Under the pieces are notes generated by a model. That model saw only the letters and a list, made by a program, of their open reading frames with translations, was not told the DNA's origin and searched no databases. 39,013 nucleotides of DNA, taken from the NCBI GenBank assembly GCA_020445945.1, contig JAGRFQ010000062.1, positions 1 through 39,013 of the forward strand, written 5' to 3'. The DNA is from Rhodocyclaceae bacterium. Its GTDB lineage: Bacteria > Pseudomonadota > Gammaproteobacteria > Burkholderiales > Rhodocyclaceae. Both the position numbers and the translations under genes were made by a program. Below are positions 1-39,013 of the stretch, one piece after another; the first letter of the stretch is position 1, and every line of letters starts with the position of its first letter.

Positions 1-34
1 AGGGCGGTGTCCTAGGCCTCTAGACGATAGGGAC
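1..34 (-). tRNA. tRNA-Glu, 5' part only (cut by window edge)
   Basis: Read on the minus strand the first 34 bases begin GTCCCTATCGTCTAGAGG and continue into an anticodon 5' stem CCGCC followed by CT. This matches the acceptor strand, D-arm and anticodon stem of bacterial tRNA-Glu. The window ends at tRNA position 33, so the anticodon (expected TTC) is not visible and identity rests on the D-arm and stem. It lies five bases downstream of tRNA-Ala and is surely co-transcribed with it. Confidence 0.8.
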
Positions 35-39
35 CTTTC

Positions 40-115
<76 letters not shown>

Positions 116-127
116 GAAAGAGCGCGA

Positions 128-156
128 ATTATAGGTGCCCAACCCCATGCTGTAAA
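128..156 (-). promoter_or_regulatory. sigma-70 promoter of the tRNA-Ala/tRNA-Glu unit
   Basis: On the minus strand TTTACA (151-156) and a perfect TATAAT (128-133) are separated by exactly 17 bp. Transcription would start near 121, a few bases before the mature tRNA-Ala 5' end at 115. Downstream of the -10 is a GC-rich CGCGCTCT stretch like the discriminators of stringently controlled stable-RNA promoters (inference). Confidence 0.85.
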
Positions 157-173
157 GCCCTTTTCGGGGGTTT

Positions 174-1601
174 TCAGTACGCACCTCCGGGCGGCAAAAC
201 TTTACCCGGATTCATCAGCCCGTCAGGGTCGATCACTTGCTTGATGCGGCGCATCAAATCGAGCTCGAGCGCCGACTTGTAGCGGACGATTTCCTCACGC
301 TTGAGTTGGCCGATTCCATGTTCGGCAGAAATCGAGCCCCCGCACTGGGCGACGACATCATGGACGATCCGGTTGAATTCCGGTGTACGCGCGATGAAGT
401 CGTCGTTGTCGTCGCGATGTGCCGCAGCCAGGTTGTAGTGCAAATTGCCGTCGCCAACATGACCGAATGCCACGATGCGAACGCTTGGGCAAATGGACTT
501 TAGCGCCGCTTCTGCGCGCGACAGAAATGTCGGGATAGCACTGACCGGTACAGAAACATCGTGTTTGACGCTGCGCCCTTCAAGACGCTGAGCCTCTGAA
601 ATGTTTTCGCGCAGCGCCCACAAGGTGTCGCACTGGGCAAGACTGCTGGCGATTACTGCGTCGGCGATGCATCCCGTTTCGAACAGCGTCTCCATCTGCG
701 CAGCAAGCATCTCTTCGAGCGGTGCGTCGGGGTCAACATCGGCCAATTCAAGCAGCACCGACCACTCCGGACTGCTTGCCAATGGCGCGCGTGCGCCAGG
801 GATGTGCGCCAGGACGACGTCCAGCGCGCTGCGACCGATCAGTTCAAATGCGCTGATCCGCTCGCCGAAGCGGCTTCTGAGTTGCTCCAGCAGATCAAGG
901 GCGCGTTGCGGTGCCGGTACGCCACACCATGCAACCACGCGCCGCCGGGGCAAGGGAAAAAGTTTGAGAACCGCCGCAGTGACGATACCCAGCGTACCTT
1001 CGGAGCCGATCAGCAGCTGCTTGAGGTCGTAACCGGTGTTGTCTTTTGTCAGGCGACGCAAACCGTCCCACACCTGCCCGTCCGGCATCACGGCTTCGAG
1101 CCCAAGCACCAGTTGACGCATGTTGCCGTAGCGCAGCACATGAACACCGCCTGCATTGGTCGCGATGTTTCCACCGATCTGGCACGTGCCCTCGGCTGCG
1201 AGCGACAACGGAAACAGGCGGCCTCGCGCGGCGGCGGCGCTCTGAACCGCAGCCAGCGTGCAGCCGGCTTCGACGGTCAGCGTGTTGTCGGTCGCGTCGA
1301 GGTGTCGAATCGCGTGCATGCGCGCCAGTGCAAGCACCACGCTGCGTGACGCGGGGAGCGGCGTCGCACCGCCGCACAGGCCGGTATTGCCGCCCTGCGG
1401 AACCAGTGCGACACCCGACTGCCGGCACAGCTTCACCACCTCGGCCACTTCGGCCGTCGCCGCGGGGCGAACAACCGCCAGCGCCTGTCCGTGATACCGC
1501 CCGCGCCAATCGCTGAGATACGGCGCCATGGCGTCGGCCTGCGAGAGAACGTGGGCGTCACCGACGCAGGCCGCCAGCTGCTTCAGAAAAATATCATCCA
1601 T
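174..1601 (-). CDS. GlcD-type FAD-binding 2-hydroxyacid dehydrogenase
   Basis: A 475-residue flavoprotein of the FAD_binding_4 / FAD-oxidase_C family, which oxidises D-2-hydroxyacids (glycolate, D-lactate, D-2-hydroxyglutarate) to 2-ketoacids. The N-terminal FAD domain carries PQGGNTGLCGGATP and IGGNIATNAGG. The C-terminal domain has FGHVGDGNLHYN and EHGIGQLKREE and ends NPGKVLP, as in D-lactate/D-2-hydroxyglutarate dehydrogenases. I chose the ATG at 1601 (MDDIF), which overlaps the end of the upstream patatin gene by 8 bp and suggests translational coupling. An in-frame ATG at 1631 would add ten atypical residues. The exact substrate cannot be read from sequence. The stop lies close to the tRNA-Ala promoter and no clear terminator hairpin is seen between them. 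Confidence 0.88.
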   Translation of the reverse strand: MDDIFLKQLAACVGDAHVLSQADAMAPYLSDWRGRYHGQALAVVRPAATAEVAEVVKLCRQSGVALVPQGGNTGLCGGATPLPASRSVVLALARMHAIRHLDATDNTLTVEAGCTLAAVQSAAAARGRLFPLSLAAEGTCQIGGNIATNAGGVHVLRYGNMRQLVLGLEAVMPDGQVWDGLRRLTKDNTGYDLKQLLIGSEGTLGIVTAAVLKLFPLPRRRVVAWCGVPAPQRALDLLEQLRSRFGERISAFELIGRSALDVVLAHIPGARAPLASSPEWSVLLELADVDPDAPLEEMLAAQMETLFETGCIADAVIASSLAQCDTLWALRENISEAQRLEGRSVKHDVSVPVSAIPTFLSRAEAALKSICPSVRIVAFGHVGDGNLHYNLAAAHRDDNDDFIARTPEFNRIVHDVVAQCGGSISAEHGIGQLKREEIVRYKSALELDLMRRIKQVIDPDGLMNPGKVLPPGGAY

Positions 1602-2550
1602 GCGTTTCCGACACCTCGTGGCCCAAAGCATATCGAATCGCCGGCATCATTCGGGCCACGGCGGCCTCGCCCTCGGCAATCGCTTCCGCCGCCCGGTGGT
1701 AGTCCATCGGCCCGACCTGGCCGACACGCGGCGAAATCTGGACATCGGCAGGTTCACCCGCCAGGCGGCTGCGCGCGATGCGTACCTGCATGATGTTGAT
1801 ACTGGTGCTCAGCACATCGATCATGGACGGAATTTCGTCCTCGGGGTCGGGTGAGCGCTCTTCATTGCGCCCAAAGCGCATCAACAAGCGCTGCGCCCAG
1901 CTCTGTTCGGCTTCTTCGGCGTCGACGTCCTTGGTCGCCGCGTGCCCCCGTCGACGCGCCCGCCCGACGATGTCTGAGCCCAGATCGACGGCAAGCACCA
2001 CGTCGGCGCCCATGGCACGGCACAGTGATACCGGCACGGGATTGACCAGGCCGCCATCGACCAGCACGCGCCCGCTTTCGACTGCTGGCGTGAACAGCCC
2101 CGGGATCGCGATGGAGGCGCGTACTGCACGCGCAACACTGCCCTCCTTGAGCCAGATTTCGCGCCCGGTCTGGAGTTCCGTCGCCACGCACGCGAACGGC
2201 ATGTCGAGATCGCTGAAATCGACATTGCCGATCTCGCGCTGGAAATACTGGATGATCTTGTCGCCTTTGATCAGCCCGCCGCGCAAGCTGACGTCCAGAA
2301 ACGAAACCACGCCCTGCCACGACAGGCGTTCAACCCAATCCGCCAGTTTGTCCAGATCGCCCGTCGCTGCCGCGGCGCCAACAAACGCGCCGATGGAGCA
2401 ACCGCAGATCACGTCGGGGGTGACGCTGGCCCGTTCGAGGGCGCGGATCACGCCAATGTGTGCCCACCCACGCGCGGCGCCGCTGCCCAGCGCGAGACCA
2501 ATCCGTGGCGCATCCCCGGCAGCGTTGACCGGTGTTGGTTCATGCATCAT
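1594..2550 (-). CDS. patatin-like phospholipase, RssA/NTE type
   Basis: A 318-residue patatin-family serine hydrolase, expected to act on phospholipid or lysophospholipid acyl esters at the membrane. The oxyanion-hole motif GSGAARGWAHIG is near residue 22, the nucleophile elbow is CGCSIG, and the catalytic aspartate lies in VDGGLVNPVP. These make up the Ser/Asp dyad of the family, so the protein looks active. There is no signal peptide. AAGGAT lies 5-8 bases before tandem ATG codons at 2550 and 2547. The gene is 28 bp downstream of rimO and overlaps the FAD oxidoreductase by 8 bp, so it is probably mid-operon. E. coli RssA is the nearest named relative I recognise, but orthology is not proven. 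Confidence 0.88.
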   Translation of the reverse strand: MMHEPTPVNAAGDAPRIGLALGSGAARGWAHIGVIRALERASVTPDVICGCSIGAFVGAAAATGDLDKLADWVERLSWQGVVSFLDVSLRGGLIKGDKIIQYFQREIGNVDFSDLDMPFACVATELQTGREIWLKEGSVARAVRASIAIPGLFTPAVESGRVLVDGGLVNPVPVSLCRAMGADVVLAVDLGSDIVGRARRRGHAATKDVDAEEAEQSWAQRLLMRFGRNEERSPDPEDEIPSMIDVLSTSINIMQVRIARSRLAGEPADVQISPRVGQVGPMDYHRAAEAIAEGEAAVARMMPAIRYALGHEVSETHG

Positions 2551-2578
2551 TGGACATCCTTTGCGGCAGGCAGCGCGG

Positions 2579-3901
2579 TTACGCGATCAGCTCGGCGTAA
2601 AGATCGTGCACGTCACAGTCAGTGACGCGAACGCGCGCGAATTGCCCCACCTCGAGGTGATGGGCATCGGGAATCACGACCAGGCCATCGACCTCCGGCG
2701 CGTCGCCCTCCGACCGCGCAACTGCGCCCTCTTCGTCGATATCATCGACCAGCACCGTGATTTCACGCCCGATCTTGGCTTCGAGCCGTTGCGTGCTGAT
2801 GTCTTCCTGAAACGCCATCAGACGCGCCCGTCGCGCCTCTCGGACCGCCTCGGGCACCGCATCGGCCAAGGTATTGGCAAGCGCGCCTTCTACCGGGGAA
2901 TAGGCAAACGCGCCCACACGGTCGAGCTCGGCCTGCTCGAGGAAGCGCAGCAGCGCTTCAAAATCGGCTTCGGTTTCGCCAGGGAATCCGGTGATAAAGG
3001 TCGAACGAATTGTCAAATCGGGGCAAATACTGCGCCACTTGCGCACCCGTTCAAGGACATTCTCGGCACTTGCCGGACGCTTCATCGCACGCAGCACACG
3101 CTCGCTGGCATGCTGAAACGGGATGTCGAGATAGGGCAGAATTTTGCCTTCCGCCATCAAGGGGATCAGTTGATCGACGCTCGGATACGGATACACGTAA
3201 TGCAGCCGCACCCAGATACCGAGTTCGCCCAGCGCCGTCGCAAGTTCGAGCAGCCGTGTCTTGACCGGGCGCCCACCCCAGAAGCCGGTACGGTACTTGA
3301 CGTCGACGCCATACGCGCTCGTGTCCTGGGACACCACCAGCAGTTCCTTGACGCCGGCGGCTGCGAGCTTTTCGGCTTCGAGCATGATGTCGCCGATCGG
3401 CCGACTGACGAGATCGCCCCGCATCGACGGGATGATGCAGAAGGTGCACCGGTGGTTACACCCTTCGGAGATTTTCAGATACGCGTAGTGGCGCGGGGTC
3501 AACCGCACCCCCTGTGGCGGAACAAGATCGACAAACGGGTCGTGCGGTTTGGGCACATGGGCGTGAATTGCCGCCATCACCGCATCGGTTGCGTGCGGCC
3601 CGGTCACCGCCAGCACCTGCGGATGCGCCTGTCGCACAAGATCGGCCTTGGCCCCCAGACAGCCGGTGACAACCACCCGCCCGTTTTCGGTCAGCGCCTC
3701 GCCAATGGCGTCGAGCGACTCTTCGACGGCCGCATCGATAAATCCGCAGGTGTTGATGACGACAAGCTCGGCGCCGTCGTAATCGGGCGAGATCTCGTAG
3801 CCTTCGGCGCGCAAGCGCGTAAGGATGTGCTCCGAATCAACCGTTGCTTTTGGGCACCCCAGGGAAACGAAACCCACACGCGGAGCGTTTGTGCGGCTCA
3901 T
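2579..3901 (-). CDS. rimO: ribosomal protein S12 methylthiotransferase RimO
   Basis: A 440-residue radical SAM enzyme that adds a methylthio group to the conserved aspartate of ribosomal protein S12. The N-terminal UPF0004 domain supplies three cysteines (SLGCPK, NTCGF, TGCLG) for one Fe-S cluster. The radical SAM core has CNHRCTFC for the second, and a TRAM domain closes the C-terminus. The S12-specific subfamily signature [10 protein letters not shown] and [13 protein letters not shown] favours RimO over MiaB. ATG at 3901 has GAAGGG upstream and gives [15 protein letters not shown] at 3916 would add five residues. The gene lies 33 bp after phaR on the same strand. Confidence 0.96.
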
Positions 3902-3934
3902 TTCAATGCCCTTCAAACCCGCAAATGAATCGAC

Positions 3935-4537
3935 TCACTTCTTGGCAGACCCGGACTTGGGCGACTCGGGCGCGGCTTCAGCCTGCGCATCGCCGGCACC
4001 CTTGCCATAGCTCGGCAGCTGGAAGCCGGTAAACAGATTGCGCGTCTGGCTTTCGACCTGCTCCTGCATCTGGGTGAGCATTTTTTTGCTCTGCTCCATA
4101 TACGCACCCATCATGCTTTGCATTGCAGGCCCCTGAAAATTCAGGAACTGTGCCCACAAATCCTGGCTGATCGGACTGTTGTCACCGTAGATCGAGCGCG
4201 CCTGATCCTGCAACTTGTGCTGCATGTCGGTAAATGCCTTGATATTGTTTTCAAGGTACTTGCCCATCATGCCCTGCATTGCGTTGCCGTAGAAACGGAT
4301 CATGTGGGCCAGCAGATCACTGGTAAACATCGGCGCACCACCCGCCTCTTCTTCAAGAATGATCTGCAGAAGAATGCTGCGCGTCAGGTCATCGCCTGAC
4401 TTTGCATCCAGCACCTGAAAGTCATCGTTGGCGAGAACCAGCTCTTTGACATCCGCCAGCGTGATGTAGGAACTCGTGCGAGTGTCATACAGGCGTCGAT
4501 TGGGATACTTCTTGATGAGTCGTGCTTGATCCGGCAT
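3935..4537 (-). CDS. phaR: PHB synthesis repressor PhaR
   Basis: A 200-residue protein with the PHB/PHA accumulation regulator DNA-binding domain at the N-terminus (LIKKYPNRRLYDT, then ITLADVKELV) followed by the PHB_acc domain. PhaR binds both DNA and polyhydroxybutyrate, and represses phasin and other PHA genes until nascent granules titrate it away. The C-terminus is rich in Q, M and A and ends in a Ser/Lys tail. ATG 4537 is preceded by GGAG nine bases away; a GTG at 4552 is the alternative. The gene has its own -10 element upstream and a terminator separates it from phaB1, so it is independently expressed and probably carries rimO with it. Confidence 0.95.
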   Translation of the reverse strand: MPDQARLIKKYPNRRLYDTRTSSYITLADVKELVLANDDFQVLDAKSGDDLTRSILLQIILEEEAGGAPMFTSDLLAHMIRFYGNAMQGMMGKYLENNIKAFTDMQHKLQDQARSIYGDNSPISQDLWAQFLNFQGPAMQSMMGAYMEQSKKMLTQMQEQVESQTRNLFTGFQLPSYGKGAGDAQAEAAPESPKSGSAKK

Positions 4538-4582
4538 TGAAATAGTCTCCACTCGGTGGGTGGTCTCCCCACTCTGCCGTCA

Positions 4583-4588
4583 ATTATA
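4583..4588 (-). promoter_or_regulatory. -10 element of the phaR promoter
   Basis: The minus strand reads CGCGGTATAATTGACGG, a perfect TATAAT about 45 bp before the phaR ATG. No good -35 is seen at 16-18 bp, where the sequence is the T-rich edge of the phaB1 terminator. The promoter may need an activator or be weak. Confidence 0.55.
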
Positions 4589-4603
4589 CCGCGGTGCAGA
4601 AAG

Positions 4604-4631
4604 AAAAACCCTGCCATAAGACAGGGTTTTT
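4604..4631 (-). terminator. rho-independent terminator after phaB1
   Basis: Arms AAAAACCCTG and CAGGGTTTTT (10 bp, perfect) enclose an 8-nt loop. On the minus strand the stem runs into TTTTTCTTTCT, so it ends phaB1 transcripts 28 bp after the stop codon, before the phaR promoter. Confidence 0.88.
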
Positions 4632-4658
4632 CGTGAGGCTTGTCGCAGTGCGGCGCCC

Positions 4659-5399
4659 TCAGCCCATGTGAAGACCACCGTTGATGTTGATGGTTTCACC
4701 GGAAATATAACCAGCCACATCGGATGCCAGGTAGGTGCACAGGCCGCCGATTTCTTCCGGCTTGCCCAAACGCTTCATCGGTACCGTGTCGGTGATCGCC
4801 TGACGGATGTCATCACGAATTGCCATCACCATGTCGGTCGCGATGTATCCCGGCGCGATCGCATTTACCGTGACGCCCTTGGTTGCCAGTTCCTGCGCCA
4901 AGGCCTTGGTGAAACCGAGCACACCAGCTTTGGCTGCGGAGTAGTTCGACTGACCGGCCTGACCTTTCACGCCATTGACCGAAGAAATGTTGATGATGCG
5001 CCCCCAACCACGCTCGGCCATTTTCGGCGAGATGTGGTGAGTAACGTTGAACAGGCTGTTCAGGTTGGTGTTGATGACAGCCGACCACTGACTCAGATCC
5101 ATCTTCGGGAAGAACTTGTCGCGCGTGATTCCGGCGTTGTTCACCAGCACATCAATCTGACCGGCTTCGGCTTCGATCTTTTCGACCATCACCTTGCACG
5201 AATCGTAATCCGACACATCGCCTTCGGCGGCAAGAAACTTGTAACCCAGCGCTTCTTGCTCGGCGAGCCACGCATCCTTCTGCGGGAAGCCCGGCAGGCA
5301 GTTGGCAACCACAACGTAGCCTTCCTTGGCAAACGCCTGGCAAATCGCCGTACCCAGACCGCCCATGGCACCCGTAACCAACGCAATTTTCTTCGTCAT
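4659..5399 (-). CDS. phaB: acetoacetyl-CoA reductase, copy 1
   Basis: A 246-residue short-chain dehydrogenase that reduces acetoacetyl-CoA to (R)-3-hydroxybutyryl-CoA with NADPH, the precursor step for PHB. The cofactor loop is TGAMGGLG. The catalytic residues are S140 (NISSVNG), Y153 and K157 (SNYSAAKAG). NNAG and the C-terminal NGGLHMG match Cupriavidus PhaB, which has the same length. The start at ATG 5399 has GAGGATAGG just upstream. The gene has its own -10 element, a possible PhaR operator, and terminators on both sides, so it is monocistronic. A paralogue of equal length lies immediately upstream. Confidence 0.93.
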   Translation of the reverse strand: MTKKIALVTGAMGGLGTAICQAFAKEGYVVVANCLPGFPQKDAWLAEQEALGYKFLAAEGDVSDYDSCKVMVEKIEAEAGQIDVLVNNAGITRDKFFPKMDLSQWSAVINTNLNSLFNVTHHISPKMAERGWGRIINISSVNGVKGQAGQSNYSAAKAGVLGFTKALAQELATKGVTVNAIAPGYIATDMVMAIRDDIRQAITDTVPMKRLGKPEEIGGLCTYLASDVAGYISGETININGGLHMG

Positions 5400-5485
5400 A
5401 GTCCTATCCTCAAGCTATTTATCGTGTTACGGCAGTATGTAGCGCCAGCGGAGGGATGCCGTGCCACACAACCAGCCTTGATTTG

Positions 5486-5491
5486 ATTATA
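5486..5491 (-). promoter_or_regulatory. -10 element of the phaB1 promoter
   Basis: The minus strand carries a perfect TATAAT in CATCTTATAATCAAATC, about 90 bp upstream of the phaB1 start and downstream of the phaB2 terminator. No consensus -35 is present at 17 bp. Instead an inverted repeat at 5511-5527 occupies that position. Confidence 0.65.
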
Positions 5492-5510
5492 AGATGAAAA
5501 CGAGCGCTTC

Positions 5511-5527
5511 TGTTGCGACGCACAACC
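5511..5527 (-). promoter_or_regulatory. candidate PhaR operator over the phaB1 -35 region
   Basis: The imperfect palindrome TGTTGCGACGCACAACC contains TGC-N3-GCA flanked by GTTG/CAAC-like arms. From memory, sites bound by betaproteobacterial PhaR/PhbF repressors have a TGC-N3-GCA(A) core. The site sits about 20 bp upstream of the -10, where a bound repressor would block RNA polymerase. That PhaR, encoded next door, uses it is inference. Confidence 0.4.
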
Positions 5528-5534
5528 ATAAAGT

Positions 5535-5568
5535 CAAAAAAATGGCGCACCCGGTGCGCCATTTTTTT
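5535..5568 (-). terminator. strong rho-independent terminator after phaB2
   Basis: A GGCGCAC/GTGCGCC core stem with a CCG loop is extended by A/T pairs (AAAAAAT...ATTTTTT). On the minus strand the stem ends in a run of T. The sequence is nearly symmetrical, so it could also work on the opposite strand. It lies 15 bp after the phaB2 stop and isolates phaB1. Confidence 0.92.
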
Positions 5569-5582
5569 ATCGCACAAGGCAA

Positions 5583-6323
5583 TCAGAACATGTGCTGACC
5601 GCCGTTGATCGAAATATTCGCGCCGGTAACGAAGGCGGCTTCTTCCGAACACAGGTAAGCAATCAGCCCGGCGATCTCTTCGGGCTTGCCCAGACGATTC
5701 ATCGGGATGTGCGGCAGAATCTTGGATTCGAGCACTTCGCTCGGGATCGCCATCACCATCTTGGTCCCGATGTAACCCGGAGAGATGGTGTTGACCGTCA
5801 CGCCCGAACGCGCAACTTCCAACGCCAGCGACTTGGTAAAGCCGTGCATGCCGGCCTTGGCTGCGGCGTAGTTGGTTTGACCAAAGGCACCCTTGATGCC
5901 GTTCAGCGACGAGACGTTGACCACGCGCCCCCACTTGCGCTCAAGCATGCCCGGCATGACCTGCTTGGTCATGTTGAAGACGCTGTCGAGGTTGGTGTGA
6001 ATCACCGCATCCCAATCGGCCTTGGTCATTTTCTTGAAGGTCATGTCGCGCGTGATACCCGCGTTGTTGACCAGGACGTCGACCGAACCGGCGCTCTCTT
6101 CGACCTGCTTGATGCACGCTTCCGCTGACTCGAAGCTGGACACGTCGCAGGGAACCCCCTGAAAGCCGTAGCCCATGTTGTTCATCGACTGCAGCCAGTC
6201 ATCGACTTTTGTGTTGCCCGGCGAATGGGTCGTTACGACCTTATATCCGAGAGCTGCCAGCTTGATGCAGATCGCTTCACCCAGACCACCCATACCACCA
6301 GTGACAAGTGCGACTCGTGCCAT
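5583..6323 (-). CDS. phaB: acetoacetyl-CoA reductase, copy 2
   Basis: A second 246-residue PhaB-like short-chain dehydrogenase. The cofactor loop TGGMGGLG, NNAG, S139 (NVSSLNG), Y152 and K156 (TNYAAAKAG) and the C-terminus NGGQHMF all fit acetoacetyl-CoA reductase. It matches copy 1 at roughly half of its positions by eye, and is diverged in the 30-60 region (THSPGNTKVDDWL) that contacts the cofactor tail. Cofactor preference could therefore differ (inference). AGGAGG lies nine bases before ATG 6323, the best ribosome site in the cluster. It follows phaC by 96 bp containing two alternative hairpins and is probably read from the phaC promoter. Confidence 0.92.
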   Translation of the reverse strand: MARVALVTGGMGGLGEAICIKLAALGYKVVTTHSPGNTKVDDWLQSMNNMGYGFQGVPCDVSSFESAEACIKQVEESAGSVDVLVNNAGITRDMTFKKMTKADWDAVIHTNLDSVFNMTKQVMPGMLERKWGRVVNVSSLNGIKGAFGQTNYAAAKAGMHGFTKSLALEVARSGVTVNTISPGYIGTKMVMAIPSEVLESKILPHIPMNRLGKPEEIAGLIAYLCSEEAAFVTGANISINGGQHMF

Positions 6324-6349
6324 ATTGTTGTTCCTCCTCTCCCATCAAT

Positions 6350-6395
6350 CCAGGGGCTGAAAATACCCTGGCGGTGCCCCTACATATCCGCCAGG
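6350..6395 (-). promoter_or_regulatory. mutually exclusive hairpins between phaC and phaB2
   Basis: Read on the minus strand, CCTGGCGG (6388-6395) can pair with CCGCCAGG (6367-6374) across a 13-nt loop, followed by GTATTTTC. The same arm region CCAGGG (6366-6371) can instead pair with CCCTGG (6350-6355). The two stems share bases, so only one can form at a time. This resembles an attenuator or an RNA-processing element between the two genes. Function is inferred only from the fold. Confidence 0.5.
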
Positions 6396-6419
6396 CTTTG
6401 AATCCATCACACCAGCGTG

Positions 6420-8147
6420 TCAGGATTTCTCTTTCACGTAGCGCCCGGGCGCAGGCTCAATCGGTTCGTATTTTGTGCTGCCGAGACGCCCCCGCGCGGC
6501 AATATCCTTGCCGCTACGCGGCTTGAGCCATTCGATCCAGTCGACCCACCAGCTGCCGGGCTTTTCCTCTGCCGCTTCAAGCCATTCATCCGGCGCAGCG
6601 CATTCGGCTTCGCCAACCCAATAGCTCCGGCGATTCTTGCTTGCCGGATTGATCGCGCCGGCGATGTGCCCACTCGCGCCAAGCACGAAGCGCGTCTCGC
6701 CACCAAGGAGCTTGCGCACCAGGTAGGCGCTCTGCCACGGCACGATGTGGTCTTCGCGGGTCGCCAGCAAGTACGCCGGCACGTCGACTTTGCCCAGATC
6801 GATCTTTTCGCCGAGCATCTTGAGTTTGCCCGGCACGCGAAGATTGTTCTCAAGATACATATTGCGCAGATACCACGCCAGGAACGGCCCCGGCAGACTG
6901 GTACTGTCGGAGTTCCAGTACAACAGATCGAAGGCCTGCGGCTTGCCGCCTTTGAGGTAATTCCCGACCACGTACTGCCAGATCAGATCATTGGCGCGCA
7001 GCGACGAAAACACGTTGGCCAGTTCGCGGCCGGGCAACAAGCCACCCTTGCCGATGGTCGCCTCGCGTGCCGCAACGCTGTTTTCGTCGATCAGGCAACC
7101 GAGTTCGCCAGAATCGGCAAAATCGAGCAGGGTCGTCATCAAGGTCAGGCTTTCGACCGGGTCCTCGCCGCGCGCGCGCAGCACCGCCAGCGAGGAGGTG
7201 AGAATCGTCCCGCCAACGCAGAAGCCCAGCACGTTCGGCTTTTTCACCTTGGTCACGCTGCGCACGATTTCGAGTGCGGTCAGCGGCCCCTTCTCGAGGT
7301 AGTCGTCCCACGTCGCATTGGCCTGCGCCTGGGTCGCGTTTTTCCACGACACCAGGAACACCGTAATACCTTGTTCGACGATGAAGCGCACCAGCGAGTT
7401 GTGCGGCTGCAAGTCCATGATGTAGAACTTGTTGATGCACGGCGGCACGATCAGCAGCGGGGTCTGGCTGACCTTGTCGGTCAGTGGCGAATACTGGATC
7501 AACTGCATCAAATCGTTTTCGTAGATCACCGACCCCGGCGTAACTGCCAGGTTGGTGCCGACTTCGAAGGCGTCATCGTCGGTCATCGAGATGCGGCCCT
7601 TTTCCAGATCCTTGAGCAGGTTCTGGATACCGTCGGTAATGCTCTGGCCTTTCGAGTCGAGTGCCGCCTTGACGAACTCCGGATTGGTCGCCGCGAAGTT
7701 GCTCGGCGCCATCGCATCGATGTACTGACGGGTCAGATATTGCAGACGCGCCTTGTTGCGACCATCTTCGATCGGCAACACATCGGCCACATTCTCGAGG
7801 TAGCCCGAATTGAGCAGATAGGCCTGGCGCAGATAATCGTAGAACGGGCTCTCGCTCCATACCTCGGCGCTGAAGCGGCGGTCGCCCTTCTGTGCGCGAA
7901 CCACCGGTTCGGCGGTCTCGCCCGGCCCGGCCTGCAGCATCTGCGACCACAGCTTGGCATGCGTCTGCATGAACTGCTGCTGGAGGGTCAACAGCGCCTC
8001 GGCATCCGGCAACGGCACCTTGACCGCAGACTGCGGCAACGCCGCATTGTGCTGTCCGACCGCTTCAAAAAACTTGCGCGTAAATTGCTCGCCAAACTTC
8101 AAGACATCTTCTGCGTTGGGGAACGTAGAATTTTTCTTGTCGGTCAT
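6420..8147 (-). CDS. phaC: class I polyhydroxyalkanoate synthase
   Basis: A 575-residue PHA synthase that polymerises (R)-3-hydroxyacyl-CoA, chiefly 3-hydroxybutyryl-CoA, into granule polyester with release of CoA. A PhaC N-terminal domain is followed by an alpha/beta hydrolase core. The lipase-like box GFCVGG holds C310, with D466 (REDHIVPW) and H494 (GASGHIAG) completing the triad. Length and box fit class I enzymes, and no phaE subunit is nearby. ATG 8147 is preceded by AAGGAGAAGGA. The gene heads the PHA region. No phaA (thiolase) or phasin gene lies in the window, so acetoacetyl-CoA supply must be encoded elsewhere. Confidence 0.96.
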   Translation of the reverse strand: MTDKKNSTFPNAEDVLKFGEQFTRKFFEAVGQHNAALPQSAVKVPLPDAEALLTLQQQFMQTHAKLWSQMLQAGPGETAEPVVRAQKGDRRFSAEVWSESPFYDYLRQAYLLNSGYLENVADVLPIEDGRNKARLQYLTRQYIDAMAPSNFAATNPEFVKAALDSKGQSITDGIQNLLKDLEKGRISMTDDDAFEVGTNLAVTPGSVIYENDLMQLIQYSPLTDKVSQTPLLIVPPCINKFYIMDLQPHNSLVRFIVEQGITVFLVSWKNATQAQANATWDDYLEKGPLTALEIVRSVTKVKKPNVLGFCVGGTILTSSLAVLRARGEDPVESLTLMTTLLDFADSGELGCLIDENSVAAREATIGKGGLLPGRELANVFSSLRANDLIWQYVVGNYLKGGKPQAFDLLYWNSDSTSLPGPFLAWYLRNMYLENNLRVPGKLKMLGEKIDLGKVDVPAYLLATREDHIVPWQSAYLVRKLLGGETRFVLGASGHIAGAINPASKNRRSYWVGEAECAAPDEWLEAAEEKPGSWWVDWIEWLKPRSGKDIAARGRLGSTKYEPIEPAPGRYVKEKS

Positions 8148-8202
8148 TCCTTCTCCTTGTTACCGTCCGACAGTCCGCTCCGCGACAACCGCCTCACCCC
8201 GT

Positions 8203-8208
8203 TACAAT
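8203..8208 (+). promoter_or_regulatory. -10 element just upstream of a possibly leaderless gene
   Basis: TACAAT lies seven bases before the ATG at 8215. A transcript from this box would begin at or next to the start codon, and no Shine-Dalgarno sequence is visible. A -35 match is poor (GCGACA, 15 bp spacer). Confidence 0.45.
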
Positions 8209-8214
8209 CCGTGC

Positions 8215-8436
8215 ATGTATATCGTTGCCATCGCCTGGTTGTACGTCGCTTTGCTCGCTGCCATCACGGACACCACCGTGGTCGGTGGTGTTTTGACCTT
8301 TGTTTTTTATGGTGTATTTCCACTCAGCCTGTTTCTGTGGCTGGTGGGAACACCTGCCCGCCGCCGCCGACAACGCCTCGCGGACGATGACGACGAAGGC
8401 ACACAGAATGGCGTCAATTCGGGCAAGAATCAATAG
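8215..8436 (+). CDS. small two-helix membrane protein, unknown function
   Basis: A 73-residue protein starting MYIVAIAWLY. It has two hydrophobic segments (about residues 3-17 and 23-44) separated by ITDTT, then a basic stretch ARRRRQR and an acidic, polar tail with four consecutive aspartates. By the positive-inside rule the tail should be cytoplasmic. It is divergent from phaC and convergent with pgeF, 50 bp from the end of pgeF. I do not recognise a family. Coding evidence is the membrane-protein composition, the promoter-like box and the lack of any competing gene. The start is ATG 8215 without a ribosome site. Confidence 0.65.
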   Translation: MYIVAIAWLYVALLAAITDTTVVGGVLTFVFYGVFPLSLFLWLVGTPARRRRQRLADDDDEGTQNGVNSGKNQ

Positions 8437-8486
8437 GTAATATCCGTCAGCGGTACCCGCCATCGCAACCCTCCGCGTTACCGCAC

Positions 8487-9230
8487 TCATGCATCGCCCG
8501 CCGCCAGCCACACCATCGCCGCCATGCGCCCGGTCGTTCCGTCGCGTCGATACGAGTAGAAACGGCCGGGCTCGTTGACCGTACATGCCCCGCCACCGAA
8601 CACCGAAAGCACGCCACTTCGCGCCAGCCGCAGGCGGGCGAGCCGGTAGATGTCGGCGATCCATTTTTCGTCACTGGACGCACGACAAAACGCCTGGGCT
8701 GCGGCCGGATCGCACGCGACGAACGCGTCGCGCACCTCGCTGCCGACTTCAAAGGCCTGCGGTCCAATGGCCGCGCCCAGCCAGGCCAGCACCTGAGCCG
8801 GCGCCACCCCCATCGCCGCCACGGTGTTCTCAAGCACCCCGGCACACAAACCCCGCCAACCCGCATGCGCGGCAGCAACCACGGTGCCGGCGCGATCGCA
8901 CAACAACACCGGCAGACAATCGGCGGTCATGATCGTGCACGCTAGCCCCGCGTGGCGGGAGGTTGCCGCATCGGCGGGCGGATATGTTTCAGCCGGGGCA
9001 AGATCGACCACCGCGGTCCCGTGAACCTGCTCCAGCCACACCGGCGTCGCGCCAGACGCAGCCGCCAGGCGACGACGATTCTCGAGCACCGCCGCCGCCG
9101 CATCGCCGACATGCGCCCCCAGGTTCAGCCCGGCGTAGGGCCCCGTGCTGACGCCGCCATGGCGCGTCGTCATCAGCGCACGAACGCGCGGCGGCGCTGG
9201 CCAGCCGGGATACACCACGTCAAGCATCAT
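8487..9230 (-). CDS. pgeF: peptidoglycan editing factor PgeF (YfiH family)
   Basis: A roughly 247-residue protein of the Cu-oxidase_4/DUF152 family. In E. coli the homologue removes misincorporated residues such as L-Ser from UDP-MurNAc peptide precursors. Family members were earlier called multicopper polyphenol oxidases. Visible motifs are TRHGGVSTGPYAGLNLG, TADCLPVLLCD, HAGWRGL and GPQAFEVG, containing the conserved His/Cys/His metal site. Tandem ATGs at 9230 and 9227 lie behind GAGG and overlap the rluD end by 8-11 bp. A longer frame to 9308 would lie inside rluD and is unlikely. The rluD-pgeF pairing is common in proteobacteria. Confidence 0.93.
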   Translation of the reverse strand: MMLDVVYPGWPAPPRVRALMTTRHGGVSTGPYAGLNLGAHVGDAAAAVLENRRRLAAASGATPVWLEQVHGTAVVDLAPAETYPPADAATSRHAGLACTIMTADCLPVLLCDRAGTVVAAAHAGWRGLCAGVLENTVAAMGVAPAQVLAWLGAAIGPQAFEVGSEVRDAFVACDPAAAQAFCRASSDEKWIADIYRLARLRLARSGVLSVFGGGACTVNEPGRFYSYRRDGTTGRMAAMVWLAAGDA

Positions 9231-10194
9231 CGGCCTCACCCGCTTCGAGCGCAGCCAGCAGTGCAAGCATGTCGGCCGGCGCATCGACCTGCCACTGCAT
9301 CGGCGCACCCGACAGCGGATGAATCAATCCCAGCCGCGTCGCATGCAGCGCTTGCCGCGCAAACGCCGCCAGCAGCGGTTTGGCGCCACGGCGCTTGCCA
9401 TACACCGGATCGCCCACCAATGGGTGCCCGATGTGCGCCATGTGCACGCGGATCTGATGTGTACGCCCGGTCTCGAGCCGGCAGCTGACGAGCGTGCAGT
9501 CTTCAAACACGCGCTGCACGCGATAGTGCGTGACCGCATCGCGACCACCACCCGAGGTGACCGCCATGCGTGTGCGCTGCGTCGGGTGACGCCCGATCGG
9601 CGCGTCGACCCGCCCGCCCGACGTCAGCCGTCCATGGGCCAGGGCGAGATACTCGCGATGCACCGAGCGTGCCTGCAGCTGCCGCACCAGGTGGGTCTGC
9701 GTGGTCAGCGTCTTGGCCACCACCAGCAGGCCGCTGGTGTCCTTGTCGAGACGGTGCACAATGCCCGCACGCGGCACCTGCACCAGCGCCTCGCAGTGGT
9801 GCAGCAAGGCATTGAGTAGCGTGCCCTGCCAGTTGCCGCTGCCAGGATGAACGACCAGCCCGGCGGGTTTGTTGAGCACCAGGATGGCGTCGTCTTCATG
9901 CACCACGTCGAGCGCGATGTCCTGGGCCGCGTGCGCCACATCGGCCTCCGGCGCGTCGACATCAACGCGCAGCCGCTCGCCGCCCTTGAGCTTGTGTTTG
10001 GGGATGCACACGGCCACATCGTCGAGGCTCACCCGCCCCGCCCGCACCCACGCCTGCAGGCGGTTGCGGGACTGATCCGGGAGTAGGTTCGCCAGCGCCT
10101 GATCGAGCCGCATGCCGGCGAAGTCGGCCGGCACATCAAGCCGACAAGACGATGCCGACGCAGGGTCTGCGCTATAATCCGCGCGATCGTTCAC
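9220..10194 (-). CDS. rluD: 23S rRNA pseudouridine(1911/1915/1917) synthase RluD
   Basis: A 324-residue pseudouridine synthase with an N-terminal S4 RNA-binding domain (MRLDQALANLLPDQSRN) and a catalytic domain containing HRLDKDTSGLLVVAK with the nucleophilic aspartate. ETGRTHQIRVH and GDPVYG are also present. RluD modifies helix 69 of 23S rRNA and assists 50S maturation. I chose GTG at 10194 (about 27 residues before the S4 domain), which gives the usual family length. Longer starts would run into bamD on the other strand. No strong ribosome site is seen. Its 5' coding region overlaps the -10 element of the divergent bamD promoter. Confidence 0.92.
   Translation of the reverse strand: MNDRADYSADPASASSCRLDVPADFAGMRLDQALANLLPDQSRNRLQAWVRAGRVSLDDVAVCIPKHKLKGGERLRVDVDAPEADVAHAAQDIALDVVHEDDAILVLNKPAGLVVHPGSGNWQGTLLNALLHHCEALVQVPRAGIVHRLDKDTSGLLVVAKTLTTQTHLVRQLQARSVHREYLALAHGRLTSGGRVDAPIGRHPTQRTRMAVTSGGGRDAVTHYRVQRVFEDCTLVSCRLETGRTHQIRVHMAHIGHPLVGDPVYGKRRGAKPLLAAFARQALHATRLGLIHPLSGAPMQWQVDAPADMLALLAALEAGEADDA
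10173..10178 (+). promoter_or_regulatory. -10 element of the bamD promoter
   Basis: A perfect TATAAT about 30 bp before the bamD ATG, with no good -35. The box lies inside the first codons of rluD on the opposite strand, so the two genes have overlapping 5' regions. Confidence 0.6.
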
Positions 10195-10207
10195 GAGAGT
10201 TCTATTG

Positions 10208-11002
10208 ATGGCCAAAATCACCCTTCGCAGTTTAGCGGTAATCGGCGCCCTGCTGCTCGCAGGCTGCAGCGGCACCCCCGACAACGACGAAACCGCGGGC
10301 TGGAATGCGCAGCGCATTTACTCCGAAGCCAAAGCCGAACTCGGTGAAGGTAACTACGAACGCGCGATCAAACTGTTCGAAAAGCTCGAAGCACGCTACC
10401 CCTACGGTCGCTTCGCCCAGCAAGCCCAGCTTGAAGTCGCCTACGCGTACTTCAAGTCAGAGGAGCCTGCCTCGGCACTTGCCGCCAGCGACCGCTTCAT
10501 CAAGCTCCACCCCAACCACCCCAACGTTGACTACGCCTACTACCTGAAAGGACTGGTGAACTTCAACGAAGATCTGGGCCTGCTGGGCGCGCTCGCCAAC
10601 CAGGATCTGAGCGAGCGCGACCCGCAGGCCTCGCGCGAGGCCTTCGACACATTCCGCGATCTGGTGGTGCGCTTCCCCGACAGCCGTTACGCCGAGGATG
10701 CGAGCCAGCGCATGCAGTATCTGGTCAATTCGCTCAGCGCCTACGAAGTGCACGTCGCGCGCTATTACCTCAAGCGCGGCGCCTACCTGGCCTCGGCGAA
10801 TCGCGCCCAGACCGCGATTTCGACCTACCCGGAAACACCGGCGACCGAAGAGGCGCTGTACATCCTCACCCAGGCGTACGACGCGCTTGGCATGACGGAA
10901 CTGCGCGATGACGCGCAGCGCGTGCTCGCCCAGAGTTTTCCGCAAAGCGCCTACCTGACGGGCGACGCCGAGCGCGGTTCGGCCTGGTGGAAGCTCTGGT
11001 GA
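10208..11002 (+). CDS. bamD: outer membrane assembly lipoprotein BamD
   Basis: A 264-residue lipoprotein of the BAM complex that inserts beta-barrel proteins into the outer membrane with BamA. The signal peptide ends in lipobox LAGC with C20 the lipidated residue. TPR-like repeats follow (EGNYERAIKLFEKLEARYPYGRF, then YAYYLKGLVNFNEDLG). The block FPDSRYAEDASQRM is typical of BamD. The start is ATG 10208, preceded by GAGAG; a TTG just before it is not needed. bamC lies about 23 kb away in this window. The stop overlaps the start of the next gene. Confidence 0.96.
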   Translation: MAKITLRSLAVIGALLLAGCSGTPDNDETAGWNAQRIYSEAKAELGEGNYERAIKLFEKLEARYPYGRFAQQAQLEVAYAYFKSEEPASALAASDRFIKLHPNHPNVDYAYYLKGLVNFNEDLGLLGALANQDLSERDPQASREAFDTFRDLVVRFPDSRYAEDASQRMQYLVNSLSAYEVHVARYYLKRGAYLASANRAQTAISTYPETPATEEALYILTQAYDALGMTELRDDAQRVLAQSFPQSAYLTGDAERGSAWWKLW

Positions 11003-11604
11003 CACAGACTGGCCGCGTGGACCCGATGGTTCGCGCAGCCATGCTGAAGTGGCCCAACGTCCCCGACGTCTACGGCTGGCTCAGGCTCGATGCGCGCGGG
11101 CGCTGGCAGATTCGCAATTCGCAGGTAAACCAACCCGCGCTCGAAGCCTTCATCAATCGGAATTACCTCAGCGACACCAGCGGACGCTGGTTTTTTCAGA
11201 ACGGTCCGCAGCGCGTTTTCGTCACGCTCGACCTCACCCCCTGGGTGCTGCGTCTGTCACCGGATGGCACGCTGAGTGGCCACACCGGCACCCCCTGGGC
11301 TGCCGTTGACGCGGTCTGGCTCGATGACGCAGGCCACCTTCTGGTCAGCAGCCCGGCCGGATTGGGGCTGATCCACGATGCCGACCTCGCCGCAGCCAGC
11401 GCGCGACTTGCATGGCGCGACGGCGCGCCAGCCACACTCGAATCCCTGCTCGCGAGCGATGCACCGCCGCCGGACATCGGCATTCAACTTGCCACGGGCT
11501 GGCACCCCATCGCCGCCACCGAAGCGCGCACACTGGGCACACGCTTCGGCTTTGTCGCCGAACCCAAACCCAGCGGCCTGGAAGCCACTCAGCCGCGGCC
11601 GTAG
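10999..11604 (+). CDS. conserved-looking protein of unknown function, coupled to bamD
   Basis: A roughly 201-residue protein. The likely start is GTG 10999, which overlaps the bamD stop (GTGA), indicating translational coupling; ATGs at 11026 and 11041 are alternatives. The N-terminal part MLKWPNVPDVYGWLRLDARGRWQIRN and the block FFQNGPQRVFVTLDLTPWVLR look like a folded domain with many aromatic residues. No signal peptide, membrane span or catalytic motif is visible. I think related proteins occur next to bamD in other betaproteobacteria but cannot name the family with certainty. Its last 16 bp overlap tail-to-tail with manC. Confidence 0.8.
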   Translation: MTQTGRVDPMVRAAMLKWPNVPDVYGWLRLDARGRWQIRNSQVNQPALEAFINRNYLSDTSGRWFFQNGPQRVFVTLDLTPWVLRLSPDGTLSGHTGTPWAAVDAVWLDDAGHLLVSSPAGLGLIHDADLAAASARLAWRDGAPATLESLLASDAPPPDIGIQLATGWHPIAATEARTLGTRFGFVAEPKPSGLEATQPRP

Positions 11605-13034
11605 GTATCCTCGAAGCGCACGATGTCGTCTTCGCCCAGATAGCCGCCCGACTGCACCTCAATCATCTCGAGCGCAAGCTGGCCCGGATTTTCCAGCCGG
11701 TGCACGGTGCCGAGCGGGATATAGGTCGACTGGTTTTCGCTGAGAAGAAAGGTCTCCTCGCCGCGCGTGACCCGCGCCGTCCCGCGCACCACAATCCAGT
11801 GCTCTGCGCGATGATGATGCATCTGCAGGCTCAGCGACGCCCCCGGATTGACCACAATGCGCTTAACCTGAAAACGCGCACCGCTGTCGATCGAATCGTA
11901 ATACCCCCACGGGCGGTGCACTTTGCGGTGCGCGGACGCTTCACTACGCGACGCCGCCTTGAGGCGGGCCACGATTTTCTTCACATCCTGGGTGCGCTCC
12001 TTGCTCGCCACCATCACCGCATCCGGCGTTTCGACCACGACCACATTGCTGACACCGAGGCAGGCAACGAGACGGTCAGAGGCCATCACGAGGTTGTCTT
12101 GCGCCGCCTCGAAGAGCACGTCACCGCGCGCCACATTGCCATCTGCATCCTTGTCGGCCACCGCCCACAGCGCGTCCCACGCCCCCAGATCGGACCACCC
12201 TGCCGACAGCGGCACGACCACGCCCGGCACGCCGAGGTCAGGCGTATCAGCGAGGTGCTCCATCACCGCATAGTCGATCGAATCCGACGGACAAGCGGCA
12301 AACGCCTCGGCATCCACACGCACGAAGTCCGCATCGTGCGCCGGCTGGCGCATTGCGGCCTCGCACGCGGCCAGCATCGCCGGCTGCAAACGCCCGATCG
12401 CCTTGAGCCACACGCTGGCCTGCATCATGAAGATGCCGCTGTTCCACAAATAGTCGCCGCTCGCGACATAGGCCTGCGCGGTCGCCTCATCCGGCTTCTC
12501 GACAAAACGCGCGATGCGCCGCACGCCCTCGGCAAACGGATCGCCGCAGCAGATATAGCCGTACCCGGTTTCGGCGCGCTCGGGCACGATGCCGAAGGTC
12601 ACCATCGCGCCATCTCCCGCCTGGCGGGCGCCCAGCGCGACGGCCTGCTGGAACGCCACTCGATCGTTGATGACGTGGTCTGCCGGCATCACCAGCAGCA
12701 CCGGATCAAGGCCCTCACTCACCGCCAGCAGTGCCGCCAGGGTCAGCGCCGGCGCAGTGTTCCGTCCCGCCGGCTCAAGCACGATCCGGTTGCTGGGCTT
12801 GCCCGCCGAACGCAATTGTTCAGCGGTAATGAAGCGGTACTCTTCATTGCACACCACGATTGGCACCGGCGCCACGTCCGACGGACCGTCAAACCCGTCC
12901 AATCGGCAGACAGTCGACTGCAGCATCGTCTCCTCACCGGCCAGCGCGAGCAACTGCTTGGGATATTTTTCGCGCGACAGCGGCCACAGCCGCGTCCCAG
13001 AACCGCCCGACAAAACCACTGCTTGGATCGACAT
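11589..13034 (-). CDS. manC: mannose-1-phosphate guanylyltransferase / mannose-6-phosphate isomerase
   Basis: A 481-residue bifunctional enzyme. It makes GDP-mannose from mannose-1-phosphate and GTP and interconverts fructose- and mannose-6-phosphate. The N-terminal nucleotidyltransferase domain has GGSGTRLWPLSREKYPKQ, EPAGRNTAPAL and VEKPDEATA. The C-terminal type II phosphomannose isomerase cupin has RPWGYYDSIDSG, NPGASLSLQMHHHRAEHW and YIPLGTVHRLENPG. ATG 13034 has GGAG nine bases upstream. A longer frame to 13163 lacks family similarity. No other polysaccharide genes are in the window, so this is an isolated supplier of GDP-mannose for O-antigen or exopolysaccharide. It converges with and overlaps the bamD-coupled gene. 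Confidence 0.95.
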   Translation of the reverse strand: MSIQAVVLSGGSGTRLWPLSREKYPKQLLALAGEETMLQSTVCRLDGFDGPSDVAPVPIVVCNEEYRFITAEQLRSAGKPSNRIVLEPAGRNTAPALTLAALLAVSEGLDPVLLVMPADHVINDRVAFQQAVALGARQAGDGAMVTFGIVPERAETGYGYICCGDPFAEGVRRIARFVEKPDEATAQAYVASGDYLWNSGIFMMQASVWLKAIGRLQPAMLAACEAAMRQPAHDADFVRVDAEAFAACPSDSIDYAVMEHLADTPDLGVPGVVVPLSAGWSDLGAWDALWAVADKDADGNVARGDVLFEAAQDNLVMASDRLVACLGVSNVVVVETPDAVMVASKERTQDVKKIVARLKAASRSEASAHRKVHRPWGYYDSIDSGARFQVKRIVVNPGASLSLQMHHHRAEHWIVVRGTARVTRGEETFLLSENQSTYIPLGTVHRLENPGQLALEMIEVQSGGYLGEDDIVRFEDTYGRG

Positions 13035-13156
13035 CGATAACCACTCCTGGAGCCTGCGCCACACCCCGTGACGACGGATGCCGAATGATAACGGATTCAG
13101 CATGTCGGCATTGTGATGCGCCGCACCATCAGCCTGTTGTGCACCGGGGCGCACCA

Positions 13157-13198
13157 AAAACAAAGCCCGGATACGCGTACGTATCCGGGCTTTGTTTT
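13157..13198 (-). terminator. terminator of the tRNA-Ser/tRNA-Arg unit
   Basis: A perfect 19-bp stem (AAAACAAAGCCCGGATACG with its complement) around a 4-nt loop. On the minus strand it ends in TTTGTTTTTGG just downstream of tRNA-Arg. It is nearly symmetrical and may act in both directions. Confidence 0.9.
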
Positions 13199-13205
13199 GT
13201 CTGTC

Positions 13206-13282
13206 TGGCGCGCTCGGCAGGATTCGAACCCACGACCCCCTGGTTCGTAGCCAGGTACTCTATCCAACTGAGCTACGAGCGC
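13206..13282 (-). tRNA. tRNA-Arg(ACG)
   Basis: A 77-nt cloverleaf with acceptor stem GCGCTCG/CGAGCGC. Anticodon stem CCTGG/CCAGG encloses loop CTACGAA, giving anticodon ACG (normally deaminated to ICG, reading CGU/CGC/CGA). The T-loop is TTCGAAT and the CCA end is encoded. It lies 50 bp downstream of tRNA-Ser and shares its promoter. Confidence 0.96.
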
Positions 13283-13332
13283 AACCTAGTCCGAAATTAT
13301 ACTGTGGGACAAACCCACGGTAAAGCTCGGTG

Positions 13333-13425
13333 TGGCGGAGACGGAGGGATTCGAACCCTCGATACCGTTTTTGACGGTATGCTCCCTTAGCAGGGGAGTG
13401 CCTTCGACCTCTCGGCCACGTCTCC
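13333..13425 (-). tRNA. tRNA-Ser(GCT)
   Basis: A 93-nt class II tRNA with acceptor stem GGAGACG/CGTCTCC and discriminator G. Anticodon loop CTGCTAA lies in stem CTCCC/GGGAG, giving anticodon GCT for AGC/AGU. The long variable arm ATACCGTC...GACGGTAT-like stem is typical of serine tRNAs, and CCA is encoded. Confidence 0.96.
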
Positions 13426-13441
13426 TCACCACAGGGCCGCG

Positions 13442-13470
13442 ATAGTATCGGTTTCAAGGGCCCGGGTCAA
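13442..13470 (-). promoter_or_regulatory. promoter of the tRNA-Ser/tRNA-Arg unit
   Basis: On the minus strand TTGACC (13465-13470) and TACTAT (13442-13447) are separated by exactly 17 bp, followed by a GC-rich CGCGGCCC discriminator. Transcription would start about ten bases before the mature tRNA-Ser. Confidence 0.82.
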
Positions 13471-13831
13471 ACCATCTCGCGCGATCGGTTTGTCGCCTCC
13501 GCTCCCGGCGTTCCGGCACGGCCCGCACATGGGCTGAGGCTCCCCCGCACTCGTCTTCATGCGCCGGTTGGGGCGGCGCAGACCGCCGGCGCCTCTCCCT
13601 CTCAACGACGCGTGGCCGCGCGTCCCCGCAGCGCTTCGATCACGCCGCCAGAGCGGCCTAAGTCCTGCATCGAACATCGCTTCACAGACTGAAACATTGC
13701 CCCAGCAACGATGCCTCAATGGATGCCGCAATGCCCGGAAAACCGCACCCGCACGCCATTGGCTGCGGGCAGGCACGGAAAACCCGCGGCACATAACCGA
13801 TGCAGTTATCCGGTACAGCGTGAAAAAATGC
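13471..13831 (+). other. 360-bp stretch without a convincing gene
   Basis: Open frames here on both strands are rich in Arg, Cys and Pro without domain features, and the minus-strand one would run through the tRNA promoter. There is no ribosome site, tRNA-like fold or terminator. Composition shifts from GC-rich to AT-rich towards the HTH gene. I see nothing functional in it before the promoter at 13832. Confidence 0.5.
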
Positions 13832-13861
13832 TTGTATGTTGTAAAAAGAGTTTCATATACT
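13832..13861 (+). promoter_or_regulatory. promoter of the HTH gene
   Basis: TTGTAT (13832-13837) and TATACT (13856-13861) are spaced 18 bp in a locally AT-rich stretch, about 90 bp before the HTH start codon. Confidence 0.6.
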
Positions 13862-13919
13862 CCGTATGCCGTATGACAAAAGTAATAACTAGAACTTATG
13901 GATCAGGCTTTAGTCATAC
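13862..13919 (+). repeat. tandem CCGTATG and distal inverted half-site (possible operator)
   Basis: Two head-to-tail copies of CCGTATG (13862-13868, 13869-13875) directly follow the -10 box. GTATGAC (13871-13877) recurs as the inverted GTCATAC at 13913-13919. Sites placed at the start of a regulator's own transcript suggest autoregulation by the HTH protein (inference). Confidence 0.4.
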
Positions 13920-13951
13920 CCTTACAAAATAGCAGACGGAGAGAATCAATC

Positions 13952-14254
13952 ATGAAGAACAGCGACAAAGACATCGACGTGCGCGAGATCCGCCGCAAGC
14001 TGGGCCTGAACCAGTCCCAGTTCTGGTCGCAGATCGGAGTCACCCAAAGTGGTGGCTCGCGCTACGAGAGCGGCCGCAACATTCCGCGCCCTGTGCAGGC
14101 GCTGCTGCGCCTGGTTCATATTGAGCAGGTCGATATCAACCGCGTCAAGCGCGAAGACGTGGAAGTTTCCGAGTATCTGAAGAAAAACGACCCGGAAATG
14201 TTCAAGAACCTAAAGAAGGAAGCACGCGCCGCGCGCAAGCAAAAGAAGGCTTAA
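13952..14254 (+). CDS. small HTH (XRE/Cro-like) DNA-binding protein
   Basis: A 100-residue protein starting MKNSDKDIDVREIRRKLGL. Residues about 11-55 form a Cro/CI-like helix-turn-helix (REIRRKLGLNQSQFWSQIGV, then TQSGGSRYESGRNIPRP), and the C-terminus is very basic (KNLKKEARAARKQKKA). There is no ligand-binding or metal domain. GGAGAG lies eight bases before ATG 13952; the frame opens at 13898 but earlier codons are unlikely to be translated. It has its own promoter and terminator, so it is a single-gene unit. Targets are unknown. It looks like a chromosomal housekeeping-type regulator, since no phage or toxin gene is adjacent. Confidence 0.85.
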   Translation: MKNSDKDIDVREIRRKLGLNQSQFWSQIGVTQSGGSRYESGRNIPRPVQALLRLVHIEQVDINRVKREDVEVSEYLKKNDPEMFKNLKKEARAARKQKKA

Positions 14255-14278
14255 GCGCTACGACCATGCGCGAAGTAG

Positions 14279-15118
14279 TCAGGGGCTGACGCGTACCGTC
14301 AGCCCTTTTTGTTTAATGCGGCGGGCAATTTCAGCAAGCTGGTCTTCGGTCAGCGCGCTCACCCGCGACGCCTCCGGCTGCATCGACGGGCGAGCCACGC
14401 CGTACAACAACACCCCGGCCAATGCGTCGATACCGGCGGCCTCAAGGCAGGCCAGATAGGCGTCGATCTGCGCATCGTCCGGCGCGACACCGTCCCACGC
14501 AAACAGGCAGGTCTGCACCCACGTCGGCGCCAGCGCGGCGCAACGCGCCAGTGCGCGTGACACCTGCTGCGGCGACAGCGCCACCCCGTTGATGCGTTCA
14601 ATGTCGGCGGGCAAGCCGGCATCGACCTTGAACCACACTTCACCACCCGCCGCCCCCAGGCGCGCCACGCCGCGCTGAACGGCGGCACGCGACATCAGGC
14701 TGCCATTGGTAATCAGGCGCACCGGCACCGCCGCCAACCCGGCGGCGTCGCGAATCGCGATCACCTGCGCGACGATGTCGTCGAAACCGGCCGCGCTGGT
14801 CGGTTCGCCGTTGCCGGAAAACGCGATGTCCCGAATCTCGCGCGGTCCCTTGGGGAGGTGCCGCGCGAGGTAATCGCCGTGCAGCAGTTCATCGAGGAAG
14901 CCGGTCAATTCGCGCACCAGCCGCTCAACGTCGATGCGGGGGGCGGCACCACGCACCAAATCCGGCACCTGGCAGTAAACGCAATGCCAATTGCAGGCAT
15001 TGTTCGGATTGAGGTTGATGCCGACCGAGACACCGCCGGCGCGCCGCGAGAGCACCGGATAGACATAGGTCAAGCCGGCAACATCACGACGATGGTCTTG
15101 TGCGCTCAGGGGGGTCAT
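14279..15118 (-). CDS. radical SAM protein (COG0731-like), function unknown
   Basis: A 279-residue radical SAM enzyme. The [4Fe-4S]/SAM motif is NACNWHCVYCQV (CxxxCxxC). GNGEPTS and LITNGSL are the usual SAM-contacting strands, and EVWFKVDAG follows. The N-terminal YVYPVLSRRAGGVSVGINLNPN resembles the Fe-S oxidoreductases loosely grouped with wyosine-type enzymes, but bacteria do not make wyosine, so the substrate is unknown. There are no extra Cys clusters or a SPASM domain. The start is ATG 15118 without a clear ribosome site. The gene is divergent from queD, another enzyme of modified-nucleoside synthesis. It is not queE, whose motif is CxxxCxxC embedded in a shorter protein with different surroundings. 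Confidence 0.82.
   Translation of the reverse strand: MTPLSAQDHRRDVAGLTYVYPVLSRRAGGVSVGINLNPNNACNWHCVYCQVPDLVRGAAPRIDVERLVRELTGFLDELLHGDYLARHLPKGPREIRDIAFSGNGEPTSAAGFDDIVAQVIAIRDAAGLAAVPVRLITNGSLMSRAAVQRGVARLGAAGGEVWFKVDAGLPADIERINGVALSPQQVSRALARCAALAPTWVQTCLFAWDGVAPDDAQIDAYLACLEAAGIDALAGVLLYGVARPSMQPEASRVSALTEDQLAEIARRIKQKGLTVRVSP
14283..14314 (+). terminator. terminator after the HTH gene
   Basis: Stem GGGCTGACG/CGTCAGCCC with loop CGTAC, then TTTTTGTTT. It overlaps the 3' end of the convergent radical SAM gene, whose last codons form the stem. Confidence 0.9.
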
Positions 15119-15160
15119 TGCGTGGATTCAACCCATAAATTTCGAAACACCCCCGAATGA

Positions 15161-15166
15161 TATAAT
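15161..15166 (+). promoter_or_regulatory. -10 element of the queD promoter
   Basis: A perfect TATAAT, 25 bp before the queD start codon. The upstream TTCGAA (15141-15146) is too close and other -35 matches are poor. Confidence 0.55.
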
Positions 15167-15191
15167 CCGCCGCCTCACCAAGGGGACTTGA

Positions 15192-15650
15192 ATGCGCATT
15201 ACCCGCCGCCTGGAGTTCGATGCTGGCCACCGGATTCCCGATCACGCCAGCCAGTGCAAGCATCTGCACGGGCATCGCTACGTGATCGAGATCACGCTGA
15301 CCGGCGACGTCATTTGCGCCGACGGCGATCCGGCCAACGGCATGGTGATGGATTTTGGCGACATCAAGCGTATCGCCAAGACCGAATTGGTGGATTTGTG
15401 GGATCACGCCTTTCTGGCCTATCGCCACGACGCCCCGGTGGTCGATTTCCTGGGTTCGATCGACGGCCACAAAACGGTGCTCCTCGACAGCGTGCCGACC
15501 GCGGAGAATCTCGTCGCCGAGGCCTTTCGCATTCTGGATGGCCACTACCGCGACACCTACGGCAACCACCTGCGCCTGGAGCGGGTCCGCCTGTTCGAAA
15601 CGCCCAACTGCTGGGCCGATGCCACGCGGGAGATGTTCCCCCTGCGCTGA
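15192..15650 (+). CDS. queD: 6-carboxy-5,6,7,8-tetrahydropterin synthase QueD
   Basis: A 152-residue protein of the PTPS/QueD family that converts 7,8-dihydroneopterin triphosphate to 6-carboxytetrahydropterin in queuosine (7-deazaguanine) synthesis. H13, H26 and H28 (HLHGH) are the zinc ligands and C22 (QCKHLHGH) is the catalytic cysteine. WDHAFL supplies the second catalytic histidine region, and FETPNCWA is the usual C-terminal signature. AGGGG lies before ATG 15192. No queC, queE or queF is adjacent. It is not obviously linked to the ATP-grasp genes 155 bp downstream, which have their own promoter. Confidence 0.95.
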   Translation: MRITRRLEFDAGHRIPDHASQCKHLHGHRYVIEITLTGDVICADGDPANGMVMDFGDIKRIAKTELVDLWDHAFLAYRHDAPVVDFLGSIDGHKTVLLDSVPTAENLVAEAFRILDGHYRDTYGNHLRLERVRLFETPNCWADATREMFPLR

Positions 15651-15695
15651 GCGCCGCCGCGCCAGCCGCCCCAAATCGGTGCGAAATCGCGGTTA

Positions 15696-15702
15696 TGGTG
15701 CA
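15696..15702 (+). promoter_or_regulatory. NtrC-like half-site (weak)
   Basis: TGGTGCA is an exact copy of one half of the NtrC consensus TGCACYA-N5-TGGTGCA. It lies about 55 bp upstream of the -24/-12 element, a normal place for an enhancer-binding protein. The partner half-site is not present at N5, so the match is only suggestive. Confidence 0.25.
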
Positions 15703-15751
15703 GCGCGCGACCCAAAAACGTCTGTTTTCCAGCGATCCCGGCGCGTTTAAG

Positions 15752-15767
15752 CTGGCACGAACCATGC
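15752..15767 (+). promoter_or_regulatory. sigma-54 (-24/-12) promoter of ATP-grasp set 1
   Basis: CTGGCACGAACCATGC matches the consensus YTGGCACG-N4-TTGC at all -24 positions and has GC at -12, with exactly 10 bp between the GG and GC dinucleotides. Predicted transcription start is near 15779, 27 bp before the first gene of the set. RpoN promoters need an enhancer-binding activator and often control nitrogen functions. No other -24/-12 element was noticed in the window. Confidence 0.65.
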
Positions 15768-15805
15768 GTCAGTCTCGTCACAGCCACTCACATGACGGGA
15801 CAGCC

Positions 15806-17218
15806 ATGGTTGCCTTCTACAACGAGATGAATACGGCGGATGGCGGGGTCAGGCCGCATTACAGCGAGTTCGCCAAGTGGCTCCAAACGGCGGCGCCCGA
15901 ACGCCTGGCACGCAAACGCGCCGAAGCCGACCTGACCTTTCATCGCGTCGGCATCACGTTCGCGGTGTATGGCGAGGACGCGGGCAAGGAGCGCCTGATT
16001 CCGTTCGACATCGTGCCGCGCATCATTCCTGCCGACGAGTGGCGCGACATGTCCGCCGGTCTGCGCCAACGCGTGAAGGCGCTCAACGCGTTTCTGCACG
16101 ACATCTACCACGACCAGGAGATCATCGCCGCCGGCCACATCCCGGCCGCCCAGGTGCTGGGCAATCGCCAGTATCGACCGGAGATGCAGGGCGTCGACGT
16201 GCCGGGCAACATCTACGCACACATCGCCGGGGTGGATATCGTGCGCGCCGGCGAAGGCGAGTTCTACGTGCTGGAAGACAACCTTCGCGTGCCGTCCGGC
16301 GTGTCGTACATGATCGAAGACCGGAAAATGATGATGCGTCTGTTTCCGGAGCTCTTTTCGCGCCACAAGGTAGCACCGGTACTGCACTACCCCGACCTGC
16401 TGTTCGACAGCTTGCGCACCGCGGCGCCCGACGGGGTCGAAGACCCGACGGTCGTCGTCCTCACCCCGGGCGCCTACAACAGCGCCTACTTCGAGCACAC
16501 CTATCTGGCGCAGCAGATGGGGGTCGAACTGGTCGAGGGGCGCGACCTCTTCGTGCGCGACGACACGGTCTGGATGCGCACCACCCGGGGCGACGAGCGC
16601 GTCGATGTCATCTACCGGCGGATCGATGACGACTACCTCGACCCGCTGGCTTTCCGCGAAGACTCGATGCTCGGCGTACCGGGCTTGCTGTCGGCCTACA
16701 AGGCAGGGCGGGTAACGCTGGCCAACGCAATCGGCACCGGCGTGGCCGATGACAAGTCGATCTACCCCTACGTGCCGGAAATGATCCGTTTCTACCTTGG
16801 AGAGGAGCCCATCCTCAACAACGTGCCAACCTACATGTGCCGCAAGCCGGACGACCTCGACTATGTGCTCAACCACCTCGGCGAACTGGTCGTGAAGGAA
16901 GTTCACGGCGCCGGCGGCTACGGCATGCTCGTGGGGCCGGCCGCAAGCGCCGGGGAAATCGAACGCTTTCGCGAACGCTTGATTGCCGAGCCCGACGGCT
17001 ACATCGCCCAGCCGACGCTGGCCTTGTCGAACTGCCCTACCTTCGTGGACGCCGGCATCGCGCCGCGCCACATCGATCTGCGCCCCTTCATCCTGTCAGG
17101 CGAGGAGGTGCGGATGGTGCCGGGCGGACTGACCCGCGTCGCCCTGCGCGAGGGGTCGCTGGTGGTCAACTCGTCGCAGGGCGGCGGCACCAAAGACACC
17201 TGGGTGCTCGAAGAATGA
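15806..17218 (+). CDS. circularly permuted ATP-grasp protein (set 1)
   Basis: A 470-residue protein of the circularly permuted ATP-grasp family (CP_ATPgrasp_2, formerly DUF404/DUF407). ATP-grasp enzymes form amide bonds through acyl-phosphate intermediates. Aravind and colleagues predicted from gene neighbourhoods that this clade makes or attaches small peptides. Recognisable blocks are GGVRPHYSEFAKWL at the N-terminus, RIIPADEWRDMSAGL, VLEDNLRVPSGVSYM, TPGAYNSAYFEHTYLA, YRRIDDDYLDPL, VVKEVHGAGGYGM and VPGGLTRVA. I chose ATG 15806; an in-frame ATG at 15764 would overlap the -12 promoter region. The alpha-E gene follows after 37 bp. Substrates are unknown. A fused paralogue is encoded at 21831. 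Confidence 0.9.
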   Translation: MVAFYNEMNTADGGVRPHYSEFAKWLQTAAPERLARKRAEADLTFHRVGITFAVYGEDAGKERLIPFDIVPRIIPADEWRDMSAGLRQRVKALNAFLHDIYHDQEIIAAGHIPAAQVLGNRQYRPEMQGVDVPGNIYAHIAGVDIVRAGEGEFYVLEDNLRVPSGVSYMIEDRKMMMRLFPELFSRHKVAPVLHYPDLLFDSLRTAAPDGVEDPTVVVLTPGAYNSAYFEHTYLAQQMGVELVEGRDLFVRDDTVWMRTTRGDERVDVIYRRIDDDYLDPLAFREDSMLGVPGLLSAYKAGRVTLANAIGTGVADDKSIYPYVPEMIRFYLGEEPILNNVPTYMCRKPDDLDYVLNHLGELVVKEVHGAGGYGMLVGPAASAGEIERFRERLIAEPDGYIAQPTLALSNCPTFVDAGIAPRHIDLRPFILSGEEVRMVPGGLTRVALREGSLVVNSSQGGGTKDTWVLEE

Positions 17219-17255
17219 GCCCTCCCCACATTCATCGACGCTGGAGAACCTTGCC

Positions 17256-18203
17256 ATGCTGAGTCGCACCGCGGACCACCTGTTCTGGATGTCCCGCTAC
17301 ATCGAACGCGCCGAGAACCTCGCCCGCCTGCTGGACGTCACCTGGCAGATGTCGATGGTCCCGCAGTCGCTGGACGCGGCCAATCAAAACTGGCAGGCGG
17401 TCATCAACCTGAACAGCCTTGAAGATGCGTTCTTCGCCAAGTATTCGGAAACCAACGCAGCCAACGTCTTGCGCTTCATGATCAGCGACGTGGACAACCC
17501 GGCGTCGATCACCGCCTGCCTCAGAATGGGCCGCGAGAACGCCCACGCCGTGCGCGGCACCATCACCGCCGAGATGTGGGAGACGCTCAACGCCACCTGG
17601 ATCGAACTCAACACCCAGAACACCGACGCCATGATGACCTACGGCCCGAGCGATTTCTTCGACTGGGTCAAGCTGCGCTCGTCGCTGATCCACGGCGCCA
17701 CCCTCGGCACCATGCTGCAGGACGAGGCCTACCAGTTCATCCGCCTTGGCACCCTGCTCGAACGCGCCGACAACACCGCACGCCTGCTCGACGTCAAATA
17801 CCACGTGCTGGTGCCCACCGGCGAAGAGGCAACCACCGACTTCTACCAATGGGGGGCGTTGCTGCGCGCCGTCTCCGCCTTCGAGGTGTATCGCAAAACC
17901 TTCCGCACCGGCATCACCCCATCGCGCGTTGCCGCGCTGCTCACACTTCACCCGAGCATGCCCCGCTCTCTGCTATTCTGCCTGCGCGGTGCAGTCAGGA
18001 GTCTGGCCCTGGTTGCCAACGATCAGTCGGGGGAAACCCAGCGTCGCGCCGGCCGGCTCTACAGCGAGCTGCGCTACGCCCGGATCGAAGACATCCTTGC
18101 CAGCGGCTTGCACGAATTTCTCAGCGATTTCATGGATCGCGTGGAAGATCTGTGCAACGGGGTGAGCAACGATTTTCTTGTGACCCCGCAAGCGGCTGCC
18201 TGA
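17256..18203 (+). CDS. alpha-E domain protein (DUF403), set 1
   Basis: A 315-residue all-helical protein of the alpha-E family (DUF403, PF04168), named for conserved glutamates in a helical bundle. It starts MLSRTADHLFWMSRYIERAENLARLLD and includes LGTLLERADNTARLLDVKYH. It almost always accompanies the permuted ATP-grasp, and in set 2 the same domain is fused to it, which implies a stable complex or shared reaction. GGAG lies nine bases before ATG 17256. Its biochemical role is unknown; binding or catalysis on the ATP-grasp product is the usual suggestion. There is no signal peptide. Confidence 0.92.
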   Translation: MLSRTADHLFWMSRYIERAENLARLLDVTWQMSMVPQSLDAANQNWQAVINLNSLEDAFFAKYSETNAANVLRFMISDVDNPASITACLRMGRENAHAVRGTITAEMWETLNATWIELNTQNTDAMMTYGPSDFFDWVKLRSSLIHGATLGTMLQDEAYQFIRLGTLLERADNTARLLDVKYHVLVPTGEEATTDFYQWGALLRAVSAFEVYRKTFRTGITPSRVAALLTLHPSMPRSLLFCLRGAVRSLALVANDQSGETQRRAGRLYSELRYARIEDILASGLHEFLSDFMDRVEDLCNGVSNDFLVTPQAAA

Positions 18204-18275
18204 ATGCGAGCTGTTTCTGCGCCAGCAGGCCATAGAATCCTAATTTTTTGAATTTGTCCCCTTGGGAGCTCATTT

Positions 18276-21662
<3,387 letters not shown>

Positions 21663-21676
21663 GCGCCAGCAAATCG

Positions 21677-21717
21677 CGCGTCGACGTTGCCATTGCGCGA
21701 CGTCGACGCGTTTTTTT
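21677..21717 (+). terminator. terminator after set 1
   Basis: Perfect 11-bp arms CGCGTCGACGT and ACGTCGACGCG around a 12-nt loop, followed by seven T. It separates set 1 from set 2, so the second set needs its own promoter. Confidence 0.93.
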
Positions 21718-21830
21718 GCGCGCCGTTTCAGTGCCTGTGTGATCGATGACCATTGTTGCGGCGGGGTGCGAACAGTTAATATCGGCCTCCTCACGCCCCT
21801 CAATCGTTGGCCCCACCCCCCGATTTTCCG

Positions 21831-24344
21831 ATGCCGCCGCCCCTGTTTTCCAACTATTCGCGCCCGTCTGATCGCTACGACGAGATGCTCGACGCGCACG
21901 GCACGGTACGCCCGCACTGGCACACACTGCTGCAGCACCTGAAGGCATCCTCGCCGGCAGCGATGCGCCAGCGCGTCGAGGTGACCGACCGCAGCATTGC
22001 CGAGAACGGTATCGCCTACAACGTGTATGGCGACCCCGACGGCCTCGACCGGCCGTGGGCGCTCGACCCGATCCCGCTGATCATTGCCGCCGACGAATGG
22101 CGCCAGCTGAGCGACGCCGTAGCCCAGCGCGCGCGGCTGCTCAACGCGGTCCTCGCCGACCTGTACGGCGACCAGCACCTGCTCGGCGAAGGCCTGCTGC
22201 CCCCGTCGCTGGTGTACGGGCAGCACGGCTTCCTGTGGCCGTGCCACAACGTCAAGCAACCTGGCGGCGTGTTTCTGCATCACTACGCGGTCGATCTGGC
22301 GCGCTCGCCGGATGGCCACTGGTGGGTCATCGGCGACCGCACCCAGGCCCCGTCCGGGGCCGGCTACGCGCTGGAGAACCGGCTCATCATCTCGCGCGTG
22401 TTCCCGCAGCTGTTCCGCGATCTCAAGGTCCAGCGGCTGGCGTCGTTCTTCGCCACCCTGCAGCAAAGCTACGAGCACTGGGCCCCGGTCGACCGGGGCG
22501 AGCAGGCGCTGGTGGTCGTGCTCACCCCCGGCCCGTACAACGAAACCTATTTCGAGCACGCCTACCTCGCGCGCTACCTCGGCTACCCGCTGGTCGAGGG
22601 GCAAGACCTCACGGTGCGCGGCGAAACCGTGTATCTCAAAACCCTCACCGGCCTGCGCCGGGTGCACGCCATCCTGCGCCGTCAGGACGACGACTTCTGC
22701 GACCCGCTCGAGCTGCGCGGCGACTCCACGCTCGGCATTCCGGGCCTGCTCCACGCGGTGCGCGCCGGCCGGGTGATGATCAGCAACGCGCTGGGCAGCG
22801 GCCTGCCTGGGTCGAGCGCGGTGATGGGCTTTTTGCCGGCAATCGCCAAACGCCTGCTCAACGAGGAGCTCATGCTCCCCTCGGTGGCGACCTGGTGGTG
22901 CGGCGAGGCGCCCGCCCTGGACTACGTCCTCGACAATCTCGACGCGCTGGTCATCAAGGGCACCTATCCCTCGCAGCGCCTTGAACCGGTGTTCGGCCGC
23001 GAGCTGCAGGGCGAGGCGCGCGACGAGATGGTGCGCCGCATCCGCGCCCGCCCGCACGCCTACGTCGCGCAGGAGCTGGTCCGCCTGTCGCAAGCGCCGG
23101 TGTGGAGCCGCGAGCACGCGCACGGCCTGCAGCCCCGCAACGTGGGGCTACGCCTGTACGCCGTGGCTACGCCGGACGGCTACAAGGTGATGCCGGGAGG
23201 ACTGGCCCGCGCCGCGGGGAGCGCCAACGCGCTGGTCTTGTCGATGCAGCGCGGCGGCGCGGCCAAGGACGCCTGGGTGCTGGCCGACAGCGCGGTCGAC
23301 ACCTTCAGCCTGCTCAAATCCGCGACCGGCAAGGGCACCCTCGTACGTGCCGGCAACAACCTCTCGTCGCGGGTGGTGGAGAACCTGTTCTGGCTCGGCC
23401 GCTACGCCGAACGCTTCGACGGCACCACGCGCCTGCTGCGGCTGGCGATGGCGCACTACATCGACAACGGCGGCGAGAGCACGCCCGAGTTCGAAGCGCT
23501 GGTCGCCCTGTGTCTGGAGATGAAAATCCTCCGCCCCGGCCGCGAAGAGGACGACGACGATGACAGCGACTGGGTGCCGGTCGAGAAACGCCTGCGCGCC
23601 GCGGTCAACGACCCGGCCACCAGCAACAGCGTGGCCGATGCGGTCGGCCGCCTGTTCTGGTCCGCCTCGCAGGTGCGCGAGCGCCTGTCGCTCGACCACT
23701 GGTACTCGCTCAACCGCCTGCATCGCGACATCCAGGGGCGCAGCGCCGATCAGAGCGAACTGGGCGAAATCCTGATGCTGCTCGACCGCATGCTCCAGGT
23801 GTCGTCCTCGCTGACCGGCTTCACCATGGACAACATGACCCGCGACACCGGCTGGCGCATGCTGCTGGTCGGCCGGCGCATCGAGCGCCTCACCTTCCTC
23901 GCGGGGGCGATCAGCGCCTTCCTGCGCACCCTGCCAGGGCGCAACGGACGCCACCTCGACTGGCTGCTCGAATTCACCGACAGCATCATCACCTACCGCT
24001 CGCGCTACCTGCGCACGCCGGAACTGCTCACGGTGGTCGACCTGATCGTGCTCGACGAGAGCAACCCCCACTCGGTGATGTTCCAGATCAACGCCCTCGA
24101 ACGCTATCTGATGCTGCTCGAAAAAGACCTCGGCGAAGTCCCCAGCGACGCCTTTTCCGCCGCCTGTGAAGCCTTCCGGAGCATCGACCTCGACACCTTC
24201 CAGCACACGCCGGCCACCGCCTGCGCCGAGTTCGCCAAGCAGCTCAAGACGCTCGAATTTGCCGGCTTCGACCTGTCGAACCGCATCGGCATGCGCTTCT
24301 TCAGCCACGTCGGCGCCGTCAGCCACCAGACGCTCGCCCGTTGA
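21831..24344 (+). CDS. circularly permuted ATP-grasp fused to alpha-E (set 2)
   Basis: An 837-residue fusion. Residues about 1-490 repeat the ATP-grasp architecture of set 1 (GTVRPHWHTLLQHL, LIIAADEWRQLSDA, TPGPYNETYFEHAYLA, RRQDDDFCDPLEL, LVIKGTYPSQRLEPVFG, VMPGGLARAAG). From about residue 508 an alpha-E domain begins (NLSSRVVENLFWLGRYAERFDG), aligning with the first residues of the separate set 1 alpha-E protein. An Asp-rich loop near residue 575 is an insertion. The first ATG is 21831; a TTG at 21807 is possible. Neither has a Shine-Dalgarno sequence, so the start is uncertain. Sequence similarity to set 1 is clear but far from identical, which argues against a recent duplication. The next gene starts 3 bp after the stop. 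Confidence 0.9.
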   Translation: MPPPLFSNYSRPSDRYDEMLDAHGTVRPHWHTLLQHLKASSPAAMRQRVEVTDRSIAENGIAYNVYGDPDGLDRPWALDPIPLIIAADEWRQLSDAVAQRARLLNAVLADLYGDQHLLGEGLLPPSLVYGQHGFLWPCHNVKQPGGVFLHHYAVDLARSPDGHWWVIGDRTQAPSGAGYALENRLIISRVFPQLFRDLKVQRLASFFATLQQSYEHWAPVDRGEQALVVVLTPGPYNETYFEHAYLARYLGYPLVEGQDLTVRGETVYLKTLTGLRRVHAILRRQDDDFCDPLELRGDSTLGIPGLLHAVRAGRVMISNALGSGLPGSSAVMGFLPAIAKRLLNEELMLPSVATWWCGEAPALDYVLDNLDALVIKGTYPSQRLEPVFGRELQGEARDEMVRRIRARPHAYVAQELVRLSQAPVWSREHAHGLQPRNVGLRLYAVATPDGYKVMPGGLARAAGSANALVLSMQRGGAAKDAWVLADSAVDTFSLLKSATGKGTLVRAGNNLSSRVVENLFWLGRYAERFDGTTRLLRLAMAHYIDNGGESTPEFEALVALCLEMKILRPGREEDDDDDSDWVPVEKRLRAAVNDPATSNSVADAVGRLFWSASQVRERLSLDHWYSLNRLHRDIQGRSADQSELGEILMLLDRMLQVSSSLTGFTMDNMTRDTGWRMLLVGRRIERLTFLAGAISAFLRTLPGRNGRHLDWLLEFTDSIITYRSRYLRTPELLTVVDLIVLDESNPHSVMFQINALERYLMLLEKDLGEVPSDAFSAACEAFRSIDLDTFQHTPATACAEFAKQLKTLEFAGFDLSNRIGMRFFSHVGAVSHQTLAR

Positions 24345-24347
24345 TCC

Positions 24348-25265
24348 ATGGCCCGCTACCACGTCATCCACGAAACCCGCTACGACTACGGAAGCAGCGT
24401 GTCGCTGTCGCACCAGATGCTCCACCTGGTGCCACGCACCTCCCAGTGGCAAAACTGCCTCGACTACCGCCTCGACGTCACCCCCGCCCCGGTGTGGCGC
24501 AAGCTCGGTACCGACGCCTTCGGCAATCCGGTCGAGTGGTTTGCCTTTTACGAACCGCACGAAGCGCTGCACATACGCTCCGAAATGCACATCGAGGTCC
24601 ACCCGCACCGCATCGACACGCTGTCCGACTCGATTGCCTGGGACGCGCTCGCAGGCCGCCTCACCTACCGCAGCGGCGGTCACCCCGACATCGACGACCT
24701 GGCCGCCAAGCGCTATCTGTTCGAATCGCCGCACGTGCGCATCAAGCACGAACTGGCCGACTACGCCGACGACTGCTTTACGCCCGGCCGTCCCGTACTC
24801 GAAGCCACTGCCGCGCTGATGGAAAAGATCTTCACCGAATTCGAGTTCGACCCCGAGGCCACCACCGACACCACCCCGGTGCTCGAAGTCCTCAAGAACA
24901 AGCGCGGCGTGTGCCAGGACTTTGCCCACCTGATGATCGCCTGCCTGCGCGCCAAGGGCCTGCCCGCGCGCTACATGAGCGGCTACCTGCTCACCCACCC
25001 GCCGGCAGGCCAGCCGCGCATGGTTGGCGCCGACGCATCGCACGCCTGGGTGGCGGTCTATGCCCCCGGCAGCGGGGACGGCTGGATCGAGTTCGACCCC
25101 ACCAACAACCTGCTGCCCGACACCCAGCACATCACGATTGCCTGGGGGCGCGACTTCAGCGACGTATCCCCCTTGCGCGGCGTCATCCTGGGCGGCGGCG
25201 GCCACGAACCCGAGGTCGCGGTCACGGTCACGCCGCTCGACGACGCCACAGCCGACACACCCTGA
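24348..25265 (+). CDS. transglutaminase-like cysteine peptidase (set 2)
   Basis: A 305-residue protein starting MARYHVIHETRYDYGSSV, the bacterial transglutaminase N-terminal domain, followed by a transglutaminase core with C189 (RGVCQDFAHL), H232 (ASHAWVAVY) and D250 (EFDPTNN). All three triad residues are present, so it should be active as a peptidase, amidase or transamidase. It is the DUF2126-free counterpart of the set 1 fusion. No signal peptide is seen. ATG 24348 lies 3 bp after the ATP-grasp/alpha-E fusion stop, so translation is coupled. The C-terminal tail after GVILGGGGHEPEVAVTV is the usual end of this family. Confidence 0.93.
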   Translation: MARYHVIHETRYDYGSSVSLSHQMLHLVPRTSQWQNCLDYRLDVTPAPVWRKLGTDAFGNPVEWFAFYEPHEALHIRSEMHIEVHPHRIDTLSDSIAWDALAGRLTYRSGGHPDIDDLAAKRYLFESPHVRIKHELADYADDCFTPGRPVLEATAALMEKIFTEFEFDPEATTDTTPVLEVLKNKRGVCQDFAHLMIACLRAKGLPARYMSGYLLTHPPAGQPRMVGADASHAWVAVYAPGSGDGWIEFDPTNNLLPDTQHITIAWGRDFSDVSPLRGVILGGGGHEPEVAVTVTPLDDATADTP

Positions 25266-25276
25266 CACAGCAGTTA

Positions 25277-25304
25277 TTGCATTGCAGCAAGCAGCGTTTA
25301 GAAT
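25277..25304 (+). promoter_or_regulatory. candidate promoter of the NrtA-like fusion gene
   Basis: TTGCAT (25277-25282) and TAGAAT (25299-25304) are spaced 16 bp, 54 bp before the GTG start at 25358. No terminator separates this gene from set 2, so read-through is also possible. Confidence 0.5.
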
Positions 25305-25357
25305 AGGGTTCCAATGTGCGGTCGACTGGCCGCGCAAAGCCCCGCTAGGAGCCCCGA

Positions 25358-27469
25358 GTGACGCATCTTGTTGCAACTCGACTCAGCCTCCCCCTGCCCC
25401 GCCCCGACGGTGGTCAATGGCTGCTGGAAGATTTTGATCTCACCCTGGAAGAAGGCGCATCCCTTGCCATCATTGGCACCGAGCCCGGACTCGCTACAGC
25501 GATGCTCGACGCCTTTGCCGGCAACGTGCTCCCCACGCGCGGCGGCATGCTGCTCGACGGGCGCGAACTGCGCGCCCCGGACGCCCGCATCACACGCATT
25601 GGCGAGATGTCGAACGGTACCGCCTTCCGTAGCGCCGCAAGCTATCTCAGGAAAGCCGCCGCCGGCACCATTGCCCAGCGCCTCGGCCAGGCAGAGCTGG
25701 AGCGCTGGGTAAACCACAATCTGCACCTGGTCGGGATGGAAGATGTCGGCCCGCTGGGACTGCGCCGGCTGTCGCCACACGCCCGCACACGCATTCAGCT
25801 TGCCCGCGGTCTGGTGACCGAACCGCGCGCTCTGTTCATCGACCACCTGTTCGATGCGCTCGACGAGACGCAGCGCAATCAATGCGTCGATCTGCTCCTC
25901 GACCTGCAAAGCCGGATCGCCACGACGCTGGTTTTTGCCACCGACGACATCGACCAGGCCATACTTTTTGCCGACCGCGTGCTGTGTCTGCGCGTGGATG
26001 GCGACGACGTGGTGTGCGCCATCCACGGGGTCGACCTGCTGCGCCCGCGCGCGCGCCTCGACCTCTCCCGCATGGTCAGCGCGCGCAGCCTGCACGACAC
26101 ACTGTACGCCCAGCTCGGGCGACTTGCGCCGACGCAGCTGCCGGCCGCCGCAGAGGCGCAGCCCTGCGACGACAGCTCGGTGGTGTTCATGAACAACTGG
26201 GTCGCCTCGCACCCGGAGCGCTCGGGCAAAGTGCTCGAAAAACACAGCCTGACGCTCGGTTTTCTGCCACTCATCGACTGCGCTCCGCTGGCCATCGCGC
26301 TGGAGGAAGGGTTCTTCAAGGGCGCCGGGCTTGAAGTCACGCTGTCGCGTGAATCGTCGTGGAGCAACGTGCAGGACAAAGTCTCGCTGGGCCTGCTCGA
26401 TGGCGCACAGATGCTCGCCGCCATGCCGCTGGCCGCCGCACTCGACACCTCGATGACCCCGCTGGTCACGGCCATGAGCCTCGGTCGCAACGGCAACGCG
26501 ATTACCGTCTCGAAGGAACTGCACGCTCAGCTCGCGCTGCCAGCCGCGGCGCCAACCGATCCGCTCGACGCGGTGCACGCCTTGCGTGCCGAAGTCGATC
26601 GCCGTCGCCACGCGCGCCTGCGCCAGCTCATTTTCGCCATCGTCGCCCCGCACTCCTCGCACAACTATCTGCTGCGTTACTGGCTCGCCTGTGGCGGCAT
26701 CGACGCCGACCGCGACGTCAAGCTGGTGGTCGTTCCACCGCCGCAGATGGTGAGCTATCTGGCGGCCAGCATGATCGACGGATTCTGCGTCGGCGAACCG
26801 TGGAACACCGTCGCCAGCGACGACGACCTCGGCGTACCACTGGTGTCGACCTGGCAGATCTGGAACAACCACCCGGAGAAAGTGCTCGGCGTAACCCGCG
26901 CCTGGGCCGATGCCCATCCAAACACGCACCGCACGCTCATAAAGAGCCTGCTCGACGCCTGCTGGTGGCTCGACAAGGCCGACAACCGCTCGCGCGCGTG
27001 CGAGATCCTGAGCCACGGCCGCTACGTGAATATCGCCCCCGACGTCCTCGAACGGTCGCTGGCGAGCACCTACACCACCCACGGCGGGCTGGTGATGCAT
27101 CAGCGCTTCCACGCCGGCGCGGCCAACTTCCCCTGGCACTCGCATGCGGCCTGGCTGCTCGCGCAGATGGCGCGCTGGGGCCAGACCCGGCTGCCCAACA
27201 ACGTCGCGCGGGTGTGCGCCAGCACCTATCGCACCGACATCTATCGCGGCGCCGTCGGCTTCGGCGACGCCTGCCCGGCCGAGGACTGGAAAGACGAAGG
27301 CGCACACGCCGACACATGGCAAATGGAGGGCGCAGAGCGGCCGGTTGAACTCGGCCCCGACCGCTTCATCGACGGCGCCGTTCTCGCCGACAAGGACCTC
27401 GCACGCCATGTAGCCGGCTACGCCATACCGGCCCATCCGGAGGAATCCAAGGCCGACAGCGCCGCCTGA
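25358..27469 (+). CDS. degenerate ABC-ATPase domain fused to NrtA/CmpA-like binding domain
   Basis: A 703-residue protein built like cyanobacterial NrtC, which is an ATPase with an NrtA-like C-terminus. Residues about 1-225 align with a nitrate/sulfonate-type ABC ATPase, but each catalytic motif is changed. The Walker A region reads GTEPGLAT with A46 in place of lysine. The signature LSGGQ reads LSPHA (138-142). The Walker B end LDE reads IDH (161-163), and the switch histidine THD reads TDD (195-197). ATP hydrolysis is therefore unlikely. From about residue 245 the NrtA/CmpA-like domain is well kept (LGFLPLIDCAPLAIALEEGFF, DGAQMLAAMPLAAALD, WLACGGIDADRDV, GEPWNT). No signal peptide or permease gene is present, so a cytoplasmic sensor role is more likely than transport (inference). 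GTG 25358 has AGGAG six bases upstream. Confidence 0.85.
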   Translation: MTHLVATRLSLPLPRPDGGQWLLEDFDLTLEEGASLAIIGTEPGLATAMLDAFAGNVLPTRGGMLLDGRELRAPDARITRIGEMSNGTAFRSAASYLRKAAAGTIAQRLGQAELERWVNHNLHLVGMEDVGPLGLRRLSPHARTRIQLARGLVTEPRALFIDHLFDALDETQRNQCVDLLLDLQSRIATTLVFATDDIDQAILFADRVLCLRVDGDDVVCAIHGVDLLRPRARLDLSRMVSARSLHDTLYAQLGRLAPTQLPAAAEAQPCDDSSVVFMNNWVASHPERSGKVLEKHSLTLGFLPLIDCAPLAIALEEGFFKGAGLEVTLSRESSWSNVQDKVSLGLLDGAQMLAAMPLAAALDTSMTPLVTAMSLGRNGNAITVSKELHAQLALPAAAPTDPLDAVHALRAEVDRRRHARLRQLIFAIVAPHSSHNYLLRYWLACGGIDADRDVKLVVVPPPQMVSYLAASMIDGFCVGEPWNTVASDDDLGVPLVSTWQIWNNHPEKVLGVTRAWADAHPNTHRTLIKSLLDACWWLDKADNRSRACEILSHGRYVNIAPDVLERSLASTYTTHGGLVMHQRFHAGAANFPWHSHAAWLLAQMARWGQTRLPNNVARVCASTYRTDIYRGAVGFGDACPAEDWKDEGAHADTWQMEGAERPVELGPDRFIDGAVLADKDLARHVAGYAIPAHPEESKADSAA

Positions 27470-27591
27470 GGCGCATCAATCGGCGCACACCGCGGCTGCG
27501 CTAGAATGCCCGCTGCGCCGAGGGCAGCAGGCTGCCATCACTGTGCCGCATCGCCCCGCGCGCACCATGACATCCACCGGGAGCGAGACCA

Positions 27592-28119
27592 GTGAAGCAT
27601 TTCATCACCCCCTACCTGCTCAGCATCGTCCTTGCCACGGCCGCCCTGCTCGGCGGACACGCCAACGCCGCTGCATCCTTGCCGGGCACGACCACCACCG
27701 TGGTGCTGGTACGCCACGCCGAGCGCACCGCCGTCACCAAGGAATTGACCGAAAAAGGACGGGCCCGCGCCGGCGATCTGCGCGACCAGCTTGCCAGCGC
27801 CCGCGTGAGCGCGATCTACGCCCCCGACCTGGCACGCAACATCGACACCGCCCGACCGCTGGCCGAACTGCTGAACATCGACATCACCCTCGTTCCCGAA
27901 AACCCCGACATCGACGCCCTCGTCGCCACCTTCCTCACCCAGCACGCGGGCAGCACCGTGCTGTGGGTCGGCAACACCAACAATCTCAAGCAGATTTTTA
28001 CCCGCCTCGGCGGCACCGGCGAAGCCCCGGGCTATTACGACGACATGTACTTCGTCACCGTCAACGACCAGGGCCAGGCCCAGGTATTGCGCGCACGCTA
28101 CGGCGAACCGGGGCAATAG
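27592..28119 (+). CDS. secreted histidine-phosphatase-fold protein, second catalytic His missing
   Basis: A 175-residue exported protein with an N-terminal signal peptide (hydrophobic TPYLLSIVLATAALLGG, likely cleaved at ANA-A). The histidine phosphatase fold follows, with VLVRHAER (R41, H42 the phospho-accepting residue). At the place of the usual GHS/GHN motif it reads WVGNTNNL, with N128 instead of the second conserved histidine, while the surrounding LKQIFTRLGG block is retained. Activity may be lost or altered. The start is GTG 27592 behind CGGGAG. It stands alone between the NrtA-like gene and tRNA-Ser; TAGAAT at 27502-27507 may be its -10 element. Relatives are SixA-like phosphatases, but phosphohistidine substrates in the periplasm are not expected. 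Confidence 0.85.
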   Translation: MKHFITPYLLSIVLATAALLGGHANAAASLPGTTTTVVLVRHAERTAVTKELTEKGRARAGDLRDQLASARVSAIYAPDLARNIDTARPLAELLNIDITLVPENPDIDALVATFLTQHAGSTVLWVGNTNNLKQIFTRLGGTGEAPGYYDDMYFVTVNDQGQAQVLRARYGEPGQ

Positions 28120-28152
28120 GCGCCAGCATGCTGTGCAACACGGGAATTGATG

Positions 28153-28175
28153 AAAACGCGGCTCGAGGCCGCGTT
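28153..28175 (-). terminator. terminator of tRNA-Ser(TGA)
   Basis: On the minus strand stem AACGCGGC/GCCGCGTT with a 5-nt loop is followed by TTCATC, 13 bp beyond the tRNA 3' end. The T-run is short but the position fits. Confidence 0.65.
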
Positions 28176-28188
28176 ATTGCAGGGTAAC

Positions 28189-28276
28189 TGGCGGAAGCTC
28201 AGGGATTCGAACCCTGGATACCTTGCGGTATGCCGGTTTTCAAGACCGGTGCAATCGACCACTCTGCCAAGCTTCC
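28189..28276 (-). tRNA. tRNA-Ser(TGA)
   Basis: An 88-nt class II tRNA with acceptor stem GGAAGCT/AGCTTCC and discriminator G. Anticodon loop CTTGAAA lies in stem CCGGT/ACCGG, giving anticodon TGA. A long variable arm ATACCGCAAGGTAT is present and the CCA end is encoded. It is a single-gene transcription unit. Confidence 0.96.
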
Positions 28277-28314
28277 GGGGGCGCGGGACGCGGATCGCGT
28301 TCCGGTGCGGCGCG

Positions 28315-28343
28315 AGTATAGCGCATGTGGCGCCGCCCGTCAG
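28315..28343 (-). promoter_or_regulatory. promoter of tRNA-Ser(TGA)
   Basis: CTGACG (28338-28343) and TATACT (28315-28320) on the minus strand are 17 bp apart. The -35 lies in the last codons of rlmD, so the tRNA is transcribed from the end of that gene. Confidence 0.65.
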
Positions 28344-29641
28344 TCGCGCTCGAACAGCGCGATGGACTCGACGTGCGAGGTGTGCGGGAACATGTTGGCA
28401 ATGCCGGCGCCCTTGAGGCGATAGCCCTTGTCGTGGACCAGCACCGCCGCATCGCGGGCCAGCGTGGCAGGGCTGCAGGAGACGTAGACGATGCGTCGCG
28501 GCGCATCGGCACCGAGGGCCGACACGACCGCCAGCGCGCCTTCACGCGGGGGGTCGAGGAGCAGCTTGTCGAAGTGGCCGAGCGCGGCGAAGCTGTCTTC
28601 GGTGGCATCGAACAGGTTGGCGACGTAGAACGCCGAACGCTCGGCCAGTCCGTTGGCGGCGGCATTGGCGGCGGCGCGGTCGACCAGCGCGGCGCTGCCC
28701 TCGACGCCAATCACCTGTGCGCCGCGGCGTGCGATCGGCAGACTGAAGTTGCCCAGCCCGCAGAACATGTCGCCGATGCGTTCGCCGGGCTGCGGGTCGA
28801 GCAGTTGCATCGCGCGGCGCAGCAGCAGGCGGTTGATGTCGACATTCACCTGCGTGAAGTCATTGGGCCGGAACGCGTAGTCGATGCCGAACTCGGGGGC
28901 ACTGTAACTGAGCGCGGGCGCATCCAGCGGGTGCAGCAAGTAAATGCTGTCGAGCCCGCCGGGCTGCAGCCACACCTGGATGTTGTGGGTGTCCGCGAAA
29001 TCGCGGAAGCGTTGCTCGTCCGCGGGGCCGAAGGCCTCGAGGTTGCGAAACACGAGCACCGTCTCGGTATCGCCGATCGACAGCTCGATCTGCGGCACGC
29101 TTGCCGGCGCCGCGAGGCCGGCGATGAGCTGGCGCAGCGGCACGAGCATGTCGGAGATGTGCTTGGGCAAGACCTCGCAGGCGGTCATGTCGGCGATGTA
29201 GCTGCTGCGGCGCTCGTGAAAGCCGACCAGTACGCCGCCTTTCTTGCTGACCACGCGCACGCTGATCCGCGCCCGGAAGCGGTAGCGCCAGGCCGGGCCG
29301 ATAATCGTCGGATAGAGTATTTCCGGCGTCACTCTGCCGAGCTTTTCGAGCGCGTCTTCAAGCACCCGCTGCTTGACGGCCGCCTGCGCGGTGGCGTCCA
29401 GATGCTGCATGCTGCACCCGCCACAGCGGCCGAAAGCGGCGCAGCGCGGGGTAACGCGCTGCCCGCTGGCCTCGACGATGCGCGAGATCTGCGCCTGTTC
29501 GAAATTTTTCTTTCGGCGATACACCGAGTAGTCGATGGTTTCGCCCGGCAAGGCGCCGTCGACGAACACGGCTTTACCTTCTGCCGAGCGGGCAACGCCA
29601 CGGCCTTGGGAGTCCAGCGATTCAATACGGGCGATAGGCAT
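28340..29641 (-). CDS. rlmD: 23S rRNA (uracil-1939-C5)-methyltransferase RlmD
   Basis: A 433-residue SAM-dependent RNA methyltransferase of the RumA/TrmA family. An N-terminal TRAM domain ([19 protein letters not shown]) is followed by the [4Fe-4S] cysteines [10 protein letters not shown] and a later ACEVL. The SAM-binding block is [14 protein letters not shown]. The catalytic motifs are [10 protein letters not shown] and VYVSCSP, whose cysteine attacks uracil C6. The four cluster cysteines and length favour RlmD over TrmA. ATG 29641 starts at the TRAM domain; ATG 29674 lies beside the -10 box and would not be on the mRNA. The gene is divergent from roxA, another ribosome-modifying enzyme. 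Confidence 0.94.
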
Positions 29642-29672
29642 GCGTGCTTGGGCTCCGCGAAAAAAGGGCACC

Positions 29673-29700
29673 ATTTTAGCGACTGTGGCGACGACTTCAA
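29673..29700 (-). promoter_or_regulatory. rlmD promoter
   Basis: TTGAAG (29695-29700) and TAAAAT (29673-29678) on the minus strand are 16 bp apart in the 98-bp rlmD/roxA intergenic region. The transcript would begin near 29666 and include ATG 29641. Confidence 0.6.
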
Positions 29701-29739
29701 ATCAATCCGCAGTACGGCCAAAGGCGCTACCATCCGGCC

Positions 29740-30876
29740 ATGAAAACGCAACTCCTCGGGGGCATCAGCCCCAAACATTTTCTGGCCGAATACTGGCAAA
29801 AGAAGCCCTTGCTGGTGCGCGGCGCAGTGCCCGGTTTTGAGGGCGCCATCTCACCGACCGACCTGTTCGCGCTGGCCCGCAACCCGGATGTGGAATCGCG
29901 TCTGGTGCGCTACGCAAAAACCGGCTGGGCGGTACGCCACGGGCCGCAACGCGCGGCCGATCTGCGCCGCAAGAATGCGCCGTGGACCGTGCTGGTGCAG
30001 GGGGTCAACACATGGGACGACGCCGCCGATGCGCTGATGCGGCGTTTCGACTTCATCCCCCAGTCGCGACTGGACGATCTGATGGTGAGCTACGCCGTCG
30101 ATGGCGGCGGCGTGGGCCCGCACTTCGACGACTACGACGTGTTCCTGCTCCAGGGCCGCGGCCAGCGTCGCTGGCAGATCGGCCGGCAGAGCGACCGCCG
30201 CCTGGTGGACGGCGCGCCGCTCAAGATTCTGTCCAACTTCGAACCGACCCACGACTGGGTGCTCGACCCCGGCGACATGCTCTACCTGCCACCGGAGTGG
30301 GCCCACAACGGCACCGCCATCGGCGAATGCATGACCTACTCGATCGGCTTCCGGTCGCCCTCAGCGCAAGAGCTGGGCACCGAATTCCTCACCTATCTGC
30401 AGGAGCATCTGCAGCTCGACGGCCGCTATGCCGACCCCGACCTGAAAGTACAAAAGAACAGCGCACGCATCTGCGACGCGATGGTCGACCGGGTCGGCGA
30501 GATGGTCGAGCGACTACGCTGGAACCGCGCATCGGTCGCCGACTTCCTCGGTCGCTATCTCACCGAACCGAAAGCCGATGTTTTTTTCGACCCGCCGGCC
30601 GAACCGATCGGCAAACGTGCGTTCACCGCACGCATCCGCCGCCACGGCCTGCGTCTCGACCGCCGCAGCATCCTGCTCTATCACCGCGGATGCTTTTATC
30701 TGAATGGCGAAATTCAGTGCCTTGAACACGACGAGCAGAAACGCTTCAAAACGCTCGCGCACCGCCGCAGCCTCTCGCCGAGCATGATCGACGGCGCAGC
30801 CAAGGCAACGCTCGGACAACTCTATCAATGGTATGTCGACGGTTTCGCGCACCCTGGAGACAGCGCAGATGCCTGA
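29740..30876 (+). CDS. roxA: ribosomal protein uL16 3-hydroxylase RoxA (YcfD, JmjC cupin)
   Basis: A 378-residue Fe(II)/2-oxoglutarate dioxygenase that hydroxylates an arginine of ribosomal protein L16. The cupin 4/JmjC domain has the iron triad H128 and D130 (GPHFDDYDVF) and H189 (PEWAHNGTA), almost the same positions as in E. coli YcfD. Other blocks are YWQKKPLLVRGA, DPGDMLYLPPEWAHNG and the C-terminal winged-helix region LYHRGCFYLNGE. ATG 29740 has no Shine-Dalgarno sequence, and a TACCAT box seven bases upstream suggests a very short or absent leader. The next gene overlaps its stop. Confidence 0.94.
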   Translation: MKTQLLGGISPKHFLAEYWQKKPLLVRGAVPGFEGAISPTDLFALARNPDVESRLVRYAKTGWAVRHGPQRAADLRRKNAPWTVLVQGVNTWDDAADALMRRFDFIPQSRLDDLMVSYAVDGGGVGPHFDDYDVFLLQGRGQRRWQIGRQSDRRLVDGAPLKILSNFEPTHDWVLDPGDMLYLPPEWAHNGTAIGECMTYSIGFRSPSAQELGTEFLTYLQEHLQLDGRYADPDLKVQKNSARICDAMVDRVGEMVERLRWNRASVADFLGRYLTEPKADVFFDPPAEPIGKRAFTARIRRHGLRLDRRSILLYHRGCFYLNGEIQCLEHDEQKRFKTLAHRRSLSPSMIDGAAKATLGQLYQWYVDGFAHPGDSADA

Positions 30877-31357
30877 ACCGTCGCGCCAGACCCTGGACAC
30901 CTGGGCGCACCTGCGCACCGCCTGGTGCGAGCTGGTGCGCAATGCCCGCTCGACCCTCATGCTAGGCGAAGCCGACCTGCTCGCGCTTGAACTCGACACC
31001 GTGCACGTGCACGAAGCATTGCGCCACAGCCTGCCCCGGCTGCGCCCCGGAGGGATGCGCATCGTGCTGGTCGACGCCCGCCCGCTGCTCAACCACCTGC
31101 CGCGCACGCGCGCGTTGCTGACCGACTACGCCCACATCGCCAGCGTTCGCGTCGCCGCCGAGCGCGACCTCCCCGCGATGGCGCAGGCGATGCTCATTGC
31201 CGACGCGCGTCACGTCCTCATCCGCCCACGGCACGACCGGGCGCGCGCCATCCTCGAATCCGACGCGCCGCTGCGCGCGCGTGCCCTCAGCGCACACCTT
31301 GAAACAATTTGGGGTGCTGCGTCGAACGCCAATATTGGCGCCGTTCTTGGCCTGTAG
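30869..31357 (+). CDS. unknown protein coupled to roxA
   Basis: A 162-residue soluble protein starting MPEPSRQTLDTWAHLRTAW at ATG 30869, which overlaps the roxA stop by 8 bp with GGAGAC upstream. Visible features are LRPGGMRIVLVDARPLL, VRVAAERDLPAMAQAMLIADARHVLIRPRHDRARAIL, and a C-terminal helix. The spaced strand-helix pattern with ADARHVLIRPRHD resembles the non-catalytic phospholipase-D-like domains sometimes attached to acetyltransferases beside roxA, but no HxK catalytic motif and no GNAT fold are visible. I do not assign a function. Tight coupling to roxA suggests a role in translation or its regulation. Confidence 0.75.
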   Translation: MPEPSRQTLDTWAHLRTAWCELVRNARSTLMLGEADLLALELDTVHVHEALRHSLPRLRPGGMRIVLVDARPLLNHLPRTRALLTDYAHIASVRVAAERDLPAMAQAMLIADARHVLIRPRHDRARAILESDAPLRARALSAHLETIWGAASNANIGAVLGL

Positions 31358-31358
31358 C

Positions 31359-31430
31359 CCTGCAAAAACTTGTTGCGGCAACGCAACATCCGAAAATCAT
31401 GCGCCACACACATGCTAGTATTTTTGCAGG
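31359..31430 (+). repeat. 10-bp inverted repeat around the lipoprotein promoter
   Basis: CCTGCAAAAA (31359-31368) recurs as TTTTTGCAGG (31421-31430), 52 bp apart and perfect. The right arm abuts the -10 element. Between them GTTGCGGCAAC and GCAACA form smaller inverted repeats. It could bind a dimeric regulator by looping, or fold in an upstream read-through RNA as a transcription stop for the roxA unit (inference). Confidence 0.5.
31413..31421 (+). promoter_or_regulatory. extended -10 promoter of the alanine-rich lipoprotein
   Basis: TGCTAGTAT fits the extended -10 pattern TGnTATAAT with one mismatch in the hexamer. No -35 is evident, as is usual for extended -10 or stationary-phase (RpoS) promoters. 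Transcription would start near 31428, giving a 60-nt leader. Confidence 0.5.
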
Positions 31431-31488
31431 TGCGGCCTTCACTGCACCGCAAAACAAAACAATTCATTGCTTGTGAGGAATCTATTCC

Positions 31489-31887
31489 ATGAAACAGTCT
31501 CTTCTCGTCGCCGCTCTTGTCGCCCTCGCCGTATCTGCCTGCGGCCAGAAGGAAGAGCAGACGGCCATGCCCGAAGCACCGAAAGCCGTTGAAGCGGTCA
31601 AGGAAGCCGCCAGCGACGCCGCTGCTGCAACCGCCGACGCTGCCAAGGACGGTGCCGCAGCCACCGCCGACACGGCTGGCAGCGCAGTTGACGCCGCCAA
31701 AGAGGCCGCCGGCAATGCGATGGAAGCCACCAAGGAAGGCGCCGCAGCCGCCACTGAAGCCGTGAGCGAAGCCGCTGCCGACGCCAAGGAAGCCGCGGGC
31801 GCCGCCGTCGAAGCTGCCAAGGAAGCCGCCGGCAACGCCGTCGAGGCCGCCAAGGAAAGCGCTGACACGGAAGCCAAGAAGGACTGA
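31489..31887 (+). CDS. alanine-rich repeat lipoprotein, LEA-like
   Basis: A 132-residue lipoprotein. The signal peptide MKQSLLVAALVALAVSAC ends in lipobox VSAC, with C18 as the lipid anchor. The mature part is over one third alanine and consists of degenerate repeats of about 11 residues, such as AVDAAKEAAGNAMEATKEG and AVEAAKEAAGNAVEAAKES, with alternating K and E. This predicts a long amphipathic helix or coiled coil, like group 3 LEA and apolipoprotein-like proteins. GAGGAA lies before ATG 31489. It has its own promoter and terminator and is likely abundant. A structural or stress-protective envelope role is inference. Confidence 0.9.
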   Translation: MKQSLLVAALVALAVSACGQKEEQTAMPEAPKAVEAVKEAASDAAAATADAAKDGAAATADTAGSAVDAAKEAAGNAMEATKEGAAAATEAVSEAAADAKEAAGAAVEAAKEAAGNAVEAAKESADTEAKKD

Positions 31888-31904
31888 TTGGTCTCTGGCG
31901 CAGC

Positions 31905-31934
31905 AAAAGGGCCGGCCTGCGCCGGCCCTTTTTT
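31905..31934 (+). terminator. terminator after the alanine-rich lipoprotein
   Basis: Stem AAAAGGGCCGGC/GCCGGCCCTTTT with loop CTGC, then further T. It is symmetrical enough to serve the convergent metallo-hydrolase gene as well. Confidence 0.93.
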
Positions 31935-31978
31935 GTTCACGCGCAGAATTGACCCACCCGGCAGTTCAGGCGCGCAGG

Positions 31979-32749
31979 TCAGACGATCTCGCACCACGGC
32001 GTGCCATCGCGCTGGGAGGCAATCCCCGACGTCGCCCGGGTCGGCGACAGCGCCCGGGCCAGACGCGACGCCACCCGCTCGCGGCAATTGTTCTGTTCGC
32101 TCAGATGCGCAGCGCACACGTGCTGGAGCCGTGCGCTGTCGGTGCGCTCAAGCAGCGTGGCTGCGGCTTCGTTGTCGAGGTGGCCCTGCGGACCCCCGAT
32201 CCGGGTCTTGAGAAAACGCGGGTATGGCCCCGCTTCAAGCAACTCGAGATCATGATTGAATTCGAGCACCAACGCATCGCAACCGGCCAGCATCGCCTGC
32301 ATCGCGGCGGTCACGTGCCCCGCGTCGGTGAGCACGCCGAGGCGCAGCCTCGAGGTGGACAACACGTACTGGACGGGCTCGCGCGCATCATGGGGGACGG
32401 CGTAGGGCGCGACCGACAGATCGCCGATCGTGAAGGTCTCGCCGGCCCGGATGGTGCGAACCGACTCGGCTGCGGGTGCCCGCGCCCCCAGTGCCGCGCA
32501 GGTGCCGCGAGTGACGTGGACCGGACACGCGACGCGGCGTACCAGCGCCGCCAGACCTGCGATGTGGTCGCTGTGCTCATGGGTCACCAGCACCGCATCG
32601 AGTTGCTCGGGAACGACCCCGAGCCGCGCCAGCCGCCGCGCCAGCTCCCGCGGCCCGAAGCCGCAGTCGACCAGCAGCCGCGTTCGCCCCGACTGGACGA
32701 GGAGCGCGTTGCCTTTGCTCCCACTGCCCAGCGAGGCGAAACGGATCAC
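31979..32749 (-). CDS. metallo-beta-lactamase-fold hydrolase (YycJ/WalJ-like)
   Basis: A 256-residue MBL-fold protein starting MIRFASLGSGSKGNALLVQSG, the start typical of the YycJ/WalJ family. HEHSDHIAG is the metal-binding HxHxDH motif. VPHDAREP and LTDAGHV supply further metal ligands, and LEFNHD follows. Relatives are implicated in nuclease activity and cell-wall or DNA processing, but the substrate is not certain. The start is GTG 32749, overlapping the bamC stop (GTGA), so translation is coupled to bamC. It ends about 45 bp from the bidirectional-looking terminator at 31905-31934. Confidence 0.9.
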   Translation of the reverse strand: MIRFASLGSGSKGNALLVQSGRTRLLVDCGFGPRELARRLARLGVVPEQLDAVLVTHEHSDHIAGLAALVRRVACPVHVTRGTCAALGARAPAAESVRTIRAGETFTIGDLSVAPYAVPHDAREPVQYVLSTSRLRLGVLTDAGHVTAAMQAMLAGCDALVLEFNHDLELLEAGPYPRFLKTRIGGPQGHLDNEAAATLLERTDSARLQHVCAAHLSEQNNCRERVASRLARALSPTRATSGIASQRDGTPWCEIV

Positions 32750-33879
32750 TTCAACTGTTCGTGCAGCAGGGTCAGGATCTTGCCCGCCGTCTCGGACGTG
32801 TCCTCGCCCCCTTCGAGCGTCAGCACCTTGACGCGCGAACGGTCGCCACCATCGCCGGCCACCTGGACGCGATACTCGCTGCCGGCCTTGGCTGCGGCAT
32901 CGTTGCTGCGCCAGAAGGCGAGCTTGGAGAAGAAGCCGTCATCCTTCTTGGAGGCGTTGTCGATCTCCGGGTCGATGTAACGCACGTAGTACACGCCCTC
33001 GGCGCGGTTGCGGTCCTGCACCGTAAACCCGACGCGATCGAGCGCCAGCCCGACACGCCGCCAGGCGCGATCGAAGGCATCGTCAACCATCAGCGAGGTC
33101 GTGCCACCGGCAACCGTCAGGTGGGCGCGCTCAGGCTGCGCCTCAACCGCCAGCAGCGCCTGCGCATGAGCCTCTTCGGCGCCGAGATGGACCATCAGAC
33201 GGCGCAGCATTTCGGCTTCGAGTTCGGGATCGGCCGGACGCGGCTGCCAGACCGTGGAGTCACGCGCTTCGGTGTTGTAGATCTCGACCATGCCGCGATG
33301 GCTGACGAAAATTTCAACCGTGCCGGGTGTTTTGCTTTCCTCGATGCGGGTGCGGAACTTGTCGCGCTCCGGCACCGAATAGAGGCCATCGAGCGCCTTG
33401 CCGATGGTCCGTCGCAGAAAATCCTGCTCGATCTTGGCGCGGTCCTCAGCCCAGTCGGTTTCGAGGACACCGATTTGCGGTGCGTCGACGTTGAGCACGA
33501 AACCGAGTTCGATCCAGAAATTGCGCAGCTTCGGCCAGAGGTCTTCGGGCGTGCCGGCGACCACCAGCCAGCGCTGCGATCCGGTGCGCTCGATGCGCAT
33601 CGTCCGATCCACCGGAATCACGCTGCGCGCGGCGGCATCACTGGGGCGTGCAACACGCTCGGCATTGTAGGTGGACAAGGTGGCGGAGCCACGGCTACCG
33701 GACTCGGGCACGGCGAAGCGGTCGTTCTTGCTCGGCGCGGTCAGGTCTGGCGGCACTTCGAGTGTCGGCGCTTTCTTGGCACTTTTGTAGTCGATTTTCT
33801 TCGTCTCGAGCACGCCGCAGCCGGCAAGCGCCAGGCAGAGGGAAAGCACCGAAAGTGTTGCGCAGTAACGTCGCAGCAT
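32746..33879 (-). CDS. bamC: outer membrane assembly lipoprotein BamC
   Basis: A 377-residue lipoprotein (NlpB/DapX family) of the BAM complex. The signal peptide ends in lipobox LAGC with C21. The N-terminal unstructured stretch KIDYKSAKKAPTLEVPPDLT is the BamD-contacting segment of the family. Two helix-grip domains follow, around residues 95-200 (RWLVVAGTPEDLWPKLRNFW) and 270-375 (DDAFDRAWRRVGLALDRVGF). Starts at ATG 33879; an upstream frame to 33948 overlaps dapA. It is 22 bp after dapA, the conserved dapA-bamC order also seen in E. coli. Confidence 0.94.
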   Translation of the reverse strand: MLRRYCATLSVLSLCLALAGCGVLETKKIDYKSAKKAPTLEVPPDLTAPSKNDRFAVPESGSRGSATLSTYNAERVARPSDAAARSVIPVDRTMRIERTGSQRWLVVAGTPEDLWPKLRNFWIELGFVLNVDAPQIGVLETDWAEDRAKIEQDFLRRTIGKALDGLYSVPERDKFRTRIEESKTPGTVEIFVSHRGMVEIYNTEARDSTVWQPRPADPELEAEMLRRLMVHLGAEEAHAQALLAVEAQPERAHLTVAGGTTSLMVDDAFDRAWRRVGLALDRVGFTVQDRNRAEGVYYVRYIDPEIDNASKKDDGFFSKLAFWRSNDAAAKAGSEYRVQVAGDGGDRSRVKVLTLEGGEDTSETAGKILTLLHEQLK

Positions 33880-33901
33880 CGTGATGAGCACCTTTTTGTA
33901 T

Positions 33902-34780
33902 TTAGCTGAGCAGTCCGGCCGTGCGCATGGCGGCGCGCACCCGGTCATGGTTTGACGATTCGAGCGGCGTCAGTGGCAGGCGCAGGGCCGGCCCGATCAG
34001 ACCGAGCTGATTGACGGCCCACTTGACCGGAATCGGATTCGCCTCGCAGAACAACTGCTTGTGCAGGGCGAGCAAACGGCGATTGAGGTTGCGCGCGGTG
34101 GCTAGGTCGCCATTGAGCGCGGCGGTACACATCTCGTGCATCTGCCGCGGCGCAACGTTGGCGGTAACCGAAATCGCACCGTGACCGCCCATCAGGATGA
34201 AGGCCAGGGTGGTCATGTCATCGCCGGTGTACAGCGCAAAGCCTTCCGGCGCGCGTTCGACCAGATCGCAGGCGCGCTCGATGCTGCCGGTAGCGTCCTT
34301 GATGCCGACGATGTTCGGTATCTGCGCAAGGCGCAGCACCGTGTCGTTGGACAGATCGGCCACCGTGCGCCCCGGCACGTTGTACAGGATGATCGGCAGG
34401 TCGTCGGCTTCGGCGATGGCCTTGAAGTGCTGATACAGCCCCTCCTGCCCCGGCTTGTTGTAATACGGCACGACCGACAGGCCGGCAACCGCGCCGGCGT
34501 GCTTGGCGAAACGCGACAACTCGATGGCTTCGGCGGTGGAGTTGGCACCCACGCCGGCGATGACGGGAATCCGCCCGGCCGAGTGACCGACGGCAACGCG
34601 GATCAGTTCGCAGTGCTCGTCCATATTCACGGTGGGCGACTCACCCGAGGTGCCGACGATGACGATGCCGTCGGTGCCCTGATCGACATGAAAATCGATC
34701 AGGCTGCGCAGACTGTCGAAATCGAGACTGCCATCCGCGTGCATGGGGGTCACGATGGCAACGATGGATCCGGTAATCAT
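33902..34780 (-). CDS. dapA: 4-hydroxy-tetrahydrodipicolinate synthase
   Basis: A 292-residue class I aldolase that condenses pyruvate with aspartate semialdehyde, the first committed step of lysine and diaminopimelate synthesis. K161 (VGIKDATG) is the Schiff-base lysine, the same number as in E. coli. VVPYYNKPG holds the catalytic tyrosine, GTSGESPT the pyruvate-binding threonines, and NVPGRT is also present. The start is ATG 34780 ([12 protein letters not shown]). The preceding bases (CCATCCTCCC) contain no Shine-Dalgarno sequence and in fact resemble its complement. An ATG at 34810 lies against the -10 box and is unlikely. Confidence 0.95.
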
Positions 34781-34808
34781 GGGAGGATGGGTCGAATGGC
34801 AAAAGCGC

Positions 34809-34814
34809 ATTGTA
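34809..34814 (-). promoter_or_regulatory. -10 element of the dapA promoter
   Basis: TACAAT on the minus strand, about 30 bp before ATG 34780. A -35 is not convincing. The transcript would carry a leader of roughly 22 nt. Confidence 0.45.
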
Positions 34815-34855
34815 CCCGAATCGCGGAAGGCAACACGCGCACGAAAACGCGCGCT

Positions 34856-34888
34856 GCGCCGGTCTGAAAACGCATGCCAGACCGGCGC
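34856..34888 (-). other. hairpin after the HDAC-like gene
   Basis: Perfect 11-bp arms GCGCCGGTCTG and CAGACCGGCGC around an 11-nt loop, 10 bp after the stop of the deacetylase gene. There is no T-run on either strand, so it may be a processing or stabilising stem rather than an intrinsic terminator. Confidence 0.5.
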
Positions 34889-34897
34889 CGAAATCGC

Positions 34898-35824
34898 TCA
34901 GATATCGGCGAGCGCCTTGATGTGCGCGACCACCGAACGGGCCAGCGACGACAGCGAATAGCCGCCTTCGAGCAAGGAGACGATGCGCTTCTCGCAGCAC
35001 TCGTCGGCGATTGTGCGCAGCTGCTCGGTGACCCAGATGTAGTCGGCCTCGACCAGCCCCAGCGAGCCCATGTCGTCTTCGTAGTGCGCGTCGAAACCCG
35101 CCGAAATGACGATCAACTGCGGCTTGTGCTTGCGCAGCGCCGGCATCCAGATATCGGTCACCACCTGGCGAAACGCGTCACCGCGCGTTCCGGCCGGCAC
35201 CGGCACATTGACCATGTTCGGCGCCGGATTGTCCGTCCCGCTGTAGGGGTAGAACGGGTGCTGGAAAATGCTCGCCATCAGCACCCGCGGGTCGTCCTTG
35301 AAGATGTCTTCGGTGCCGTTGCCGTGGTGCACGTCGAAATCAACGATCGCGACCCGCTCAAGTCCGTGATGTGCCATCGCATGATGTGCCGCGACGGCCA
35401 CGTTGTTGAAAAAGCAAAAACCCATCGCCTGGGCACGTTCGGCGTGGTGGCCGGGTGGACGAATCGCGCAGAACGCGTTTTCCACGCCACCGGTCATGAC
35501 CAGATCGGTGGCCAGGATGCCGGCACCGGCCGAACGCAGCGCCGCCTTCATGGTGCCGGGGCCGATCGCCGTGTCCGGGTCGACGTGACGAATGCCGTGC
35601 TCGGGCACATTGGCCAGCAGATGCTCGACATGGGCCTTGGGGTGGGCGCGGGAGAGTTGCTCAACCGTCGCTTCGGGCGCATCGTGAAAAGCCAGGAACA
35701 TATCCAGCCCGGCGGCGATCAACCTGTCGTTGATCGCCGAAAGACGCTCGGCACATTCCGGATGATGGGCCCCCATGTCGTGAAGCCAGCAATCCTTATG
35801 CGTGATGAAAGCCGTGGCAGTCAT
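34898..35824 (-). CDS. class II histone-deacetylase-family hydrolase
   Basis: A 308-residue zinc hydrolase of the arginase/HDAC superfamily, acting on acetylated amines such as acetylpolyamines or acetyl-lysine. The motifs are HHPECAERL, RPPGHHAERAQAMGFCFFNN, DFDVHHGNGTEDIF with the zinc Asp/His, SAGFDAHYEDDMG and LLEGGYSLSSLA. All the family's catalytic His, Asp and zinc ligands appear present. ATG 35824 has AGGGGGG very close upstream; ATG 35872 is a longer option. It precedes dapA by 117 bp on the same strand and is divergent from moxR. Confidence 0.92.
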   Translation of the reverse strand: MTATAFITHKDCWLHDMGAHHPECAERLSAINDRLIAAGLDMFLAFHDAPEATVEQLSRAHPKAHVEHLLANVPEHGIRHVDPDTAIGPGTMKAALRSAGAGILATDLVMTGGVENAFCAIRPPGHHAERAQAMGFCFFNNVAVAAHHAMAHHGLERVAIVDFDVHHGNGTEDIFKDDPRVLMASIFQHPFYPYSGTDNPAPNMVNVPVPAGTRGDAFRQVVTDIWMPALRKHKPQLIVISAGFDAHYEDDMGSLGLVEADYIWVTEQLRTIADECCEKRIVSLLEGGYSLSSLARSVVAHIKALADI

Positions 35825-35933
35825 ATCCCCCCTTTTGATGTCCGATCGAATCCCGATGATCCGGGCGGTCAAGTTCGCCGCCCTTTATCCGTTCCATTAT
35901 CCTCTGATCACCTGATTTTCCCAACCGCTTCAT

Positions 35934-36847
<914 letters not shown>

Positions 36848-36848
<1 letters not shown>

Positions 36849-37822
36849 TGCGCGTCGCGGCCGCCCCGGCGCCGGGCTTCATCCGCCGCCAGCTCGATCG
36901 CCACCTCTTTCGCCTGCGTCCGGACGAAGCCCTGCCGATCACCCTGCGCCAGCGCCGCATCTACGTTCTCCCCACCGGCACCGGACTGGCCTTCGCCGGC
37001 ACGCTGGTGGTGCTGCTGCTGGCCTCGATCAACTACACGCTCAGCCTCGGCTTTGCGCTCACCTTCCTGCTCGCCGGCATCGGCATCGCCAGCATCTTCC
37101 ACGCCTTCCGCAATCTGCTGCATCTCGAGGTCCACGCCGGCGCCGCGCCGCCCGTGCACTGCGGGCAGAGCGCGCATGTCGAACTCGTGCTGCGCAGCGC
37201 CCGCCAAGGCGCGCGCCCCAGCCTCGACGTGCGCAGCGCCACAAGCCAGGTGCGCGTCAGCCTCCCCGACAGCGGCACGGTCTGCGCCCGGCTGGCGCTG
37301 CCAACCCACGCCCGCGGCTGGGCGCCACTGGGCCGCGTGACCATTGAAACCCGCTATCCGCTCGGCCTGATCCGCGCCTGGAGCGTACTCACCCCGGCCA
37401 CGCGCGTTCTCGTCTACCCGGCACTCGAAGCCCATGCGCCGGCCCCCTCCTCGGTCCACGGCGACGATGGCGACGACGGCCCGCACGACGGCGACGCGAC
37501 ATTCGCCGGACTGCGCGAACATCGCCGCTCCGACTCCCCCAAGCGGATCGCCTGGAAAGCCGTCGCACGTACCGGCACGCTGGTCTCGAAGGCCTTCACC
37601 GAAGGCGGCGGCGCAGCGCAGGTCTTCGACTGGAACGCCCTCCCCGCCACGCTCGACACCGAGGCCCGGCTCCAGCGCCTGGCGCGCTGGGTGGTCGACG
37701 CCGCGCAAAACGCGCAGCCCTACACGCTGATCCTGCCCGAGCGCACCCTCGGCCCCGACAACACCGCCGAACATCGTCAGGCCTGCCTGCGGGCACTGGC
37801 GCTGTTCCCGGCGGCCCCGTAA
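36848..37822 (+). CDS. DUF58 protein, MoxR partner
   Basis: A 324-residue membrane-anchored DUF58 protein. Two hydrophobic segments (about residues 42-60 and 63-82, TGLAFAGTLVVLLLASINYT) follow a basic N-terminus. A beta-rich domain comes next and then the DUF58 signature with YPLGLIRAW, FAGLREHRRSDSPKRIAWKAVARTG-type sequence near residue 220. A Gly/Asp/His-rich loop (HGDDGDDGPHDGD) precedes it. MoxR-DUF58-transglutaminase operons are widespread; the DUF58 partner is a presumed MoxR client or adaptor. ATG 36848 overlaps the moxR stop (TGATG). GC content is very high. Confidence 0.92.
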
Positions 37823-37826
37823 GCAC

Positions 37827-39013
37827 ATGGCCACCGCCGCCCCCGAGCTGGCCCCGCACGTTCAGCGCTGGATGCTCGCCACCGCGGCGCTGACCCTGCT
37901 GCCGCACATCCTGTATTTCCCGCTGTGGCTCGGCGCCGTCGCGGCAGGCGTGCTGCTCGGCTACGCCACACGCGTACATCGCAACGCACCGCCGCCGCAC
38001 CGCCTCGCCATGCTGCTGCTCGCAGGCACCGCCGCCGCCCTGATCCTGAGCCAGTTCGGTACCCTGTTCGGCAAAGCCGCCGGCATCGCCCTGCTGGCCC
38101 TGCTGCTGAGCCTCAAACTGCTCGAAAGCCGCAGCCCGCGCGATGCGCAGGTGTTCGTCCTGCTGTGCTTCTTTCTCCAGACCGGGCTGTTTCTCGACAC
38201 CCAGTCCGCCCTCACCGCGCTCGGCGCCCTCATCGGCGCGCTGTGCGCCACCGCCACGCTGGCCAGCCTGCAGGCGCACGGCAGCGCAACGCAGCAGCTA
38301 CGCCTCGCCGCCACGCTGCTCGCCCAGTCGGCGCCGTTCATGGTTGTACTGTTCGTATTGTTCCCGCGCATCCCCGGCCCCTTGTGGGGGCTCCCGAGCG
38401 ACGCCTTCAGCGCCACCAGCGGCCTGTCCGACACGATGGAACCGGGCGCCATCAGCCAGCTCAGCCAGTCGGCCGAGATCGCCTTCCGGGTGCGCTTCGA
38501 CGGCCCGCTACCGCCGCCCGCGCAACGCTACTGGCGCGGCCCGGTGCTGACCGATTTCGACGGCCGCCGGTGGACCCGCCCGCACCCCCCCACATGGCCC
38601 GCCCCGCGCTACCAGCCACACGGCCAGGCAGTGCCCTACCAGATGACGCTCGAAGCACACAACCGCCACTGGCTGCTGGCGCTGGACTACCCGGCAGCAG
38701 GCATCGCCAACGCGCAGTACTCCGCCAATCTCGAAGCGCTCAGCCGGCACCCGGTACATCAGCGCACGCGCTACACCGCGCTCGCCTACCCCGAGGCCCG
38801 CGTCGGCCTCGCGCACGAAACCACCGCCCGCCGCGCCGCACTGCGCCTGCCCGCCGGCAACAACCCGCGCACCCACGCACTGGCCGCGGCATTGCGCGCG
38901 CGCCACGCCGACCCCAGCGCAATCGTCGACGCCGCGCTGGCCTGGATGCGCAGCGCCGAGCTGAGCTACACCCTGCGCCCGCCGCGCCTCGGCGAGCACA
39001 GCGCAGACGGCTT
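37827..39013 (+). CDS. tgpA: TgpA-like membrane transglutaminase, 3' end outside window
   Basis: The first 395 codons of a DUF3488/TgpA protein (usual length about 650-700). It starts MATAAPELAPHVQRWML at ATG 37827, 4 bp after the DUF58 stop. Six or so hydrophobic helices occupy residues about 15-190 (ILYFPLWLGAVAAGVLLGY, LLALLLSLKLLESRSPRDAQ, APFMVVLFVLFPRIPGPLWG). The periplasmic DUF3488 part follows with SDTMEPGAISQLSQSAEIAFRV-like sequence and YWRGPVLTDFDGRRW. The window ends in LAWMRSAELSYTLRPPRLGE, just before the transglutaminase core, so the catalytic triad cannot be checked. In Pseudomonas TgpA is essential. Confidence 0.93.
   Translation, partial: MATAAPELAPHVQRWMLATAALTLLPHILYFPLWLGAVAAGVLLGYATRVHRNAPPPHRLAMLLLAGTAAALILSQFGTLFGKAAGIALLALLLSLKLLESRSPRDAQVFVLLCFFLQTGLFLDTQSALTALGALIGALCATATLASLQAHGSATQQLRLAATLLAQSAPFMVVLFVLFPRIPGPLWGLPSDAFSATSGLSDTMEPGAISQLSQSAEIAFRVRFDGPLPPPAQRYWRGPVLTDFDGRRWTRPHPPTWPAPRYQPHGQAVPYQMTLEAHNRHWLLALDYPAAGIANAQYSANLEALSRHPVHQRTRYTALAYPEARVGLAHETTARRAALRLPAGNNPRTHALAAALRARHADPSAIVDAALAWMRSAELSYTLRPPRLGEHSADG

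What the first reader, a model, noticed from the sequence alone, without database searches (positions are those of the whole stretch)
15752..25265. Two differently built ATP-grasp / alpha-E / transglutaminase sets in tandem
Set 1 encodes permuted ATP-grasp and alpha-E as separate proteins plus a transglutaminase-DUF2126 fusion. Set 2 encodes ATP-grasp and alpha-E as one protein plus a stand-alone transglutaminase. All visible catalytic residues of both transglutaminases are kept (C184/H233/D249 and C189/H232/D250). A strong terminator lies between the sets. The families are known, and comparative genomics by Aravind and colleagues predicted peptide synthesis, but I know of no established reaction. 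Two intact, diverged sets side by side suggest successive steps or two substrates, with DUF2126 marking one branch.
Basis: partly seen in the sequence, partly recalled or inferred. Interest (0 to 1): 0.75.

Follow-up and report, generated by a model that had tools for sequence, protein, structure and literature searches.

The report
Peptide-ligase operon with a dead twin
Two neighbouring gene sets for putative amide-bond-forming enzymes turn out to be one probably working ligase pair beside a conserved three-gene unit whose own ligase copy has lost its catalytic residues, which changes what experiments on this poorly understood bacterial system should test.

Summary
The five genes and their domains are confirmed: ATP-grasp, alpha-E, transglutaminase (TG)-DUF2126, an ATP-grasp/alpha-E fusion, and TG. 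Both TG triads are present.

(1) The sets are not both intact. The fused ATP-grasp lacks the metal-binding E-x-N, the glycine loop and the DxR aspartate. 0 of 121 fused homologues keep E and N together; 40 of 40 separate ones keep all these sites. One branch (100/100) parts the types. The fused alpha-E also lost polar residues conserved in separate alpha-Es.

(2) The grouping is wrong. TG-DUF2126, fusion and TG follow each other on one strand in 109 of 113 stretches holding both DUF2126 and the fusion. The separate pair is the core of the known Anbu operon; Anbu is not found here, but lies between alpha-E and DUF2126 in some relatives.

In 61 genomes, all 28 with the fusion and all 35 with DUF2126 also carry a separate alpha-E.

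Most likely: one active ATP-grasp/alpha-E ligase plus a DUF2126 unit with a conserved pseudo-ligase as non-catalytic partner. Substrate and reaction remain unknown.

The parts
15752..17218 (+). Separate circularly permuted ATP-grasp, catalytic motifs present (E175-D-N177, K382 with GAGGYG loop, D442-L-R444). The start is uncertain: TTG 15752, or ATG 15764 or 15806.
   Evidence: PF14403 566 bits; same motifs as PDB 3n6x; sites kept in 40 of 40 separate homologues
17256..18203 (+). Separate alpha-E protein
   Evidence: PF04168 327 bits; polar residues typical of separate alpha-Es
18204..18275 (+). 72-bp gap between alpha-E and TG-DUF2126, the place where L060, L032, L046, L150-L153, L155 and L156 have an Anbu gene
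   Evidence: only HslV found in the own genome
18276..21662 (+). TG fused to DUF2126 (putative amidoligase); first gene of the conserved three-gene unit; TG triad C184/H233/D249
   Evidence: PF09899 1345 bits, PF08379, PF01841; triad
21676..21711 (+). Terminator-like hairpin with U-run inside the unit, possibly an attenuator
   Evidence: 15-pair stem; z = -5.8; other hairpins in the same gap of several relatives
21831..24344 (+). Pseudo-ATP-grasp fused to altered alpha-E (P0004; frame open from 21780, TTG at 21807; likely start ATG 21831)
   Evidence: PF14403 517 bits, PF04168 208 bits; motif loss; model matches 3n6x
24348..25265 (+). Stand-alone TG, third gene of the unit; triad C189/H232/D250
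   Evidence: PF08379, PF01841; triad kept in 120 of 121 homologues of this position

Best explanation
The locus is an extended, Anbu-less version of the Anbu-type amidoligase operon. One part is the working pair, separate ATP-grasp and alpha-E. It is inferred to activate a carboxylate with ATP and join it to an amine, with alpha-E as part of the reacting complex. The other part is a fixed three-gene unit: TG-DUF2126, pseudo-ATP-grasp/alpha-E fusion, TG. The fusion should not be able to work as an ordinary Mg-ATP ligase. It most likely acts as a non-catalytic partner that binds the pair's substrate or product, or the pair itself, and hands it to DUF2126 (a possible second ligase of glutamine-synthetase type) and to the two TG domains, which would cleave or transfer an amide. 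Shown here: domains, motif loss in all fused homologues examined, one-branch split, fixed gene order, dependence of the unit on the pair, no Anbu found. Inferred: amide-bond chemistry, role of alpha-E, partner function, order of steps. Unknown: substrate.
For: 0 of 121 fused proteins keep E and N together and none keeps D442, while 40 of 40 separate ones keep both and the glycines. One branch of 100/100 support parts fused (55 rows) from separate (27 rows). The fused type has its own fixed residues, such as Q for R179 in 93% and R for N177 in 87% of 55 rows. Alpha-E polar residues changed with it. Gene order DUF2126, fusion, TG on one strand in 109 of 113 stretches with both. All 28 fusion genomes and all 35 DUF2126 genomes of 61 have a separate alpha-E; in the phylum sample all 84 DUF2126 genomes of 299 have alpha-E and 76 have two or more, against 11 with two or more of 215 without DUF2126. 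An Anbu-operon ATP-grasp from Yersinia bercovieri releases phosphate from ATP (PMC6376114, passages). TG triads are kept in 119-120 of 121 homologues of each of the two TG positions.
Against: No activity was tested. In PMC6376114 the released phosphate was not stimulated by glutamine or glutamate and could be plain ATP hydrolysis, and pull-downs found no specific contact between the Anbu-operon proteins. Eight of 61 genomes have DUF2126 without the fusion, so the fusion is not always needed. The fused proteins keep K382 in 96 of 121 and D162 in 117 of 121, so some ligand binding may remain. Glutamine-synthetase likeness of DUF2126 is not significant. The alpha-E comparison rests on one MAFFT alignment of diverged sequences.
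Confidence: 0.6

Rival explanations
1. Two complete ligase sets act on two substrates or in two successive ATP-grasp steps.
For: Both ATP-grasp domains match PF14403 strongly, both TG triads are present, and the two are co-inherited.
Against: The fused ATP-grasp lost E-x-N, the glycine loop and the DxR aspartate in all 121 homologues examined, save that one keeps the E and one the three glycines.
Confidence: 0.08
2. The fused protein is still an enzyme, with a rebuilt site and other chemistry, as known for some pseudokinases (recalled).
For: It has its own fixed residues, among them R for N177, Q for R179 and G for S185, and keeps K382 in 96 and D162 in 117 of 121.
Against: No known ATP-grasp works without the E-x-N ligands (recalled), and the loop that holds the nucleotide phosphates is gone. 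No activity is known.
Confidence: 0.15
3. The fusion and its TG take over the task of Anbu, so that the pair can lose Anbu once the unit is present, as in this window.
For: In 61 genomes Anbu is in all 11 with a separate alpha-E but no fusion, and in 15 of 28 with the fusion (p = 0.007). All eight DUF2126 genomes without the fusion have Anbu next to DUF2126. In the window's genus Anbu is found in 3 of 10 genomes, two of these with an in-frame stop.
Against: 15 of 28 fusion genomes keep Anbu. In the phylum sample 12 of 61 genomes with one alpha-E and no DUF2126 lack Anbu too. The tests are not corrected for ancestry.
Confidence: 0.15
4. Set 2 is a decaying duplicate of set 1.
For: Loss of the catalytic residues.
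Against: The loss is shared by all fused homologues examined, with one-branch split, conserved gene order, many invariant columns and fused-specific fixed residues.
Confidence: 0.02

Closest known systems
Anbu operon: ATP-grasp, alpha-E, TG-like protein, Anbu (PMC5666114 and PMC6376114, passages read; first described by Iyer et al. 2009, not held, recalled)
   Same: Separate ATP-grasp and alpha-E side by side, TG nearby; in several relatives Anbu lies in the same gene row as DUF2126
   Different: No Anbu found in the window or its genome; instead a TG-DUF2126, a pseudo-ATP-grasp/alpha-E fusion and a further TG
Circularly permuted type 2 ATP-grasp, PDB 3n6x
   Same: Fold and sequence of both ATP-grasp domains
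   Different: The fused one lacks the metal motif, glycine loop and DxR aspartate that 3n6x has
rlo operon of Pseudomonas aeruginosa, PMC12239564 (passages read)
   Same: ATP-grasp and TG-like proteins in one operon, with one partner stated to be inactive
   Different: There the TG is inactive and in the membrane and the ATP-grasp resembles RimK; the text holds no mention of alpha-E. Here the TG triads are present and an ATP-grasp is the altered one
Glutamine synthetase family (for DUF2126)
   Same: The 15 best Foldseek hits of the DUF2126 model are of this family; the Pfam name is putative amidoligase
   Different: No hit is significant (best E 0.12) and the model is of moderate confidence (mean pLDDT 65.7)

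Membership tests
Circularly permuted ATP-grasp type 2 (PF14403), by descent | Profile match and fold | tested here: met
   566 and 517 bits against a cut-off of 32; fused model matches 3n6x at E 3.6e-31
Working ATP-grasp ligase | E-x-N metal ligands, glycine loop and DxR aspartate in P0001 (set 1) | tested here: met
Working ATP-grasp ligase | The same residues in P0004 (set 2) | tested here: not met
   G176-D-R178, KGTYPSQRLE loop, G in place of D442; 0 of 121 fused homologues keep E and N together
Working ATP-grasp ligase | ATP turnover with an acceptor | not testable with these tools
   needs protein; only a homologue's phosphate release is reported (PMC6376114, passages)
Alpha-E (PF04168) | Profile match and conserved ER motifs | tested here: met
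   P0002 327 bits, P0004 208 bits; E17-R18 and E169-R170 kept in both types, but E20, N81, R93-E94-N95, E109, N112, D172, R176 and D179 are not fixed in the fused type
Anbu operon | ATP-grasp and alpha-E adjacent | tested here: met
Anbu operon | Anbu gene present | tested here: not met
   72-bp gap in the window; no Anbu match in the own genome, which is 86.8% complete
Glutamine-synthetase-fold amidoligase (DUF2126) | Glutamine-synthetase fold and active-site residues | tested here: inconclusive
   Best Foldseek E 0.12, the first 15 hits all of this family. Profile comparison with GS gave 0.3% probability, but known relatives (GCS2 with GS) reached only 2.6% and an unrelated pair 3.2%, so the test has no power
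Bacterial TG-like cysteine enzymes (PF08379 and PF01841) | Cys-His-Asp triad | tested here: met
   C 120, H 119 and D 119 of 121 in TG-DUF2126; 120 of 121 for each in the TG after the fusion
Bacterial TG-like cysteine enzymes (PF08379 and PF01841) | Amide cleavage or transfer | not testable with these tools
   needs protein and a substrate

The most novel reading that the evidence does not exclude
A whole family of ATP-grasp/alpha-E fusions is a repurposed pseudo-ligase that arose once from an active pair. It is fixed in a TG-DUF2126 unit and needs the active pair in the same cell. That its alpha-E lost a matching set of polar residues points to alpha-E as a co-catalytic subunit of the active ATP-grasp. 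In some lineages the unit also makes the proteasome-like Anbu dispensable.
Probability: 0.35. Interest if true: 0.72.

Novelty: new variant of a known kind. Interest (0 to 1): 0.52.

Why it matters
By the alpha-E marker such systems are in 156 of 299 sampled genomes of this phylum, and the papers seen here report no established reaction for them. Knowing which copy can work and which cannot tells experimenters which protein to assay for ligase activity, which three genes to delete or move as one unit, and which residues of alpha-E to mutate. The contrast between active and inactive types gives a list of residues that should matter for catalysis in both proteins. The link to Anbu ties the unit to the open question of what this proteasome relative does.

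Tried and rejected
Recent tandem duplication: rejected, because P0001 and P0004 share only 38% over 471 residues and one deep branch parts the types.

Decay of set 2: rejected (see rivals).

A conserved extra flanking gene that would name the substrate: clustering of flanking frames in 48 chosen stretches gave no family in more than 10 of them, and none of the twelve largest clusters printed had a member in the window. One of those clusters was Anbu.

NCBIfam had no match at E 0.001 for any of the five proteins. Profile comparison of DUF2126 with GS and GCS2 was uninformative.

Literature: no paper in the held library contains DUF2126. Searches for COG2307/COG2308/COG4196, for circularly permuted ATP-grasp with alpha-E and for inactive or pseudo-ATP-grasp gave nothing, in their listings, on a fused inactive ATP-grasp. 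Iyer et al. 2009 is not held, so I cannot exclude that it notes the inactive version. No paper was read whole; of the papers cited I saw passages.

A stricter rule, that every genome with alpha-E has either Anbu or the fusion, held in 39 of 39 relatives but failed in the phylum sample (at least 12 exceptions).

Full report
WHAT IS THERE. On the + strand lie five genes: ATP-grasp (15752-17218), alpha-E (17256-18203), TG-DUF2126 (18276-21662), an ATP-grasp/alpha-E fusion (21807-24344, probable start 21831) and a TG (24348-25265). Among named records the best matches to the fusion by identity are Azovibrio (65%), Azonexus (62%) and Dechloromonas (61%), so the host is probably of that group, the Rhodocyclaceae (inference). 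The window's genome, 86.8% complete, has a third alpha-E with its ATP-grasp on contig 108 and a third TG on contig 10.

THE SECOND SET IS NOT INTACT. P0001 and the solved structure 3n6x share the ATP-grasp motifs. P0004, 38% identical to P0001, has G-D-R where P0001 has E175-D-N177, KGTYPSQRLE where P0001 has KEVHGAGGYG, and G where P0001 has D442. The roles of these motifs in metal and nucleotide binding are known for ATP-grasp enzymes in general (recalled). I collected homologues from 137 DNA stretches: 20 chosen by the fused gene in relatives, the 80 returned by a scan with the fused alignment (591 candidates, best 80 kept), 32 chosen by DUF2126 (20, 12) and five others (the window, L024, L162, L163, L164). 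Of 121 fused proteins none keeps E and N together, one keeps the E alone, none keeps the N (R 112, H 8, P 1), none keeps D442, and one keeps the three loop glycines. Of 40 separate ones all keep E, N, D442 and the glycines. Many of the 121 are Pseudomonas, so the counts are not independent. A tree of 82 rows thinned at 80% identity parts fused (55) from separate (27) by one branch with 100/100 support; the bootstrap had not fully settled and two fused rows have long branches. The root is not known from this tree. The fused type does not look like decay: it has its own fixed residues, for example Q in place of R179 in 93% and R in place of N177 in 87% of 55 rows, and many invariant columns. Its model (mean pLDDT 81.9) matches 3n6x and glutathione synthetases. 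So this is a conserved pseudo-ATP-grasp.

ALPHA-E CHANGES WITH IT. Both alpha-E types keep E17-R18 and E169-R170. Residues E20, N81, R93-E94-N95, E109, N112, D172, R176 and D179, which are 90-100% fixed in separate alpha-Es, are not fixed to the same letters in fused ones (one MAFFT alignment of diverged sequences). Loss on both sides of the pair suggests that these alpha-E residues serve the ATP-grasp reaction. This is inference, but it can be tested.

Of 113 stretches with both DUF2126 and the fusion, 109 have TG-DUF2126 (in three of them only DUF2126, near a contig end), fusion and then TG on one strand; in 4 the fusion and its TG point the other way. Most of these stretches were chosen by the fusion. 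Of the 25 stretches chosen by DUF2126 in the phylum sample, 20 hold the fusion as well. The separate pair lies upstream, downstream, divergent or elsewhere. The hairpin at 21676-21711 is strong, yet it lies within the unit. Of twelve gaps folded, several others also hold strong hairpins of different sequence, some with a T-run (L032, L042, L051). An attenuator is as likely as a boundary.

DEPENDENCE AND CO-OCCURRENCE. In 61 genomes (own and 60 relatives): fusion and DUF2126 27, fusion only 1, DUF2126 only 8, neither 25 (from; fused and separate alpha-E told apart by score and frame length). All 28 fusion genomes and all 35 DUF2126 genomes have a separate alpha-E; 3 genomes have only a separate alpha-E; 22 have none of the three. 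In 299 genomes of the phylum 84 have DUF2126; all 84 have alpha-E and 76 have two or more; of 215 without DUF2126, 11 have two or more, 61 one and 143 none. The unit thus seems to need the pair. None of these tests is corrected for ancestry.

ANBU. The pair is the core of the Anbu operon known from the literature (PMC5666114 and PMC6376114, passages). A gene whose L060 copy matches solved Anbu structures at E down to 6e-103 was found in 18 of 40 stretches with the separate pair. It lies between alpha-E and TG-DUF2126 in L060, L032, L046, L150-L153, L155 and L156, and after DUF2126 in L154. The window has a 72-bp gap there, and its genome shows a single proteasome-family gene, HslV next to HslU. 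Among the 61 genomes Anbu is in 11 of 11 with a separate alpha-E and no fusion, in 15 of 28 with the fusion, and in 1 of 22 without alpha-E. In the phylum sample the tendency is weaker: 53 of 69 with one alpha-E and 47 of 87 with two or more, and 12 genomes with one alpha-E have neither Anbu nor DUF2126.

MECHANISM. Most likely one active amidoligase (ATP-grasp with alpha-E) feeds or is served by a unit of TG-DUF2126, pseudo-ligase and TG. Phosphate release from ATP was shown for the ATP-grasp of the Y. bercovieri Anbu operon; its authors could not tell amide formation from ATP hydrolysis and found no stable complex among the operon's proteins (PMC6376114, passages). Whether DUF2126 is a second ligase is open: the 15 best structural hits of its model are of the glutamine-synthetase family, but the best E is 0.12 and the model is only moderate (mean pLDDT 65.7), and profile comparison had no power. 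TG triads are kept in 119-120 of 121 homologues at each of the two positions.

KNOWN AND NEW. The families and the Anbu operon are known. DUF2126 is in no paper of the held library. I found no paper on a fused inactive ATP-grasp in the listings, but Iyer et al. 2009 could not be read. I therefore call it a new variant of a known kind.

Noticed in passing
25358-27469 (+): Directly downstream of the second TG lies a frame with an ABC-transporter ATPase domain and an NMT1-like substrate-binding domain, as in nitrate-type uptake systems. Anbu was reported to be induced by nitrogen limitation (PMC5666114, passage), so a nitrogen link is possible; the flanking survey did not show this gene as conserved.
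   Followed up: partly
L024:5370-7832 (own genome, contig 108): A third ATP-grasp/alpha-E pair of the active type, with no TG, DUF2126 or Anbu recognised in the 14 kb fetched.
   Followed up: partly
L162:5827-6717 (own genome, contig 10): A stand-alone third TG with Cys-His-Asp motifs visible, beside a frame that looks like an ArsA/GET3-type ATPase; perhaps the displaced TG of the separate pair.
   Followed up: no
genomes G003 and G006 (same genus): Their Anbu matches hold one in-frame TAG each, so Anbu may be decaying in this genus.
   Followed up: no
L135, L136, L137, L161: In these four stretches the fusion and its TG stand divergent from TG-DUF2126; three of the four (L135, L137, L161) have Anbu next to DUF2126.
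   Followed up: no
8772-8868 (-): ARAGORN reports a tRNA with an undefined anticodon inside a laccase-type gene; Rfam does not list it, so it is probably false.
   Followed up: no
3935-8147 (-): Genes for PHB metabolism (PhaR-type regulator and PhaC polymerase) lie upstream in the window.
   Followed up: no
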